Source: a bacterium (Candidatus Blackallbacteria) CG13_big_fil_rev_8_21_14_2_50_49_14 (lineage in GTDB: Bacteria; Cyanobacteriota; Sericytochromatia; UBA7694). Taken from it: 64,000 nt of DNA. The translations under genes and the position numbers were made by a program. Shown piece after piece: positions 1-64,000 of this stretch (its first letter is position 1; the number at the start of each line of letters is the position of its first letter). The stretch spans positions 62,001-126,000 of the forward strand of contig PFGG01000075.1 of NCBI GenBank assembly GCA_002783405.1. The letters run 5' to 3'. The notes under the pieces are model-generated. The model saw nothing but the letters and a program-made list of their open reading frames with translations, made no database searches and was not told the DNA's origin.

Positions 1-478
1 CGTCACCGCTGGTGGGAGCGCCAAAATCTGCAACCCAAGTAAATTCAATTTTTGTATCGACAACACTCAAATTAAACAGGGAAACATTATTTTCTTTGCT
101 CACGCCATCAACAACCAAAGGTATTGTTGCTGAACTTGCCTTTACCTGTAAAAACTGATAGCTATCCAAACTACCTAAACCGCTTCCAGTAATGGCATAT
201 GTATATCTGAATTTATCACCTTTCATTGCAGTAGCACCTGTAATCTGGGCATCAGCAGTGGGGTCTGCAGTGGGGGTCGCAATGGGAGCCGGCGTTCCAG
301 GAACGCTGCTGGGGGTTGCAGCAGGAGTCGGTGTAGCGCTCTCAGCAGGTGAGGGCGATGCTGCAGGACTTTCTGTTGCGGAAGGGCTGGTAGAGGGTTT
401 GGGATTCTCAGCGGGGTTAGGACCACAAGCCACCAGAGCGAGGGTAAGGCTTGCTGCGGTCAGTATAGATTTTTTCAT
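1..478 (-). CDS. Lipoprotein with Pro/Ser/Thr linker, 3' end outside window
   Basis: The start is the ATG at 478, chosen because an AGGAGA ribosome binding site lies just upstream of it. The protein begins with a signal peptide ending in a lipobox (LVAC), so it should be lipidated on Cys19 and anchored in a membrane. A low-complexity Pro/Ala/Thr/Ser linker follows for about 55 residues, then a beta-rich region that runs off the left edge of the window after about 159 residues. The same lipobox-plus-linker design recurs in the NHL protein at 1858 and in the toxin-like protein at 25954. I do not recognise the exposed domain, and the missing C-terminus prevents a functional call. Confidence 0.8.
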   Translation of the reverse strand, partial: MKKSILTAASLTLALVACGPNPAENPKPSTSPSATESPAASPSPAESATPTPAATPSSVPGTPAPIATPTADPTADAQITGATAMKGDKFRYTYAITGSGLGSLDSYQFLQVKASSATIPLVVDGVSKENNVSLFNLSVVDTKIEFTWVADFGAPTSGD

Positions 479-563
479 GCTCATTTTCTCCTTGCAAATC
501 TGTCTTGAATATGATTTCGTGTATTTTGATATTCGGCGCTTTTCGCGTTCTATTAAACACTGT

Positions 564-592
564 AGTATACCTGACTTTGTTGGGATCGTCAT
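564..592 (-). promoter_or_regulatory. Probable promoter of the partial lipoprotein gene
   Basis: On the minus strand a -35-like ATGACG (587-592) and a -10 TATACT (564-569) are separated by 17 bases, about 85 bases upstream of the ATG at 478. The spacing is ideal and the -10 is good, but the -35 is weak. Confidence 0.45.
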
Positions 593-601
593 CCTACAGG
601 C

Positions 602-1444
602 TCAGGCGGTACCTCCTTCAAGCTTCTTGAGTCGGGCAATTGCCTTGTCCAGAAAGCTTTTCTGACTGGGTTGGCCCTTCGCTACCTCGATATATTTTTT
701 CCAGGTAGCAATGGCTTCCGTTTTCATTTTTTCCTGCTCATAAAGCTGAGCGAGGTTATATAAAGCGCTCAAATGGCTCCCATTGGCCTTGATCGCTTTT
801 TGGTAATGGTCAATGGCTTTGGAAATTTGATTTTGGTGTTCAAAAAGATTTCCCAAGCCATAAAACGCATTGGCATCCTGGGCATTGATTGCCAAAACTT
901 TTTGAAAATAGCTTTCCGCCTCGGCGTATTTTTTGAGCTTTTCATAGCCATAGGCAATATTGGTCAAAAAATCTTCGCGTTCAGGAAGCTGTTCAGACAA
1001 TTCTTTGAAATAACTTACCGACAAAGCATAATCCCCTTTGCCAAAGAGCAGCATCGCAGCACGTTCTTTCAGATCCTGATCCCCAGGATAACGTTTAAGC
1101 CCTTCCTGCAAAAGCGAAAGGGCTTTATCTGCTTTTTTCTGCATTGCGAAACATTCACTGACCTGCAAATAAAGCTGCAAGAGATCCAGCTTACGGGCAA
1201 AAGCCTGCTCGCCTGTTTCACTGCACTTCTGCCATTGCTGGGTATAGGCATAGGACATGGCCAGTTTGGCCAACGCCGCACTGTTATTGGCATCTTTTAG
1301 CTGAACCTGCTCAAAAAGCGGAATCGCTTCTTCAAATTGATTTTTAATAAAATGTGCATTCGCTTCTTCATAAAGCTGCTGGGCAGAGGGGCTGCAAGCC
1401 ACCAATGCCAGGCTGGAAAACCCGATCAAAAGCTTAGATTTCAT
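602..1444 (-). CDS. TPR-repeat lipoprotein
   Basis: A 280-residue protein with a signal peptide and lipobox LVAC (Cys17), followed almost entirely by tetratricopeptide repeats. Typical TPR spacing of small and aromatic residues can be followed from about residue 20 to 265. It probably acts as an envelope scaffold for protein-protein contacts, as TPR lipoproteins of the BamD/PilF type do, but there is no specific similarity that would name it. Its ATG lies inside the end of the upstream gene (11-base overlap) and no good ribosome binding site is visible, so translation is probably coupled. It is the last gene of a minus-strand run 1858 > 1434 > 602. Confidence 0.85.
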   Translation of the reverse strand: MKSKLLIGFSSLALVACSPSAQQLYEEANAHFIKNQFEEAIPLFEQVQLKDANNSAALAKLAMSYAYTQQWQKCSETGEQAFARKLDLLQLYLQVSECFAMQKKADKALSLLQEGLKRYPGDQDLKERAAMLLFGKGDYALSVSYFKELSEQLPEREDFLTNIAYGYEKLKKYAEAESYFQKVLAINAQDANAFYGLGNLFEHQNQISKAIDHYQKAIKANGSHLSALYNLAQLYEQEKMKTEAIATWKKYIEVAKGQPSQKSFLDKAIARLKKLEGGTA

Positions 1445-1835
1445 TGAGACGAATTACCCGAAAAACCTTGCCATTTTTTTCAAGTCGCGCAAAATAGCCA
1501 TTGGAGCGATAAGGAACTTCCTGCCCTTTTTTCAAGGATTTAAAATCTTCAATATCATTCCAATCCACCATATAGGTGATATTGTCATCCAAGGTTACAA
1601 AATAAGCGTCCATGGCGCCATAATTCAACTCTGTTTTTTTGCCCGACTTGAGATCCACCTCAAGATAAAGGGCAACCCGAATATTGGGCTCCAAAGAAAA
1701 ATCAACGACTTTGCCTTTGCCGCGTTCCTGCCCCCCGGGATCCAAACTGGGATTCTCACAGGCTGGCAAAAAGCATAAAAACACAAGCAAAAGAAAATTC
1801 AATATGTTTAGAAATTTGCGAGATGAGTGCTTCAT
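1434..1835 (-). CDS. Small lipoprotein, unknown function
   Basis: About 133 residues with a hydrophobic signal segment and lipobox LPAC near residue 26. The rest is a small charged beta-rich domain with no family I recognise. The ATG at 1835 is preferred because it gives a normal signal peptide; an in-frame TTG at 1853 would add six residues. Its stop overlaps the start of the TPR lipoprotein gene, and it begins about 20 bases after the stop of the NHL lipoprotein gene. The three genes therefore probably form one envelope operon. Confidence 0.75.
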   Translation of the reverse strand: MKHSSRKFLNILNFLLLVFLCFLPACENPSLDPGGQERGKGKVVDFSLEPNIRVALYLEVDLKSGKKTELNYGAMDAYFVTLDDNITYMVDWNDIEDFKSLKKGQEVPYRSNGYFARLEKNGKVFRVIRLNEI

Positions 1836-1857
1836 AAAAACTAAATTTCTCAATACC

Positions 1858-3255
1858 CTAACTTGATGTTTCTGTTATACGCAAACGATAATGCGCCTTG
1901 TCATAGAGATACAGGTTGCCTTTGGTATCAAAACCAAAGGTAGTGGGTTGAATTTCTATTACCTTCAGATCGAGCAATGAAGTCACATATTCAGTCGTTC
2001 GCCCATTGCCAGCCACGTCCTGAATGAACCCATTGGCCTGAATCCGGCGGATACGATTGTTACGTGAATCGATCAAATACAAAAGACCATCCGGGCCAAA
2101 ATTTAATTCGGTAGGATAATAAAAATTGGCCAAAAGCGAAGCAAAATTATCGCCATTATAGCCTTCCTGGCCTGAACCGGCATAAACATCCATCCTGTCA
2201 TTCTGAATCCGGCGAATGGTATTGGATTTACTAGTAAAATAAACACCGCCATAGGGATCACAGGCAATATAGGTAGGTTCTTTCAGGCGTGCCTTATAGG
2301 CCGGGCCGCCATCCCCTGAGGTTTCACCGATCGGGATATAGGAGGGAACTTCATCATCTAAACGGCCATTGCCATTGGTGTCCACCACTTTGGTATCAGG
2401 CGTATATTGCCCTGCAACCGTTGACATTTTGCCCTCTGGTGTCACTTTGCGAATCAAATGGTTGCCCGTATCGGTGATATAGAGATTGCCAAAGGGATCC
2501 AAAGCCACGTCAGTGGGTTGATTCATGCTCTGCTCAGTCGCAATCCCATCCCCGGTAAAACCCTGGCGGCCATTGCCAGCCACAACCGTATGTGTAAAAT
2601 CTTTTTTATCCACCCGAATCACCCGGTGGGCATTCTGCTCAACAATATAAAAATATCCGTTTTTACGGTCAAAAGCCATGCCCGTGGGCGTATTCAAATC
2701 GGTTTTGCGTACCCAAAACAGGCGATAATCAGGTACAAAATTCACATTGGTGGTGGGACGCGTAATTTCTGGGGTGATATAGACCAAACGCCCATTGGAG
2801 CGATCGAGCATCCAGATATTGCCTTCATTATCAGCTTCAATCGCAGTCATATTCTCAGGCATGGGGGCAACATCTGTACGGGAACCATTTTCTGCAGTGC
2901 CGGGCTTATCAAGCCCCGCAATGGTTTTCAAACGCACAAACTGAATTTCAGGCAAAAGGCTGGGGCCGGGCACAGGCGTGGTCGTAGGCTGGGGAGAGGG
3001 TTCAGGGGTGGGGCTGGCCGTAGCCTCAGGGGAAGGTGTTGCTGTAGGTTGAGGAGTAGCAACAGGTTCAACTGTGGGCAGAGGGGTTGGAAGCGCAGAG
3101 GAAACCGCAGTTGGAGAGGCCGAAGGCACAGGTGTATTAACCGGCGAAGGAGAGGGGCTAGAGCCCGTAACAGGAAGCCCAGGCTGACAGGCCACCAGGA
3201 ACAAAAGCGCAAAACCTGCGCTCAGTTTATGAATTGTCAGCTGCATATCTGCCAT
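1858..3255 (-). CDS. NHL-repeat lipoprotein
   Basis: A 465-residue lipoprotein with lipobox LVAC, a Pro/Ser/Thr-rich spacer of about 70 residues, then a beta-propeller built from NHL repeats. Repeats are visible as blocks of the type PTDVALDPFGNLYITDTGNH followed by IRKV and a VAG(N) G.G motif. Such propellers are usually extracellular binding platforms; a ligand cannot be predicted. The ATG at 3255 is chosen because an AGGA lies 9 bases upstream; a TTG two codons earlier is less likely. It is the first gene of the minus-strand lipoprotein run and is divergent from the metB-like gene. Confidence 0.88.
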   Translation of the reverse strand: MADMQLTIHKLSAGFALLFLVACQPGLPVTGSSPSPSPVNTPVPSASPTAVSSALPTPLPTVEPVATPQPTATPSPEATASPTPEPSPQPTTTPVPGPSLLPEIQFVRLKTIAGLDKPGTAENGSRTDVAPMPENMTAIEADNEGNIWMLDRSNGRLVYITPEITRPTTNVNFVPDYRLFWVRKTDLNTPTGMAFDRKNGYFYIVEQNAHRVIRVDKKDFTHTVVAGNGRQGFTGDGIATEQSMNQPTDVALDPFGNLYITDTGNHLIRKVTPEGKMSTVAGQYTPDTKVVDTNGNGRLDDEVPSYIPIGETSGDGGPAYKARLKEPTYIACDPYGGVYFTSKSNTIRRIQNDRMDVYAGSGQEGYNGDNFASLLANFYYPTELNFGPDGLLYLIDSRNNRIRRIQANGFIQDVAGNGRTTEYVTSLLDLKVIEIQPTTFGFDTKGNLYLYDKAHYRLRITETSS

Positions 3256-3436
3256 GTTCAATTTTCCTGTAAAATTTCGTCTGCTATATTCTGACGTAGA
3301 AAAAGGCTGGATTGTTCCCTACTGCTCTAGGTCAGTAAATACATTATGGATCATTTTAAGCCATTGCGTCAGTGATTCCTGACCTCCTGTTACAATATCT
3401 AAACCATTCCGCATCTTCTAAGGAGAAATTACAGCC

Positions 3437-4579
3437 ATGCGTTTTGCCACCCGTGCTATTCATATCGGCCAAGAAGCCGACTCTGCAACTGGCGCCACTA
3501 TTGTTCCGATTTATCAAACCTCAACCTATACACAAACAGATATTGGCGAACACAAGGGATACGAGTATTCCCGCACGGGCAATCCCACGCGCGCCGCGCT
3601 TGAAAAATGTCTTGCCTCCCTTGAAGAAGGCAAATTTGGCCTGGCCTTTGCCTCTGGCATGGCAGCCACCAGTACGGTGATCTCACTGCTGAACGCCGGG
3701 GATCATGTGATTGCCTGCAATGATCTCTATGGTGGAACCTACCGGGTTTTTACCAAAGTTTTCAATCGTCTGGGCATTGCCTTTGATTTTGTAGATGCGC
3801 GGGAAATTGAAAATATTCAAGCAGCCATTCGCCCAGAAACACGTATGGTCTGGCTCGAAACCCCCACCAATCCCCTGCTGCGTCTATCAGATATTCAGGC
3901 GATCGCAGAACTGAGCCAGCAACGGGGTTTGAAACTGGTGGTCGATAATACCTTTATGAGCCCCTATTTTCAACAGCCCTTAAAATTAGGCGCCGATCTG
4001 GTCGTTCACAGTACCACCAAATATATTGGGGGGCACAGTGATGTGATTGGCGGAGCTGTCATGACAAATGATCCTGACCTGTACGCGCAACTTCAATTTT
4101 TACAGAACAGCATGGGAGCCGTTCCTGGCCCCATGGACTGCTGGCTCACCCTGCGGGGCCTCAAAACACTGGCCCTGCGGATGCAGGCCCATGAAAAAAA
4201 CGCCTTGAGAATTGCAGCGTTTCTCGCCACCCACCCCAAAATCAGTCAGGTCTATTATCCTGGCCTAGACTCTCACCCCCAGTATCTGCTGGCAAAAAAA
4301 CAGATGAGTGGATTTGGTGGCATGATCTCTTTTGAGGTTACCGGCGGCATTGAGGCCGGAAAAACAGTTGCCCGCTCCACCCAGATTTTTTCTCTGGCAG
4401 AAAGCCTGGGAGGAGTCGAATCTCTGATTGGACATCCAGCCACCATGACCCATGCCGCTATTCCCGCAGCACAACGTCAGGCCGTAGGCCTCAGTGATGG
4501 CTTGATTCGTATTTCAGTGGGAATTGAAGATCCTGAGGATCTGATTGAAGATCTAAAACAGGCTTTGGAAAGAGTTTGA
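3437..4579 (+). CDS. Cystathionine gamma-synthase/lyase family PLP enzyme
   Basis: A 380-residue member of the Cys/Met metabolism PLP-dependent family, full length for the family. Hallmarks include YSRTGNPTR near the N-terminus, the cofactor-stacking region ASGMAA, the VDNTF motif and the PLP-binding lysine in STTKYIGGHSD (Lys195). These enzymes interconvert homocysteine, cysteine and cystathionine (MetB, MetC, CGL). Sequence alone does not separate synthase from lyase, so no symbol is given. An AGGAG site precedes the ATG. The gene stands alone, divergent from the NHL lipoprotein and nearly abutting a convergent tRNA gene. I saw no SAM riboswitch or T-box in the 180-base upstream gap. Confidence 0.92.
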   Translation: MRFATRAIHIGQEADSATGATIVPIYQTSTYTQTDIGEHKGYEYSRTGNPTRAALEKCLASLEEGKFGLAFASGMAATSTVISLLNAGDHVIACNDLYGGTYRVFTKVFNRLGIAFDFVDAREIENIQAAIRPETRMVWLETPTNPLLRLSDIQAIAELSQQRGLKLVVDNTFMSPYFQQPLKLGADLVVHSTTKYIGGHSDVIGGAVMTNDPDLYAQLQFLQNSMGAVPGPMDCWLTLRGLKTLALRMQAHEKNALRIAAFLATHPKISQVYYPGLDSHPQYLLAKKQMSGFGGMISFEVTGGIEAGKTVARSTQIFSLAESLGGVESLIGHPATMTHAAIPAAQRQAVGLSDGLIRISVGIEDPEDLIEDLKQALERV

Positions 4580-4582
4580 AAA

Positions 4583-4663
4583 TGCGGGTGAGAGGACTTG
4601 AACCTCCACGCCCGGAGGCACCAGATCCTAAGTCTGGCGCGTCTGCCATTCCGCCACACCCGC
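4583..4663 (-). tRNA. tRNA-Leu (anticodon TAG)
   Basis: Read on the minus strand, a 7-bp acceptor stem GCGGGTG/CACCCGC encloses a D-arm, and a 5-bp anticodon stem CCAGA/TCTGG holds the loop CTTAGGA (anticodon TAG). A long class II variable arm (GCCTCCGGGC region) and a T-arm with TTCAAGT follow. The long variable arm and anticodon fit leucine. The discriminator is A and CCA is not encoded. It lies three bases from the end of the convergent metB-like gene. Confidence 0.95.
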
Positions 4664-4695
4664 AATATTCCTATACTATCACAGGTCTGTAGAAT

Positions 4696-5640
4696 TTAAA
4701 CGGGATCGGCGCAGAAGGTGATCGGGTGTTGATAAAAAAAACGATGCACCGCCAAACAGTAATGCGCTGAAAAATTCTGAATGACCTGCTCACGTTGCCC
4801 CTCATCCAGGGGCTTAGCAGCCAGGGGAACGTCTTCAGGAAGACTGAGCGTCATGCCGCAAATTTCAGAACTGTCAACAATGCCAAAACGTGCTCCGGCC
4901 TCAAAATACTGTTGTAAATAATGGCTGTCGAGATTATTTAAATGGGGATTGCTGCCCTCAGGAGCGGCGGTAAAGGTTCGGGGTTGGGCAATCAAAATCG
5001 GATGCAAATGGAAACAATGGGCCACAAAACTGTTGGCATCCTGCCATTCATAGACATGAGAAGGCCAAGAGGTAAAGTTTTCAGCGTCTTTAAAACTGGC
5101 AGAGAAATGCGGATGGGGATATTGTAGCGCCAAGCGCACCAAAGCACCTGAAGACAATTGAATCAAGCCTTCTCTGCGAAAAGCATCAAGCGCCTCTGTG
5201 GCCTGAAAATGAAGGCGCGGCCCCGCCAAAAGAATCAGATCATACTGAGGAGCCAATGCCAGCAGCTTCGCAAAACTGCCCACTGAATACAGATTATCCG
5301 CTGTCAGCGGAATAAAACCCGCACCATGGATTCTTGCCAGTTCCAAAGCATCCGCGTAACAGCCACTCAACAAGGTATGCTTATAAAAGCGGTGGGGCTG
5401 ATGTGCGGGTATTTCAAAGATATTCCATTGCAACTGAAATCTTTGCGATAAAACTGCAAATAGGGGATCCGCTTCAATTTTTTGCCGCGATTCAGCAGTG
5501 GTATAGAAAAAAATCACAGCATTTGCATCAAAGGGGCCTTGGCTGAGGTTGCCAGGCGCTAAAAGTGAGGGCAAAGCCCAACGCAGAAAAACCTCAGTAT
5601 AACGTTCGCCCCAAACAGGCAAAGCCAAGAAATAACGCAT
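4696..5640 (-). CDS. Unknown protein, feo operon distal gene
   Basis: A 314-residue soluble-looking protein with no signal peptide. The N-terminus (MRYFLALPVWGERYTEVF) and the central alpha/beta pattern with several His-rich turns could fit a nucleotide-sugar type fold, but no glycosyltransferase DxD motif is evident and I do not recognise a family. Its ATG follows the stop of the small Cys-rich FeoB-associated gene by only three bases, so it is probably co-transcribed with feoAB. Whether it has any role in iron handling is unknown. Confidence 0.75.
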   Translation of the reverse strand: MRYFLALPVWGERYTEVFLRWALPSLLAPGNLSQGPFDANAVIFFYTTAESRQKIEADPLFAVLSQRFQLQWNIFEIPAHQPHRFYKHTLLSGCYADALELARIHGAGFIPLTADNLYSVGSFAKLLALAPQYDLILLAGPRLHFQATEALDAFRREGLIQLSSGALVRLALQYPHPHFSASFKDAENFTSWPSHVYEWQDANSFVAHCFHLHPILIAQPRTFTAAPEGSNPHLNNLDSHYLQQYFEAGARFGIVDSSEICGMTLSLPEDVPLAAKPLDEGQREQVIQNFSAHYCLAVHRFFYQHPITFCADPV

Positions 5641-5643
5641 GTC

Positions 5644-5805
5644 TTAACGCATCTGCAGGGGCGTTTCACCTGTTGCTGGAGCCACCGGGCATTCACAGCC
5701 GGAACCACAGGAGCGTTTACTACCCGGCTTAGGCCCCAAGGTTTTACGGTAAAGATAGGCTGAAGAAAGCAACATAATCGCAATAATCAAGCTATTTTCA
5801 AACAT
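5644..5805 (-). CDS. FeoB-associated Cys-rich membrane protein
   Basis: A 53-residue protein with one N-terminal membrane helix (SLIIAIMLLSSAYLY) followed by a basic stretch and a short cysteine cluster (CGSGCECP). This is the pattern of the small FeoB-associated Cys-rich proteins commonly encoded next to feoB, thought to assist or regulate ferrous iron uptake. AGGAG lies about 8 bases upstream of the ATG at 5805; a second ATG two codons earlier sits too close to that site. It follows feoB by about 22 bases. Confidence 0.8.
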   Translation of the reverse strand: MFENSLIIAIMLLSSAYLYRKTLGPKPGSKRSCGSGCECPVAPATGETPLQMR

Positions 5806-5827
5806 CAGCATTTCTCCTGCAAACGAT

Positions 5828-8023
5828 TCATGTCAACCCCAACAAGCGCCCCAGATTATAGACCAGAGCGGCCACCGTATAAGCGGTTCCGGAAGTCAAA
5901 AACAAAATAAAGCCCAGATAAGCATGGCCAAACTCATGGGTGACTGCCCCCACAACAGAAATACAGGATAAAAGCAGCAAATTAAATACCATATACGAAA
6001 AAGCCGACAAAGGAGTAAACTTTTCTCTAATTCTCAAAGTAAGCGGAGAATCTTTTTGCGTATTTTCCATAACAAAGGTATTGGGCAAGAGATTGCCGAT
6101 TAAGTTATTCAAGATCGCTTTGCCAGCTTTCCCAAAAGCATTCAGTTGTTCAATGATGTCCTGCTGAAGCGAGCGGTCAGCGGCTGTTGCTTCAGCGCTC
6201 TGAACACTCATGACCACCCCAAGCGTACCCACCACCATTTCTTTGGCCATAAAACCCGGCAGAATCGACGCAACGGGCTCCCAGTGGTCGCCAAACCCCA
6301 AGGGCTTGAACAAGGGCGCAATACTTTGGGCTGAGCGGGCCAAAACCGTTTCTGAGGTGGGAGCACCATAGGGCAAATTCACAAGACACCAGAGCAAAAT
6401 CATCGCCACGGCAATGACAGTTCCTGCCTGCTGGATAAAGGCGCGGGTCTTGATCCAAATCGAAGCCCCCAGCATTTTAAAGGTGGGCACCCGGTAGGGC
6501 GGCAACTCCATCAAAAAAACCGGTATTTCAGACTTGAATTTTGTTTTTCTCAAAACCAGGGCCCAAAAAATCGCAACCCCAATACCGGTTAGATACAAAA
6601 GCAAAATGACCAAGGCCTGGTACTGTTCAAAGAAAACCGAAGTAAACAGTGCGTAAATTGGCAGTTTGGCACCACAGGACATAAAGGAAAGAATCGCCAC
6701 CGTGATCTTGCGATCGGTCTGGTTTTCGAGGGCCCGACTGGCATAAACAGCCGGTACGTTGCAGCCAAACCCGACCAGAAGAGGCACAAAGGCCTTCCCA
6801 TGCAAGCCAAAACGAAACATAAAACGGTCCATTAAGAAAGCAGCGCGCGCCATATAGCCACTCTCTTCCAAAATCGCCAAAAAAAGATAGAGAAAAACCA
6901 AAATGGGTACAAAACTAAGCACCAGACCCACCCCACCAATCACCCCCTCTTTTAAAAGCGAGATCAGAAAATGGGGGAAATGCAGACTGAGCAAAAGATG
7001 CTCGGCCCAATAAGCTAAAAAACCATTAAAAAAACCATCGACGAAATCCACCAGGGGGGTGCTGATATCAAAGGTCATTTTAAAAACCAGATACAAAACC
7101 CCCAAAAAGACCGGAATGCCTGTCCATTCATTTAAAAGCACGCGATCCAGTTGATCTGTTCGGTCATGTATATTTTGAGCGGGTTCCTGAAGAATCTGCC
7201 CTACCAGCCTGGCAATGCTTTGATTGCGTGACTGACTGATACGTTGCGGAAGCTCCTCCAAAGCAGCAGAGTCTTGCTCTGCCTTCTGGATCAGGGGGAG
7301 CAGAGATTCTCCATAGAGTTCCTGAAGTTTTTCAAGCGTTTGGGGCTCTTGTTCCAAAAATTGAAGGCTGAGCCAACGGTTGGCTTTGAGAGGCTGCTTA
7401 AGCGCTAAAAGCGAAGCCAGCTCCAGGGCTTTCTTTTCTATCTCTTGCTCTAACTCAGGCGAATATAAAAAGGGTTTTGCCGGTTTTTCAGCATTCAAGG
7501 CCGTGAGTGCAGCCTTTAAAAGAGCGTCTGTTCCCCACTGGGTAGGGCCAATCGTAGGCACAACCGCCAGCCCCAACTGTTCAGAAAGCTTGTCTGTATC
7601 CAGCCGAAAACCTTTTTCCTGAAATTCATCCCACATATTCAAGGCCATCACCAAGGGAATTTCCATTTCCAGAAGCTGAGCAGTCAGATGCAAGCCTTTC
7701 TCAAGATTGCTGGCATCGATCACATTGATAATCAGATCGGGAGGAGTGGTCAGCAAGAAATCACGGCAAACCCTTTCTTCAAGGGTATAGGGTGTCAGAC
7801 TATAGGTTCCAGGCAAGTCGATCAGACGCAGTTGGTAATCCCCATAGGACATGGTTGCTTCTTTTTTTTCAACGGTGACACCGGGCCAATTGCCAACCTT
7901 GAGGCGACTGCCTGAGAGCGCATTGATCAAAGCGGTTTTGCCTACATTGGGGTTACCAGCAAAGGCAATGACCAGTTCACGGGTTTGTCTGTCCGGCTGA
8001 ATTGAGGAAGGAGAGGTTGACAC
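5828..8023 (-). CDS. feoB: Ferrous iron transport GTPase FeoB
   Basis: A 731-residue inner-membrane ferrous iron transporter. The N-terminal G domain shows G1 GNPNVGKT (residues 23-30), G3 DLPG (near 70) and G4 NMWD (near 133). A helical spacer follows, then the polytopic membrane region with the conserved Gate segments containing a GFGCNVPA motif. Length is normal for the family. The start codon is GTG, with GGAG 7 bases upstream inside the end of feoA. The gap to feoA is two bases, so the two are surely co-translated. Confidence 0.97.
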   Translation of the reverse strand: MSTSPSSIQPDRQTRELVIAFAGNPNVGKTALINALSGSRLKVGNWPGVTVEKKEATMSYGDYQLRLIDLPGTYSLTPYTLEERVCRDFLLTTPPDLIINVIDASNLEKGLHLTAQLLEMEIPLVMALNMWDEFQEKGFRLDTDKLSEQLGLAVVPTIGPTQWGTDALLKAALTALNAEKPAKPFLYSPELEQEIEKKALELASLLALKQPLKANRWLSLQFLEQEPQTLEKLQELYGESLLPLIQKAEQDSAALEELPQRISQSRNQSIARLVGQILQEPAQNIHDRTDQLDRVLLNEWTGIPVFLGVLYLVFKMTFDISTPLVDFVDGFFNGFLAYWAEHLLLSLHFPHFLISLLKEGVIGGVGLVLSFVPILVFLYLFLAILEESGYMARAAFLMDRFMFRFGLHGKAFVPLLVGFGCNVPAVYASRALENQTDRKITVAILSFMSCGAKLPIYALFTSVFFEQYQALVILLLYLTGIGVAIFWALVLRKTKFKSEIPVFLMELPPYRVPTFKMLGASIWIKTRAFIQQAGTVIAVAMILLWCLVNLPYGAPTSETVLARSAQSIAPLFKPLGFGDHWEPVASILPGFMAKEMVVGTLGVVMSVQSAEATAADRSLQQDIIEQLNAFGKAGKAILNNLIGNLLPNTFVMENTQKDSPLTLRIREKFTPLSAFSYMVFNLLLLSCISVVGAVTHEFGHAYLGFILFLTSGTAYTVAALVYNLGRLLGLT

Positions 8024-8025
8024 GG

Positions 8026-8316
8026 TCAGACTCCAGGAAGAGCCTGCTCACCCAAAATCACAAGTTCCTTGCATAAACGAAAGGCCAGACGTGTCTGGCC
8101 TGATTTGAATAAAAGAGAAGATCCTTGATTTTTAAGGATGGTCACAGTTTTACCGACAACAACCCCCATAGACTCCAAACGTTTAGACAATTCTTTATTG
8201 CCCTGAATACGCAGGATTTTTACGCTTGTTCCCGAGGGAAAAGAAGACAGATGAAGAATTCCATCTTGTCCGGAGGGCGTTTCATACAGTAAATTTTGTG
8301 CTGCCAGCATCATCAT
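8026..8316 (-). CDS. feoA: FeoA-domain protein
   Basis: A 96-residue protein with the SH3-like FeoA fold: the KRLESMGVVVGKTVTILKNQ segment and the terminal hydrophobic strands match FeoA. It is thought to work with FeoB at the cytoplasmic face during ferrous iron uptake. Three ATG codons lie in tandem (8316, 8313, 8310) and no strong ribosome binding site is seen, so the exact start is uncertain by two codons. It is the first gene of the feo operon. Confidence 0.93.
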   Translation of the reverse strand: MMMLAAQNLLYETPSGQDGILHLSSFPSGTSVKILRIQGNKELSKRLESMGVVVGKTVTILKNQGSSLLFKSGQTRLAFRLCKELVILGEQALPGV

Positions 8317-8329
8317 ATTTTTATATTTC

Positions 8330-8346
8330 GATCAGGTCTGCTGATC
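8330..8346. repeat. Inverted repeat in feoA leader
   Basis: GATCAG and CTGATC flank a 5-base spacer just upstream of the feoA start codons. In RNA it would be a small hairpin in the leader; in DNA it could be a protein site. Six-base arms are short, so this is only suggestive. Confidence 0.35.
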
Positions 8347-8391
8347 ATTTCTTCTTGTTTTTATAAGGTGTTCTTTTGATAGAGAACTTGA

Positions 8392-8445
8392 ATCTAACAT
8401 AATCAACCCCCCGAGACTTGTCAATAAATTAGATCTAACAAAATC
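8392..8445 (-). repeat. Direct repeats GATTNTGTTAGAT around the feoA promoter
   Basis: Two 13-base copies matching at 12 positions are read on the minus strand at 8433-8445 and 8392-8404, 41 bases apart. One overlaps the -10 box and the other lies just upstream of the -35 box, a placement expected for a transcription factor site. Confidence 0.5.
8396..8424 (-). promoter_or_regulatory. feoA promoter
   Basis: On the minus strand a perfect -35 TTGACA (8419-8424) and a -10 TATGTT (8396-8401) are separated by 17 bases. The predicted transcription start is near 8389, giving a leader of about 70 bases before feoA. Confidence 0.65.
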
Positions 8446-8781
8446 CATTAAATACGTTTATTAATTACTCATATTAAAATTTAAATAAAATTTAATAACG
8501 TAAAATATCAATTCAATTCAATATATAAAAACAAAAATTATTCTCATTATTTATTTCAAAAAAATTATTCCTATTTATTTTAATATTTTTTTACTTAAGA
8601 AGTCTCTTAAGATAAGTCAAGATCTCAAAAACAGACCCTTACGAAAAAATTGAATAAATAAAATATTTATTTAAAGATAATAAATAATATTTTATCAATC
8701 AGAATAAACACCACTATTTTCAAGATATATAAAAATATATTTTGCAATAAAAAATATTAATATAATCAATATAATAGATAT

Positions 8782-8823
8782 TTTTTAAACGTAATAAAAA
8801 GATATCTATTGATTTTTAAACGT
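8782..8823 (+). repeat. Direct repeats TTTTTAAACGT upstream of the CxxC gene
   Basis: Two identical 11-base copies at 8782-8792 and 8813-8823 are offset by 31 bases, about three helical turns. The second overlaps the -35 box and spacer of the promoter at 8809-8837, suggesting an operator bound on one face of the helix. Confidence 0.5.
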
Positions 8824-8837
8824 GAATTCTCTAGACT
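8809..8837 (+). promoter_or_regulatory. Promoter of the CxxC protein gene
   Basis: -35 TTGATT (8809-8814) and -10 TAGACT (8832-8837) are separated by 17 bases, placing the start near 8844, about 30 bases before the ATG at 8874. Confidence 0.55.
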
Positions 8838-8873
8838 AAAAAAATATCTCCCTCAGAGAAGGACAGAAAGAAG

Positions 8874-9218
8874 ATGCAAAAACACAATGCAGAAGAGCGG
8901 TCTCACCCCATTGCTGAAAGCCTTCACGGCGAAGTCAGTTATTGTTCCTGCTGCAAGCAATATCAACTCAAGTTCAAAAACATCGGCATTCCCTTTTCAA
9001 AAAAAGGACTTGAATCTTTTAAAAGCGTCTTAGAACAGAGCTATTTAAATCTGGCCCTTGAACAAAATCACAATCCCACGCTCAAAATTCGCTGCGCAAA
9101 CATGATGCTCTCCTTTAAACTGGAAGAAGCAGATGAAATTCTGGAACTGATCAAACAGGCCCAAATCGAAACCGTTCGGGCAGAACTTGAATATCTGTAT
9201 CAACTACCGGAAAGTTAA
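8874..9218 (+). CDS. Small CxxC protein divergent from feoAB
   Basis: A 114-residue protein with a possible metal-binding pair in YCSCC (residues 22-26) followed by a mostly helical C-terminal half. No family is confidently recognised; it loosely resembles short Bacteroidetes-type proteins that start with a similar Cys motif. AAGGA lies about 10 bases upstream of the ATG. It is transcribed away from feoA across a repeat-rich control region and is followed after three bases by the GTG of the cinA-like gene. Shared regulation with iron uptake is an inference from position. Confidence 0.75.
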   Translation: MQKHNAEERSHPIAESLHGEVSYCSCCKQYQLKFKNIGIPFSKKGLESFKSVLEQSYLNLALEQNHNPTLKIRCANMMLSFKLEEADEILELIKQAQIETVRAELEYLYQLPES

Positions 9219-9221
9219 AGC

Positions 9222-10382
9222 GTGCGCATTGAAAAAATCTGTATTTTGGCAATTGGAACAGAACTGAGCGAAGGTCAAATTATCAACAGCAATGCCGCCT
9301 GGCTCTCAAAAGCCTTGATAGAATCAGGTGCAAAAGAATGCTGGCACCTCACGTTGGCGGATGATCGCGAACAGATCCTGACGGGTTTAAAAATCGCCAG
9401 CCAACATGCCGACATGCTGATCCTGACAGGGGGATTGGGCCCCACTTCAGATGATTTTACCCGTGAGGTTCTCTCAACCTGGCTGGACAAACCCCTGATT
9501 TTTGATCCGGATTCTTGGACACATTTAGAAAATCGGGCCCAACTGCTTAAGTTTCAACTTTCGCCGTCGCAAAAACAACAGTGCTATTTTCCTGAAGGGG
9601 CCACCATTATTGTCAACCCCGCAGGAACAGCCCATGCTTTTCTCTGTCATCGCCAGAACCAGCCGATCTTTGTCTTGCCTGGCCCCCCCTCCGAAATCCA
9701 AAAGATTTGGGAAACCGATCTTGCCCAACGCTTGCATCAGTATCTGCCTGGAAAAGCAGAGCAAAAACTGTACCGTTGGCAATGCATGGGCCTGCCTGAA
9801 GCAGATTTAGGCGACAAAACAGAAGAGGCCCTGAAAGGAAGCCTCTTCAGAATTGGCTACCGGGCCCACAGCCCCTATGTTGAAGTAAAAGTCTGGGTTC
9901 CGGCTGAAAAAGAAGCTCAGCCCTGGCTGGAAAAGCTTGAAACAGCCTTAAGCCCTTGGGTTATCGTGCGCAATGAAGAGGATCTGGGCAGCCATCTGGT
10001 TCAAGCTTGTCAAAAATTTAAGCGGGTCCGCTTATTAGAATCAGGGAGTCAGGGTCGATTCCAACAGAGATTGGCCCCCTATCTCACCCCCTCAGCCTTT
10101 CAGACGCCCTTTCAAATTGAAACGCTTTATGGCGCGCCGCTGGATCAGAACGAAATTTTCAAACTGCTTGAAAAAGAACGCTCAGACGAGCTTCTCTTTT
10201 TGAGTTTTTGTCAGGCTTCTGCCTCAAGCTGGTTGATTGTCCTTCAACAGGGGCAAGTGCTGCAACAGGAATTTCTGAGCAGCCCGTATCCAGAGGAACA
10301 AGTCTCAAGAAACCTGGCCGTTCTGATTGAAAAAACGCTCCTGCGCTGGTCAGAATGGTTAAGCCACAAACTTGAAAAATAA
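9222..10382 (+). CDS. CinA-like protein with degenerate C-terminal domain
   Basis: A 386-residue protein. The N-terminal half is a clear MoCF-type CinA domain with GTELSEGQIINSNA and the signature GGLGPTSDD, the domain linked to NMN/ADP-ribose pyrophosphatase activity. CinA normally ends in a PncC-type NMN deamidase domain with an ESCTGG motif. Here the equivalent stretch reads ESGSQGRFQQRL, so the active-site Cys/Thr region is lost and the domain looks shortened. The start codon is GTG, three bases after the preceding stop, so the gene is probably co-transcribed with the CxxC gene. Confidence 0.85.
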   Translation: MRIEKICILAIGTELSEGQIINSNAAWLSKALIESGAKECWHLTLADDREQILTGLKIASQHADMLILTGGLGPTSDDFTREVLSTWLDKPLIFDPDSWTHLENRAQLLKFQLSPSQKQQCYFPEGATIIVNPAGTAHAFLCHRQNQPIFVLPGPPSEIQKIWETDLAQRLHQYLPGKAEQKLYRWQCMGLPEADLGDKTEEALKGSLFRIGYRAHSPYVEVKVWVPAEKEAQPWLEKLETALSPWVIVRNEEDLGSHLVQACQKFKRVRLLESGSQGRFQQRLAPYLTPSAFQTPFQIETLYGAPLDQNEIFKLLEKERSDELLFLSFCQASASSWLIVLQQGQVLQQEFLSSPYPEEQVSRNLAVLIEKTLLRWSEWLSHKLEK

Positions 10383-10454
10383 TGCAGAGACAATGGTTTC
10401 AGACCGGGCTTTTTAAACGAAAAATTTGATAACCTGCCTGTTTTCATAAGCTTG

Positions 10455-10463
10455 TGATAAAAT
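10455..10463 (+). promoter_or_regulatory. Possible extended -10 promoter of the LCP gene
   Basis: TGATAAAAT fits an extended -10 element (TGnTAnAAT), with no well-spaced -35. A start near 10470 would favour the downstream ATG at 10600 over the GTG at 10468 as the start of the LCP gene. Confidence 0.3.
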
Positions 10464-10599
10464 CAATGTGATCAGAAGTAATCAAAGAAACCTTCTGAAA
10501 CACTCTAAAAATAAAGTCAGGAGCATTCAAGCTGACAGCAATTTTCCCCTTCACCTTGTATTTAAAGTGCCGGGAGTTAACAGCACGAGTGCAAACTGT

Positions 10600-12279
10600 A
10601 TGAAAACCCAATCGTTACCCCCTTCTTTGCGTCCTCGCAAATCCAACCGTATGAGTATCTGGTTCAGAGCGCTTGTGGCCATGGCCATTGTCTGTGGCGC
10701 GCTTTCTGTGGGCAGTGTGATTGGGGTTCTGGCCTCGACCTTTGGCCAACCCACGCAGAACAACAGTCTGGCCGAAAATGATCTGATTCGCCAATTAACC
10801 CGAAAAATCGAAGGTCTGGGTCAATTCTCAGGCAGTCGAACCTCAGGCCAGGAAACGGGTAAAGAGGGCACCAACCTCGACCCCTGGACTATTCTTACCA
10901 ATTTCAGACAATTGGATCGAAAAATCAATATTCTTGTTTTGGGCAGTGACTATAATTACGTACGCGGAAAAAAAGTCAGCGATCAGGAAGCCGGCATTCG
11001 CAGCAGAACAGATACGATTATGCTGGTCAGCCTGGATCCCAACCGAGGAGACGTCAGTATTCTATCGATTCCCCGTGATACCCGCGCTCTTTTAACAGGT
11101 CACCATTACGATAAAATCAATGCGGCCATGGTCTATGGCGGGGTCGATCTTGTCAAAAGCACGGTCTCTGATCTGACAGGCGTGCCGATTGATTATTATA
11201 TGGCCCTGAAAGTAGATGGCCTGATCAATATGGTGGATATTATCGGAGGCATTAAAATCTACGTGGATAAAGACATGTACTATGTCGATGAAACTGCACA
11301 CTTGGGGATCAATATTCACAAAGGCTGGAAACGCATGAGTGGGGAACAAGCCCACCAATACGTGCGCTTTCGCAAGGATGAGCTGGGCGATATTGGCCGT
11401 GTTCAACGCCAACAAAAATTCATCAAAGCCGTTCTTGACCAAATGCTGGTGCCCACCTCCTGGATCAAAATTCCTGAACTGCTCTCCCGCCTGAATGAAA
11501 ATATCGAAACAGATATTCCCAACGAAATGCTGGGACAAATAGCGCGTTTTGGCATGAGCAGCAACAAGGACAAAATCAGAATGGTCATGCTGCCAGGGGG
11601 TTTTTCAGGCAGTGCTTACCAAGCCAGTTACTGGTTGGTGAACTATGAAGCTGCGCGGGAAGTGATTACAGAACTCTTTCCTGAATCAACTCTTGCCAAT
11701 TACCAACTGGCAGCCCAGAATTTGCCTGCCCCATCTCAGGAAGAAAGCATGAAACGTTACCGTGTCTCGGTTTGGAATGGAACCAATGACCTGCAAACCG
11801 GTCGGGAGGTCGTGAGAAGATTGCGGGAAGCAGGCTTTAATGTCTGGGCAATACGCAAAGCCCCCGCAGAAAGTCTGGTCACCCGCTATGTCGCGCAAAC
11901 AGGCAAAACAGAAGTTTTGCCCTATCTGCAAAGAGCCCTTGGTTTTGAAGGTGAACGCGTTGCCGCCAGTGTGGGTGATTTAATTACTGAATTTACAGTG
12001 ATCATTGGTGAAGATTTGGTTCGTCATATGCAGGCACAACCACCAGCGAATTTAAGCCAACCCCAGAGCCAACACTCCCAAACCCAGCTGGCCCCAGCAC
12101 AGCAAAACAGCTATGCCCCCAGAACACGCAGAAGAAGACAAAGACCCCGCCAAAGCAGCGTGCAATCAGATTATGAACAAAACAAGCCAAGAAACGCTGC
12201 TCAGGAAGAATCCCGTTTCGAAAACCCACCTGTACCAGAATACGTCGAACGTTCAACCGTAGATCCCCTGTACAACTGA
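10600..12279 (+). CDS. LytR-CpsA-Psr family protein with LytR_C domain
   Basis: About 559 residues. A single N-terminal membrane helix (near residues 20-45) is followed by the LCP catalytic domain, with RSRTDT, SIPRDTR and RFRKDELGDIGRVQRQ carrying the conserved pyrophosphate-binding arginines and aspartates. A LytR_C domain follows (VSVWNGTN onward), and then a basic, Gln/Pro-rich tail. LCP enzymes attach undecaprenyl-linked glycopolymers to peptidoglycan or other acceptors outside the cytoplasmic membrane. The ATG at 10600 is chosen for a normal anchor; an in-frame GTG at 10468 would add 44 residues. It may supply the transfer step for glycans made by the nearby glycosyltransferase operon. 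Confidence 0.88.
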   Translation: MKTQSLPPSLRPRKSNRMSIWFRALVAMAIVCGALSVGSVIGVLASTFGQPTQNNSLAENDLIRQLTRKIEGLGQFSGSRTSGQETGKEGTNLDPWTILTNFRQLDRKINILVLGSDYNYVRGKKVSDQEAGIRSRTDTIMLVSLDPNRGDVSILSIPRDTRALLTGHHYDKINAAMVYGGVDLVKSTVSDLTGVPIDYYMALKVDGLINMVDIIGGIKIYVDKDMYYVDETAHLGINIHKGWKRMSGEQAHQYVRFRKDELGDIGRVQRQQKFIKAVLDQMLVPTSWIKIPELLSRLNENIETDIPNEMLGQIARFGMSSNKDKIRMVMLPGGFSGSAYQASYWLVNYEAAREVITELFPESTLANYQLAAQNLPAPSQEESMKRYRVSVWNGTNDLQTGREVVRRLREAGFNVWAIRKAPAESLVTRYVAQTGKTEVLPYLQRALGFEGERVAASVGDLITEFTVIIGEDLVRHMQAQPPANLSQPQSQHSQTQLAPAQQNSYAPRTRRRRQRPRQSSVQSDYEQNKPRNAAQEESRFENPPVPEYVERSTVDPLYN

Positions 12280-12375
12280 CGCCAAAATCAGCTCAAAAGA
12301 GAAAGCGGACGGAATCCACAAATCAGATCGGCCTTCTTCCTGCCTGCGGATTAGATCCGGGAGCAGAGAACAGCA

Positions 12376-12384
12376 TGGTATACT
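12376..12384 (+). promoter_or_regulatory. Extended -10 promoter of the rseP operon
   Basis: TGGTATACT is a good extended -10 element about 60 bases before the TTG start at 12444. No convincing -35 is present at 17 bases, which extended -10 promoters can tolerate. Confidence 0.45.
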
Positions 12385-12443
12385 GCATGGAAAACTTGAT
12401 GCCTGACAGGATTTGATTTCAGAGAAACGGAGAAAAGATCCGC

Positions 12444-13532
12444 TTGAACCTCCCGCATATTATATTGGTAATTTTCGTTTTGGCCTTATTGATTGCTTTT
12501 CATGAATTTGGTCATTTTATTTGCGCTAAATCTCTGGGGGTTCCGGTCAAAATCTTTTCCATCGGCTTCCCACTGGGTTCTCGGCCCTTGCTTCATTTTC
12601 GCTGGGGAGAAACCGATGTTCAGCTCAACCCCCTTCCACTGGGCGGATTTTGCGCCTTCATGGATGATGAAAACCATGAAAAAGACGAAAATAGCGAAGA
12701 ACAGGATTCTTTTGCACCGGGTGATAAGCGTTTTCTGAAAAACAGAGCGATTTGGGAACGTGCAATTATCATTTCAGGGGGCGTAGTTGCCAATATGATC
12801 GTTGCCTATGCGATTTTATTGGGACTGGTCGTTGGCACCGGAGTTCCCGATTTCAGCGCTTCAGGAGGAGTTTTTGTTGGCAATGTAAGAGCCGACGCTC
12901 CGGCTTTTAAAGCAGGGATCAAATCGGGTGATCAGATCAAAGCCATTGACGGCAAAGCGATCTTAAGCGTCGCAGCCATGCAAGCAGCTGTCAAAGCAGG
13001 CAAAGAAAAGCCGCTTAAAATTACCGTACAACGTGTCAATGAAACCCTGGAACTGACAGCCACACCCGCCAGCAATGGAACCATTGGGGTTGAAATTCAG
13101 GATGTCGCCAAGAAACGGCCCGTATCTGGCGTGGGTGAAGCTCTCGGACAATCCTGGAAAGACCTGCTGAGCATGTCAGCCATGCTGCTGGCCGCACTTT
13201 GGAAACTGATCTCGGGCGCTTTGCCTCTGAATCAGGTGGGAGGACTGGTTGAAGTCGTGCATATGGGCTCAAAGGTCTCCCAAACTGGATTTACACAGCT
13301 GATGTATTTTGCTGCGCTGATCAGCATTGAACTGGCCATTCTCAATATTTTGCCCGTTCCGGCCCTGGATGGCGGCCATCTTTTTTTATTGAGCATTGAA
13401 GCGATTCGCGGCAAGCCATTGACCCGCGCCTTTGAGGAAAAGCTGCATTACGCAGGCTTCTTTGTGCTGATGGCACTTGGTGTTTTACTCATTTTTAAGG
13501 ATGTCTGGGGCTTAACCCTGGGGAAAGGATAA
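12444..13532 (+). CDS. rseP: Site-2 protease RseP family
   Basis: A 362-residue intramembrane zinc metalloprotease. HEFGH at residues 20-24 in the first membrane helix is the HExxH zinc site, a single PDZ domain lies near residues 125-210, and NILPVPALDGGHL near residue 300 supplies the third zinc ligand. Length fits single-PDZ RseP/MmpA homologues. These proteases cut anti-sigma factors and remnant signal peptides. The start is a TTG with GGAG 11 bases upstream. It leads a tight operon with two genes for glycan-type proteins (gaps of 7 and 4 bases). Confidence 0.93.
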   Translation: MNLPHIILVIFVLALLIAFHEFGHFICAKSLGVPVKIFSIGFPLGSRPLLHFRWGETDVQLNPLPLGGFCAFMDDENHEKDENSEEQDSFAPGDKRFLKNRAIWERAIIISGGVVANMIVAYAILLGLVVGTGVPDFSASGGVFVGNVRADAPAFKAGIKSGDQIKAIDGKAILSVAAMQAAVKAGKEKPLKITVQRVNETLELTATPASNGTIGVEIQDVAKKRPVSGVGEALGQSWKDLLSMSAMLLAALWKLISGALPLNQVGGLVEVVHMGSKVSQTGFTQLMYFAALISIELAILNILPVPALDGGHLFLLSIEAIRGKPLTRAFEEKLHYAGFFVLMALGVLLIFKDVWGLTLGKG

Positions 13533-13539
13533 TTCATCC

Positions 13540-14526
13540 ATGGCGCTTCGTATTATTCGCAAATCCACCTCTCAAAGTCATGTAGAAATCATTCGTGGCA
13601 CAGCCACAGACAGCAAAGCTTCGTTCAGTGTGCTCTGCTATCTTCAAAAACAGGAGCAGCTCGAAGCCTTTAAACGCTTAATCTATGAAAGCAAAGAAAT
13701 CTCAGAACACGCTGAAATCATCTTCATGAAAAGCACTGAGGTCCAAGAGGCACTGCGCCCTCATTTTGAAGCCCTTCCCCACAATATTAAACTGATGAGC
13801 GCACCTGAAAAAGCCTCTCTCAGCCGCTGTCTGCGCACCTTGGTACAAGAAGCTGGCACAGATATCTGTTGGTATCTGCCCTGGGCCCCTGCCCCTGAAG
13901 AACTGAATTGGCTGCCCGAAGCCCTCAGTTTTCTTAAATCCAATCCCAACCATGCCGCTGCAGGCCCCATTCTCTACCACCAGGAAAAACTGATCTCCGC
14001 AGGTCAAAGCATGGTTCTGGATATGCCGACCCACCAACTGAACCTGAACCAGAACAGCTATACCGTCAATGCCGGCAAAGAAAAAATCTGGAATATTGGC
14101 AAAGACATTGCCCGCACAGACTGGCAAAGTCTAAAACATGGCTATGCCCCCGTTCCCGCGCTGCCCCTTGAACTTTTACTTTTCTCCCGCAGCACCTACC
14201 TGGGCCTGAGTTGGGAAGACTCCAACTGGGCTGCCGAATGGGTTTCACAGGATATTTGCATTGGCCTGCACCAACAGCAGTATTGGGTGCATCTTCTGCC
14301 TTTTTATGTCCAAGCTCCAGAACCCGTCCTTCAAGATCTGCTTACCAACAGCGTATCGATGCCTGACACCTTTGCCCAACGCTGGCGCCCTGTTTTTCGA
14401 GAAACCCTCTTTGATACCTACCCTGTTCTGGGACTGAAAGAGACATCAGAAAAAAGCTTTCAAGCCCAGCCCCCCCAGGAAACCGATCCTGTGGCCTCTT
14501 ATTTTGCAGCGTTGAAAGTGAGTTAA
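13540..14526 (+). CDS. Unknown protein, possible degenerate family 2 glycosyltransferase
   Basis: A 328-residue soluble protein. The segment AAAGPILYHQEKLISAGQS resembles the part of GT2 rhamnosyltransferase-like enzymes that follows the catalytic core, and the flow of strands before it would fit a GT-A fold. No DxD metal motif is visible, so it may be inactive or a partner subunit. It sits between rseP and the large glycosyltransferase mosaic, 7 bases after one and 4 before the other, so a role in the same surface glycan pathway is likely. The assignment is tentative. Confidence 0.65.
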   Translation: MALRIIRKSTSQSHVEIIRGTATDSKASFSVLCYLQKQEQLEAFKRLIYESKEISEHAEIIFMKSTEVQEALRPHFEALPHNIKLMSAPEKASLSRCLRTLVQEAGTDICWYLPWAPAPEELNWLPEALSFLKSNPNHAAAGPILYHQEKLISAGQSMVLDMPTHQLNLNQNSYTVNAGKEKIWNIGKDIARTDWQSLKHGYAPVPALPLELLLFSRSTYLGLSWEDSNWAAEWVSQDICIGLHQQQYWVHLLPFYVQAPEPVLQDLLTNSVSMPDTFAQRWRPVFRETLFDTYPVLGLKETSEKSFQAQPPQETDPVASYFAALKVS

Positions 14527-14530
14527 ACGG

Positions 14531-17500
14531 ATGTCCATCAGTCTTATTGTTTATTGCTCTCAATCCCCTCTTTTGGCGGAACGACATCTGCTCCACAGCC
14601 TGAAGCAGCAAAAAGAAACTGCTTTGGATGTTCAACTCTATTATGAAAAAGGCCTGACCCTGCCCGAGGATCTGCCTAAAAACTGGATCCACGAAGAAGT
14701 AGCGCCCCAGACACCGCTGGCACAAATTTGGCAAAAAGGGCTTGAAAAAGCACAGGGCGACTGGGTCTGCTTCAGTGAACCCGAAGTTTTTTACCACCCA
14801 CTGCATTTCGCCAGCGTTCAAAAAACATTGGAAAAGCATGCCGAAGCACAGGGGCTTTATGCACATTGCCAGTTTATTGATCGGGAACTCTACCCGCTTG
14901 AGCAAGAAACTCCCAGTCTGAAAAGCGCTGATTGGAAAAGTTTTTTTATCGCTCAGGATGCTTATCTTCCTTTGGGAGCTTTTGTCTTTAAACGGGAGAG
15001 CCTCAAACCAGAAAGCTTCAAGCCTGATCTGAAATACTATCTTGAAGAAAACCTGCTGGCTGACTGGACGGCTCAAAATAACCTGATTGAAATGCCCATT
15101 TGCAGTGTTTCGGCCATTCCCCAACGCAACCGCCCGGTTCCCCTGATGGAAAAAGTAGAAGAATTTATTGCGATCTTCAGATCTTGGCTGGAAAAATATC
15201 CGCTTGAATCTCTGGTCCTGCCTTCTGCTTTTCCTGAAAACAGTCAAGACAAGATTCATGCCCTGCGCTCGATTTTACAGGCCCTCTATAACCGGGGCCT
15301 GTTGGAAGAAGCCAAAGGCTTCAGTGAAAAATACCGGGAAGAACTTCTGTCTGCCAAAGTAACTCACAGTCTTTGGATTTATGCCGAGCAGAGCCCTGTA
15401 TCAGAATTGACGAAACAGGCTTGGGCTCAAGAGGTCGCAAACAAGCACTATCCCATTTGTATCAAGCTCAGCAACAAAAAAAACCCACGGTTTTCAGGCA
15501 CCCAAACCCGTTTCAGTTATCAAGCGGGTATCGCTGAAATCAGCATCAGCAATCTCTCAAGCGAAGAGCAAAACAAAGCCCATCGTAATTTTTCAACCGA
15601 AATTCTCAGCCTGGTGAAAACACAATTGGAACGTTACACACCGGACTGGGTGCATTTCAGCTCCTTTCAACTGAGCTCCTTGCATATGCCCCAATTTCTG
15701 GCAGAGCTGAATATTCCTGTCTTCTATAGCTTGTCGGATGATTCGCTCTTTGAGCTTCGCCGCAATTTAAGGGAACCTGAAAACGAAAACCATTGGAAAC
15801 AGATTCGCAAAGAAGAAGCCGAGGCCTTGAATAAATTGCTTCAACGTCTCTTTGAAGAAACAGCCAGCTGTATTTTCGTAGAAAAACCCCAAGACTTGGC
15901 CCAACTAGAAGATTTGGGGCTAAAAACCCCCAAAATTCAAACCATCCATCAGGCCCAAGATCTGCTGGCACGGTGCAGACAAAACCTGGTCTCACATGCT
16001 GAGAAACCTGAAGTTCCCTCTTTTGGACTCTTGTATCAGGCACTTACCCAGAAAACACTTGCGGAACAAGTGATCCAAGATCAGGAAAGACTGAAAGAGT
16101 GCCAGCAGATTTTAACCTTTGGTACCGAAGAGCGCGCGCTGCTGCGCACCCTCAATGCCCAAAACATTCCGGCCACGGGCCTTGAGTTTTCTGCCAAAAG
16201 TGTTGAAAGCGCACAGGAACAGGGCCTGCAGATTATGTCTGGAGGAATTGAAAAACTGGGCCGCTATCTCCATCTCTTTGATGGTTTGCACAGCGCCTAT
16301 ACCCTGGAAGGCATGGCCCCCTGGGATGTCGTTCAATTCCTGAGGAACTGCAATCTGGCCATGAGAAAAGGCGGGCGTCTGGTGCTCAGGCACCTGGATT
16401 CTCAATTCAAAGGCCCTCTCGAACAGGGCTTTTGGATGGATGAACACCACCAGCGCCCCTATCCCACGGCTCTCTTGGAAGTTCTGCTCAAGCATTTTGG
16501 TTTTCAGGTTCTGGAAACCGTCAGCGAAGAAAATGACTGGCAGGATCATTTGATCGACGCCTATCTCAAATTTCCTTCTTTGCCCCTGCTCAGCATGCCG
16601 GTTTCGACACAAAGCTTTGCCGAGTACTGGAAGAGCCAGCTCTTTTCGGTGGTGATTCCTGAAAATGCAAAAGCCCTCGTGATTGGGCCCCATATTCAAA
16701 ATACCTGGCTGATGTACCGTGTACAGTGCGAAAGCATGCTGGGCATTTCGCTCAACCTTTCCGAAATTACGCCCAAACACAAACCCGGCTCTCCTTACCA
16801 GATTCACTACAGCCGCCATTTATTGCAAACCTTGGATCGGCTCAAAGGACAGTTTGACGTGATCCTCTGGCAGGGTGTGCCCGAAACCTTTCAGCCTGAA
16901 GAGCTTGAGAAAATCCTGGCCCGCACCCGTGAACTCTTGAGCCCCGATGGAAAACTGCATATTCAAAGCATGCAACTGCAAGCTGAAAACACGCTGTTTT
17001 GGGATTGTCTGCTAAATCGCCGGCCTTATCCCCAACTGCCAAGCTTGCTGGAGTCGGCAGGTTTTGAAATCAGCACACACAGCCAAAGCCAACAGCATCT
17101 TTCGATCAGTTGTGGCCGACAAAGTACTGAAACACAGCCCCTTGCCCCGCAAGCGCGTGAGCTTCCTGTTTTGGCTGCCTGGTATGAAAAACGGGCCGAG
17201 CAGGTCTGGCGCCCCCAGAGCGTCGCCGAGGTGATGGCCCAAGCCGCAGAGTCACATCGCTTTATCGCTTTGGAAACCCTTTTGCAGAATCTTTCCCCTG
17301 AAGCCCTTGAAAAATTTATGCTGCAGCTTCAGCGAATTTTAAAACCGGGCGGAGAACTTCTGCTGCGCCTGAGCAAATTCAACGCCGAATTTTGGCAGAG
17401 CAATCAGGTTTGCAAACCCTACCCCCAAGCAGTGGCCAATCAGGTGCTGCAAAAATTTGGGTTCGTGCGTGAAAATGCCTGGGAAACAGAATCTGAATTT

Positions 17501-19027
17501 ATCTGGTATGGCCGCAAATTAATAAGCCCGGCACCTGCCAAACAACAAACAAAAGCGCTGTCTGTACTCTGGCAGGGAGACCTGTTTAACTACCACAGTC
17601 TTTCTCTGGTCAACCGCCACTTGGCCGCCACACTGCTGGAACAGAGTGATTTGGATCTTGAAGTCAACACCTTCAGCAATAGCAGCTTTGAGCCTCAGCC
17701 AGGCAGCAGTTTTTACGAACTGAAAACCCATGTCTTCAAGCCCTTGCTCAAAAGCCCCCAAACGATTATCCGCCACCATTGGCCGCCTGATTTTGAAGCC
17801 CCCAAACGCCCAGGACATTGGGTCATTATCCAACCCTGGGAATTTGGTTCGATTCCAGAGCGCTGGATCTTCAATATGAATAAATATACCGATCAGGTTT
17901 GGGTTCCCAGCCATTTTGTCAAAGATTGTTATATTGACAGTGGTTTGGCACCCGACAAGGTCAAAGTGGTGCCCAATGGCGTCGATACGGATGTGTACCA
18001 TCCCAAAACCCCCGCCCTCAAACTGGCAACCCAGAAAAAATTCCGTTTTCTCTTCGTCGGCGGCGGCATCTTGCGCAAAGGCATTGATGTTCTGCTCCAG
18101 GCCTTCGCCGAAACCTTTACCCAACAGGAAGATGTCTGCCTGGTAGTCAAAGAGTTTGGCGCAGGCACGGTCTACGAAGCCTTGAATATTCCAGAGTGGC
18201 TGCAGGATTACCGTACCAAAACCCCCAATATGCCAGAAATTCTGCATCTGACCGAAGAACTCTCTCTTGAAGAAATGCCTTCACTTTACACAGCCTGTGA
18301 CTGTTTGGTGCACCCTTATCGTGGAGAGGGCTTCGGTCTGCCGATTGCAGAGGCAATGGCCGCAGAAAAACCTGTGATTGTGACAGGTTTTGGCGCTGCA
18401 CTCGATTTCTGCACCCCCGAAAATGCCTATCTGATTCCCGCTGAAAGAAAACAGTTCCCCGAGAAACAGATTGACCAAACCCTTTCAACCGTGGATTATC
18501 CCTTCTGGGGAGAACCCAATTTAGAGGCCTTAAAGGCTTTGCTGCGCCATGTCTATGAAAACCGCAAAGAAGCCAAGAAAAAAGGCAAAGAAGCACGCAA
18601 AACCATTCTTGCGAACTTTACCTGGAAAAAAGCCGCCAGCATTGCCGAGGAAAACCTCAAAGAACTGGCAGAGAAACCCATTTTTCGCTATCAACGCACG
18701 CAAATTTTGGGACAAACTTTGGGAGAGGCCTTTCAGCTCTTTGCCCAGGAACAATACCAAGCGGCGATTGAAAAATTTGAATACGTCATGCGGATTGACC
18801 CCTACCAGCCAGACGTGGCCTATAACCTGGGCATTGCCTATATGATGCAGCAGCAATACGAAAGTGCGCTGAAGTACCTGAGCCAAAGCCTGAGAGAAGG
18901 CGAATGTACCGCTGACCTCTGCTATGCAATGGGTACAACCCTGCGGCATTTGGGCGACTACCAAACCGCCGAAGAGTTTCAAAACAAAGCGCGCCAGCTC
19001 GATCCGAGTCTGTTCGCTGGCGCTTAA
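14531..19027 (+). CDS. Giant multidomain glycosyltransferase mosaic with TPR tail
   Basis: A 1498-residue protein without signal peptide. From N to C: a GT2-like domain lacking an obvious DxD (about 1-200); a GT4-like N-terminal-half region (about 290-480); three segments resembling class I methyltransferase C-terminal halves (about 530-660, 770-850 and 925-990), each with a (R/S)KGGRL- or KPGGEL-type motif but poor SAM-binding loops; a convincing GT4 glycosyltransferase (about 1010-1380) with VVPNGVDTDVYHP and the EGFGLPIAE E-x7-E motif; and TPR repeats (1400-1498). It probably builds or modifies a surface glycan. It is the last gene of the rseP operon and is followed by a strong terminator. 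Confidence 0.82.
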   Translation: MSISLIVYCSQSPLLAERHLLHSLKQQKETALDVQLYYEKGLTLPEDLPKNWIHEEVAPQTPLAQIWQKGLEKAQGDWVCFSEPEVFYHPLHFASVQKTLEKHAEAQGLYAHCQFIDRELYPLEQETPSLKSADWKSFFIAQDAYLPLGAFVFKRESLKPESFKPDLKYYLEENLLADWTAQNNLIEMPICSVSAIPQRNRPVPLMEKVEEFIAIFRSWLEKYPLESLVLPSAFPENSQDKIHALRSILQALYNRGLLEEAKGFSEKYREELLSAKVTHSLWIYAEQSPVSELTKQAWAQEVANKHYPICIKLSNKKNPRFSGTQTRFSYQAGIAEISISNLSSEEQNKAHRNFSTEILSLVKTQLERYTPDWVHFSSFQLSSLHMPQFLAELNIPVFYSLSDDSLFELRRNLREPENENHWKQIRKEEAEALNKLLQRLFEETASCIFVEKPQDLAQLEDLGLKTPKIQTIHQAQDLLARCRQNLVSHAEKPEVPSFGLLYQALTQKTLAEQVIQDQERLKECQQILTFGTEERALLRTLNAQNIPATGLEFSAKSVESAQEQGLQIMSGGIEKLGRYLHLFDGLHSAYTLEGMAPWDVVQFLRNCNLAMRKGGRLVLRHLDSQFKGPLEQGFWMDEHHQRPYPTALLEVLLKHFGFQVLETVSEENDWQDHLIDAYLKFPSLPLLSMPVSTQSFAEYWKSQLFSVVIPENAKALVIGPHIQNTWLMYRVQCESMLGISLNLSEITPKHKPGSPYQIHYSRHLLQTLDRLKGQFDVILWQGVPETFQPEELEKILARTRELLSPDGKLHIQSMQLQAENTLFWDCLLNRRPYPQLPSLLESAGFEISTHSQSQQHLSISCGRQSTETQPLAPQARELPVLAAWYEKRAEQVWRPQSVAEVMAQAAESHRFIALETLLQNLSPEALEKFMLQLQRILKPGGELLLRLSKFNAEFWQSNQVCKPYPQAVANQVLQKFGFVRENAWETESEFIWYGRKLISPAPAKQQTKALSVLWQGDLFNYHSLSLVNRHLAATLLEQSDLDLEVNTFSNSSFEPQPGSSFYELKTHVFKPLLKSPQTIIRHHWPPDFEAPKRPGHWVIIQPWEFGSIPERWIFNMNKYTDQVWVPSHFVKDCYIDSGLAPDKVKVVPNGVDTDVYHPKTPALKLATQKKFRFLFVGGGILRKGIDVLLQAFAETFTQQEDVCLVVKEFGAGTVYEALNIPEWLQDYRTKTPNMPEILHLTEELSLEEMPSLYTACDCLVHPYRGEGFGLPIAEAMAAEKPVIVTGFGAALDFCTPENAYLIPAERKQFPEKQIDQTLSTVDYPFWGEPNLEALKALLRHVYENRKEAKKKGKEARKTILANFTWKKAASIAEENLKELAEKPIFRYQRTQILGQTLGEAFQLFAQEQYQAAIEKFEYVMRIDPYQPDVAYNLGIAYMMQQQYESALKYLSQSLREGECTADLCYAMGTTLRHLGDYQTAEEFQNKARQLDPSLFAGA

Positions 19028-19041
19028 TCAGCCAGGCTATC

Positions 19042-19072
19042 AGCAGGTGCAAGCTCTTGCACCTGCTTTTTT
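19042..19072 (+). terminator. Rho-independent terminator of the rseP operon
   Basis: A perfect 12-bp stem AGCAGGTGCAAG/CTTGCACCTGCT with a two-base loop is followed by six T residues, starting 15 bases after the stop codon. Confidence 0.93.
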
Positions 19073-19078
19073 AAGACA

Positions 19079-19110
19079 GAAAAAAGACCGGAAATAAATT
19101 CCCGGTCTTT
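19079..19110 (-). terminator. Rho-independent terminator of the TM2-like gene
   Basis: On the minus strand AAGACCGG pairs with CCGGTCTT and is followed by a run of T (A tract 19079-19085 on the plus strand). It lies 18 bases downstream of the stop at 19128. Confidence 0.85.
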
Positions 19111-19127
19111 GCGTTTGTTGCTATCGC

Positions 19128-19757
19128 TTAGAAAGCAGCGACGCGGTGATTCAGGCCCATGCCACCTTGATAGGCAACCAGCTGATTTTCTTCAGCAAAC
19201 TTCACCATAGCGGTCAGTTTCTGTTCGAGTTCAGCAGCCATTTTCTGTTGGTCTTCAATAGAAGCCATACCCATTTTGGCTTGGTTCATGAAATAAGCAT
19301 CGACCACATTCCAAATCCAGATGCCCAGAACCGCAGCATAGATCACCATGCCGATAATTCCAGCCATACCAGCGGCACCCGCAACATTACCTGTTGAAGC
19401 TGCGCCAGTTATAAGCAGGGGAACCAGTACACTAGCGGCGATACCCAGTAAAACGGGAGCAAAGAAGAAGAGCAAGCCCTTCATCATATCACCCATCAGG
19501 AATTGTCCAAGACCAGAAATGGGGATGGACAGGATCCAGAACCAGGATTCAATTTTCATACCACCGAAACCGGTAGCAGCAGCCATCTGAAAATTATCAT
19601 TAAGCAGAGCCATTTGTGGGTTTTCTGCAAGACGAATGACTTCTTCAGCACTGGGTGCGACGGTATCTTCAGCATGAACAGCTGCCGCCCAGACATTTGA
19701 CTGGAAAGCAAAGACCATGGTCAGAAGCACCATGAATGCAGCAATGCGCTTCAGCAT
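19128..19757 (-). CDS. Secreted-signal membrane protein, TM2-like
   Basis: A 209-residue protein with a cleavable-looking signal peptide (cut near SNVWAAA), a short exposed region, then two or three membrane helices. The motif IPISGLGQFLMGDMMKGLLFF and the later WNVVDAYFM resemble TM2/DUF5683-type small membrane proteins, in which a P.lGQ...G...KG turn links helices. A short charged helix forms the C-terminus. Function is unknown. AAGGAG precedes the ATG. The gene has its own terminator and is monocistronic. Confidence 0.75.
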   Translation of the reverse strand: MLKRIAAFMVLLTMVFAFQSNVWAAAVHAEDTVAPSAEEVIRLAENPQMALLNDNFQMAAATGFGGMKIESWFWILSIPISGLGQFLMGDMMKGLLFFFAPVLLGIAASVLVPLLITGAASTGNVAGAAGMAGIIGMVIYAAVLGIWIWNVVDAYFMNQAKMGMASIEDQQKMAAELEQKLTAMVKFAEENQLVAYQGGMGLNHRVAAF

Positions 19758-19926
19758 ACGCTTTCTCCTTTATTTTGTAATAGCAAACATATCCTATGAT
19801 AAGGAAAAAATGAAAAATGGCAACTACGCATAGCGTCAAGGCTTTAAAATTCCACACCAAAACGTAGCTTCCTGAATTGATCTTAACAAACAAAGCAAAA
19901 GCCTCAGTAATGCCGAACACAGACCC

Positions 19927-19955
19927 TTGGGAGAATGCTCTGGATCAGGTATGAT
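19927..19955 (+). promoter_or_regulatory. Promoter of the LysM coiled-coil gene
   Basis: -35 TTGGGA (19927-19932) and -10 TATGAT (19950-19955) are separated by 17 bases. The predicted leader is about 105 bases. The rest of this 311-base gap shows no gene. Confidence 0.5.
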
Positions 19956-20068
19956 AATAAAATAGAGAAAATTTTTTCACTCTGGCACGCATCCTTTGGG
20001 GCTGATCGGGGTATAAGAATAATAAATGTATATTAAATCTGCCTTAAGAAAGGTGGCTCAGTACGCTC

Positions 20069-21784
20069 ATGCCAAATATCCGCTTCTCACCTGTGCAAGG
20101 ACAGGTTGCGGACTATGTTCTCAACCATCCCACGGCCAGCCCATTTAAAGCCAACAATATCTCGTTTCATATTGGTGGTCAGTATTTGTCTGATTTTTCA
20201 GACAAGGGAATCAAAAAATTTGTTGAAAAAAACAATGATGATCTCTCTTTCAAAGAAGTTGGATCTTTTATTCAGTCTGTAGCCGCCAATGCGCCGCAAA
20301 TGGCCGGTGCCAGTTTTGATCTGGCCGATAAGGAATTGGGTCTTTACAAAAAAGACGAAGTCAAGCAAGACCATATCCGCACAGGTTTCACCCTTGAAAC
20401 CCAATCGGGCAATTTGCCTTCAAAAGGCGTGGTCTTTTTCGATGCCAGCAAAGCCAGCTTTCCACTTCTGAATGCCGAAAAAGCCGTAAAAACAGCTGAG
20501 CAAAAGCTCAAAGAAGCCGAAAAAGGCTTGAAAAAAGCTGAAGATAAAGTCGAAGATGCCCAGTACCTGCGTCAGCGGCTTGTCGATTTTCTGGGCAAAG
20601 ATTCGCCCAAGGATCTGGCCGAAAAACAGGCCCTGATCAGCTCACTTGAAACCACCCTGACCGATCTGAAGTCTGAACACGCTGAATACAGCCAAGAGCT
20701 GAAACAGCTTGAAGAAGAACACAATAATCAGACTCCCAATCCTCCCTCTGGCTTGGATCAAGCCACCCGTTGGCAGCGCATGACCCAACTCAAGCGCGCT
20801 ATCAGAGGCCTGGATATGGAGATCAAAGACAGCGACAAAGCTGTGGCTGCCGCTAAAAAAGAAATTTCAGAAAAACAGGGCCCCCTGAGTTTCATGGGCA
20901 TTGGCAACAGTTTGTCTGAACTGCATGAGCGCAATCAAAATCTGAGCAAAGCCCAGGATGGACTGAAAACAGCGCGTCAGGGTCTCGACAGTGCCCGCCA
21001 GGAACTGGATGCAGCCAAAGCCCTGCGCGATCGGATTCTGCGTGGAGAAGGCATTGGGGGCCCAACCCCTGCTCAACCCGCTGAACCGACTCCAGCACCG
21101 GCTCAACCCAAGCCGCCCACTCCTGCGCCTGTCGCAGAAGAACCCACCCCGGCTCCAGCCCAGCCCAAGCCCCCGGCTCCTGCTCCCGTGGCAGAGGAAC
21201 CCATTCCCATTCCCCCCGTGGATGAAGATATTCAGCCCCCGGCTCCAGCCCAGCCGCCGACCCCCGTGGCGGAGCAACCTGCGGCTCCCGCTCAACCACC
21301 TGCACCGGTGCAACCAGCTCCGGCCCAGCCCGTGCCCGCTCAGCCCAGCGCACCTGTGGTGGAAGAAAGCTTTATTACCGGTGGGCGCTATAACCCCCTG
21401 GTCACCGATTTAACGGGTGCAGGCGCAGCGCCTCAACCGGCCCAACCCGCTCCTGTCGCTGCGGAACCTCAACCCGTGGCTCCTGCTCCGGCGCAACCGG
21501 CTCCAGTACAACCTGCGCCTGTTCAGCCCGCCCCCGCTCCGGCACAACCAGCTCCCGTCAGTGGCGTCAGCCCCGTGGGTTCTGTCAGCAAAATTCTCTA
21601 TACCGTGAAAAAGGGAGATACCCTCTCTTCCATCGCCCGCAGCGAGCTGGGCAATTGGAAACGGTGGCCTGAAATTGCTGAAATGAACCGCCCGGTGATT
21701 GGTTCGAGCAATACCCACTGGATTTATCCCGGTCAGGTCTTGACCTTGCCCCCTCTGCAACTCAAGCCCCGCCCTACCAGCTAG
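20069..21784 (+). CDS. Coiled-coil protein with C-terminal LysM domain
   Basis: A 571-residue protein with no signal peptide. An N-terminal globular region (1-135) is followed by a long Ala/Lys/Glu-rich coiled coil (about 140-330), then about 170 residues of Pro/Ala/Gln repeats (PAPAQP, PAPVAEEP), and finally one LysM domain (about 507-563) beginning YTVKKGDTLSSIARSELG. LysM binds peptidoglycan-type glycans, so the absence of a signal peptide is odd: it may use a dedicated export route or bind another ligand. Homologous PA-rich linkers are seen in FimV/TspA-type proteins. A strong terminator follows. Confidence 0.8.
   Translation: MPNIRFSPVQGQVADYVLNHPTASPFKANNISFHIGGQYLSDFSDKGIKKFVEKNNDDLSFKEVGSFIQSVAANAPQMAGASFDLADKELGLYKKDEVKQDHIRTGFTLETQSGNLPSKGVVFFDASKASFPLLNAEKAVKTAEQKLKEAEKGLKKAEDKVEDAQYLRQRLVDFLGKDSPKDLAEKQALISSLETTLTDLKSEHAEYSQELKQLEEEHNNQTPNPPSGLDQATRWQRMTQLKRAIRGLDMEIKDSDKAVAAAKKEISEKQGPLSFMGIGNSLSELHERNQNLSKAQDGLKTARQGLDSARQELDAAKALRDRILRGEGIGGPTPAQPAEPTPAPAQPKPPTPAPVAEEPTPAPAQPKPPAPAPVAEEPIPIPPVDEDIQPPAPAQPPTPVAEQPAAPAQPPAPVQPAPAQPVPAQPSAPVVEESFITGGRYNPLVTDLTGAGAAPQPAQPAPVAAEPQPVAPAPAQPAPVQPAPVQPAPAPAQPAPVSGVSPVGSVSKILYTVKKGDTLSSIARSELGNWKRWPEIAEMNRPVIGSSNTHWIYPGQVLTLPPLQLKPRPTS
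21063..21560 (+). repeat. Pro/Ala/Gln-coding low-complexity repeats
   Basis: Degenerate short tandem repeats of a CCNGCNCARCC type encode PAQP and PAPVAEEP units within the LysM gene. They look like in-gene slippage expansion. The units vary in length and are coding. Confidence 0.75.
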
Positions 21785-21799
21785 GTAAAAACCATCAAG

Positions 21800-21823
21800 A
21801 AGCGGCCTTCGGGCCGCTTTTTT
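21800..21823 (+). terminator. Rho-independent terminator after the LysM gene
   Basis: AAGCGGCC-TTCG-GGCCGCTT followed by T residues, 16 bases after the stop. The UUCG tetraloop is typical of strong terminators. Confidence 0.95.
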
Positions 21824-21864
21824 CATGTCAAAAAAGTGTTCTTAAAGCGTCAAGAAGGCGCCAA

Positions 21865-21893
21865 TTAAGCTTTTTCAGTTCAGCGGCTATGCT
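21865..21893 (+). promoter_or_regulatory. Promoter of comEA-comEC
   Basis: -35-like TTAAGC (21865-21870) and -10 TATGCT (21888-21893) with 17-base spacing, ending about 38 bases before the ATG at 21932. Confidence 0.45.
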
Positions 21894-21931
21894 GATCTCC
21901 ATACACAGATTTGTTCAAAGGAGATTTGCTG

Positions 21932-22561
21932 ATGCCCTGGCGTTGGTTTTTACTTTCACTGCTTACTGCCACATTTATTGCTTTTGGTTGGATTTGGATC
22001 GAACCCTGGTTTTTTCCTGCTTCTGAAGCCCATGAAAAAACCGAGTTGGCTTCGGTGCAACCCGCCACCGTGCTTCAACCCGGTACCCAAGTGTTGATCT
22101 CAGGGGCCATCAAAAAACCAGGCCTGTACCGCATTCCCAAGGGGTCTTTGGTCTATGACCTGATCCAAATCGCAGGTGGCCTGACCCCCGAGGCCGAAGT
22201 GTCTCAAAAACTGCTGGAAACACGTGTACCCGAACAGGGAGAAGTGAAAATTCCGGCAGCTCAGCCCCCGGCTCCCTCCGCCGAGACAAGCGCTGACGAA
22301 CCCGCACCCAAATCGCGTAAAAAAACCACCCGAAACCGTCACAAGGCCTCATCCAGCCAAGCCAGCCCTGTACGCAAACTGGATCTGAACCGGGCCACCG
22401 CCGCCGAGCTTGAAAGTTTGCCGGGGGTTGGCCCCAAAATGGCCCAACGTATTCTCGCCTGGCGCAAGGCACATGGTGAATTTTCAAGTGTGGATGAACT
22501 CACCCAGGTCAAAGGCATTGGCAAAAAACGCCTGAAAGAACTGCGCAGGTATTTTAAATGA
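21932..22561 (+). CDS. comEA: Competence DNA-binding protein ComEA
   Basis: A 209-residue protein with an N-terminal membrane anchor, an SLBB-type domain (VLISGAIKKPGLYRIPKG onward, about 50-105), a basic linker, and a C-terminal pair of helix-hairpin-helix motifs with LNRATAAELESLPGVGPKMA. This is the layout of ComEA, the periplasmic receptor that holds incoming DNA during transformation. The ATG at 21932 is preferred over an in-frame TTG at 21911, because AGGAG lies 8 bases upstream. It overlaps comEC by four bases (ATGA). Confidence 0.92.
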   Translation: MPWRWFLLSLLTATFIAFGWIWIEPWFFPASEAHEKTELASVQPATVLQPGTQVLISGAIKKPGLYRIPKGSLVYDLIQIAGGLTPEAEVSQKLLETRVPEQGEVKIPAAQPPAPSAETSADEPAPKSRKKTTRNRHKASSSQASPVRKLDLNRATAAELESLPGVGPKMAQRILAWRKAHGEFSSVDELTQVKGIGKKRLKELRRYFK

Positions 22562-24912
22562 ATCCCAGCGTGATTTTCCCCCTTTTGGCCTTTGCCCTGG
22601 GCATTGGAATTTCGGCCTGGCCGATGCAGGCCCAAGTCGGCAGTTTGATGATACTTGGCCTTTTGCTGGCCCTGTGGGGAAAGTATCAGCGCTTCTGGCT
22701 CAAACTCAGTTTGCTCTGCCTGTTCTGCAGCCTGCTGGGGTTTTCATGGGCTGTGTTTCGCACCCCCCACCCCAGCGCCCAAGACCCTGTGCTTTATGCC
22801 CCCGCAAAACAGATCTCCCTTTCAGGCCGGGTGCTCAGTGCCCGCAGCAGCGAGGGCAAACTTTCACTGCGCCTGAAAGCCCATCAATTGAAGCTGAAAG
22901 GTCAGACTCTCAAGGTTTCGGGTCAGGTGCAGGTTCAACAAGCGCTTCAGGCACACGGTGCACAGGCCCCAGAGCCACCTGCCCCCGGCAGCGAAATTCA
23001 AGTCACGGGCTCACTCGACCGTCCTTTACCGGCCTTAAATTTTGGCGATTTTTCTTACCGCGATTATCTGGCCCGACAAGGGGTCTTCAGCCTGTTTCGA
23101 GCGCGGGAACTAAAAATTTTGAAACAACCGTCGCCTGTTTCCCCTCCCTTTTTGCTGCACCGCTTGCGCCAAAAGCTGTATACCGGTTTTGCCCGTTCTT
23201 TGCCCTCTGAGCACGCCGCTCTCTTGGGCAGCCTGATCTTAGGAGAAGAGGCTGCTTCGGTTCCAGAAGCTCTGAAAGAACGCTTTCGCAAGGCTGGTTT
23301 GCAGCATGTCCTTGCAGTTTCAGGTTTTCAGGTGCAACTGCTGCTTTTGGCCTGGCTGGGAATCTCACGCCTGCTGCGCCTTTCCCGGCGCATGAGTGCT
23401 CCACTGGGGGCCGTTTGGATTTTTCTGTATATGGCCCTTACCGGTTTTACCCCCTCGGTTTTGAGAGCCGGCCTGGTGGGCTGCCTGGGGCTGATCGCCT
23501 GGAGCTGTTTCCGTCGGATACACGCGCTGCAGGCCTTGATTCTGGGTGCGGGACTTTTGCTGGTCTGGCGCCCCCAAATGCTGTTTGAAGTGGGTTTTCA
23601 ATTTTCGGTGCTGGCCACGCTGGGCCTGATCTGGGGAGCCCAGTGGGCCGAGGCCAAGCTCGACTTTTTACCCCTGCCCCTGGCCCAAACCCTGGGGGCG
23701 CTGCTCACCGCCCAAGCCTGGGTTTTGCCCGTACAGCTCTATCACTTTGGCGAGGTTTCGCCGCTGATTATTCCCGCCAATCTTTGGGCCAGTCTTTTTG
23801 TCAGTCTGCTGACCTGGATGAGTCTGGCAGGCATGGGGCTGGGGCTCTGTCTGCCCACCCTTTGGAGCTGGCTGGCACCGCTGATCAGCTTCAGCACAGG
23901 CCTGTTTCTGAATGGGGTGGTCTTTTTAGCAGCCTTGCCCCTGCCCAGTTTGAGTGGCCTGTATCCCAGCGGATTTCAGGTTCTGCTCTGTTTAAGCTGC
24001 CTGCTGATTCTACCCTGGCTGCATAAAAAACAATGCCCGCCAATTTTACTGGTTTCGCTTCTGCTGCTGCCGCTCTTGAGCGGTGCGAACCTGCTCAAAG
24101 AACAACAGGGTTGCCCCCTGCGTGTCACCTATCTCTATGTGGGCCAGGGCGATGGCATTTTAATTGAATACAAAGGCCAAACTGTTTTAATCGATGCCGG
24201 CCCCCGCCAGGAAAAAGAGGGAAAGGTTTGGGATGCCGGTCTGCGTCATATTTTGCCCTATCTCAAACGCCGGGGCATTGCCCGTATCAACCACGCCCTG
24301 ATCAGCCATGCTCACCAGGATCATGCCGGAGGCTTTTCAGGCCTGCTGGACAGTCTGCCCATCGAGCAGTTCTGGGCTCCGGCAGAAAGCCCCGCTTCAG
24401 ATAGCTATCTGGCTCTGCTGCGTAAAATTCAAAGCCACCATCTTCCCCTGCACTTTCCCAAGCAGGGCGAAAAACTTGTGCTGGCCCCTGATTTGGAGCT
24501 GATCTTCTGGCAGGGCCAGACAGAAGCGGGCGAAGACCACTCACATGGCCCCAATAACCAGTCGCTGGTGGTGCAGATGCGTCACCAAAACCTGCGCTTT
24601 TTATTTGCCGGGGATATTGAAAAAGAAGCAGAAAACGCTCTGCTGGCCTCGGGTTTAAACCTCAAAAGTGATATCTACAAAATTCCCCACCACGGCAGCG
24701 ATACTTCTTCGCAATCCAAGTTTATTGCCGCTGTCGCCCCACGGGAGGGCATTGTTTCTGTGGGGGTGGGCAATCAATTTGGGCACCCGGTCAAAGCGAT
24801 TCTTGAGCGTTATGCACAGCAGGGAAGCAGGGTCTGGCGCACCGATCAGCAGGGCGCGGTCTGTGTTTGCAGCCAGGGAAAAAGTTATCAGATAGGCTCG
24901 GTTCAGAAATGA
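22558..24912 (+). CDS. comEC: DNA uptake channel ComEC/Rec2
   Basis: A 784-residue polytopic membrane protein. An N-terminal DUF4131-like region is followed by the Competence domain with many membrane helices (HVLAVSGFQVQ near residue 250), then a C-terminal metallo-beta-lactamase-like domain with DAGP, HAHQDHAGG and HHGSDTSS motifs that probably degrade the non-transported strand. All three regions are present, so it should be functional. Start and stop with comEA form an ATGA overlap. Together with comEA this argues for natural transformation, though no pilus genes are in the window. Confidence 0.95.
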   Translation: MNPSVIFPLLAFALGIGISAWPMQAQVGSLMILGLLLALWGKYQRFWLKLSLLCLFCSLLGFSWAVFRTPHPSAQDPVLYAPAKQISLSGRVLSARSSEGKLSLRLKAHQLKLKGQTLKVSGQVQVQQALQAHGAQAPEPPAPGSEIQVTGSLDRPLPALNFGDFSYRDYLARQGVFSLFRARELKILKQPSPVSPPFLLHRLRQKLYTGFARSLPSEHAALLGSLILGEEAASVPEALKERFRKAGLQHVLAVSGFQVQLLLLAWLGISRLLRLSRRMSAPLGAVWIFLYMALTGFTPSVLRAGLVGCLGLIAWSCFRRIHALQALILGAGLLLVWRPQMLFEVGFQFSVLATLGLIWGAQWAEAKLDFLPLPLAQTLGALLTAQAWVLPVQLYHFGEVSPLIIPANLWASLFVSLLTWMSLAGMGLGLCLPTLWSWLAPLISFSTGLFLNGVVFLAALPLPSLSGLYPSGFQVLLCLSCLLILPWLHKKQCPPILLVSLLLLPLLSGANLLKEQQGCPLRVTYLYVGQGDGILIEYKGQTVLIDAGPRQEKEGKVWDAGLRHILPYLKRRGIARINHALISHAHQDHAGGFSGLLDSLPIEQFWAPAESPASDSYLALLRKIQSHHLPLHFPKQGEKLVLAPDLELIFWQGQTEAGEDHSHGPNNQSLVVQMRHQNLRFLFAGDIEKEAENALLASGLNLKSDIYKIPHHGSDTSSQSKFIAAVAPREGIVSVGVGNQFGHPVKAILERYAQQGSRVWRTDQQGAVCVCSQGKSYQIGSVQK

Positions 24913-24977
24913 AGACTGGCAAAGCGTTCTTAACGAATCACCAAACCAGATAGGTGCATAGAATTTATCAATAAAGT

Positions 24978-25607
24978 CTAATTTTTCAACTCATCAAGCC
25001 TTTGACAGTCTGCTTTTTTAGCAATGCGTCTGAGATAAGTTTTAACCGTGTTAATGCTCAGGTTGAGTTCACTGGCGATTTGCGCTTGCTTATGGCCCTT
25101 TCTGAGCAAACTCAAAATATCAAGTTCTCGTGTACTCAATTGACGCTTCCAGTGTTCTTGCTCTGAAGACGCTCTGCTCTTTTGATGCATCTGCACATAG
25201 ACCGAGGGATCCCAGCAAATTCCACCCTTGAGTATTTTATCCAAGGCCTCTTCCAGTTGATCCAAAGTGGTTCCCTTCAACATGTAACCTTGAATAGGGT
25301 GATGGGCTGTGTCTTTCCACTCTAGCCAATCATCATAACCACTAAACAGAAGAATCCGAGGGGGTGCGGGTAGATCCTTTGCAAACAGAGCAATCTCCAT
25401 GCCATTCATATCCGGGAGCTGCAAATCAAGGATCAGTAAGTCTGGGGAGTGAGTTTTAAGGATTTCAATCGCTTGACTCCCAAGTCTTGCTTTGCCCAAA
25501 ATCTTGAAACCATAAGGCAACTCACAACTGTGGGTAAGCCAATTTTCCAAGAGATTTAAGGTATTCAGGTCATCATCAACAAGTACAACCGTAATTTCTT
25601 GACGCAT
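24978..25607 (-). CDS. NarL/LuxR-family response regulator
   Basis: About 209 residues. A receiver domain carries VLVDDD at the start, the phospho-acceptor Asp in LLILDLQLPD and the later Lys in YMLKG, followed by a LuxR-type helix-turn-helix with LSTRELDILSLLRKGHKQAQ. It is therefore a DNA-binding response regulator. No histidine kinase is nearby, making it an orphan. The ATG at 25607 is preferred over a TTG seven codons upstream. It is convergent with comEC and divergent from the toxin-like gene; a 19-base dyad lies in the gap between them. Confidence 0.9.
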   Translation of the reverse strand: MRQEITVVLVDDDLNTLNLLENWLTHSCELPYGFKILGKARLGSQAIEILKTHSPDLLILDLQLPDMNGMEIALFAKDLPAPPRILLFSGYDDWLEWKDTAHHPIQGYMLKGTTLDQLEEALDKILKGGICWDPSVYVQMHQKSRASSEQEHWKRQLSTRELDILSLLRKGHKQAQIASELNLSINTVKTYLRRIAKKADCQRLDELKN

Positions 25608-25825
25608 TTTTTCTGTAACTCTGCCCAAGGTGATACATAACTTTACATACTATTTCTCTAGATGAAACGAAAAATTAATATTACTTTACATCTGAAAAAT
25701 AGACCTAAAAATCTGAGTTTTCACTTTTTTAAAAAAACCATAGAACACTTGTGAATAATAGCTTTCAAGGTCATTGATTTTGTTCAAGCGACATAAAAAA
25801 CACCCCTCAAAAAAGCAAAATCCGG

Positions 25826-25844
25826 TGTCACCCAGTGGGTGACA
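25826..25844. promoter_or_regulatory. 19-base dyad, candidate operator
   Basis: TGTCACCC-AGT-GGGTGACA, perfect 8-base arms around three bases, lies in the AT-rich gap between the response regulator and the toxin-like gene. It has no T tract and its size suits a dimeric LuxR/NarL-type regulator. The remainder of the 346-base gap shows no gene. Confidence 0.5.
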
Positions 25845-25953
25845 GACAGATTAATTTCTTAATGCTATAAACATGTATGTGTTTTGAATTTTTATATCGT
25901 TTTACATTCTTTCAATCACAAATCGCCAATTTTTGAAGGGAACATCTCTGGGC

Positions 25954-27744
25954 ATGAAAAACAAATATTCTGTAGGTTTAAATTTAATCTTGGCCACCAG
26001 CTTATTTTTAGGAGCTTGTGTTCCTCAAAATACTCAAAACACACCTGTTCAAAATCTAACTGTTCAAACAGAAAAAATTCAAACCTCAAATTTCTTGCTT
26101 AAACCCACTTCTATTTCTAAGGGTAGTGTAGACTCTACAGAATTACCTGTTCCTAGTTTCAAAACTCAAGCATTTGCCTCCTCCCCCTCACTTCTCAACG
26201 GGACTGCTGGTTCTGCAGCAAGTAGCCCTTATTGGTTATTTAGAGGGTATTTTCTCTTAGGATCTACGACAGTTATTAAAGCGACACTTAATCGTACGTT
26301 GACCTGTCAAAGCGAATTTTTACCATCCACCATCTATATCTACGATACTGGTGAAACAAGTAATCCCTTCTCAGCTGGTTTTGGTTATGTTCCTGACCTT
26401 CAAGGGTACGATGGTCAATATATTATTAATATGCAAGACGAAGTAGGCAATCAATATACCTATAATGTTCTCTTAAATAATGGACGGCCAGCTCCTGCAA
26501 CATGTGGTCCCATCACAGCCAGCCCTTCACCTTCTCCGACGCCCTCTCCTTCTCCCTCATCTGGAGGAGGGGGCGGTAATAGTGGAGGGGGAGGTAATGG
26601 TGGAGGAACCCCGAGTCCAACACCAACTCCACCGATCTGGAATCCAGAAGAAGTTTGTAAATCTAAAGTTTGTGATAACTTCAAGCGAGAAGATATCAAT
26701 GCTCTTCTGAATAGTGTTAATGAACTTGCAAGAAAATATGAACAGCTTACAGGAAACTCTGAACCATTAAATAAACTTAGTTTACTTAATGAAGGTTTTA
26801 ATATAAAAGCCAATTCTAGCGATAGGATTTTACTTGATGGAATTATTGAAGCCTTGGAAGAAATGCGTGATAGTGTTCAAAAAAATCTTGAACTAGCGAA
26901 CGAAAAGATTGCGGCTCTTACTGTCGAAGTAAATCAGTTAGAACAAGACATTGCAGCACTTAATGTTCGACTTGAGAAAATTAAAAAAGCCCCACCCTCA
27001 CAGATAAGTTCAAACACTAAAGGAGAGCTTATCTCTTCACTATTACAAGAAAAACGCCCTCTTGATCTAGACTACTCACAGAAAGCTGGGAAACTGGATA
27101 CTCTTGTAAGCGAAGCAACATCCTTTGAAGGAATGCTTGAAATCGCTGGAGATAACGAAACTCTTGCCCAAACAATCATTAATTGTATTATAGGGGATTG
27201 CTACCCAGAAAATGGTTCAGGTAAGGGGGTTAATAATCCTGACGCCCCTGGATGCTTTAGAAAACTTACAGGAAGCCAGCCAATTGATCTCATAGGAAAA
27301 GATGGTAATATTATTAGGTCTTATACAACAGCTCAAGGCCGGTCGTATGAAGGTCATGGCGTAAACGCTCAGCCAGATCCAGCAATATTTTATCAGGATG
27401 AAAAGGTAATGGGAGAATTGAATGCATCTTGCTACAAGCCCGATGTAAATATATATCAAACCAGAACAAATATTGATTGGATGAGGGCTGGCTATGCCCC
27501 TTGCGATGCCAGTGGGCTTAGTGATAAAAGAGATAAAGGACTTACTGTTCAAATTCACCATTTTAATCAAGACCCCAATGGACCTTTTATTGAAATTTCA
27601 ACAGTGATCCACCAACAAGTCTCTCATCCAAATAATGTAAGCACGATTCATCATGATAGTTTTAATAGATTAACTTCAAAATACTGGCGATTAAGAGCAA
27701 AACAATTGACTGAAGGCGAGTCTTCAGTTAGCTGCTCACCCTAA
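25954..27744 (+). CDS. Putative lipoprotein toxin with C-terminal HNH/EndoVII (LHH-like) nuclease
   Basis: A 596-residue protein. Signal peptide with lipobox LGAC; a beta-rich domain (about 80-185); a Ser/Pro then Gly linker (about 188-228); a helical region with a coiled coil (about 290-350); and a C-terminal domain (about 430-590). The last carries VQIHHFNQDPNGPFIEIS (His535-His536), a later IHQ and IHH, and a closing KYWRLRAKQ. That pattern matches the LHH/AHH group of HNH/EndoVII nucleases found as toxin tips in polymorphic toxins. The next gene is an SMI1/KNR4-type immunity protein. The ATG at 25954 gives the normal signal peptide. Base composition is visibly AT-richer than in the flanks. 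The lipoprotein display of such a toxin is unusual. Confidence 0.72.
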   Translation: MKNKYSVGLNLILATSLFLGACVPQNTQNTPVQNLTVQTEKIQTSNFLLKPTSISKGSVDSTELPVPSFKTQAFASSPSLLNGTAGSAASSPYWLFRGYFLLGSTTVIKATLNRTLTCQSEFLPSTIYIYDTGETSNPFSAGFGYVPDLQGYDGQYIINMQDEVGNQYTYNVLLNNGRPAPATCGPITASPSPSPTPSPSPSSGGGGGNSGGGGNGGGTPSPTPTPPIWNPEEVCKSKVCDNFKREDINALLNSVNELARKYEQLTGNSEPLNKLSLLNEGFNIKANSSDRILLDGIIEALEEMRDSVQKNLELANEKIAALTVEVNQLEQDIAALNVRLEKIKKAPPSQISSNTKGELISSLLQEKRPLDLDYSQKAGKLDTLVSEATSFEGMLEIAGDNETLAQTIINCIIGDCYPENGSGKGVNNPDAPGCFRKLTGSQPIDLIGKDGNIIRSYTTAQGRSYEGHGVNAQPDPAIFYQDEKVMGELNASCYKPDVNIYQTRTNIDWMRAGYAPCDASGLSDKRDKGLTVQIHHFNQDPNGPFIEISTVIHQQVSHPNNVSTIHHDSFNRLTSKYWRLRAKQLTEGESSVSCSP

Positions 27745-27775
27745 ATATAAATAAAAATCATGGAAGAGAATTTCT

Positions 27776-28366
27776 ATGAGTATTGAGCGATTAATTAAAG
27801 CTTTTGAACTTGAAAAACGGATTCTGGGAGCGGGGGATAAAAAATGTCCGCTCTCAGCTATCCAGGCTGCTGAAGAAGAACTGGAGATGGTTTTTCCTCC
27901 GACTTACAGATACTACCTGGAGCATATCCACCTCAATACTCATACCCCTATTTTTGGTGTTGAATTGACTGAAGATGGGAGACTTAAAGAAACCAGCTCT
28001 GTCTTTGTCACCTATGACCTCAGAAACTATGAAGATCTACCTGATGAGTACGTTTTGATTGGTCAGGAGAGTGATTTTCAGCATGTTTTAGATACTAGTC
28101 AGGTCAATGAGGCAGGAGAGTCTCCAGTCATCAGTTGGCATGAAGAACATCAACAGGTTGTTTACCCCGATTTTGATTGTTTTTATTTGGAAAGAGTGGA
28201 TGGGGAAATATATAACGCTATGTGTGATAAGGCCGAAGAACATAAATTAAGTAAAGAAGAGGTTCTTGCTTATATTCAATTACATGGAGATTTAGGCCTT
28301 CCATCTGCAGAGCAGCGCTTTCTGAGAGTCAATTGGGACTCGTTATTAAACTACTATGCTAAGTAA
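27776..28366 (+). CDS. SMI1/KNR4 (SUKH) family immunity protein
   Basis: A 196-residue cytosolic protein. The segment IQAAEEELEMVFPPTYRYYLEH is the characteristic start of the SUKH fold (I..AE..L...P..Y...L), followed by a beta-rich, acidic body and a helical C-terminus. SUKH proteins are the commonest immunity proteins for nuclease toxins of polymorphic systems, neutralising the toxin by direct binding. It begins 31 bases after the toxin-like gene, with GGAAGAG upstream of the ATG. The low pI expected from its composition suits blocking a basic nuclease. Confidence 0.85.
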   Translation: MSIERLIKAFELEKRILGAGDKKCPLSAIQAAEEELEMVFPPTYRYYLEHIHLNTHTPIFGVELTEDGRLKETSSVFVTYDLRNYEDLPDEYVLIGQESDFQHVLDTSQVNEAGESPVISWHEEHQQVVYPDFDCFYLERVDGEIYNAMCDKAEEHKLSKEEVLAYIQLHGDLGLPSAEQRFLRVNWDSLLNYYAK

Positions 28367-28431
28367 AACTTAATATTATAGAAGAATTAATTTTTGTATC
28401 AGCATCATACTTTCAGAAGATTGAATTACTA

Positions 28432-28603
28432 CTAAAGCGAAGCCAATTCTTCCTGTCTCAGAGAAATCCCGAGTGTGTCCTGAATCCGTTTTAAAGTAGA
28501 GGGCTGAATCTGGCCTTGATTTTTCTCCAACCGAATCACAGTCGCAGGAAAGGCCTTACTCTCTGACCAAGCAATCAGGTAAAGGTCAGATCAAACAAGT
28601 TCG
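28432..28603 (-). pseudogene. Remnant of an XRE-type HTH gene, copy 1
   Basis: On the minus strand the frame ends at a TAG (28432-28434) and reads about 50 codons, including KAFPATVIRLEKNQGQIQP and TLKRIQDTLGISL, the second half of an XRE helix-turn-helix. An in-frame TGA just upstream and the absence of the first helices show it is a 3' fragment. It matches copy 2 at 29465-29630. The surrounding 312-base gap holds nothing else recognisable. Confidence 0.7.
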
Positions 28604-28678
28604 AAAATGCTAAAGTTATTGTAAAGCTCTGTAATCGCTACAAATCCAATTATCCAAATCCATAAAGAATAAAGATTT

Positions 28679-29419
28679 ATGCCAGATTTAAAAAAATTCT
28701 ATTCTACACGCAATCTAAAGGGTTTAATGAACCCTTCTAAAATTCATGATTTGTCACTTGCTATGGCAGTCTTGCATGTATTGATAGAAGTAGATCCTGC
28801 CTTTAGATTTTTTAATCTAATGCACAAGGATGAGATCAGTTCAGCATTTTTGTTTATGACAAACAATTCAGGAGATGACGGATTACTTGTGTTTGGGGAA
28901 AATAAAAGTGAAGCCTTATTTTTAGGCTTTGCTCATGAATCGGCTCTTTCTGATGGGTATTACGATCTTCTCAAAAACATGAGATCAAAAATACCGCATA
29001 ATTTAATACCACTCTATGATTTTGCTGGTAAACAATTATTGGATGCAGCAACATTCTGTATTTGGTATAACCCAACTCTTCATCAATGGGAAACAGCGAA
29101 TACTAATTTCCCTTTTTTATCTAAAGATACTCAAAAACTGGGACTCAATTCTTTGCCGGACTATCCCTGGTTTATCGATTATATTGATGGTTCAGCCTAT
29201 TTTCTTAATTGTTTTGATGGTCAGCCAGAAACATTTAAAGAAGAGGTTGATGAGAATTTTTACACTCCAGATGTAATAGAAAGCTTTGACCTAAACGTTA
29301 TCCAACAGGTCTATGCTCATCAACCCATTAGTGAAAAAATGGCTCGTTCAATGAATCCAAATGCTGATTGGGAAAAAGTTAAAGAGGAAGTCGTTTCCCT
29401 AGGATATCCTATTCAATAA
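28679..29419 (+). CDS. Unknown protein in toxin-immunity island, possible immunity protein
   Basis: A 246-residue soluble protein with no recognised family. It is acidic, mixed alpha/beta, with several aromatic-rich stretches (DYPWFIDYIDGSAYFLNCFDG) and a helical C-terminus, without signal peptide. Its place after the SUKH gene, in AT-rich DNA and between two matching HTH remnants, fits an orphan immunity gene or an accessory cassette. That is an inference from context only. No strong ribosome binding site is visible before the ATG. Confidence 0.65.
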   Translation: MPDLKKFYSTRNLKGLMNPSKIHDLSLAMAVLHVLIEVDPAFRFFNLMHKDEISSAFLFMTNNSGDDGLLVFGENKSEALFLGFAHESALSDGYYDLLKNMRSKIPHNLIPLYDFAGKQLLDAATFCIWYNPTLHQWETANTNFPFLSKDTQKLGLNSLPDYPWFIDYIDGSAYFLNCFDGQPETFKEEVDENFYTPDVIESFDLNVIQQVYAHQPISEKMARSMNPNADWEKVKEEVVSLGYPIQ

Positions 29420-29464
29420 AATTTGTTTTGCTGCCCCTCAAAATTTTAATCATTGGCAATATTG

Positions 29465-29630
29465 CTAAAAACACTCCTCCACCCGCAGAGAAATCCCCAG
29501 AGTATCCTGAATCCGTTGTAACGTAGCGGGCTGAATCCGGCCTTGGTTTTTCTCCAACCGAATCACAGTCGCTGGAGAGGCCTTACTATCTCTCCACGCA
29601 ATTGGGTAAAGATCAGTTTGACAAGTAGGA
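29465..29630 (-). pseudogene. Remnant of an XRE-type HTH gene, copy 2
   Basis: Reads on the minus strand to a TAG at 29465-29467 and includes SKASPATVIRLEKNQGRIQP and TLQRIQDTLGISL, closely matching copy 1. Many differences are silent, so both derive from related functional genes that diverged before truncation. Both copies lose similarity at the same place (near YxIAW plus about 15 bases). The rest of the 258-base gap is AT-rich and empty. Confidence 0.7.
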
Positions 29631-29677
29631 TAAGTTTGAGTAATTGTTTAAGAACAAAACAAAAAGGAACTTTTAAC

Positions 29678-30256
29678 TTGAAACTAAAAACATTTCAACC
29701 TTTTTTAGTTGGAGTATTCCTGCTTTCCCTCGTAAGTTGTAATCCAAACTTACGCAATGCTCGTTGTGGCAATTGTACGGGACCAATCTTAACCATTCAC
29801 TTTGACCCACCAATAAGGGAAGATATTGAAATTGAGATCAAAAGTGACAAAGAAAATTTCATTAGAAAATGTGAACTTTCACCTCAAAACATTCAACTAT
29901 TTGATCCTGAGCCTAGAGGAAATTGTGAAGGAGAACATATAAAATTGGAACCATCCCCGAGCACACCATCTTCATCTCCTTCGCCTTTGTCTGGAAGAAT
30001 CCCCCCCTTACCCACAGTTACTCCCTATCCATCGTACAGACAAGTGAATTTTACTAAATATACAGTGAATCAGTTTCAATCAAATCAATTTGAAGTCATT
30101 GTTAGAAGCCTTCAGGGTAAGATTTTAGAGCAAAAAATGTTTGAATTAAATTTTGAATTAAACCCCAGTTGTGGGGCGGAATTTAAAAATTGCTCGGAAA
30201 AAGATATCACACTTCATTTATCCAAACCCACTGAACCAAACCCAACACCCAGTTAA
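29678..30256 (+). CDS. Lipoprotein of the accessory island, unknown function
   Basis: A 192-residue lipoprotein with lipobox LVSC, a region with two early cysteines (CGNC), a Ser/Pro-rich linker (SPSTPSSSPSPL) and a C-terminal beta domain with another Cys pair. The start is a TTG at 29678, supported by AAAGGA nine bases upstream and by the position of the signal peptide; no ATG fits. The linker resembles that of the toxin-like protein at 25954. It may be an envelope component of the same island. It is convergent with the radical SAM gene. Confidence 0.7.
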   Translation: MKLKTFQPFLVGVFLLSLVSCNPNLRNARCGNCTGPILTIHFDPPIREDIEIEIKSDKENFIRKCELSPQNIQLFDPEPRGNCEGEHIKLEPSPSTPSSSPSPLSGRIPPLPTVTPYPSYRQVNFTKYTVNQFQSNQFEVIVRSLQGKILEQKMFELNFELNPSCGAEFKNCSEKDITLHLSKPTEPNPTPS

Positions 30257-30303
30257 ACTAGATGCTAACGAAAATCACTTTAAGAAAACCCAGCAGCCCC
30301 GTA

Positions 30304-32217
30304 TCAGGCGTGATGACGCATACTGTGGGCCAATTCCCGTGAAGCCCCCATCAAATCACTTTGCAGCTCCCAAACCGAAGAAGGACGCCCCTTGACCCGG
30401 TACCCCCTGCGCACATGCTCCTGGCACAACCCCAGCGGATCTTCAATTTCAAGCTGGGCAGGGCCGTAGCTCAGCAAAGCTGGAGCTGTCGCATCGAGAC
30501 GTTTGGCCTGGTAATAGGCATTGAAGTCATGGGGCAAAGACAATTGCACAGGAAAACTTCGTCCTTCACCCGGCATCAGCGCTGCTTGAATCAGCAGCAG
30601 CATGTCCATTTGCGCATCTTCCTGCACCTGGGGATAACGGGCCAGGGTATAGCGTTTCAATTCGGCATAAAAAGCACCCCAAGCGTTGGCACTGCGTAAG
30701 CTTTCACGCAATTCAAAATGCGTATTGATCACGTCATGGGCAGGAGAATAGGCATCGTAAAGACCCGGCAGCCAGGTATAGCCCTCTAACTGGGGAATAT
30801 CCAGCAAAAGCTGGTCAAGATAATCAATCGGATCCAGGCCATATTCCCAATCCAGCCAGGACTGCCAGTATTTGAGCATGCCATAGGCATGGGTACAGCG
30901 GAAAAGACGGGCAATCTGTTCAATCTGGCGCATATCTGCATCCGAAATATCACGGGTCGACAAAAGCATGCCTGTTGAGTCGTATTGGATCTGCCATTGA
31001 TTCAGATAGTCAGGGTCAGCCATGGGGCTGTTGGGCAAAACCACGGTGCGAAAAATCTGCACTTCAATATCCTGATAAAAACAAAAACGCAAATCCTGCT
31101 TAAAGGACGCACAGGTGCTGCCCGGCAGACCAATCATGAGCTGGGTACTGAGGGGCAAATGCTTGTCTTCAAAGGTTTTGCGCAGTTTATCGTATTCGCT
31201 GGTTTTAATATTGGTGCGGTTTACGGCCTTCAGCGTGGCTTCATCGCGGGATTGCAGAGAGACAATGCCGCTGCTGAGCAGGCCCGCGTCAATCAGGATT
31301 TCAATAATATCCACCAGATGCTTTTTGGTGTTCTTGGCATAATTGGTCACAACCCGAACAGGATAGCCATATGTTTCTTTGGCCTGACAGATAAAGCGGG
31401 TGATTTCAACATCGCGTTCAAAAATGCCAAAATTGGCATCGGTAATCCAAAATTCAGAAATTTTATGCTGCCCCAGCCATTCAATTTCAGCTTTGACACG
31501 CTCAAGATCATAAAGTCTGATCTTTTGCAGGGTGGCTGAGCCCCAATCACAGAAAGTGCAGCCATAGGGGCAACCACGGTTGGTTTCCAACGCGGCAGAA
31601 CTCCACTGTGAATAATCGAGGCTTTCAAAAATACCATTGAGATAGGGCGAGGGATAGAGATTGGGGTTTTCAGCACGGGCCCGTGCGGCGGTTTTGACCA
31701 ACTGCTCACCCACTAAAAACCCCAGCCCTGGAATTTTTTCTGGCAAGACAGGGGTTTCAGCCCAAAACTCCAGCAGTTCGGTAATCGTCACTTCGCCTTC
31801 GCCATGCACCGCAAAATCCACTTCGGGGTGCTCCTGCAGAAAGGTTTTACAGGTTTCAAAATAGGCAGGGGTATCCGGGCCCCCATGAATGGTCAGCGAC
31901 TGGGGAGAATGCGCTTTGACCCAACGCGAAATCTCAAGATTGTCGGGGCGGGTCCACATATAGTTTGAAAAAAGGCAGATTCCCGGGCCATGGACGGCCA
32001 TTAAAGCTTGCAGCTCTTCACGGGTAGCCGCAAAACGGGGGGCCGTATCAAAACGCTGCGGGTCAAGATGTTCTGCTGCATAGCCCAGAATCAGGCCCAA
32101 AGCCAGGGGGGCCCATTGGGGCGTGGGATGAATACAATACAGGGGAATAGGATTCTGGTCTGCAAATAATTGAGCCAGCACGGTTTCTTTCACTTCAATC
32201 GGCCTTTCTGTACTCAA
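30304..32217 (-). CDS. B12-binding radical SAM protein
   Basis: A 637-residue enzyme. An N-terminal cobalamin-binding-like domain (about 1-190, with TIHGGPD and a GEGE motif) is followed by a radical SAM core with the 4Fe-4S motif CPYGCTFCDWG near residue 215-225, then a helical C-terminal extension. Cobalamin-dependent radical SAM enzymes typically perform C-methylation or ring rearrangement; the substrate here is unknown. The start codon is TTG, overlapping the stop of the upstream gene as TTGA, so translation is coupled. Its partner is a C45-type Ntn hydrolase. Confidence 0.88.
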   Translation of the reverse strand: MSTERPIEVKETVLAQLFADQNPIPLYCIHPTPQWAPLALGLILGYAAEHLDPQRFDTAPRFAATREELQALMAVHGPGICLFSNYMWTRPDNLEISRWVKAHSPQSLTIHGGPDTPAYFETCKTFLQEHPEVDFAVHGEGEVTITELLEFWAETPVLPEKIPGLGFLVGEQLVKTAARARAENPNLYPSPYLNGIFESLDYSQWSSAALETNRGCPYGCTFCDWGSATLQKIRLYDLERVKAEIEWLGQHKISEFWITDANFGIFERDVEITRFICQAKETYGYPVRVVTNYAKNTKKHLVDIIEILIDAGLLSSGIVSLQSRDEATLKAVNRTNIKTSEYDKLRKTFEDKHLPLSTQLMIGLPGSTCASFKQDLRFCFYQDIEVQIFRTVVLPNSPMADPDYLNQWQIQYDSTGMLLSTRDISDADMRQIEQIARLFRCTHAYGMLKYWQSWLDWEYGLDPIDYLDQLLLDIPQLEGYTWLPGLYDAYSPAHDVINTHFELRESLRSANAWGAFYAELKRYTLARYPQVQEDAQMDMLLLIQAALMPGEGRSFPVQLSLPHDFNAYYQAKRLDATAPALLSYGPAQLEIEDPLGLCQEHVRRGYRVKGRPSSVWELQSDLMGASRELAHSMRHHA

Positions 32218-33371
32218 TTCAGACGGTAGGTCTGATAGGATTCTTCGCAGGGATTGCCCAGAGAAACTTGAATTTCGCCACTGCGGGGCTTGATCACGAC
32301 CGAACAGGTCGTTTCAAAATAATCACCATGTCGGCAGAGGGTATTGTCATTGCCAATCCCCAAACGGTGATGGTCACTCAAATAGGCCTTGAGATCTTCT
32401 TCATGAAACTGAATACGGGTGCCGGTCAATTCGTAGAGCCGGTCAAAACGAGCTTCTGAAGATTCGTGTACACGTTTACCCGCCAGCTCTGGCACACTCT
32501 TTTTATGGGAATAATAGGCATTGACGGGAATATCGTGGGGAACCAAGCCCGAGGTTTGGTAATGGTTGGTGGCAATTAACAGATTCTGTTGCACCTGTTT
32601 AAACTCCACCACTCCCGATGAAATTTCGAGCAGAAACATTTCTCCCTGGGCATCGAGAATCGTCATGATCGCGCCCCCGGCCTGCTTGCCGTCTTTGAAA
32701 AAATCCACTGCCTGACGGGCGGTTTCGCAGGTGCGCAAAGCTTCTTGTACCCGAATCGAGATCGGAATCCAGTCTTCGGGCTGGGTTTGGCCATAGCCAT
32801 AGTTATAGGTGATGGCGACACCGGCCTGATTGAGGCCCGTATGGCAGCCTGTCAGCGGCATCAGGGTCAGGTCCAGCGAGGCAAACCCTTCACTGGGAAC
32901 GGTTTTACGAACCAGATTGGAAGTGCGCAGGAAAAAAGGATAATCAAAATTCTTGACCAGAACAGGTTCTTCTGTGGCTGAAAAAGCAGCGGGAATCGCC
33001 AAAGAAGAACAGGCTCCCAACTGAAAATCGACGGAAGCCAATAAAATTTCGGCCGCACAGACAAAGGCGAAACGGTTCAAAGGCAAACCACTGCCTGCAG
33101 CCAGGCCTTCCATCTGCTCAAGATAAGCGGGGTAAGCCTTGCGCAAAAACGGCAGGAACTGCCGCCTGGCCTGCCACGAAGCCAGCGAAACCGCCCAATT
33201 CTGTGGCAGCCAACGGGGCTTTAAAAGCCCAAAGGTTTCTGACTGAAAAAAAGCGTTAAAACACAAACCCAGAGAACGTTGAAGTTCCTTGCCCTGGGTT
33301 TTACCACGCTCAAAGGGCGTGCCAACACACGCCAAAGGCTGGACGGTTCTCTGAAGTGCCTGCGAACTCAT
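32214..33371 (-). CDS. C45-family Ntn hydrolase / acyltransferase
   Basis: About 385 residues resembling the peptidase C45 acyl-CoA:6-aminopenicillanate acyltransferase-like family. The likely autoprocessing and catalytic Cys is Cys121 in LGACSSLAI; the following strand has VLVKNFDY, and GCHTGLNQAGVAITYN matches the conserved core. Such proteins self-cleave before the Cys and hydrolyse or transfer acyl amides. Because the segment before Cys121 is long, a pro-peptide arrangement is plausible. The ATG at 33371 is preferred over a TTG four codons upstream. It shares a four-base overlap with the B12 radical SAM gene. Confidence 0.8.
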   Translation of the reverse strand: MSSQALQRTVQPLACVGTPFERGKTQGKELQRSLGLCFNAFFQSETFGLLKPRWLPQNWAVSLASWQARRQFLPFLRKAYPAYLEQMEGLAAGSGLPLNRFAFVCAAEILLASVDFQLGACSSLAIPAAFSATEEPVLVKNFDYPFFLRTSNLVRKTVPSEGFASLDLTLMPLTGCHTGLNQAGVAITYNYGYGQTQPEDWIPISIRVQEALRTCETARQAVDFFKDGKQAGGAIMTILDAQGEMFLLEISSGVVEFKQVQQNLLIATNHYQTSGLVPHDIPVNAYYSHKKSVPELAGKRVHESSEARFDRLYELTGTRIQFHEEDLKAYLSDHHRLGIGNDNTLCRHGDYFETTCSVVIKPRSGEIQVSLGNPCEESYQTYRLN

Positions 33372-33393
33372 TTTTGGGCCCAATTTGTATTCA

Positions 33394-33402
33394 TGCTATA
33401 AT
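33394..33402 (+). promoter_or_regulatory. Extended -10 promoter of the DUF433 gene
   Basis: TGCTATAAT is a perfect extended -10. The 13-mer TTCATGCTATAAT containing it is also found before hpf. The predicted start is near 33409. Confidence 0.65.
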
Positions 33403-33441
33403 TATATACCAGCACAAAAAAGAGATACTACTGCCTTTACC

Positions 33442-33666
33442 ATGCGCCACGTCATCAGTGATTCAAATTTTCTGAATGGTAAGCCCTATTTGGGCGGAAT
33501 TCGCCTGTCTCTTGAAATGATTTTAAACGAATTTCTGCAACGCAAAACCATCCATGAAATTGTGCGCAAATATCCCCAACTCGCTGAAGAAGATGTGCTC
33601 TTTGCACTGCAATACGCCATCAAAACCGTCAACGCCCATCCTGAAGACGCAGATATCCAGCGTTAG
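33442..33666 (+). CDS. DUF433 small DNA-binding-type protein
   Basis: A 74-residue protein matching the DUF433 pattern: GKPYLGGIRLSLEMILNEFL then TIHEIVRKYPQLAEEDVLFAL. DUF433 is a winged-helix-like fold often found as the antitoxin-side partner of PIN-like toxins, but no such toxin gene is adjacent here. The ATG at 33442 is chosen because a strong promoter lies between it and the in-frame TTG further upstream. It is followed after five bases by a small lipoprotein gene. Confidence 0.85.
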   Translation: MRHVISDSNFLNGKPYLGGIRLSLEMILNEFLQRKTIHEIVRKYPQLAEEDVLFALQYAIKTVNAHPEDADIQR

Positions 33667-33671
33667 CCCCC

Positions 33672-34067
33672 ATGCGCCTGCAAAAATATTGGCTTCTCCT
33701 GCTCTTGAGCGCCTGTGCTTCAGTACAAACACCCGAAGAGGTTGAGCGCAATTACCCCTACCGCGATGTCAGCCGTGTCTTGCAGCGCGTAAGAGCAACG
33801 TTTCCTGAAGCACCAGACGCCTATTTCTCAATCCATTATCAGGCGGGCAAGGTCAATAACAAAGCCTATCTCGGCATTTCACAAATCCGTTTGTATTGGC
33901 CCGCCAACCAATCCACAGCACCTGTGCTGGGGCGCTTCCGGCAGCTGATGCAAGAATTTCAGTTCGAACAATTGGAATGTCTCTCGGTTGAGACCGGGCG
34001 CGAAGTGCATTTTACCGGCCTAAGCGATCCTCTGCGCGAAATCGTGCTGGATACGGCCTGCGGTTAA
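33672..34067 (+). CDS. Small lipoprotein, unknown function
   Basis: A 131-residue protein with a short signal peptide and lipobox LSAC (Cys15). The mature part is an alpha/beta domain with two conserved-looking C-terminal cysteines (LECLS and TACG) that could form a disulfide. I recognise no family. Its stop overlaps the start of the next lipoprotein gene by one base (TAATG), so the two are coupled and may work together. The C-terminal Cys pair recurs in the downstream protein, suggesting the two are distant paralogues. Confidence 0.75.
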   Translation: MRLQKYWLLLLLSACASVQTPEEVERNYPYRDVSRVLQRVRATFPEAPDAYFSIHYQAGKVNNKAYLGISQIRLYWPANQSTAPVLGRFRQLMQEFQFEQLECLSVETGREVHFTGLSDPLREIVLDTACG

Positions 34068-34444
34068 TGAAATCTTGTCTGATGCTCAGTTTTTTACTCA
34101 GTGCCTGTCTGCATTTGCAACCCACCCCAGAATCGTCGCCCACCCCCGACAGCCTGGAAAACCAACTGCGTAAAACCTGGCCCCAGATCGAAGCCCTGCA
34201 AAGTGAACACTGGCCAGAAAACAGTGGCCATCTCAGCCAATTGCTCAAAAAGGTAGAGTTCAATCTGCCCCAAAGCGCTGGGCAAAGCGAAGCGCAGTTG
34301 CGTGAGCAGGCGCGTGAGCAGGCGCGTGAAAGCCTGCGCGAAATCTTGCAGGCCCAAGCACACCCCGAAGCCGACTGCATTTCAGTTCAGGCCCAGTTGA
34401 GCGAAAGCCATTGGCATCTGACCCTCGAAATTGTCTGTCGCTAA
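34067..34444 (+). CDS. Small lipoprotein, possible paralogue of its neighbour
   Basis: A 125-residue protein with lipobox LSAC (Cys14), a short Pro/Ser/Thr linker and a helical charged middle with the repeat REQAREQARES, encoded by tandem copies of GCGTGAGCAG. The end (DCISVQAQL...LEIVCR) mirrors the Cys-spaced strands of the preceding lipoprotein. The ATG overlaps the upstream stop. Function is unknown. Confidence 0.72.
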   Translation: MKSCLMLSFLLSACLHLQPTPESSPTPDSLENQLRKTWPQIEALQSEHWPENSGHLSQLLKKVEFNLPQSAGQSEAQLREQAREQARESLREILQAQAHPEADCISVQAQLSESHWHLTLEIVCR

Positions 34445-34455
34445 GCCCCAAAGCT

Positions 34456-34485
34456 TTGACACCCGGACCTTTCTTCCGCTAGAAT
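34456..34485 (+). promoter_or_regulatory. Strong promoter of the GH57 gene
   Basis: A perfect -35 TTGACA (34456-34461) and -10 TAGAAT (34480-34485) with 18-base spacing, about 38 bases before the GH57 ATG. Confidence 0.75.
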
Positions 34486-34523
34486 CAGTGCTGGTTCCCC
34501 AAAACAATCAAGGATAGCTGCTG

Positions 34524-36251
34524 ATGCAACCGCTTTATATCGCCTTTATCTGGCATATGCACCAACCCCTCTACCGAGACCCTGAAAGCCAGTATTATAT
34601 GATGCCCTGGGTACGCCTGCATGGGGTCAAAGACTATCTCGACATGGCCACCATTCTGGAGAATTACCCTCGGATCCGTCAGACCTTTAACCTGGTGCCC
34701 TCGCTTTTGGAGCAACTTCAAGATTACGCCGACGGGAACGCCGAAGACCGCTATCTCAACCTGAGCCGGATTCCTGTTGCCGAACTCAGCAACGATGAAA
34801 AAGAAGAAATTCTGCATAATTTCTTTGACCTGAACTGGGATCAGATGGTTCGCCCCTATCCCCGTTATCTGGAACTGGCCGAAAAACGCACAACCCTCTT
34901 TCACCACTACCAAAATTATTACCAGGTCGCAGAACATTTCAGCGATCAGGAGTTCATGGATCTGACCGTTTGGTTCAACCTGGCCTGGATTGACCCGGTT
35001 GTGCGCCGCCAAAGGCCCGAATTGCGTGCCCTTGAAGAAAAAGGCCAGGGCTTCAGTTCAGAAGAGCGCAAAACACTTTTGGCTGCCCACCAAAGCCTGA
35101 TTCAGGAAATTTTCCCCACCTATAAACGCCTGCAGGCTTCCGGCCAGATTGAATTGACCACTTCGCCCTATTACCACCCCATTCTGCCCCTGCTGACCGA
35201 CAGCACCTCAGCCCTGGAAGCCCGCCCCCATCTGCGCCTGCCCGAGCAGCACTACCTGCACCCAGAAGACGCCATCGCCCAACTGCACAAAGGCCGGGAT
35301 TTCTTTACCCATTGTTTTGGCCAGACTCCCCGTGGGGTCTGGCCTTCGGAACAGAGCCTGAGCCCTGAAATTGTGGCCCGCATCGCCGAAGAGGGCTTTA
35401 GCTGGGCCGCCAGCAGCGAAGGCATTCTCTGGCATACCCTGGGCGTACAACCCCACCGCAACAGCCAGCATATTCTCAATTTAAGTGAATATCTCTACCG
35501 GCCCTATCAGGTGCAGGTCGAAGGACAAGCCCTGAATCTGGTCTTCAGGGATATTTTTATCTCAGATCAAATTGGCTTTAACTGCTGGAAAGGCGACAAT
35601 GAGCGCAATGCCCACCATCTTTACCAGCATATCAAAGGGATTCAAACCAATCTGAGCCAGAAAGAGCCCTATCCCTATCTGCTCACCATTGCTCTGGATG
35701 GCGAAAATTGCTGGGAATACTACCACGAAGACGGCCACCATTTTCTCAATACCCTTTACAGCCTGCTGGAAAAAGATCAGAGCCTGGAATGCGTCACCGT
35801 TTCAGATTATCTGGACCGTTTCCCGCCCCAACAGGCCCTCGATACCCTGCACAGCGGTTCCTGGATCGGCTCAGATTTTCGCACCTGGATTGGCGATCCC
35901 ACCAAAAATCTGGCTTGGGATTTTCTCAAAACCACCCGCGATTTTCTGGTTCAGAACCAAGACAGCATCGATCCAGAAACCCGCGCCAAAGCGTGGGAGT
36001 GCATCTATATCGCCGAAGGCAGTGATTGGTTCTGGTGGTTTGGAGAAGGCCATAACAGTGCCCATGACCACCTTTTTGATGCTGCCTTCCGGCGCTACCT
36101 TGAAGAGGTCTATCTGCTGCTCGAACAGGAAGTGCCTGAATGGCTGCAAATCCCCGTCGAGAACCAAATCGACAACCCCGCTCCCCAGCTCAGGCATTTG
36201 AGTACACCGATCAGTACCATGCAACCTGCCAATGAGTATTATCACAGCTAG
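34524..36251 (+). CDS. Glycoside hydrolase family 57 protein
   Basis: A 575-residue cytosolic GH57 enzyme. Conserved regions are visible in order: HMHQPLY near the N-terminus, the GVWPSEQSLSPE region with the putative nucleophile Glu (near residue 275), and LDGENCWEYY with the second catalytic carboxylate (near residue 395). GH57 enzymes act on alpha-glucans (amylase, 4-alpha-glucanotransferase, branching). The subgroup with PSEQS and DGENCW is generally annotated alpha-amylase/alpha-mannosidase. It is monocistronic with its own strong promoter and a downstream hairpin. Likely role: glycogen or maltodextrin turnover. Confidence 0.92.
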   Translation: MQPLYIAFIWHMHQPLYRDPESQYYMMPWVRLHGVKDYLDMATILENYPRIRQTFNLVPSLLEQLQDYADGNAEDRYLNLSRIPVAELSNDEKEEILHNFFDLNWDQMVRPYPRYLELAEKRTTLFHHYQNYYQVAEHFSDQEFMDLTVWFNLAWIDPVVRRQRPELRALEEKGQGFSSEERKTLLAAHQSLIQEIFPTYKRLQASGQIELTTSPYYHPILPLLTDSTSALEARPHLRLPEQHYLHPEDAIAQLHKGRDFFTHCFGQTPRGVWPSEQSLSPEIVARIAEEGFSWAASSEGILWHTLGVQPHRNSQHILNLSEYLYRPYQVQVEGQALNLVFRDIFISDQIGFNCWKGDNERNAHHLYQHIKGIQTNLSQKEPYPYLLTIALDGENCWEYYHEDGHHFLNTLYSLLEKDQSLECVTVSDYLDRFPPQQALDTLHSGSWIGSDFRTWIGDPTKNLAWDFLKTTRDFLVQNQDSIDPETRAKAWECIYIAEGSDWFWWFGEGHNSAHDHLFDAAFRRYLEEVYLLLEQEVPEWLQIPVENQIDNPAPQLRHLSTPISTMQPANEYYHS

Positions 36252-36259
36252 AGCAGTTC

Positions 36260-36288
36260 CTCCCGGCAGAGAGTTTCTCTGTCGGGAG
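36260..36288. terminator. Hairpin after the GH57 gene
   Basis: A 13-bp stem (CTCCCGGCAGAGA with its complement, one G-U pair) and a three-base loop sit 9 bases after the stop. There is no T tract, so it may only stabilise the 3' end. The rest of the 212-base gap is empty apart from promoter-like AT sequence before 36464. Confidence 0.5.
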
Positions 36289-36463
36289 CACCAAACCCAA
36301 GCACTTCTCGCCACAGACAGACTCAGCTTCCCCCACGCGCATTTCAATCCCAAAGCCTTAAAAAACTGTAAAAGACGTCAGAATTTAACCTTGTCAGGGA
36401 TGTTTTTTCGTTTTTCAATATGAGATAATAAAAGGGAATGATTTTTCCTGGAGACGTTTTGAA

Positions 36464-39190
36464 ATGCAAGTCAACAAGCCCGTATCCACCGATCCTTTCA
36501 AAAGCAAACCTGCTACCTCCCCCACCAGCGCACCGGATCCTTTTAAAACCAAACCCTCGGGCAGCACGCCCGCCAGCGGCCTGAAAGAAGGAGATGGTTT
36601 CAATGCCAGCCAGAACGACCTGATCGGCAAGCACTCCGCGATTGGCGCAAAACGCGCTGAACTGCTTGAAAAAGTAGGGGTGAGCAGCCTCAAAGAACTG
36701 GCCCGGCGCAATCCTGAACATCTGGCAGCCTCGCTCAACGAAACCAATCAAAAATTGGGCATCACCAAGGAAAAATATTCGGCAACCACCGTTCAGAAAT
36801 GGGTGGATGAAGCCAAAGATCTGGTCGCCAAAGAAATTCCCGCCAGCACAGATCCCTTCAAACCCCAGCCCAATCAACCCAAACCCGGCAATGGCACAAG
36901 TGGTGGCAATGCCGGTGTCGACCCCTTCAAACCCAAACCCGGCAATGGCAACAATGGCTCTCCCAGCGGGGTAGATCCCTTTAAGCCCCAACCTGGCTCC
37001 GGCACAGGGGGCGCAGTCGGCGTCGATCCGTTTAAGCCCCAACCGGGCCAAAACAATACGCAACCCGTCGTGCCAGTTGAAACCGAAGAAGATCGCTACC
37101 GCAGCGCCGAAAATACCTACGACAGTGGCCGACTGCATGAACTCGCTTACGACGACAGCCCCCGTGTGCGTGCGGCTGTCGCAGGCAATCGCTATACCCC
37201 CCAAGCCACCCTGGATCAACTGGCACGGGACCGTTACCCTGAGATTCGTGCTCAGGTTGCTGCCAATGGCGCAACCTCAGCCTATACCCTGACCCAACTG
37301 GCTGGCGACCAGGATTTACAGGTCAGAGATCTGGTTTCACGCCGCAAAGATTTGCCCAGTGATGCCCTGCGCCGTCTGGCCCATGACCCCAGCGGCGATA
37401 TTCGCCTGCGGGTCGCTGGCCATGCCCGCCTGCCCCAGGAAGTCATGGAAAGTCTGGCAGGTGATGCCAACAGCAATGTACGTCGAACCCTTGTTCAGCG
37501 TGATGATTTGCCCACCCATGTTCTGCGCCGTTTGGCCAAAGACCCCGATTCCAGCATTCAACTCTCGGTACTGGCCCACCGCAATACCGACGCCTCAGTT
37601 TTGTCAGAAATGGGTTCCGACAGCGACAGCCGGATTCGCGCCGGAGTCGCCGCCCATCCCCGCGCCACCGAAGCCATGCTCGTCTATCTGGCTGCCGACA
37701 GTGACGCCAATGTCCGCAGTGCGGTCGTCAAAAATAGCAATACGCCCAGCCGGGCCCTGGCAACCCTGACTCAAGACCCCAACCCCGCCACCCGACTGGC
37801 CGTGGTCAACCACCGCAACGCCAGCCCCGAAATCTTCGACCGCCTGCTTGAAGATCGTGAAGGCAGTATTCGCATGGCCATCGCCCAACGCACCAGCAGC
37901 GAAGATCAACTGTCTTTCCTGGCCCAGGATAGCTCAGCAGAGATTCGTCAAACGATTGCCAGCCGCACCCATCAGGCCGATACCCTGGCTGGCCTGGCCC
38001 AGGACAAGGAATCCGGCGTACGCCGGACGGTGGCCACCAATGGCAGCACCCCTGCCAGCACCCTGGCCAACCTGGCCACAGACAAAGATCCTGCCATTCG
38101 CGGCAGTGTTGCAGTTCACCGCAACAGCTCCGAAAAAACCCTGCTCAAGCTCGCAGGGGATGAAGAGGTGAATGTGCGTTTGGCCGTCCTGCGCAGCCCC
38201 AATTTGACCCCCAATGTGCGCAAACAGGTCTTGGACAAAGGGCTGAGCCCTGAAATCACCCAGCAATTGCTGGAGGATAGCCGCACGCCCACCGAAACCC
38301 TTGAGCAGCTCAGCAGCCAAACCACCACAGATGCTGCCCGTCAGCGCCTGATTTATCATCCCAATGGCAATGAAAAGACCCTGCGTGCGGTCATGGCCCA
38401 ACCCTTGGGTGAATCCCTGCAACTGACCCTGGCAGGCAATGAGCGCACACCGCAACTGGCGCTGGCTCTGCTGGCGGAAAAAGCTGAAAATGATGGGGTT
38501 CAGGAACGCCTGCTGCTCAATAGCAGTGTGCCCGCCAATCTGCACAAAACCATTCTGGACAAAGGCCTGGGAGCCGAAGCCCGACTCAATCTGGCCAAGA
38601 ACACCCAAACCCCTGCGCCCGTCCTGAGCCGTGTCGCCAGCGAAGCCGAGAATGACGCCCAACGCCTGGCGATTATCCGCAACACCAAAGCCACGCCAGA
38701 CATGATGCGCACCGTGCTGGGTCAACCCCTCAATGCGGCCAGCAAAACCAGCCTGGCGCAAGACACGCGCACCCCTGCACTGGCGCTGGAAGCCATCTCC
38801 AAAGACCCTGTCACCCACAAGGATTTGGCCCGCAACAGCAGCACCCCTGCTACAGCCCTGCTCAATATTGCCAAGGGCAATGACAGCCAGAGCCAATTCT
38901 TGGCAGGCTTTCACCCCAACGCCAATGCCGCCGTGGGAGATGCCCTGGCCAGCAGTTCCAAATGGGAAGTGCGTTACGCGCCCGCCAAAACCCAGAAAGC
39001 CTCAGCAGCAAGCCTTGCCAAGCTCAAAAAAGACAGCAACTCCTGGGTCAAAGACATGGCCAATAAGAGTACCCCCTTCTTTGGCACGGGCTGGATTCAA
39101 AACGGCAAACTTGAAAAAGGTCTCAAAGCCGCCGGAATCAATGTCGAGGAACTCGATCAGCGCAAGATTCCTTTCAAGCTGACCGACTAA
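36464..39190 (+). CDS. LRV/HEAT-like repeat protein with DPFKPxP motifs
   Basis: A 908-residue protein without signal peptide and without a single cysteine. The N-terminal 210 residues hold six copies of a DPFK(P/S/T)(K/Q)P motif in Gly/Asn/Pro-rich sequence, interrupted by a helix-hairpin-helix-like DUF4332 domain (about 50-125). From about residue 225 come some fifteen leucine-rich-variant (LRV) repeats of 24 residues, with a core like LA.D....VR..VA.N..TP...L, then about 300 residues of irregular longer repeats with ILDKGL and TP motifs. It is probably a large superhelical scaffold. Classic LRV proteins carry an Fe-S cluster; this one cannot through cysteine. GGAG lies 12 bases before the ATG. 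Confidence 0.85.
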   Translation: MQVNKPVSTDPFKSKPATSPTSAPDPFKTKPSGSTPASGLKEGDGFNASQNDLIGKHSAIGAKRAELLEKVGVSSLKELARRNPEHLAASLNETNQKLGITKEKYSATTVQKWVDEAKDLVAKEIPASTDPFKPQPNQPKPGNGTSGGNAGVDPFKPKPGNGNNGSPSGVDPFKPQPGSGTGGAVGVDPFKPQPGQNNTQPVVPVETEEDRYRSAENTYDSGRLHELAYDDSPRVRAAVAGNRYTPQATLDQLARDRYPEIRAQVAANGATSAYTLTQLAGDQDLQVRDLVSRRKDLPSDALRRLAHDPSGDIRLRVAGHARLPQEVMESLAGDANSNVRRTLVQRDDLPTHVLRRLAKDPDSSIQLSVLAHRNTDASVLSEMGSDSDSRIRAGVAAHPRATEAMLVYLAADSDANVRSAVVKNSNTPSRALATLTQDPNPATRLAVVNHRNASPEIFDRLLEDREGSIRMAIAQRTSSEDQLSFLAQDSSAEIRQTIASRTHQADTLAGLAQDKESGVRRTVATNGSTPASTLANLATDKDPAIRGSVAVHRNSSEKTLLKLAGDEEVNVRLAVLRSPNLTPNVRKQVLDKGLSPEITQQLLEDSRTPTETLEQLSSQTTTDAARQRLIYHPNGNEKTLRAVMAQPLGESLQLTLAGNERTPQLALALLAEKAENDGVQERLLLNSSVPANLHKTILDKGLGAEARLNLAKNTQTPAPVLSRVASEAENDAQRLAIIRNTKATPDMMRTVLGQPLNAASKTSLAQDTRTPALALEAISKDPVTHKDLARNSSTPATALLNIAKGNDSQSQFLAGFHPNANAAVGDALASSSKWEVRYAPAKTQKASAASLAKLKKDSNSWVKDMANKSTPFFGTGWIQNGKLEKGLKAAGINVEELDQRKIPFKLTD

Positions 39191-39206
39191 CCCCCCAGCT
39201 CCTCTT

Positions 39207-39252
39207 CAGCGCTGAGCGAAAAGTGCAATCACTTTCTGCTCAGCGCTGTTTT
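39207..39252 (+). terminator. Terminator after the LRV gene
   Basis: An 11-bp outer stem CAGCGCTGAGC/GCTCAGCGCTG plus an inner AAAGTG/CACTTT stem, followed by four T residues, 17 bases after the stop. Confidence 0.8.
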
Positions 39253-39315
39253 GCCAAGCAGAGGGGGCCAGCGAACACGCCCCAGAGTTCCTGAGAGATA
39301 TGCTAAATTGAAATC

Positions 39316-40560
39316 ATGATCACCTGGATACAGCTTATGATTCCGCCCGTCATCGGTGCAGGAGTGGGGTATTTTACCAATGACCTGGCTGTGCGCATGC
39401 TCTTTCATCCCCTCAAGCCTGTGTATATCCTGGGTAAACAACTCCCCTTTACACCCGGTCTGGTGCCTGCGGAACAGACCCGTCTGGCTGAAAAAATTTC
39501 GCATTTAATCGTCAAAACCCTGCTGACGGAATCGGATTTTCACCACCTGGCCCAAGCATTGGTGACCCATGAACGCCTTGAAAAAGCTGTTCATCTCAGC
39601 GTGGAGGCCCTGTTGGAAGAAATGGGGCAGCCTCAAAAACTGCAACTGCTCTCTGAGGATATCGGCGAAGCCCTGGCAGCACTGATTCAACGCAGCATTC
39701 CGGCTCTGATCGAAAACCTCTCTGAAAAAAGCCTGACCCCTGATCGGATTCGGCTGGTGCTGGATCGGGTCATGGACAGCGTACTGGAGAACTTTACCCT
39801 GACCCCTGCCATGGCCCGCTTTCTGACGGAACGGATCATGGCCAGTGTGCTGACCCCCGATCATTTGCGCAAAAGTTTGATCAGCCTGCTCACCCCAGCC
39901 AATATCGCCGCAATTGATGAACTGGCCAAAGCAAAAATGACGGGCAAATACGCCGTCTTGCTGTTTTTTGTCAATCTGCCCGAGGTGCTGACCAAACTCA
40001 AGGTCTTTTTGGACACAGAACCTGAACGGGCCGATGAAATGCTCAAGGAAATTCTCTTGATGATGCGTTTGGATGACGTGATTTCAAGAGGCCTGCTGCG
40101 CTTTAACCCCCGCGATATGTCCTGGGAACATCTCAATCACTTCAAAGAAAACCTGGTGCATTGGATTCATGACTACCTGAGCCACCACTATGACGTGATT
40201 ATCCCCCCCCTATTTGAAAAAATGGACTTGCCCTCGTTGACCCGCGATCTGATTCAACGCTTCAACCCCCAGGATATTCCCCCGGCAACGATCCACACCA
40301 TCAAACGTGAAATTACCCGTTTTATTGAACGCTATCTGGATGAAAAGCTTTTTGAGCTGGTGGAGCAGGCCCTCGAAGTGGCAGATATTCAAGGCGTAAT
40401 TGCAGAAAAAATCCGCAATTTCTCCCCCCTGCGCATGGAAGAAATTATCATGGAGGTTTCACGCAAGGAACTGGGCATGATTGTCACCCTGGGCGGCATT
40501 CTCGGCTTTGTGATTGGGCTGGTACAGAGTGGCCTGCTGCTGCTCATGGGAGGCCTCTAA
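39316..40560 (+). CDS. DUF445 family membrane protein
   Basis: A 414-residue protein of the DUF445 (YheB/YjiN-like) family. The N-terminus [23 protein letters not shown] and [12 protein letters not shown] are the family signature, followed by a long helical body and a C-terminal membrane helix ([19 protein letters not shown]). Function is unknown across the family; it is membrane-anchored at both ends. A TATGCT/TAAATT -10-like element ends about 7-12 bases before the ATG and no ribosome binding site is visible, so the mRNA may be nearly leaderless. Confidence 0.88.
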
Positions 40561-40563
40561 AAA

Positions 40564-40591
40564 TCTGGCCCAGGCAGAAACCTGGGCCAGA
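40564..40591 (-). terminator. Terminator of the ABC module
   Basis: TCTGGCCCAGG-cagaaa-CCTGGGCCAGA, an 11-bp stem. On the minus strand it is followed by a T run, fitting the end of the leftward operon at 40609. On the plus strand it may also help stop DUF445 transcripts. Confidence 0.75.
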
Positions 40592-40608
40592 CATCAAGCG
40601 TCAGAAAA

Positions 40609-43500
40609 CTAGCGCATCTTCACCGCCTTCTGAATGACTTGCTCTGCCGCCAGAAATTCAGGCCTCCGCAATTCAGCTGGCAAGGTCTTACTCAGCATCA
40701 GCATGGCATAGAGCTGGGGCCAGGAGCGGTGATGGGACAGATTCAAAGCCCCATTTTTCGCATAGGCCAGCGCGAAGGTCTGCAAGGCCTGGTGCAAACG
40801 CTTCAACTCAAGCTGAATCTGGGGCTGAGCGGCAAAAGCCTGCTCTACCAGGGGCCAATCCAACTCAGGCTCGGTGCTGCGCAAGAGCACATGCAAGCCA
40901 GAATCTTTGCCAGGCTTGGGTTCCAGCAAGAGCAAAATGCGATGAACCAAATACTGCTCCGTATCATAGGCATTGCGATAATAGTAGCTCAGACGATAGA
41001 CATCATCCGAAAGATAACGCCAGGGTCTTGCCAAATTTTGAGCCAGTTTCAAAGCCGCCTGTTTGCTTCCTGCCTGGCGCAGGGCCTCTGCTTTCCAACC
41101 CCGCAAATCGCCACTTGAAAAATAAGGCAAGGCTTTTTCAGGCTGATTCTGAGCCAGGTACCAAGCCCCATGCCAAACATCTGGCTGACGACCCGTGGAC
41201 ACCTCTGGTGCCTGACAGGCCAAATTCACCGAGTTCAGCTTCCTCCCAGCAGAGAACCTGCCCTTCAGCGCTTTAAAATAGGTTTGAAGTGATGGCAGAG
41301 TTAAGGCGATTTGCTTGTCAGCACACAATTCTGGCCGTCTTCTCAGCAGCGAGTTGCCCCAAAGTGCAGCCTCTGGCAAGGATTTCTGATCTGCCTGAAA
41401 CTGAATCTGGGCCGAACGCTGATAATAAGCCAGGGCCTCGGCAGACAAACCCGCCTCCTGTGCCACGTTTCCAGAGCGGAACCAGGCCTCTCCAGCCTGG
41501 GCCGGAAAACGCAAGGCCAAGTCTTGCAAAGTCGCCAGGGCCTGACGGTATTGAAGCAGGTTCTGCTGAAGCTCAGCCATTTGCAGCAAATCCTCTGGCT
41601 GCGGAGCCTGTTTCACCACCTCTTGCAGCGCTTTCAGAGCCGCCTGGGGCTGACTCTCTAACTGAGCCAGTTTTGCCTGGATGCGCACCTGATTCATTGC
41701 CAGGCCCTGTTCTCCCGCCTTGAGCCAGAAACGGGCCAAGTCTGAATAATAGAGTACCTCTTGCCGTGCGTCTTCATCCTGGGCATAGCGCCGGGAACCG
41801 GGCCAACTTGATTTCAAGCCTGTCTCCAGGGCTGATTCAGCCATCAACAAAGCAGCATCAGCATCCCAGGGGCTCACCAAAAGACGCTGAAGACCCACTG
41901 TGGAATTCAGCCTGCGACGTTCTTCCCAAGGATCGCCCCAATCTTCGGACTTTGTATCTTTCAAGTAAATAAACTTGATAATATCTGAGCTTAAAAGCCA
42001 GCGGTCAAAGGCACTGCGGTGAAAAGCCCCTTCAGACTGACTGATCAGACGCGGCAGCGGTTCAGCTTGAATACCCCCATAGGCAAGCCCACAAAACAGG
42101 ATACCAGGCAGCGCATAATGGCGGCCCGCCCGCAAAGCGATCTGAAGTGGGGCTTTTAAAGGCTCCCAAAACCCCTGGCGAAAGCGGTAAAGATCGTAGA
42201 GACGAACCAATAGCGCCATTCCCCAAAGCAGCCAGGCTGGCCAGGCGGGTGTATGCAAAACAGCCAGAAAAGCCACAAAGAGCGCCGGTGCAAGGGTGAT
42301 ACTGAGGCCAAATAGAAAAATACCTCCCCAGAGCAAGACTTCGCCGCCCAGCAGGAAGAAAACAGCAACTTCGCACCAGGCACCAAGCTGCAAATACTGC
42401 CAAATCTCAGGCTGAAACCCGCCCAAGATCAGGGCAAATCCTGCCAAACCCAGCAGTAAGCCACCTTGCAAGGCCCAGCCTCCAAGATATTGCCCAAAAG
42501 CGTTCTGAGGTCGCGAGGCCCAAAATTCCCAGTATTTTTGCCCCAGCATGCGGGGGGGAATCAAGAGAATCATGGCCCCCATTCCCACACAGCCCCCCTG
42601 CAGAATCGTCAGATAAAGGGTATCGATGCCTGTGGCAGTTACAAAAGCCGGATTGCGCAGAAAAATCAGGGTCAGCACCAGCAGCCCCAAGCCTCCCACA
42701 AACAGCAGTTGTAAATAGGTTTGACGTGCAGGCTGGGTAAACAGCACAAACTGCTGCAAACGGCCCCGCCAGCCTCTGGCTGTGGCAAAAGAGCCGCTGC
42801 CCGCTCTCGGCGCAAGCAAACGGGTGAGTGTTTCACTGCTTTGTCCCAAATCCAGCGAAGCGTCGATAAAGAGATCGCCCTGGTATTGAAAAATCTGACG
42901 GTAGAGCAAGAACAAAAACCCAAACCCTCCTCCCCAGGCAAGCACCCTACCCAAGGGCAGCCCCCAGGCCTGCCAATCTGAGAAATAAATCAACCAGAGC
43001 AGCAGCAGAGCAGCGGGCAGACTCAAGGAAAGCAGTTGCGCCGGTGAAACACACATCAAAAGCGCAAGAATCAGGCTCATGCCGATTACCAGCAGCGTGC
43101 TTTCCCAGGAAAGCTCACGCCCGGAATCATAGCGCAGGGATTGAGACCAATACGTCAGGCCCAGTAAAACCAAGCTGATTCCTGCCCACCAGCGCAGATA
43201 TTCACGGCGAAGCAATGCCAGCAGTTCCATACGTTGCAGGGAACGGGTCTGCAGCCACTCCCCATACAGGGTCAGAGAAAGCAAAGGCAGACTGAGCGTC
43301 AACAGTGCCACCCGGATACTTTGACTGAAAAAGGCAAACCCCCAGCGAAACAGATCAAAGGAGCGATAGCCCCATTGATTGGGAACTTCCAAAAGACCCT
43401 GAATCAGGGAAAAACTTGAAAGCAAGAGCAGCAAGACAAAAGCCAGCAAAAGACTCTTGCGAAAACTTTGCCGAAACAACGCTATGGGGTGGCTGGACAT
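40609..43500 (-). CDS. Large membrane protein with TPR domain, ABC permease partner
   Basis: A 963-residue protein. The first 470 or so residues contain about ten to twelve membrane helices in two blocks. From about residue 520 the protein is soluble and largely TPR-like (repeats such as LESQPQAALKALQEVVKQ). It overlaps the end of the ABC ATPase gene by 19 bases, so it is almost certainly the membrane subunit of that ABC-2-like transporter. A permease fused to a TPR domain of this size is unusual. The substrate is unknown; the GntR(YtrA)-ABC context suggests envelope stress or peptide export. Confidence 0.75.
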   Translation of the reverse strand: MSSHPIALFRQSFRKSLLLAFVLLLLLSSFSLIQGLLEVPNQWGYRSFDLFRWGFAFFSQSIRVALLTLSLPLLSLTLYGEWLQTRSLQRMELLALLRREYLRWWAGISLVLLGLTYWSQSLRYDSGRELSWESTLLVIGMSLILALLMCVSPAQLLSLSLPAALLLLWLIYFSDWQAWGLPLGRVLAWGGGFGFLFLLYRQIFQYQGDLFIDASLDLGQSSETLTRLLAPRAGSGSFATARGWRGRLQQFVLFTQPARQTYLQLLFVGGLGLLVLTLIFLRNPAFVTATGIDTLYLTILQGGCVGMGAMILLIPPRMLGQKYWEFWASRPQNAFGQYLGGWALQGGLLLGLAGFALILGGFQPEIWQYLQLGAWCEVAVFFLLGGEVLLWGGIFLFGLSITLAPALFVAFLAVLHTPAWPAWLLWGMALLVRLYDLYRFRQGFWEPLKAPLQIALRAGRHYALPGILFCGLAYGGIQAEPLPRLISQSEGAFHRSAFDRWLLSSDIIKFIYLKDTKSEDWGDPWEERRRLNSTVGLQRLLVSPWDADAALLMAESALETGLKSSWPGSRRYAQDEDARQEVLYYSDLARFWLKAGEQGLAMNQVRIQAKLAQLESQPQAALKALQEVVKQAPQPEDLLQMAELQQNLLQYRQALATLQDLALRFPAQAGEAWFRSGNVAQEAGLSAEALAYYQRSAQIQFQADQKSLPEAALWGNSLLRRRPELCADKQIALTLPSLQTYFKALKGRFSAGRKLNSVNLACQAPEVSTGRQPDVWHGAWYLAQNQPEKALPYFSSGDLRGWKAEALRQAGSKQAALKLAQNLARPWRYLSDDVYRLSYYYRNAYDTEQYLVHRILLLLEPKPGKDSGLHVLLRSTEPELDWPLVEQAFAAQPQIQLELKRLHQALQTFALAYAKNGALNLSHHRSWPQLYAMLMLSKTLPAELRRPEFLAAEQVIQKAVKMR

Positions 43501-44408
43501 AGAGCACCTCCGGCTGTTAGGGTGGATGTGTAGATAATAAAAATCTCCTCCAGTGAGAGGGGGCTGTGTTCAATACGCACCTCCGGAAAACGCCGGAGGA
43601 GTTTTTCTTCTTCGTTTGCAGACCAATTTTCGTGAATCAGTTCCAGATAACCCGCATAGGCTTTGCTGTGGACAATGCCCTGAAAATCTTTCAAATCAGA
43701 AACCTGTAGATTTTTACTGAGCAAGGTCACTCTGCGGCTTTGCGCCTTGAGGGCCTCCAAGGATTTTTCGAGCCGCATCTGCCCATTGACCACCAGGCCA
43801 ATCTGGTCGGAAATTCGCTCCAAATCGCTCATCTGATGTGAAGAAATCACGATCGTGGTGCCTGATTCGTGAATCAGCTCAATCATGCTTTCCAAAAACT
43901 CCTGACGCGCCAGGGGATCCAAACCACCGGCAGGCTCATCGAGAATCAAGAGACGGGGACGGTGCCCAATCGCCAGAATCAAGGCCAGTTTTTGACGATC
44001 TCCACGCGAAAGGCTGAATACTCTTTTCAAGGGATCCAGTTCCAGGCGCTTCAGCCATTGCTGAACATAGGCCGCATCCCAGGCCGGATAAAAAGACCCG
44101 TTATAGGCCAGAATCTGATCCACACGCAACCAGGGAATCAGTTGCATGCTGTCTGAGCTATAGCCCATCTGCTGACGTAAATGCAAGGGCAAGACTTCTG
44201 GGCGGTGCCCCAAAACCGCTACCTCACCCCCCGTCGGACGAATCAGGTTCATTAAAATCCGCAAGGTGCTGGTTTTGCCTGCGCCATTGCGCCCCAACAA
44301 GCCGTAAACACAGCCTTCGGGAACCTGCATATCCAGGCTCTTTAAAGCTTTTTGACGACCGTAGGCCTTTTCAAGCCCCTTCGCCGCAATCACATATTCA
44401 GACGCCAT
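43482..44408 (-). CDS. ABC transporter ATP-binding protein
   Basis: A 308-residue ATPase with Walker A GRNGAGKT (residues 39-46), signature LSRGDRQK, Walker B LLILDEPAGGLDP and the H-loop region VISSHQMSDLE. The 70-residue C-terminal tail is longer than in minimal ABC-2 ATPases. The signature LSRGD differs slightly from the LSGGQ consensus, as is common in YtrB-type exporters. The ATG abuts the stop of the gntR gene, and its end overlaps the membrane protein gene. Confidence 0.93.
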   Translation of the reverse strand: MASEYVIAAKGLEKAYGRQKALKSLDMQVPEGCVYGLLGRNGAGKTSTLRILMNLIRPTGGEVAVLGHRPEVLPLHLRQQMGYSSDSMQLIPWLRVDQILAYNGSFYPAWDAAYVQQWLKRLELDPLKRVFSLSRGDRQKLALILAIGHRPRLLILDEPAGGLDPLARQEFLESMIELIHESGTTIVISSHQMSDLERISDQIGLVVNGQMRLEKSLEALKAQSRRVTLLSKNLQVSDLKDFQGIVHSKAYAGYLELIHENWSANEEEKLLRRFPEVRIEHSPLSLEEIFIIYTSTLTAGGALCPATP

Positions 44409-44786
44409 TTAAGGAAGAACCTCCTGCCAGTTTTTTTCAACCAAGTTCACGGCCTCTGGGCAGCTAAACCCTAACCAGGCCATATCTTTACCAAAGCGAC
44501 CCGCCAGTTCATTGCCCTGCTGATCGCGATCCTGCGCTGATTGGGTCAGCGCAGATTCACTCACAAAACTGCCCCTGCCCACACGCGTTGTGAGCAGACC
44601 TTCGCGTTCCAATTCGCGAATGGCCTTGGCCACCGTATTGGGATTGACCCGCAATTGCAGGGCCAGATCCCGAATCGTGGGCAAGGGGTCACCCGGAGCG
44701 AAAACGCCCAAACCAATGGCATGCCGGACTTGCTCCATAATCTGAAGATAAATCGGCGTGCCACTTTCCGGATTAATACTCAGCAC
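44409..44786 (-). CDS. GntR family regulator, YtrA type
   Basis: A 125-residue regulator. The N-terminal winged helix-turn-helix shows PIYLQIMEQVRHAI, PLPTIRDLALQLRVNPNTVAKA and ELEREGLLTTRVGRGSFV; the short C-terminal part is the small dimerisation domain of the YtrA subfamily, which lacks a large ligand-binding domain. GTG at 44786 is the likely start, since AAAGGAG ends five bases before it. YtrA proteins usually repress their own operon with ABC genes, and a perfect palindrome overlaps the promoter here. Confidence 0.9.
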   Translation of the reverse strand: MLSINPESGTPIYLQIMEQVRHAIGLGVFAPGDPLPTIRDLALQLRVNPNTVAKAIRELEREGLLTTRVGRGSFVSESALTQSAQDRDQQGNELAGRFGKDMAWLGFSCPEAVNLVEKNWQEVLP

Positions 44787-44808
44787 AGTATCTCCTTTCA
44801 CATTTTAT

Positions 44809-44846
44809 TTGTACTATTGTACTAGTCAAATAGTACAATAGTACAA
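44809..44846. promoter_or_regulatory. Four-octamer operator of the GntR-ABC operon
   Basis: A perfect 16-6-16 inverted repeat. Each arm is itself two direct copies of an octamer, TTGTACTA twice, then GTCAAA, then TAGTACAA twice. Two GntR dimers could bind side by side. It covers the -10 box and start site of the promoter at 44830-44858. Confidence 0.85.
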
Positions 44847-44858
44847 TTCAGATTTCAA
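44830..44858 (-). promoter_or_regulatory. Promoter of the gntR-ABC operon
   Basis: On the minus strand -35 TTGAAA (44853-44858) and -10 TACTAT (44830-44835) with 17-base spacing, start near 44823. The -10 lies inside the operator, as expected for autorepression. Confidence 0.6.
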
Positions 44859-44877
44859 GCCTGCCTGAGTAAATAAC

Positions 44878-44907
44878 TTGATTATCTGCAAAGGCTTCGG
44901 CTATGCT
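44878..44907 (+). promoter_or_regulatory. Promoter of the DUF2807 lipoprotein gene
   Basis: -35 TTGATT (44878-44883) and -10 TATGCT (44902-44907) with 18-base spacing, about 40 bases before the ATG at 44948. Confidence 0.5.
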
Positions 44908-44947
44908 TAACCAGGAAAGCCTGTCAATAAGCAGAGGAGCAGAAGAA

Positions 44948-45646
44948 ATGATTCAGAATTCCCACAAACGGTTAAAAAAATCTTCGCTCTACTTCAAGCA
45001 AAGCCTCAAAGCCCTGTGCCTGCTCACCCTTGTCTTCACGCCCGGCTGCGCATCTGAAGAAGTTCAGGGCGAAGGCGAAGTAAAACAGGAAGAACGCACC
45101 CTTGAAAACTTTCAAGCCATTGCCGTAGAGCACAACTATACCCTTCAAATCGAAAGCGGCAAGCCCCAGAAAGTCACGGTTGAAGCGCCAGCAAACCTGC
45201 TCGGTCAGATCGAAACCAGTGTACAGGGCGGAACGCTGAAAATCACCAACGCCAAGGGCATTCATTTTCGCTCAAGTTCGCCCTTGAAAATCAGCATTTC
45301 AGTGCCTGTTCTCAACCGTTTGGAAGCTTCAGGCGCATCCAATCTGACCCTGAATGGGATCAGTGGCCCCGCTTTTTCAATGCAACTGGATGGGGGCCAC
45401 CAGGTCAGGGTTCGTGGTGGAGAGCTTGAAAAACTCACGATCAAAGCTGCGGGAGCAGCCAATATTGAAACCTTCATGCTACGCGCCCAAAGTGTCGATC
45501 TTCAAGTGAGCGGCGCAGCAGCAGTACGTGTGCGTGCCGAAAAACAGCTCAATGTCGATGCCAGCGGTGCCTGTAAGGTGGAATACACAGGCAACCCCCA
45601 AATCACTCAGAAATTATCTGGTATGAGCGAGTTGCACAAGCTTTGA
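44948..45646 (+). CDS. DUF2807 (GIN domain) lipoprotein
   Basis: A 232-residue protein. A signal peptide ends in a TPGC-type lipobox, a short acidic spacer follows, then a DUF2807 beta-helix-like domain with repeated turns such as LEASGASNLTLNGI and LQVSGAAAVRVRA. Family members are envelope proteins of unknown function, often near ABC exporters or anti-sigma genes. The ATG at 44948 is preferred over one at 44903 because AGAGGAG lies about 8 bases upstream. It is divergent from the gntR-ABC operon. Confidence 0.88.
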   Translation: MIQNSHKRLKKSSLYFKQSLKALCLLTLVFTPGCASEEVQGEGEVKQEERTLENFQAIAVEHNYTLQIESGKPQKVTVEAPANLLGQIETSVQGGTLKITNAKGIHFRSSSPLKISISVPVLNRLEASGASNLTLNGISGPAFSMQLDGGHQVRVRGGELEKLTIKAAGAANIETFMLRAQSVDLQVSGAAAVRVRAEKQLNVDASGACKVEYTGNPQITQKLSGMSELHKL

Positions 45647-45677
45647 GAGAATCATGTCCGTATGGAGCTGGGCCGCC

Positions 45678-47462
45678 TTAACGAGAATAGGGCAGCGCAA
45701 TCATCGCTGAAACGGGGTGTTGCTGAACAAAACGCATGATAATGGCTCCTCCAACTCCCATCATGATCAGACCGAGAAGCGGCTGAGGTTCGAACTGAGC
45801 ACTCAAAAGCACGACCAACAACAGCAGAAGATTGTAGCTGGCATGCGCCAAAATGCTGACCTTCAAACTTCGCGAATAGACATAGAGCACCCCAAACAGA
45901 CGTCCGACCCAGGCCAGATAGAGGATAGCCTGAAGATGCATCAGCCCAAAATAAAGTGAAGATTTAAACAGGGCTTTAGGAAGCGTCGACTTTGATGCCA
46001 AACGGTGCAGTAAAAGACCTCTGAATAAAAACTCCTCGACAATCGGAGCGATCACAACAGCCAAGAGCAAAACCATCAAATTGTGTAGATTGTCACGGGG
46101 GAAAAGTACAGGGCGCAGAAAGATATTTTGCGCAGCATTGGCATCATGCCATTGAAAAACATGAATGATTCCCAAAATAAAGAGCACAAGCGCGCCACTG
46201 AGTTTCCAAACCCAGTGAGAATCAAAATTTTGCTCAATAGGCCCTAGAAAATCTTGAAAATGAAAACCTGCCCTTTCAAAAAATCTGCTCATTTTGGAAA
46301 AAAGAATCGTATAGACACCCATAGCCCAAAAAAGAGTAAAAAATGTCAATTGACTCTTTTCCTCAAAGAACACAAGCTGTTCACTGTTGAAATCGACTTG
46401 AAAAAACAAAAGATCCAAGAGATAGACGCATAGAAAGCTGAGGAAAGTCAAAATCAAAAACTTCAAGAGCCCGGAGGAGAGGCGGATCTCGGCAAAGTTT
46501 CGATGTTCTTTCTGAACATACACCTTGAGAGGCCCAGAAATAAATCCCTGATGCAAAAGATGTTCTAAAAAAGGACATGTCATTGTTTTCACGTTGGACG
46601 GAGGCGGAGCTTTAAATATTTGAAGGTCAAAATCTTTCCTCCAGAGTTGAAAACAGAAGTGAAACATGAAGGCGAGCAAACACAGGGCACAGACTCCAGC
46701 AACGATTTGAAGCCATTGCGGAATAACGACAAGATCCCACTTCAAAAGATACAGCCCATAACTGAAGCCTGCTATCAGGACATTTAAGAATTGATGAAAC
46801 AGCAAGGTTCTTCTCAGACTGGTTTTCCACAGGTAATGAAAACCGAGAAAAGCGCCAATTAAGCTCCCCTGCAAGAAAAAAGGCTGGTAGAGATAGGCAC
46901 TCAATAAACAGAGGAAAATAAAGGACAGCGCGGGAGACAGGCCGCGCTCCAAAAATCCGCGAAAAATACCCAGCAGGCCCAACCAGGCAAACAGCAAGGG
47001 CTGAACAAATGCGAATATGACAAGTACAAAAACGAAAACGAAAGGCATCTCTTTAAAGGTTTCAAAATATCTAAAAAAAGCTTGAAAATAAATGAATTGA
47101 TTAAAGTCATGCGAAGGGATCAACCCTAAAGAAAAACTGAAAAGCAGCAAGACTCCTCCCCAAAACATCCATTCTGTGGATTTGGAACGCTGTCCGCCTG
47201 TTCTCAGGGGCCCATGAAAAAGTGGCCAGCGTCGAAGACCTAAAGTTAACGCTGCAGGAAAAACGAAAAATAATTGAATTGAAAACCCGAGTAAAAACCA
47301 GATATAAAATGAGACAGAAACAGGGTTACAACCATGATCATCTCTAAGTAAAGCGTCAAAGCCATAGAGGTTCAGCATCAGCAACATCAAAAATAAAAAG
47401 GCCAGCCAACCCCATTCAAAATTAGGTTTGCGCTCAGAAATGACAGACTGTTTTTTGCCCAT
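45678..47462 (-). CDS. CPBP family intramembrane metalloprotease
   Basis: A 594-residue polytopic membrane protein. The C-terminal 200 residues carry the CPBP (CAAX/Abi) motifs: VEEFLFRG, the FGLMH motif and HASYN. The N-terminal 390 residues are an extra membrane region not usual for the family, whose members are often near 250-300 residues. These glutamate-type intramembrane proteases process prenylated or peptide substrates. The ATG at 47462 is chosen over a TTG seven codons upstream. It has its own promoter. Confidence 0.86.
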   Translation of the reverse strand: MGKKQSVISERKPNFEWGWLAFLFLMLLMLNLYGFDALLRDDHGCNPVSVSFYIWFLLGFSIQLFFVFPAALTLGLRRWPLFHGPLRTGGQRSKSTEWMFWGGVLLLFSFSLGLIPSHDFNQFIYFQAFFRYFETFKEMPFVFVFVLVIFAFVQPLLFAWLGLLGIFRGFLERGLSPALSFIFLCLLSAYLYQPFFLQGSLIGAFLGFHYLWKTSLRRTLLFHQFLNVLIAGFSYGLYLLKWDLVVIPQWLQIVAGVCALCLLAFMFHFCFQLWRKDFDLQIFKAPPPSNVKTMTCPFLEHLLHQGFISGPLKVYVQKEHRNFAEIRLSSGLLKFLILTFLSFLCVYLLDLLFFQVDFNSEQLVFFEEKSQLTFFTLFWAMGVYTILFSKMSRFFERAGFHFQDFLGPIEQNFDSHWVWKLSGALVLFILGIIHVFQWHDANAAQNIFLRPVLFPRDNLHNLMVLLLAVVIAPIVEEFLFRGLLLHRLASKSTLPKALFKSSLYFGLMHLQAILYLAWVGRLFGVLYVYSRSLKVSILAHASYNLLLLLVVLLSAQFEPQPLLGLIMMGVGGAIIMRFVQQHPVSAMIALPYSR

Positions 47463-47510
47463 GATAGACCCAACCCATCTCAAATCATCGATTTTATGCT
47501 TAGCCCCCTA

Positions 47511-47538
47511 ATTATAAGAGGCAGATCAGAAAACGCAA
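47511..47538 (-). promoter_or_regulatory. Promoter of the CPBP gene
   Basis: On the minus strand -35 TTGCGT (47533-47538) and a perfect -10 TATAAT (47511-47516) with 16-base spacing, about 50 bases before the ATG. Confidence 0.6.
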
Positions 47539-47653
47539 ACTGACAATGGTGGATACAACACAAAGCCACTGTTTCTGTACGGTTCAATTCTACTCACAGC
47601 GAGAGTAAGGCTTCGGTACCCGCCTTCTGTAAAATCTGAACAGCAAGATTTTT

Positions 47654-47682
47654 TTGCATTCTGCCTGAATAAAAGTTAAAAT
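47654..47682 (+). promoter_or_regulatory. Promoter of the DUF2147 gene
   Basis: -35 TTGCAT (47654-47659) and -10 TAAAAT (47677-47682) with 17-base spacing, about 65 bases before the ATG at 47749. Confidence 0.55.
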
Positions 47683-47748
47683 ATTCTAATTAAATAATCA
47701 TTTTAGACTCCGCTTTAAATGAGAATTCTTCAAAAAGGATCGTCACCC

Positions 47749-48195
47749 ATGCGCAAAACCCTTCAGTCTCTTGTATTTGGTTTCATGGCTCTGCTTCTGA
47801 TTTTACCCAACTCTGCCCTGGCAATCTCAGCCGATGATATTCTTGGGGTTTGGGTCACCGTCAATGGCAAATCCCATGTTGAAATTTCAAAAGCCAATGG
47901 CCATTATGCTGGCAAAATTATCTGGCTGAAAGAACCCCTGCGCAATGGGAAGCCCAAAATGGATGATAAAAATCCTGAAGCCAGCCTGCGCAGCAAGGCC
48001 CTGATAGGTCTGATGATTCTGCAGGGCTTTGTTTTTAAAAACGGAGAATGGGTCGATGGCAAAATCTATAACCCCGAAGATGGCAAAACCTATTCCTGTC
48101 AAATCAAGCTGCAAAACGCGAAAAGCCTTGAAGTACGCGGCTTTGTCATGGGAATGCCCGCCTTTGGCAAAAGCCAGATCTGGACCCGCAAATAA
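47749..48195 (+). CDS. DUF2147 secreted protein
   Basis: A 148-residue protein with a cleavable signal peptide (cut near NSALA) and a DUF2147 domain starting DDILGVWVT, a lipocalin-like small beta domain with GKIIWLKEP, IYNPEDGKTYSC and a final GKSQIWTR. Family members are periplasmic and of unknown function. AAAGGA lies 9 bases before the ATG at 47749, ten codons after an earlier in-frame ATG. Confidence 0.88.
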   Translation: MRKTLQSLVFGFMALLLILPNSALAISADDILGVWVTVNGKSHVEISKANGHYAGKIIWLKEPLRNGKPKMDDKNPEASLRSKALIGLMILQGFVFKNGEWVDGKIYNPEDGKTYSCQIKLQNAKSLEVRGFVMGMPAFGKSQIWTRK

Positions 48196-48287
48196 TCGTC
48201 GGCCCAGAAGAGCTGAATCAGATGGCAAAAAGAGTGGCGAGATCTACTCCTGCTATCACGCGAAACTGAGTCACGTTCTATATTTCA

Positions 48288-48296
48288 TGCTATAAT
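48288..48296 (+). promoter_or_regulatory. Extended -10 promoter of hpf
   Basis: TGCTATAAT, a perfect extended -10, starts a leader of about 95 bases before hpf. It shares the 13-mer TTCATGCTATAAT with the DUF433 promoter. Confidence 0.65.
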
Positions 48297-48396
48297 AAAG
48301 CGTCTGTAAACATCTGAACCAAACACCCAGAAGGAAGGAGCAGATATTCTTTCCGAACAAGCCTTAAAACTTTCAGGAGAGAATAAAGCAACACTT

Positions 48397-49038
48397 ATGA
48401 AATTTATTATTCACGGAAAAAATATGGAAGTTACCGATGCCCTGAAGAGCTATGTCAAAGAAAAGCTGGGCAAAATGGAGAAATATAGCCGCCATATCGT
48501 CGATGTCAATGTGGAATTAAGTGTCGCCAAGAACCCACGTATCAAAAACAACCAGGAAGTCACCGTCACAACCTCTGTCAACGGCATGATGCTGCGCTCT
48601 GAAGAAAAGAGCACCAATATGTATGCTGCCATTGATCTTGTGGGTGATAAACTGGAACGTCAGCTCAAAAAATACGAACGCAAGCGCACTGAGCACAGCG
48701 CCGTAAAAACAGCTGTCGCCATGGGTGAACTGGTAGAAGACGAAGAAGAAGAGACGGCCGAAGGCGCACCTGCCGCGAAAAAAACCACGGCAAAGAAAAA
48801 GGCTGCGGCCAAGCCTGCTCCCAAACGCAAAATTAAAAATGAGCGTTTGGCGATCAAACCCATGAGCCCTGAAGAAGCCGCAGCTCAAATGGAGCTGTTG
48901 AAATACAGTTTCATGCTGTTCCGCAATCAGGACAGCAATGAGCTGAATATTATCTTCAAACTTGATGGTAAGAACAAAGAGTATGGCGTCATCATCCCCA
49001 ATGAATCGGTGGATGAAGCAGTTGTCATGCGTGTTTAA
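48397..49038 (+). CDS. hpf: Long-form ribosome hibernation promoting factor
   Basis: A 213-residue protein. The N-terminal domain (1-100) is the S30AE/RaiA fold (VTDALKSYVKEKLGKMEKY) that binds the decoding centre of idle ribosomes. A Lys/Ala-rich linker (about 120-150) follows, and the C-terminal domain (about 155-213) has IKPMSPEEAAAQMELL, the dimerisation domain that produces 100S ribosomes in long-form HPF. The acyl-CoA synthetase gene begins 35 bases after it, with no terminator between, so the two may be co-transcribed. Confidence 0.93.
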   Translation: MKFIIHGKNMEVTDALKSYVKEKLGKMEKYSRHIVDVNVELSVAKNPRIKNNQEVTVTTSVNGMMLRSEEKSTNMYAAIDLVGDKLERQLKKYERKRTEHSAVKTAVAMGELVEDEEEETAEGAPAAKKTTAKKKAAAKPAPKRKIKNERLAIKPMSPEEAAAQMELLKYSFMLFRNQDSNELNIIFKLDGKNKEYGVIIPNESVDEAVVMRV

Positions 49039-49073
49039 GGCTTAAGCATCTGAAAATGTCAAGGAGTGCCACC

Positions 49074-50894
49074 ATGAGCGACGTCTTCCTCTTAACCAAA
49101 CATTTCTATGATACGGCTGCGCGCTTCAGCAGCAAGCCGGCCCTGATGGAAAAAAAGAACGGAGTTTACCGTTCCATGACCTATCAGGAAATGAAAGAAC
49201 GGGTTGAACAGGTTGCCGCCTATTTGCTCAGCCACGGCCTGGCCCACCAGGATCGGGTGGCTCTCCTTGCTGAAAACCGCCCGGAATGGCCGATTGCCGA
49301 TATGGCCATTATCAGCTCGGGTCTGGTCAATGTGCCAATCTATCCCACCTTGACCGCCCATCAGCTTTTGTATATTCTCAATGATTCTGGTGCTCGCGCG
49401 ATTGTGGTTTCAAAACCCGCGCAATTGCAGAAGATCGTCGCCATTCACCACGACTGCCCTCAGCTCAAGCTGGTGATTGTCATGGATCCGCCTGAAACCC
49501 TGCCTGAAATGAGAAATATAGAAGTGGTCAGCCTGCACAGCGTGCTGACAGAGGGTGAAAAGCTGCTCAACCAGGAAGGACGCGCCAAGCTGGATGAACG
49601 CCTGAACCACGCCCATGAAAGCCATAGAGTAAGCATTGTCTATACCTCTGGCACCACCGGGGATCCCAAAGGCGTGATGCTCAGCCATCGCAATTTCGCC
49701 AGCAATGCCCGTGGCGCAGTCAAAGCCCTGGGTTTTGACAGTTCCCAAACCTCGCTTTCGTTTCTGCCCCTCTCTCATGTTTTAGAGCGCGTGGTCAATT
49801 ATGCCTTGCAATTCTGCGGAGCCACCATTGCCTATGCTGAAAGCATTGATACGATCGCACAAAACCTGCAGGAAGTACACCCCTCCGCTTTTGTAGCCGT
49901 ACCCCGGGTTTTTGAAAAAATCTACAACCGCATCATTCAAAATATTGAAACCGAAAAACCGCTCAAGAAAAAAATCTTTTATTGGGCACTGGAAGTAGGC
50001 AAACAAGCCGCAGTTTACACCAGCCGGGGCAAACCGATCCCCTCAGGCCTGAGCTTCAAACATAAAATTGCCGACAAGCTCGTCTTTACCAAAATTCGTG
50101 AAAAAACAGGAGGCAACCTCAAATTCGCAGTTTCAGGCGGAGCCCCTCTGATGCGTGAACTGGCTGAATTCTTTTTCGCCGTGGGCATCAATATCTACGA
50201 AGGCTACGGTCTAACCGAAACCAGTCCTGTGATTTGTTGCAACCGCCCTGGAGCCGCAAAATTTGGCTATGTCGGCCTGCCAATTGAAGACGTAGAAGTT
50301 AAAATCGCACCCGATGGAGAAATTCTGGCACGGGGGCCCAATATCATGGAGGGCTATTATAATAAGCCCGAGGCCACCCGTGAAGCCATTGATGAAGAAG
50401 GCTGGTTTCATACCGGGGATATTGGCGAAATCGACAGCGAAGGTTATCTCAAAATTACCGATCGCAAAAAAGAAATTATTGTCATGTCCAACGGCAAAAA
50501 TGTGGCTCCCCAGCCGATTGAAAATGTGCTCAAAACCAGCCCCTATATTGAGCAGGCTGTGATGCTGGGCAATAACCAGAAATATATGGCCGCTCTGATT
50601 CATCCCAGTCTGGACATGCTCGATCAGTATGCCCGTGAACATAAAATCAGTGTGAGCAGCCACAAAGAGCTTTTAACTCACCCTGAAATTCACGGCTTTC
50701 TTGAAAAAGAAATTCACCGCATGATGGCCGATTTCGCCCGCTATGAGCAGGTCAAGAAATTTGCCCTGATTGAAGAAGAACTGACCCAGGACAACGGCTT
50801 TCTCACGCCCACGCTGAAATACAAACGCCGCTTGATCAATGAGCATTTTGCAAAAACGATCGATGGGCTTTTTGCCGAGGGCAGCCGCGTTTAA
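49074..50894 (+). CDS. Long-chain fatty acid-CoA ligase (AMP-binding)
   Basis: A 606-residue adenylate-forming enzyme of the FadD15-like group. Motifs: YTSGTTGDPKGVMLSH (P-loop A3), GYGLTETSPV (A5), TGDIGEIDSEGYLKITDRKKE (A7-A8) and a catalytic-Lys region near the end in NGFLTPTLKYKR. It activates fatty acids as acyl-AMP and then acyl-CoA at the membrane face. AGGAG lies 7 bases before the ATG at 49074, making this start better than an ATG six codons upstream. A hairpin terminator follows. Confidence 0.93.
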   Translation: MSDVFLLTKHFYDTAARFSSKPALMEKKNGVYRSMTYQEMKERVEQVAAYLLSHGLAHQDRVALLAENRPEWPIADMAIISSGLVNVPIYPTLTAHQLLYILNDSGARAIVVSKPAQLQKIVAIHHDCPQLKLVIVMDPPETLPEMRNIEVVSLHSVLTEGEKLLNQEGRAKLDERLNHAHESHRVSIVYTSGTTGDPKGVMLSHRNFASNARGAVKALGFDSSQTSLSFLPLSHVLERVVNYALQFCGATIAYAESIDTIAQNLQEVHPSAFVAVPRVFEKIYNRIIQNIETEKPLKKKIFYWALEVGKQAAVYTSRGKPIPSGLSFKHKIADKLVFTKIREKTGGNLKFAVSGGAPLMRELAEFFFAVGINIYEGYGLTETSPVICCNRPGAAKFGYVGLPIEDVEVKIAPDGEILARGPNIMEGYYNKPEATREAIDEEGWFHTGDIGEIDSEGYLKITDRKKEIIVMSNGKNVAPQPIENVLKTSPYIEQAVMLGNNQKYMAALIHPSLDMLDQYAREHKISVSSHKELLTHPEIHGFLEKEIHRMMADFARYEQVKKFALIEEELTQDNGFLTPTLKYKRRLINEHFAKTIDGLFAEGSRV

Positions 50895-50916
50895 AACCAG
50901 GCCCAGAAAATCTGAA

Positions 50917-50941
50917 AAGGCTGCTGAAAAGCAGCCTTTTT
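50917..50941 (+). terminator. Terminator of the hpf-ligase operon
   Basis: AAGGCTGCT-gaaa-AGCAGCCTT followed by T residues, 22 bases after the stop. Confidence 0.92.
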
Positions 50942-51002
50942 GAGTTTCAGACATGCGCAAAGTCACTGACAATCAGCCCCTCCATCTGGCAGGCTGTCTG
51001 GT

Positions 51003-52127
51003 ATGAATGCTCCGTTTTCATCGGGTCGGCGTTTCTTTCGCACCCTCTTCTTTTTTTGTTTGACCCTGATCCTCTCTGATCTGGGGGTCAGGCTCTGGCT
51101 TGCGCCGCATTTGGATTTAAACTTTAAACAAAATTACCGCCTGCCCGCCGATCAGGAACTGGCCTGGCTGCCCTTTTATCTCAACCAACTGGCACAATCA
51201 CAACAAAACGATCTGGTGTTTATTGGCTCTTCTCCCACCTACGGAATTCGCATCAAAGACCCCAATCAAACTTTTCCGGTCGCCAGTTTAAAAGCTCTGC
51301 AGGCACACAACCCGGCCTTCAAAAACTGGCAGGTGTATAATCTTTCAGCCAAGGGATTTTTGGTCGCCGACCAGTATTACCTGCTGCAAAAATCCCTCCC
51401 CAGTGCCGAAGCTGTGGTGATTCAACTCAATTACCATACCTTCAGTCCCCGTCTGCTCAAGGAAACCCGCATCCGCCATCCAGAATTACCTGAAAAACTG
51501 GGGCTGGACGTCAGCGAAAGTGAAGCTGCGCTTTTGGGGCTGCGCCCCAGCCCGCCAATAGCCTTTAACCGTTTCTTTCGCCAGGGGCTGAACCAAATCT
51601 GGAGCTTTTACCGCCTGCGCGAGATTTTAGCAGCGTCCTGGCTGGGCAATACCCCCGAGGGCTGGGCCTATCAACAATATGAAAAGAGGCTGGGAACTCA
51701 GGCCACAGACACAGATGAACGCTTGCCCTTTCTGGACCTGCCCCCCGCCCAGCAAATGATGGCTCTGAAACGTTTTGGACAAAATATTGGCTTTCAGCTC
51801 TCCGAGGATAATTCAGAACTGCAAAGCCTGCGTTTATTGCTGAAAAGCCTGAAAAAAGCGGGCAAACCCGCTCTTTTCGTAATGGGCCCCTTGAATGTCG
51901 AAGCTCTGGATGCCTATGAAGCCCTCGACTGGAAAAGCTATGATCGCAGCCTGGCCACCCTGCGGCATGAGATCGAACAGGCCGGTTATCCTCTTTTGGA
52001 TATCAACCGCACGGCCCCTTTGCCTGCCGATCAGTTCTTTGATTTGACCCATACCCTGGTCGGAGAGGCCATGGGACAAAAAATCGCAGCGGCCCTGCAG
52101 CCCCTTTTGGCGGTGCAAAAACCATGA
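51003..52127 (+). CDS. SGNH/DltD-like membrane-anchored protein, MBOAT partner
   Basis: A 374-residue protein with one N-terminal membrane helix and a periplasmic-type alpha/beta domain. FIGSSPTYGIR has the GxS of SGNH block I, and FFDLTHTLVGEAM near the end gives the DxxH of block V. This resembles DltD and AlgJ/AlgX-like proteins that pass acyl groups from an MBOAT protein to a polymer. The next gene encodes an MBOAT and overlaps it by four bases (ATGA). Confidence 0.78.
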   Translation: MNAPFSSGRRFFRTLFFFCLTLILSDLGVRLWLAPHLDLNFKQNYRLPADQELAWLPFYLNQLAQSQQNDLVFIGSSPTYGIRIKDPNQTFPVASLKALQAHNPAFKNWQVYNLSAKGFLVADQYYLLQKSLPSAEAVVIQLNYHTFSPRLLKETRIRHPELPEKLGLDVSESEAALLGLRPSPPIAFNRFFRQGLNQIWSFYRLREILAASWLGNTPEGWAYQQYEKRLGTQATDTDERLPFLDLPPAQQMMALKRFGQNIGFQLSEDNSELQSLRLLLKSLKKAGKPALFVMGPLNVEALDAYEALDWKSYDRSLATLRHEIEQAGYPLLDINRTAPLPADQFFDLTHTLVGEAMGQKIAAALQPLLAVQKP

Positions 52128-53311
52128 TTTTTAACGAAGCTCTCTACGGCGTTTTTCTACTCTTTTCAGTCGCTGTCTTTTTTCTGCTGCCCCTCAGTTG
52201 GCGGGCGGGCTGGCTGGCCCTGACCGGGCTGGTTTTTTATGGCTGGTATGGAGGGCCCTTTGTCTGGCTCTTTCTGGTAGAAGCCCTGCTGGTTTATGCC
52301 GCGATGCGCTTCTTTCGGGGACACAAACAGATTTTTGTCCTGTTTTTACTGCTCAGCATCGGAGTCTTGGTCGGCTTTAAATACCGCAATCTCTTGCTGG
52401 GAAGCTGGTATGAACTGCAACATGCCCTGAGCGGCAGCGGCGTACCCACACTTCAGCATTTTGTCTTTCCGCTGGCGATCTCGTTTTTCAGCTTTGAATT
52501 TATTCATTACCTGATCGACTGCCAGCGGGGCAAAATTGGCCCCCACCGTCTGCGCGATTATCTCGCTTTTATTCTGTTTTTTCCCACCATGGTGGCAGGG
52601 CCGATTAAACGTTTTCAGGATTTTGTGCCCAAGCTGAACCAAGCCCGCTTTGATTGGGAGCATCTGCGCATGGGGCTTTTGCGGATCGTGGTGGGCATGG
52701 GCAAAAAAATGGTGATCGCCGATTCTCTCGATCTCTGGGTACAGCCCTTGCTGTCTGAACATACAGCCCAATCTGCTTCGGGACTGACACTCTGGATTGC
52801 GCTTTTCGCCTATTCAGTCAAAATCTATACGGATTTTTCAGGTTATTCAGATATCGCAATCGGCTCTGCCCGTCTGTTTGGCATTGTGGTACCCGAAAAT
52901 TTCAATTGGCCCTATCTGCGCCGCAATATTGCAGAATTCTGGCGGCATTGGCATATCTCACTCAGCAGTTGGATCACCGACTATGTGTATATCTCGCTGG
53001 GCGGCTCACGGGTTCGCTTTCCCCGCCTGCTGCTCAACCTGGTTCTGGCCCTGGGAGTTTCGGGTATCTGGCATGGCGCAGAATGGCATTTTCTGGTCTG
53101 GGGACTTTACCACGGAATGATGCTGGCCTTGCACCGGATTTTCAGAGACAAAATCAGCCCCCGCCTGCCAGTTCTGAAACGCATAGATCGCTTTCTAAAA
53201 CCTGGCTATACACTGCTGACTTTTGTTTTGGTCACCCTGGGCTGGGGCCTGTTTATTATGCCCGTTTCACGTTTTGTGGGCCTTTTGCCCCGCCTGCTGG
53301 GCCTGAATTGA
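52124..53311 (+). CDS. MBOAT O-acyltransferase (AlgI/DltB type)
   Basis: A 395-residue polytopic membrane protein. RNIAEFWRHWHISLSSWITDY and the conserved His in SGIWHGAEWHF match the AlgI/DltB/PatA branch of MBOAT O-acyltransferases, which carry acyl groups across the membrane for cell-surface polymers. The overlap with the SGNH gene and the tiny gene that follows resemble dlt or alginate acetylation modules without their carrier-protein genes. Substrate polymer unknown; a glycan made by the window's glycosyltransferases is possible. Confidence 0.92.
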   Translation: MIFNEALYGVFLLFSVAVFFLLPLSWRAGWLALTGLVFYGWYGGPFVWLFLVEALLVYAAMRFFRGHKQIFVLFLLLSIGVLVGFKYRNLLLGSWYELQHALSGSGVPTLQHFVFPLAISFFSFEFIHYLIDCQRGKIGPHRLRDYLAFILFFPTMVAGPIKRFQDFVPKLNQARFDWEHLRMGLLRIVVGMGKKMVIADSLDLWVQPLLSEHTAQSASGLTLWIALFAYSVKIYTDFSGYSDIAIGSARLFGIVVPENFNWPYLRRNIAEFWRHWHISLSSWITDYVYISLGGSRVRFPRLLLNLVLALGVSGIWHGAEWHFLVWGLYHGMMLALHRIFRDKISPRLPVLKRIDRFLKPGYTLLTFVLVTLGWGLFIMPVSRFVGLLPRLLGLN

Positions 53312-53322
53312 AAGGAGAAGCC

Positions 53323-53433
53323 ATGTCTGAAGGATTACAAGATGCTTTACTGGGTACAGGAGCAGCACTGCTGCTGCTCCTGGCTCTGTTTTTTGCCAGC
53401 GGGGGCTCGAATTTTATCTATATCGATTTCTAA
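53323..53433 (+). CDS. 36-residue membrane micropeptide
   Basis: ATG with an ideal AAAGGAG 6-8 bases upstream, 11 bases after the MBOAT stop. The peptide is a short polar N-terminus, one hydrophobic helix rich in Leu/Ala, and a polar end with NFIYIDF. It probably sits in the membrane beside MBOAT, by analogy with the small DltX peptide of dlt operons, whose C-terminus also ends in an FIYF-type motif. The stop overlaps the convergent usp gene by four bases. Confidence 0.72.
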   Translation: MSEGLQDALLGTGAALLLLLALFFASGGSNFIYIDF

Positions 53434-54347
53434 ATTTCGCCGTCTACCAAGGCCTGAAAAAAGCCCAAGCTTTCGTTTTTCTTTTTGATCACCAGAACTG
53501 GCACCTTGAGATCAAGCTTGATCAGCTTTTCGGTCAAGCTGCCCAAAAACATAGCGGTAATATTGGTACGGCCTTTGGAACCGGCCACCAGCAGCTGACA
53601 ATCCAGATTTTTCAGCCAGTCCCGCATTAAATGAGATTTTTCATTTCCCTCGGCATCCGCAACATGGGTTTCAATCGTGTTGCCTGCTAAGGACAAATTC
53701 TGAATAAATTTCTGCATATCCTCTTCAGCATAGCGCTGCATATCGGCCGAAAAGGCCTCGTAGCTCATACCCGTTTTAGCATAGCCTGCGGGCACATCAA
53801 AAAGATTGAGCACATGAATTACATCCCCATCAACCACCGACGAGAGTTGGACAGCCGTTTCAAGCGCCTGACGGGAATGGGGGGAAAAGTCAGTGGGAAC
53901 CAAAATATGGCGAATATTCAAATCAAAGGTTTCGGGCACGAAAAGCACAGAACAAGGGGAGCGACGCGCCAGTTTTTCAGCCAGCAAATCGGGGTGCGAC
54001 TCATCGTCACGTTTGCCCACCACCATCAAATCGGCGAGTTTGACTTTGCTGTGATGTACCAGGGTATTCAACAATTCCCCTTCAAGCACATCGTATTCAA
54101 AATTAATTTTTTCGGGCAGGCTCAGGCATTGAGAGACAACTGCCTGCATCTGTTCCTGCAAGGTTTCATCCAAGGGTTGCAATTCTGGATGCTCACGCAA
54201 ATAGCTTTCCGGCAAGTCCAGCTTTTGGGCCACATGAATAAAATAGATCTTTTCAATGGGCAGGCTTTTACAGAGAAACTGGGTATAGGTCAAAACCTTT
54301 TCATCCAGAGAAGTTAAATCGAGCGCGACCGTCAGGCGTTTGATCAT
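53430..54347 (-). CDS. Tandem universal stress protein
   Basis: A 305-residue protein with two Usp domains. The second has an intact ATP-binding pattern (GSKGRTNITAMFLGS, the G-2x-G-9x-GS motif). The first is degenerate at this site (VVGKRDDESHPDLLAEKLARRS). UspA-type proteins aid stress survival. The ATG at 54347 gives the standard IKRLTVALD start of a Usp strand; longer in-frame starts add about 25 non-homologous residues. Convergent with the micropeptide gene. Confidence 0.88.
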   Translation of the reverse strand: MIKRLTVALDLTSLDEKVLTYTQFLCKSLPIEKIYFIHVAQKLDLPESYLREHPELQPLDETLQEQMQAVVSQCLSLPEKINFEYDVLEGELLNTLVHHSKVKLADLMVVGKRDDESHPDLLAEKLARRSPCSVLFVPETFDLNIRHILVPTDFSPHSRQALETAVQLSSVVDGDVIHVLNLFDVPAGYAKTGMSYEAFSADMQRYAEEDMQKFIQNLSLAGNTIETHVADAEGNEKSHLMRDWLKNLDCQLLVAGSKGRTNITAMFLGSLTEKLIKLDLKVPVLVIKKKNESLGFFQALVDGEI

Positions 54348-54425
54348 CTTGGAAAGCCACTTTCTATCAGGGTGCTGCCTATCATTGTAGCAAAATACCG
54401 TCTCATGCGCAGAAGGCTTCAAGAG

Positions 54426-54746
54426 CTAGTTTGCGCTAAAATGCAAAGCCAGCCAGATACAAACTGGTTGGCTGCTCGTATATTCCACGCGGTGCCGATG
54501 GTGGGCAGGAATCAAGAGCCAATCCCCAGTCTGAAGTTCCTGAATTTTGCCATTTTCGAAACGCAGATGCGCTTGCCCCTGCACCAGCAGGACCCATTCA
54601 TCCTGGGCCTGATCATACCATTCACCAGGGGGCGTGATCTGTCCCTGTGAAATAATCCGCTCAAGCTTGGCCCCGCCAAACGTGCAGAGAGTTTCAAACA
54701 GTTCGCTCTGTGGCAAAGGCTGGGGCAAATCAAAGAGATTTTTCAC
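54426..54746 (-). CDS. Cupin-domain protein
   Basis: A 106-residue single cupin. Motif 1-like GQITPPGEWYDQAQDEWVLLVQG and motif 2-like GDWLLIPAHHRHRVE include Glu, His and His positions that could bind a metal. This type is often annotated as phosphoribosylaminomethylimidazole-like or cupin 2 of unknown function. GTG at 54746 is the likely start, five bases after the stop of the PrcB-domain gene. Last gene of the anmK-PrcB-cupin run. Confidence 0.83.
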   Translation of the reverse strand: MKNLFDLPQPLPQSELFETLCTFGGAKLERIISQGQITPPGEWYDQAQDEWVLLVQGQAHLRFENGKIQELQTGDWLLIPAHHRHRVEYTSSQPVCIWLALHFSAN

Positions 54747-54750
54747 TGCT

Positions 54751-55572
54751 CTATTTTTTAATAAATTCAGGATAAGCCTCTGATTGCGGAATCGCAATCA
54801 GATGGGCTGGAGCGGTCAGAATCTGAATCGTCATACTGCCTTCAGGGGGCTCCGATTCTGAATAGCTGATTTTGAGTTCTTCACCCACTTGCTCAACCTG
54901 CTCAATCGTCACGGCATAGCCACCGGTACTGCGTTCACCCATAAAAATGGCAACGACCATTTCTGAATGAAAATCTACTTCGGGCAGCTGCTCTAAGGAA
55001 CCATTGTGCTCTTTCCAAAGCTGGCGGAAGGTTTCCTGATCGCGGGCAATCACAAAGCGGGGCTCAGTAACACGGCTGTTGCTGACACGGGAAAGGGTTC
55101 GCATAGAGATAAGATCCTTTTTTTGAAGTGATGGGGCGGGCGCATCGGCATTGACAAAGTGCACGGGCAAATTTTGCCCCCTGGGAAGGATGACAAAGCA
55201 GGCCGGAGCTGTGAGTACCATGGGCACCAGCTGATTGCGGGCCGGTTTGGTTTCGCGGTAACGCACTTCCAGCGCCTCTCCCTGCTGGAGAATCTCAGCA
55301 ATCTGCACCTGGTAACCCGCCGTGGCCCGTTTGCCTAAAAAAACCGCGACAACGCGATCCTGTTTAAAATCAACACGGGGCAACTGCTCAAGACTGCCCT
55401 GATGCTCTTTCCAGAGTTCCTGCCAGGCTTCGGGGGTCTCAACCACAGCCGTGCGAAAAGTTAAAATCTGGCTGTGCACCGCCTGTTGCAAGGGCGTAAA
55501 CCCCTGTGTCTGGGCCACAACAGGTAAATTCAGACCCAACAGCAGGGTCAGCAGCAAAAGTTTAGATTTCAT
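54751..55572 (-). CDS. Secreted tandem PrcB-domain protein
   Basis: A 273-residue protein with a cleavable signal peptide (cut near VVAQ) and two copies of a PrcB C-terminal-like domain (about 40-140 and 170-265). Each has a W.(E)LWKEH..SLEQLP motif and an (R/K)(A/S)T(A/G)GY motif. The two halves are clearly duplicates of each other. PrcB is the lipoprotein subunit of the dentilisin protease complex. It overlaps anmK by four bases, so the two are translated together. Confidence 0.82.
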   Translation of the reverse strand: MKSKLLLLTLLLGLNLPVVAQTQGFTPLQQAVHSQILTFRTAVVETPEAWQELWKEHQGSLEQLPRVDFKQDRVVAVFLGKRATAGYQVQIAEILQQGEALEVRYRETKPARNQLVPMVLTAPACFVILPRGQNLPVHFVNADAPAPSLQKKDLISMRTLSRVSNSRVTEPRFVIARDQETFRQLWKEHNGSLEQLPEVDFHSEMVVAIFMGERSTGGYAVTIEQVEQVGEELKISYSESEPPEGSMTIQILTAPAHLIAIPQSEAYPEFIKK

Positions 55573-56774
55573 GCTTGAAAGACCTTCTTCATCAGCTTCA
55601 AATAATTGCGACCCGGTTGAATTTTGCCCATTACCGTGCTGCCACGGGCCCCTGTCACAGCGGGCAGATTATTCGGCAAACCCATCAAACAGGTATAGGC
55701 CAGACAGGCAAAGGCAAAGGCTTCCTTGGCATCTGAAGAGAGGCCAAAATGTTCAAGCGGCAAGACTTTCACCGGCTTCATCAAATCAGCCAGCATCTGC
55801 ATCAGGGTCAAATTATGTACACCGCCCCCGCTGACCACAAAGCGTTCAGGGAATTCTGGCAGAAACCGGCGGCAGGCCTGCTCAATGCTGTGGGCGGTTA
55901 AGGCCGTGGCCGTGGCCAAGAGGTCAGCAGGGGCCAAGTCCAAAGCTTCTCCACGGGCTAAAAACCAAGCCGTATAGGCATCGCCAAAGATTTCGCGCCC
56001 CGTCGATTTGGGCGGCACTTCCTGAAAATAAGGCTGCTGCAAAGCTTCCTGCAAAAGCGCGTCGGATAAAACCCCCTGGGCGGCCCAAGCCCCTCCCAAA
56101 TCCCAGAGTTCCTGCCCCTGGCTGAGATGGCGGGTCAGACTGTCAATCAGCATATTGCCCGGCCCGGTATCAAACGCCAGCATTTCACCCGCGCGGCCCA
56201 ACCAGGTGAGATTGGCAATGCCGCCAATATTTTGCAGGCAGACCGATTGCTGGGGATCTTGAAAAATCAGGGTATCGACATAGGGCACCAGCGGCGCCCC
56301 TTGCCCCCCCAAGGCCATATCCGCAGGGCGGAAATCAGCCACGGTGGTCAGGCCGGTCATTTCAGCAATCATAGCGGCATCGCCCAATTGCAGCGTGGAA
56401 GCAATTTCGCCCACGCCCGGCGGCAAATGAAAGAGGGTTTGACCATGGGAGCCGATCAAATCAATCTGATCACAGAGCAGCTGATTGGTCTTGCAAAATT
56501 CAGCAATGCTCTGACCAAACCAGGCGCCAATCTGCATATTTAATTCACAGAGTTCATCAACCCGGCTGGTTTCGGGCTGCATATTGCGCAAAAGCCGGAC
56601 CCGCAAATCGGCAGGCATGGGAAAGGTATCAAAGGCCAGAATCTCATACTGCAAACGCTGATCCCAGGCCAGGTCGCAGAGACAGAGATCCACGCCATCG
56701 AGCGAGGTGCCCGACATCAATCCCAAAACCTTGAGGCTGGGACGGGAAAGTGCATCTGAAAAAGTGTTTGACAT
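55569..56774 (-). CDS. anmK: Anhydro-N-acetylmuramic acid kinase
   Basis: A 401-residue kinase of the ASKHA fold. Hallmarks: LGLMSGTSLDGVDL at the start, SHGQTLFH, NIGGIANLTWL, DTGPGNMLID and VSGGGVHNL. It phosphorylates and opens anhydro-MurNAc to MurNAc-6-phosphate in murein recycling. Length is slightly above the usual 370. TACAAT ends seven bases before the ATG, so transcription may start very close to the start codon. It is divergent from the SulP gene and overlaps the PrcB gene downstream. Confidence 0.96.
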   Translation of the reverse strand: MSNTFSDALSRPSLKVLGLMSGTSLDGVDLCLCDLAWDQRLQYEILAFDTFPMPADLRVRLLRNMQPETSRVDELCELNMQIGAWFGQSIAEFCKTNQLLCDQIDLIGSHGQTLFHLPPGVGEIASTLQLGDAAMIAEMTGLTTVADFRPADMALGGQGAPLVPYVDTLIFQDPQQSVCLQNIGGIANLTWLGRAGEMLAFDTGPGNMLIDSLTRHLSQGQELWDLGGAWAAQGVLSDALLQEALQQPYFQEVPPKSTGREIFGDAYTAWFLARGEALDLAPADLLATATALTAHSIEQACRRFLPEFPERFVVSGGGVHNLTLMQMLADLMKPVKVLPLEHFGLSSDAKEAFAFACLAYTCLMGLPNNLPAVTGARGSTVMGKIQPGRNYLKLMKKVFQA

Positions 56775-56862
56775 AGCCCCTATTGTACCCTCTGCACAGG
56801 CCAGCGGGTAGCCTCTTTTGGGATTCCGTCAGGTGCTGGCTCCCCTTGAAAAGTACAGTCCC

Positions 56863-56893
56863 CACAGGCGAAAGCCCTGTGAGCAGGTATAAT
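56863..56893 (+). promoter_or_regulatory. SulP promoter with inverted repeat
   Basis: A perfect -10 TATAAT (56888-56893) and an inverted repeat CACAGG-CGAAAGC-CCTGTG (56863-56881) covering the -35 region, about 25-50 bases before the ATG. AAGGA lies about 10 bases before the ATG. The repeat may be an operator. Confidence 0.5.
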
Positions 56894-56916
56894 AAAAGCC
56901 AAGGAATAAACTCAGT

Positions 56917-59115
56917 ATGCAGATTCAAAACAAAGGTTGGGCCGGAGATTTCTGGGGCGGTCTGGCGGCCATGTTGGTAGCGCTTCCCGCAGCCATCGCC
57001 TTTGGTGTGACCATTTTTTCTGCTGTGGGCGCATCCTTTGGGGCCCAGGGCGCGCTGGCCGGAATTTTGGGGGCCGTGGCGATCGGTTTGGTCGCTGCTT
57101 TTTTTGGCGGGGCTCCCCGCCTGATCTCAGCCCCCTGTGCACCCGCTGCCGCAGTTCTGACAGCCTTTGCCCTGGAGCAGAGCAGTAAGCATACAGACCC
57201 CTTGCGAATTCTATTGATGATGACCCTGATCGGCCTGCTGGCCGGTCTGCTTCAGGTGATTTTTGGCGTTTTGCGTTTGGGCCGCCTGATCAAATACATG
57301 CCTTACCCGGTCGTCAGTGGCTATCTCAGCGGGGTGGGTCTGGTGATCATTCTCAGCCAGGTGCCCAAATTTTTAGGGGCCCCCAAGGGCAGCGAACTGC
57401 AGGAAGCCATCCTGCATCCTGCCCATTGGCATTGGCAGAGCATTGCTGTGGGCCTGGTAACAGCCGGGGTGATGCTGCTGGCCCCCAAGCTCACCAAAGC
57501 GGTGCCAGCTGTAATTCTGGCTCTGGCCGCAGGGATTCTCACCTATTTCGGTCTGGGTCTGGTAGACCCTGCCCTCTGGGTTTTGCAGGGCAATGTGCTG
57601 GTGGTGGGACCTGCCGCCGGAAGCAATGTTGGTTTTCTCTCTGCCTTTCTGACACGCTGGCAGGCCATTGCAGCCTTTGAACCCACTCAACTCAAAGATT
57701 TATTGGTGCCAGCTACCACTCTGGCTGTTCTGCTCTCGATTGATACCCTTAAAACCTGCGTGGTGCTGGATTCTTTAACCCGTACCCGGCACAATTCCAA
57801 CCGGGAACTGATCGGGCAGGGCCTGGGCAATCTCTGCTCGGGTGCTTTGGGTGGAATTCCCGGTGCAGGCACGATGGGAGCCACTTTGGTGAATATTTCC
57901 AGTGGCGCACACAGCCGTTTTTCAGGCATTTTTGAGGGTGGTTTTTCCCTGGCTGCCATGCTGGCCCTGGGGGCCTTGATTGCCTGGGTGCCGATTGCAG
58001 CCCTGGCCGCCATTTTGATCATTATTGGCGTGCGCATGTTCGACCGCAAAAGCCTGCATCTGCTCAAATCGCGCTCCACGATTCTCGATTTTGTGGTGAT
58101 TCTTGCCGTGGTGCTGGTGGCCGAAACCATCAGCCTGATCGCGGCTTCAGCCGTTGGCATTGGCCTTGCCATTTTTCTGTTTATCCGCGAACAAGTACAC
58201 AGTTCCAACCTACGCCGCAAAAGCTATGGCAACCAAATGTTTTCCAAACAGATTCGCCTGCCCGAAGAACGCCAGATTCTTGAAGCCCAGGGCCAGCAAA
58301 CGGTGATCTTTGAACTGCAGGGCAGTTTGTTTTTTGGCACCACCGATCAGCTCTATACCGCTCTGGAACCCGACCTCAAAACCTGCAAATACATGATTCT
58401 GGACATGCGCCGGCTGCAATCCTTTGACGTGACCGCCGCGCATATGCTGGAGCTGATTGCGGATATTCTTGCCGAACAGGGTGCCCAGCTGATTTTCACA
58501 CATTTTCCCCGCAGTGTGCCCACCGGCCAGGATCTTGAAGAATATTTTACCGAGGTGGGCCTGGTCAAAGAAGAAAGTCCTACCCGTATTTTTGCCGAGC
58601 TGGATGCCGCCCTGGAATGGGTCGAAAACCAGATTTTGGATGAAGCCCGTATCGAGCAACCCACTGAAAAACCCTTGGAACTGCGCGAAATGGATCTGTT
58701 CAAAGGCCGCAAAGAAACCACAATTGCCGCCCTCGAAGCCTGCATGCAAAGCCTGGCCTTTAAACCCGGAGAGCGGATCTTCGCACGGGGTGAGCAGGGC
58801 GATGAACTCTTTCTGATCCGGCGCGGAGCCGTGCGGATTGAACTGCCGATAGAAGCCGAACAGAAACACCATATTGCCAGCTTTGGACGGGGTGACTTTT
58901 TTGGTGAAATGTCATTTTTAGACCAGCAGGAACGCTCAGCCGATGCCGTGGCCTCAGAAGAAACTGAGCTTTATGTACTTTCACGCCAGGATTTTGATCG
59001 CTTTGCCGATGAGCACCACAAACTGGCGGCCAATCTGCTCGAGGGCCTGGCCCGCGTGCTCTCGATTCGCCTGCGCGATACCAATAAAGAACTGCGGGCC
59101 CTGCAAGCCAGTTAA
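56917..59115 (+). CDS. SulP transporter with STAS and cyclic-nucleotide-binding domains
   Basis: A 732-residue protein. The SulP membrane domain (about 1-410) is typical of sulfate/bicarbonate anion transporters. A STAS domain (about 455-575) carries MILDMRRLQSFDVTAAHML. A cNMP-binding domain (about 605-725) has LFLIRRGAVRI and the phosphate-binding cassette FGEMSFLDQQERSADA with its Arg. The fusion suggests control of anion uptake by cAMP, cGMP or another nucleotide. The stop overlaps the convergent DUF3365 gene by four bases. Confidence 0.93.
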   Translation: MQIQNKGWAGDFWGGLAAMLVALPAAIAFGVTIFSAVGASFGAQGALAGILGAVAIGLVAAFFGGAPRLISAPCAPAAAVLTAFALEQSSKHTDPLRILLMMTLIGLLAGLLQVIFGVLRLGRLIKYMPYPVVSGYLSGVGLVIILSQVPKFLGAPKGSELQEAILHPAHWHWQSIAVGLVTAGVMLLAPKLTKAVPAVILALAAGILTYFGLGLVDPALWVLQGNVLVVGPAAGSNVGFLSAFLTRWQAIAAFEPTQLKDLLVPATTLAVLLSIDTLKTCVVLDSLTRTRHNSNRELIGQGLGNLCSGALGGIPGAGTMGATLVNISSGAHSRFSGIFEGGFSLAAMLALGALIAWVPIAALAAILIIIGVRMFDRKSLHLLKSRSTILDFVVILAVVLVAETISLIAASAVGIGLAIFLFIREQVHSSNLRRKSYGNQMFSKQIRLPEERQILEAQGQQTVIFELQGSLFFGTTDQLYTALEPDLKTCKYMILDMRRLQSFDVTAAHMLELIADILAEQGAQLIFTHFPRSVPTGQDLEEYFTEVGLVKEESPTRIFAELDAALEWVENQILDEARIEQPTEKPLELREMDLFKGRKETTIAALEACMQSLAFKPGERIFARGEQGDELFLIRRGAVRIELPIEAEQKHHIASFGRGDFFGEMSFLDQQERSADAVASEETELYVLSRQDFDRFADEHHKLAANLLEGLARVLSIRLRDTNKELRALQAS

Positions 59116-59678
59116 AGCTGGGGTTCCAGGGTCAGAACGTGCCGAACAGTGACTGCCCCGCGCAAATCGCCCTCATGGTAACCTGTGGCCTGATCTTGGG
59201 GATAATATTTTTTCAAAAGGGCCTGCACCTCGGGCTTGATTTTTTCGGCTGGCCCATGGCATTGTAAACAGACAGCCTGAATCTTCAAGGGCTTGAGATA
59301 GCGTAAAACCTGCTTTTGCCCTTCCTGTACCACTTCAAAATGCTCTTCGGGAATTGCAGTCGGATTTTGGCTCCATTGCTCCAGCACTTTTTGTTCATAG
59401 GCATCGGGCTGATTCTGCGGGTTGCGGCTGCGCAGTGAAACCCTGCGGATTTCAACCCCTTCTGTTTCTGCGATTTGGGCGGCAATGCCTGGAGCCACCT
59501 GGTGACAGACCTCAACCGCTGCTGCGGGGCCTTGGCTTTGCAAGGCGGCTTTGAGAGTGCTTTGCAATTGGGTCAGCAAAGCGCCAGCCGCAGAGCGAAC
59601 CTGCTTCAGTTCAGATTCGGGGGGATGTGCCGCCCCCATCAATAAAATCAGGAGTGAAAGCCAAGCTGTTTTTTTCAT
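59112..59678 (-). CDS. DUF3365 (Tll0287-like) haem protein
   Basis: A 188-residue secreted protein. A signal peptide is followed by a DUF3365 domain with a single c-type haem motif CLQCH (near residue 138) and the RRVSLRSRNPQNQPDAYE signature. Tll0287-type proteins are periplasmic or thylakoid haem proteins proposed as redox sensors. GGAGG lies about 8 bases before the ATG. Upstream a -10 TATACT is seen. The 299-base gap to the next gene otherwise shows nothing. Confidence 0.88.
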   Translation of the reverse strand: MKKTAWLSLLILLMGAAHPPESELKQVRSAAGALLTQLQSTLKAALQSQGPAAAVEVCHQVAPGIAAQIAETEGVEIRRVSLRSRNPQNQPDAYEQKVLEQWSQNPTAIPEEHFEVVQEGQKQVLRYLKPLKIQAVCLQCHGPAEKIKPEVQALLKKYYPQDQATGYHEGDLRGAVTVRHVLTLEPQL

Positions 59679-59901
59679 GTCAACGCCCTCCGTCTCTATA
59701 CAATACAGTATACCCTATAGACCTGTATCATAATCAAACAGACCTAAAAAAGAGATCTGTGCTTCTGTTATAAAATTGTTATATTGTATTAATTGCCAAA
59801 ATCAAGCTCTGTCTTCAAAAAATAAATCTTTTTACAGCTCAAACACATTTTTATGGACTTAAATTATGACAATGTCATCGGAATATTACAAAAACAAAAG
59901 A

Positions 59902-59929
59902 TTGACAATCGCTTTTGAAATGATATCCT
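59902..59929 (+). promoter_or_regulatory. Promoter of the lipoprotein gene at 59978
   Basis: A perfect -35 TTGACA (59902-59907) and -10 TATCCT (59924-59929) with 16-base spacing, start near 59936. Confidence 0.65.
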
Positions 59930-59977
59930 AATTTCAGCAAGTAAAAGCAAGCGATTGAAGGGCCCTGGTTTAAACCC

Positions 59978-61096
59978 ATGAAAATCCAGAAATTCGATGC
60001 TGGTATGTTTATGAGAAAAAGCATCCAGCTTCTGCTCATCTGTTCTCTGCTGGGAATGGTACTGTCGAGCTGTAGCCCTGTGGCCAGCTCAGGAACCGTC
60101 AGAAAGAAATACAAGCAGGATATCAACCGGGTGCAGTGGTCACCGGATGGACAGTTCTTGGTTTTTGAATACAGCAATAATATAGATCCTGGCCATTCAT
60201 ACGCGAAAGAACAGACTTACGCATATCAATACAAATTCAACACAAAAAATATTAATCTAATTAACAGTTATGGTTACGCGTGTTTTTATACATCTTCCAA
60301 GCCAACAATTTCCTACTTGAGATCACAAACTAATCCATATACTTTATACGAATCTGATTTGGAAGGAAATGAAAAAGTTGTTTCACTACAAAAGCCTATT
60401 GAATATCCCCAGGGTCTTAAATACATGGATCCAGCACAAATCATATTATTTGAAAATGTTGGACCAAAAAATAGACTTTTAAAACTCAATCGCTCAACCC
60501 AAGAAATCACGCCCATCGAGCCAGACGAATCCGTACAAAAGTTTATCCAGGAGGAAAAAATTTCTGATTACGAGATTAAGCATGTCTTTGAAAGAAATGG
60601 CATACTGCGACTGGTTTTACAGGCCAGCCACAAGGTTGAAGGCTTACCCGCCAATGAACACCCTCCGGTGACCTATGCCACGGCTTTGCTTCAAGAGAGT
60701 AAAATCACCCAAATTGAAAAACTCTATCACCTTGAAAAGCCTTTTGGCGTAGATGTGTTTTTCTGGGGGCTCTCTCCAGACAATAAGCTGATCTTTGGCA
60801 CCGTTAAAAATTTACCCCCTCTGGAATACTTTGAATATGACTATGAAAAACACCAGCGCAACCCACGGCCTGACCTGAATAAAATCAATGACCACCTCAA
60901 AGACGGCCGCATTCTGAAACCCGAAGCGTTTTCGCCAGATTTCACCAAACTTGTGTATATTCTGGCTCGCTCAGAAGACAGAGATAAAAATCCAATTCGG
61001 GATTTTATCTTGCTTGATCTCAAAACAGGCAAAGAAGAAACACTTTTTAATATCAACACCACATTTCCCAAGGGCGATTTTACATGGAGTTATTAA
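59978..61096 (+). CDS. WD40-like propeller lipoprotein
   Basis: A 372-residue protein with a lipobox LSSC after a hydrophobic signal segment. The mature part looks like a TolB/DPP4-type beta-propeller: RVQWSPDGQFLVFE near the start and the repeated AFSPDFTKLVYI, ISYLRS and FFWGLSPDNKLIF strand motifs. It is probably a periplasmic or surface binding protein. An ATG at 60011 would also give a good signal peptide and may be the true start. The first half is AT-richer than the second. Confidence 0.78.
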   Translation: MKIQKFDAGMFMRKSIQLLLICSLLGMVLSSCSPVASSGTVRKKYKQDINRVQWSPDGQFLVFEYSNNIDPGHSYAKEQTYAYQYKFNTKNINLINSYGYACFYTSSKPTISYLRSQTNPYTLYESDLEGNEKVVSLQKPIEYPQGLKYMDPAQIILFENVGPKNRLLKLNRSTQEITPIEPDESVQKFIQEEKISDYEIKHVFERNGILRLVLQASHKVEGLPANEHPPVTYATALLQESKITQIEKLYHLEKPFGVDVFFWGLSPDNKLIFGTVKNLPPLEYFEYDYEKHQRNPRPDLNKINDHLKDGRILKPEAFSPDFTKLVYILARSEDRDKNPIRDFILLDLKTGKEETLFNINTTFPKGDFTWSY

Positions 61097-61119
61097 GAAA
61101 ACAGGCTATAGCCTTTAGC

Positions 61120-61206
61120 ATGAAAAAAAGTGTCTCCAGACAGATTCTCGGCCTGGCCCTTGCAATCGCTGCTGCCGGTCTGAGCAGTTGTGGGCCTGCT
61201 GGTTAA
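61120..61206 (+). CDS. 28-residue mini lipoprotein
   Basis: ATG at 61120 opens a frame that reads as a full signal peptide (MKKSVSRQILGLALAIAAAGL) with lipobox LSSC, then only GPAG before a TAA. The mature peptide would be a lipidated pentapeptide, like an entericidin-type or lysis peptide, or the remnant of a truncated lipoprotein gene. The stop overlaps the convergent SNF2 stop. Confidence 0.55.
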   Translation: MKKSVSRQILGLALAIAAAGLSSCGPAG

Positions 61207-64000
61207 TCAGCCTGGAGCAGGGCCAGCATGTCTTCAGCACTCACACTGTGCTGCCCTTCAACGGTTTCAGAGTAAATCCCCGCCACCAAAGCCTGTTTGC
61301 GGGCCTGCAGCGCCAGAATTTTTTCTTCAACCGTTTTTTCGGCAATCAGTTTATAGACAAAGACCTGCTTCTCCTGGCCAATTCGCCAGGCCCGGTCGGT
61401 GGCCTGGTTTTCAACCGCCGGGTTCCACCAGGGGTCATAGTGAATCACGGTATCGGCAGCCGTCAGATTGAGGCCTACGCCCCCCGCCTTGAGGCTGATC
61501 AGAAAGATCGGCACTTCACCGGCCTGAAAACGATCCACTTCGCGTTCACGGTTGCGGGTTTCGCCGGTCAAAAGAGCGTATTCAATCCCCAGTTTTTCCA
61601 ATTCTGCTTCAATCAGACGCAACATGCTGACAAACTGTGAAAAGATCAAAATGCGCCCACCCTCTTCGAGGATTTCGGGAATCATTTCCATCAGGGCCAA
61701 TAATTTGGCAGATTTTTGCACGGTCTGAGCCTCATGCATGGCCAGCAGACGCGGGTCACAGCAGAGCTGACGCAGCTTGAGCAGGGCATCGAGAATCGCT
61801 ATCTGGCTGCGCTGCAAGCCCAGTTTCTGCACCTCTTCACGCACACGGGCATCCATGGCAACGCGCAGGGTTTCATAGAGATCACGCTGCTTGCCTTCGA
61901 GGGCAATATAGCGGATAATTTCGGTTTTTTCAGGCAGGTCGTCCAAAACCGCCTGTTTGGTGCGGCGCAACAAAAAGGGGCGGATCCGATCCTGCAACTG
62001 CAAGCGCCGGGGGGCATCGCCCAATTTTTCAATCGGCGTGCGAAACAAACGGTTAAAGCGGTCCAATGGCCCCAAAAATCCAGGCATCACGAAACGGTAA
62101 ATCGACCAGAGTTCCGCCAAATGGTTTTCCATCGGCGTGCCCGTCAGGGCCAAACGCTGCTGGGCCTGAAGCTGAAACAGCGCCTGGGCTGTTTTTGAAC
62201 TGGGGTTTTTAATATTCTGGGCTTCATCCAAAAGAATCAGGGGATAATTGAAGCGTTTGTGTACTGCCAAATCCTGGCGTACCAGGGCATAGGTCGTAAT
62301 CACCAGATCATGCTCGGCAATCCGCGCCAGATCCGCGCCACGCTGCGTGCCATGCAAAACCAAGGAGCGCAGGTCTGGGGCAAAGCGGGCGGCTTCACGC
62401 TGCCAGTTAAACAAGAGGCTGGCTGGCACCACCACCAGGGCAGGCCCCGTCAAACGTCCTGCATCTTTTTCAAGCAAAAGATGCGCCAAAGCCTGAATGG
62501 TTTTGCCCAAACCCATATCATCGGCAAGCACACCGCCCAGGCCAAAGGAGCGCAAAAACTGTAACCAGTTCAGGCCCTCCTGCTGATAAGCGCGCAGTTC
62601 GGTTTGCAGACCCGCAGGGGGTGCCACAGACTGAATCCCTTCAAAGGCCTGAATACTCCGGCTCAATTCCTGAAGATAGTTCGCCCCCTGCCAGTTCAGA
62701 TCGGGGTCATTGAGCAATTGATGCAGTTGCAGACTTTCACTTTCAGAAAGTTCAAGCTTGCCCTCTTCATTGAGGGGTTCTTTGTCATAGAGTTCGATCA
62801 GGGTTTCGAGAATGGTCAGCAGGCGCTCTCCCGGCACACGCACCCAACGGGCCTCACCCAGGGGCAAAAGCACGCTGGACTGGGCCAGCATGGCCTCACG
62901 CAATTGCTGGGGGCTTTCGGCCTGGCGCAGCAAGCTGACCAGAATCGGCAGCAGATTGATCTGCTCCCCTTGAATTTCAATCCCCAGACTCAGCTCAAAC
63001 CAGCCGTTTTCAGAGGGTTGCCCCAACTCACCAAACCATTCTTCGGCCTCGTCAATGCGCAGAAACTGTTCTTCACGCTGAATCTGCCAGCCTGCCTCTT
63101 TCAGACGGGGCAGGCCCTCGCGCAGAAACAGATCCCAGTCCATAATCCGCTCCATTAATGAAGAAGCCAGAAAACCAAAACGCAGAGGGGGCTCTGCCGC
63201 ACGGCTTTCTTTCCAGGGCAGGGGCTTGAGCTTTAAATCCTGGGTTAAAAATTCAATCGCGGCCTGCTCCAAGGCCAGATCGCGATAAACCCGCAAGCGG
63301 CTGCCCGCCTGGTAAAGGGTCTGCACTTCACGTTGCACAGAAGTGCTGATGCGGGCCCCGGCATAATCAAACTCAAGCAGGGCAATAGGCTGAGGTTCTT
63401 CTTCCAGGCCAGGCGTAGCGGCCAGGGTCAGTCTGAGATGGGGCACAGGCTGCACCCCCTGAATTTCACGCTGTTGAATTTCCAGCCCCTTGGGCAGAGG
63501 CAGTTGCAGTTTGGGCAAACGCTCATGCAAACGTGGCACCAACGATTCGAGGGTCACCCGTGGAATTTCGGGGGCCTTGAGCAAATGCGCCAATAAGCGC
63601 GGCTCCAGTTCAGACTGCAAAAGCCCGACCTCTCCCCGTTCCAAATCGAAGTAAAACAAGCGGGGGGACAAAAGAATCTCTGTGCTGGGGGGGGTAGAAA
63701 CCACCCGCATGCGCTCACCACGGCCTGTGCTTTCCCAGCTGACTTCCAAAGCACGCGGTTCACCCGCCAGAATAATTTTGCCCTGGGGTTCTTCCCAATG
63801 GCAGCGGCCCGTGGCCAGAATTTTTTCAAGGGCCAGAAAACCCAGATTGCTGTTGAGCGGAATCGGGGGTTGGCTGGAAGACCCCTGGTAAGAACCAAAC
63901 CGGCCAAAACTCTCGGCCCGCAAAAGCCGGGCGATTTCCTGATCCTCTGGCAAAACGCCCTCGGGGGGCGAACTGCTGGTCAAACTCAATAAATCCTGAG
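61203..64000 (-). CDS. SNF2/SWI2-family helicase, 5' end outside window
   Basis: At least 930 residues of a bacterial SNF2-type DNA-dependent ATPase. An N-terminal region of about 450 residues is followed by the helicase core: Walker A DDMGLGKTIQ, DEAQNIKNP, LTGTPMENHLAELWSI and, in the second lobe, IFSQFVSMLRLIE, GGVGLNLTAADTVIHYDPWWNPA and DRAWRIGQ. It is full in the catalytic part. The reading frame stays open through the right edge, and family members often carry an N-terminal SWIM domain, so the TTG at 63989 is probably not the true start. These proteins remodel protein-DNA complexes; their bacterial role is often transcription recycling or defence. Confidence 0.9.
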   Translation of the reverse strand, partial: QDLLSLTSSSPPEGVLPEDQEIARLLRAESFGRFGSYQGSSSQPPIPLNSNLGFLALEKILATGRCHWEEPQGKIILAGEPRALEVSWESTGRGERMRVVSTPPSTEILLSPRLFYFDLERGEVGLLQSELEPRLLAHLLKAPEIPRVTLESLVPRLHERLPKLQLPLPKGLEIQQREIQGVQPVPHLRLTLAATPGLEEEPQPIALLEFDYAGARISTSVQREVQTLYQAGSRLRVYRDLALEQAAIEFLTQDLKLKPLPWKESRAAEPPLRFGFLASSLMERIMDWDLFLREGLPRLKEAGWQIQREEQFLRIDEAEEWFGELGQPSENGWFELSLGIEIQGEQINLLPILVSLLRQAESPQQLREAMLAQSSVLLPLGEARWVRVPGERLLTILETLIELYDKEPLNEEGKLELSESESLQLHQLLNDPDLNWQGANYLQELSRSIQAFEGIQSVAPPAGLQTELRAYQQEGLNWLQFLRSFGLGGVLADDMGLGKTIQALAHLLLEKDAGRLTGPALVVVPASLLFNWQREAARFAPDLRSLVLHGTQRGADLARIAEHDLVITTYALVRQDLAVHKRFNYPLILLDEAQNIKNPSSKTAQALFQLQAQQRLALTGTPMENHLAELWSIYRFVMPGFLGPLDRFNRLFRTPIEKLGDAPRRLQLQDRIRPFLLRRTKQAVLDDLPEKTEIIRYIALEGKQRDLYETLRVAMDARVREEVQKLGLQRSQIAILDALLKLRQLCCDPRLLAMHEAQTVQKSAKLLALMEMIPEILEEGGRILIFSQFVSMLRLIEAELEKLGIEYALLTGETRNREREVDRFQAGEVPIFLISLKAGGVGLNLTAADTVIHYDPWWNPAVENQATDRAWRIGQEKQVFVYKLIAEKTVEEKILALQARKQALVAGIYSETVEGQHSVSAEDMLALLQAD

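Follow-up and report, generated by a model that had tools for sequence, protein, structure and literature searches.

Judging from its sequence and setting, the 38-bp palindrome at 44809–44846 of the window (the whole stretch of DNA that was analysed, 64,000 nucleotides) almost certainly serves as operator for the GntR repressor of the YtrA subfamily whose gene lies downstream of it. The explanation that best accounts for the observations as a whole, to which we assign a probability of roughly 0.9, is that a regulator dimer would occupy the inner pair of half-sites, that further subunits would bind outside it, and that the promoter would thereby be blocked. The identification as a YtrA-type autorepressor operator is strongly supported by the fold of the regulator, the gene order, the single site in the genome, the conservation among orthologs and the presence of the motif upstream of most homologs.

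Sequence and uniqueness of the palindrome

The full sequence of 44809–44846 is TTGTACTATTGTACTAGTCAAATAGTACAATAGTACAA, which is laid out as TTGTACTA-TTGTACTA-GTCAAA-TAGTACAA-TAGTACAA. Checking of these letters showed that the internally duplicated, four-octamer 16-6-16 palindrome claimed in an earlier note on this DNA is exact: one arm is the reverse complement of the other, and each arm is an exact octamer duplicate. The inner octamers have their centers 14 bp apart; for the outer octamers, each of which lies 8 bp beyond its inner neighbor, the distance is 30 bp. Additional half-sites are thus present beside the main palindrome, the outer octamers matching at 8/8 and 8/8 positions. The elements are as follows.

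44809–44846, no strand assigned: predicted 38-bp operator, a perfect 16-6-16 inverted repeat of four octamers (8-8-6-8-8)
44817–44838, no strand assigned: inner 22-bp inverted repeat TTGTACTA-N6-TAGTACAA, predicted canonical YtrA-type dimer site
44809–44816, plus strand: outer half-site TTGTACTA, kept in four Sericytochromatia genomes
44839–44846, minus strand: outer half-site (TAGTACAA on the plus strand), kept in the same four genomes

The 64-kb window contained no perfect inverted repeat other than 44809–44846 that had arms of at least 12 bases and a loop of 3–20 bases, and all four occurrences of TTGTACTA fell within this site (mean of 0.38 in shuffled sequences, none of which reached 4). 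The earlier note had proposed an octamer search to define the regulon; a genome-wide search for the inner octamer pair returned a single site and no regulon beyond the regulator's own operon. A second inner site with up to 2 mismatches was not found in the 5.65-Mb genome, except for the operator's own shifted register. A genome-wide regulon was rejected for the relatives as well: like G000 (the present genome), G001 and G004 had no second inner site within 1 mismatch, and although G005 had one further site with 1 mismatch and G006 had three, these numbers were comparable to those of the reversed-pattern control (4 and 1).

A transcribed hairpin (terminator or attenuator) is possible for any long inverted repeat, and the palindrome might otherwise be a mobile-element remnant rather than a protein-binding site. 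However, no terminator-like site was called, and the leader from the palindrome center folded no better than shuffled sequences (z = −0.55), on which grounds the terminator or attenuator hairpin was rejected. The palindrome is not repeated in the genome, and the sites of homologs are mostly N6 or N7 repeats without long arms. We consider either origin so improbable as to deserve next to no weight.

Regulator gene and its operon

The palindrome lies between a regulator gene on the minus strand and a divergent DUF2807 gene on the plus strand. The regulator is the first gene of an operon in which it is followed by an ABC ATPase and a membrane protein.

44409–44786, minus strand: YtrA-subfamily GntR regulator, 125 aa, GTG start at 44786 (PF00392, E = 4.8e-18; AlphaFold2 model)
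43482–44408, minus strand: ABC transporter ATPase, 308 aa, abutting the regulator gene (PF00005, 9.7e-24)
40609–43500, minus strand: 963-aa membrane protein overlapping the ABC gene, a probable permease partner
44948–45646, plus strand: DUF2807 (head GIN domain) probable lipoprotein (PF10988, 1.1e-31)

The GTG start of the regulator is preceded by AAGGAGA at 44791–44797. The PF00392 match places a GntR winged helix-turn-helix at its N-terminus, and in the AlphaFold2 model (mean pLDDT 89.9) helices 12–25, 38–45 and 49–61 with two strands form this fold, followed by two C-terminal helices, 79–104 and 109–123. According to this model, the protein has the reduced C-terminal domain of the YtrA subfamily (about 50 residues, two helices), and the solved structures closest to it in fold belong to small GntR proteins, Cgl2947 and YtrASa among them. 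Membership in an ABC operon, another YtrA feature, is seen in the ATPase gene that abuts at 44408, with the order kept in G001, G004 and G005. YtrA regulators also have a long operator in front of the operon that encodes them, about 24 bp in length and with GT/AC distant from the dyad; such a site is present here, as judged from the inner 22-bp site with its preferred flanking A/T and from the motif upstream of 71/83 homologs. The protein is the only small GntR regulator of the genome; one more GntR match exceeded the cutoff, in a 478-aa frame that is MocR-like in length.

The 963-aa membrane protein appeared multi-spanning by eye and gave a weak TPR signal in its C-terminal half; Pfam matches over the cut-off were absent. 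It evolves fast, with 34% identity to its counterpart in the sister species, versus 80% for the ATPase.

Promoter candidates

Two sigma-70-like consensus matches directed at the regulator gene were found by the promoter scan.

44853–44858, minus strand: predicted −35 box TTGAAA of the ytrA-like operon, outside the operator
44830–44835, minus strand: predicted −10 box TACTAT, inside the operator
44802–44829, minus strand: alternative promoter TTGACT-16-TAAAAT, with its −35 box at the operator center

From TTGAAA-17-TACTAT, transcription would start near 44823, giving a leader of about 37 bases. The alternative has its −10 box TAAAAT at 44802–44807, and its start would fall within or beside the Shine-Dalgarno sequence. 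The earlier claim that the −10 box and the start lie inside the palindrome therefore holds for TTGAAA-17-TACTAT and fails for TTGACT-16-TAAAAT, whose −10 box is just outside. The promoter inside the palindrome is favored because only TTGAAA-17-TACTAT has an equivalent in the sister species, G001, at almost the same position (TTGTAA-18-TATTAT); the −10 box of the alternative is not kept there. In G005, TTGACA-17-TATTGT is found near the operator. By position, a bound operator would cover the promoter under either candidate.

Conservation in orthologous operons

The earlier note had called for a comparison of orthologous upstream regions and had set absence of conservation as grounds for refutation. 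The comparison gave the opposite result: the complete 8-8-6-8-8 design was directly upstream of 3/3 orthologous operons found. The regulator orthologs were 87% identical in G001, 69% in G004 (another genus of the same family) and 50% in G005 (another family of the same order), and the respective operators were TTGTACTATTGTATTATTTGACTAGTACAATAGTACAG, TTGTATTATTGTACTAGTTAACTAGTACAATAATACAA and TTGTATTATTGTATTAGTTAAGTAGTACAATAATACAA. Among 386 genomes of the phylum, the 38-bp pattern occurred in 4, with one copy each, and the reversed control occurred in 0 (3 mismatches allowed); the genomes with the pattern were exactly those with a regulator ortholog. The ABC ATPase ortholog (54–81% identical) was confined to genomes with regulator and operator, and a close ortholog was absent from G002, G003 and G006, in which the best matches were 31–36% identical. 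A counterpart of the 963-aa membrane protein was encoded at the same place in G001, G004 and G005. No viral copies of the regulator protein or of the 38-bp pattern were found.

Symmetry about the central dyad was retained in 17 (G000), 15 (G001), 19 (G004) and 17 (G005) of the 19 pairs. The outer octamers vary jointly, with C..G in G000 and G001 and T..A in G004 and G005, while the central dyad is kept; these paired C/T and G/A changes preserve the symmetry of the operator while the adjacent DNA diverges. Between G000 and G001 the operator was identical at 36/38 positions, as compared with 29 of the 70 aligned columns in the neighboring DNA. The G001 operator has lost a letter of an outer octamer and also one symmetric pair of the inner octamers.

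The same symmetry bears on a different arrangement, in which two dimers sit side by side, one on each 16-bp arm. GTAC is self-complementary, so each arm of 44809–44846 is an imperfect palindrome with a local dyad (GTAC-TATT-GTAC), and by inspection 6/8 pairs are symmetric within the arm. In relatives, however, this arm-local symmetry decays (left arm by inspection, 5/8 in G004 and 4/8 in G005), against 19 and 17 of 19 pairs for the central dyad, and homologs carry the central pair without outer octamers. The arrangement was rejected on the decay of arm-local symmetry, and we consider it very improbable.

Family-wide motif and spacing classes

The general YtrA site corresponds to the inner 22 bp, KTGTAYTA-N6-TARTACAM. 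With a spacer of N6 or N7, this motif was found upstream of 71/83 homologs from many phyla, as compared with a mean of 0.75 and a maximum of 4 in dinucleotide shuffles; a site was counted when at least 14/16 letters matched within 250 bases upstream to 40 bases downstream of the match start. The N6 class comprised 57 sites and the N7 class 14 (loci L042–L121). In the N6 class, the inner octamer was nearly invariant, A just outside it reached 0.85 and T at the second spacer base reached 0.78, and the remaining outer-octamer positions were weakly conserved family-wide. Since the outer octamers are weakly conserved except for the A beside the inner site, a YtrA site does not in itself require them. 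As far as these alignments go, the inner octamer pair by itself makes up the site shared across the family, and the outer pair is a lineage-specific addition.

When an outer half-site was counted at a match of at least 6/8 letters, it stood at gap 0 in 20/57 N6 sites, on both sides in 8 of them, and gaps of 1–10 gave counts of 0–9. At N7 sites it stood at gap 1 in 10/14. With one representative per 60% identity cluster, the values were 7/20 (N6, gap 0) and 3/6 (N7, gap 1). Because the N7 sites are few and come largely from particular clades (Periweissella, Paenibacillus), the coupling between inner and outer spacing is a lead only.

On that apparent coupling, N6 with gap 0 and N7 with gap 1, the four equal half-sites could reflect binding by a minimal YtrA protein as an obligate tetramer (dimer of dimers), a suggestion that we regard as tentative and rather unlikely. 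If it were true, two discrete tetramer geometries would take the place of loose accessory boxes. BusR is a GntR-type tetramer on a bipartite motif (PMC8517857), but that motif is separated by 22 bp and BusR has an RCK_C effector domain; such a domain was found neither by Pfam scan nor in the AlphaFold2 model of the 125-aa regulator, which ends after two short C-terminal helices.

Another possibility is that a single dimer binds the inner 22 bp and that the outer octamers add affinity through alternative registers or flank contacts. In its favor, the inner pair is family-wide and the outer pair is not, the authors of the YtrASa study propose one dimer as the minimal core complex (PMC6746942), and neighboring octamers are 8 bp apart, which is not a helical turn. 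Nevertheless, over about 50% regulator divergence the outer octamers are near letter-perfect or change in pairs, exceeding what flank contacts need, and YtrASa forms two complexes with Hill coefficients of 2.3–2.6 (PMC6746942). Binding by one dimer alone is possible, though we doubt it.

The divergent DUF2807 gene

The ORF tool placed the DUF2807 start at 44903; the ATG at 44948, after AGAGGAG, is likelier. The gene adjoins the regulator operon divergently in 3/4 genomes (also G001 and G005); it was not found beside the operon in G004, in which it is located on another contig. Strict pairing of DUF2807 with the regulator was rejected, since DUF2807 also occurs in genomes without the regulator.

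The site could also be a bidirectional operator that represses this gene. A distance of 101 bp separates the palindrome from the likely start of DUF2807, and the divergent arrangement recurs in G001 and also in G005, where an inserted toxin-antitoxin pair lies in between. However, no plus-strand promoter near the operator passed the scan, the DNA on the DUF2807 side is not conserved, the G004 gene lies on another contig, and YtrA divergons have been described as very rare (PMC4494728). A role in both directions is conceivable but, in our judgment, unlikely.

Between DUF2807 and the regulator in G005 (L124:4263–5002) are a PemK/MazF-like toxin gene (4316–4666) and a gene for a 76-aa probable antitoxin (4670–4900). 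On either side of the pair is a direct repeat about 63 bases in length, with blocks that are 92% and 90% identical. From this layout, it looks like the module was inserted into a once-shared intergenic region. In the window, 45678–47483 on the minus strand encodes a long membrane protein with a TTG start, whose C-terminal stretch resembles, by eye, a CPBP/CAAX protease-like region (EEFLFRG).

Proposed mechanism and comparison with known operators

As described above, the inner motif is conserved family-wide, from which we infer that the inner octamer pair TTGTACTA-N6-TAGTACAA is most likely the target of one regulator dimer. Further subunits, most likely a second dimer, would occupy the outer octamers, which share this dyad axis and are placed another 8 bp outward. 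The precedent of YtrASa suggests that the complex is larger and probably cooperative. It would span the −10 box and the start of the operon promoter; with these covered, RNA polymerase would be excluded and the regulator, ATPase and membrane protein genes would be off. An inducing signal would release the regulator; in relatives, membrane-active peptides or stress on the cell envelope act as such signals. The earlier note suggested that two dimers bind cooperatively and repress tightly, which is plausible.

YtrA of Bacillus subtilis, whose targets are ytrGABCDEF and ywoBCD, binds the inverted repeat AGTGTA-13-TACACT (PMC8060467). As predicted for the operon described here, this YtrA-subfamily repressor is encoded in an ABC operon that it represses, and its operator has the same half-site and almost the same spacing as 44809–44846. 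In the octamer frame, however, its spacer is N7, one base longer than the N6 found here, and it has two targets versus one site here. In the text consulted (PMC8060467), there is no mention of an outer pair with full symmetry.

In the operator of YtrASa from Sulfolobus acidocaldarius, each side of a core inverted repeat carries a direct repeat of the half-site next to it; the flanking repeats are protected and needed for strong binding, the start site is covered, and the regulator is autorepressed (PMC6746942). Two complexes form there, and the authors left their stoichiometry open (PMC6746942). This nested design is the same as at 44809–44846, but the YtrASa operator combines a 14-bp core with weak 3-bp flank boxes in a 32-bp repeat at an archaeal promoter, whereas the present site has four full, identical octamer half-sites over 38 bp. 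For 6 orthologous groups, Suvorova et al. (2015) reported that YtrA-type sites are accompanied by additional, weaker boxes 7–12 nt from the site center (PMC4494728); in contrast, the extra boxes here equal the main boxes and contact them without a gap. PmtR of Staphylococcus aureus has a 36-bp footprint over the start site (PMC5080381), and ClnR of Clostridioides difficile responds to LL-37, a tandem repeat having been proposed as its site (PMC6117091). Both are likewise small YtrA-type regulators in ABC operons, but with other ABC partners.

In our literature search, which did not reach the original B. subtilis paper (Salzberg 2011), YtrASa and the general report of additional boxes were the only results for a symmetric four-half-site YtrA operator. 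The kind of site is already known; the copy at 44809–44846 is unusually symmetric and is conserved in its order.

Sericytochromatia are non-photosynthetic relatives of cyanobacteria. The predicted operator extends the YtrA autorepressor-ABC switch, together with its operator, to this group, and the N6 and N7 spacing classes may help regulon prediction. The site would also offer a clean, symmetric test case for the question of why additional GntR half-sites exist and how many protomers bind.
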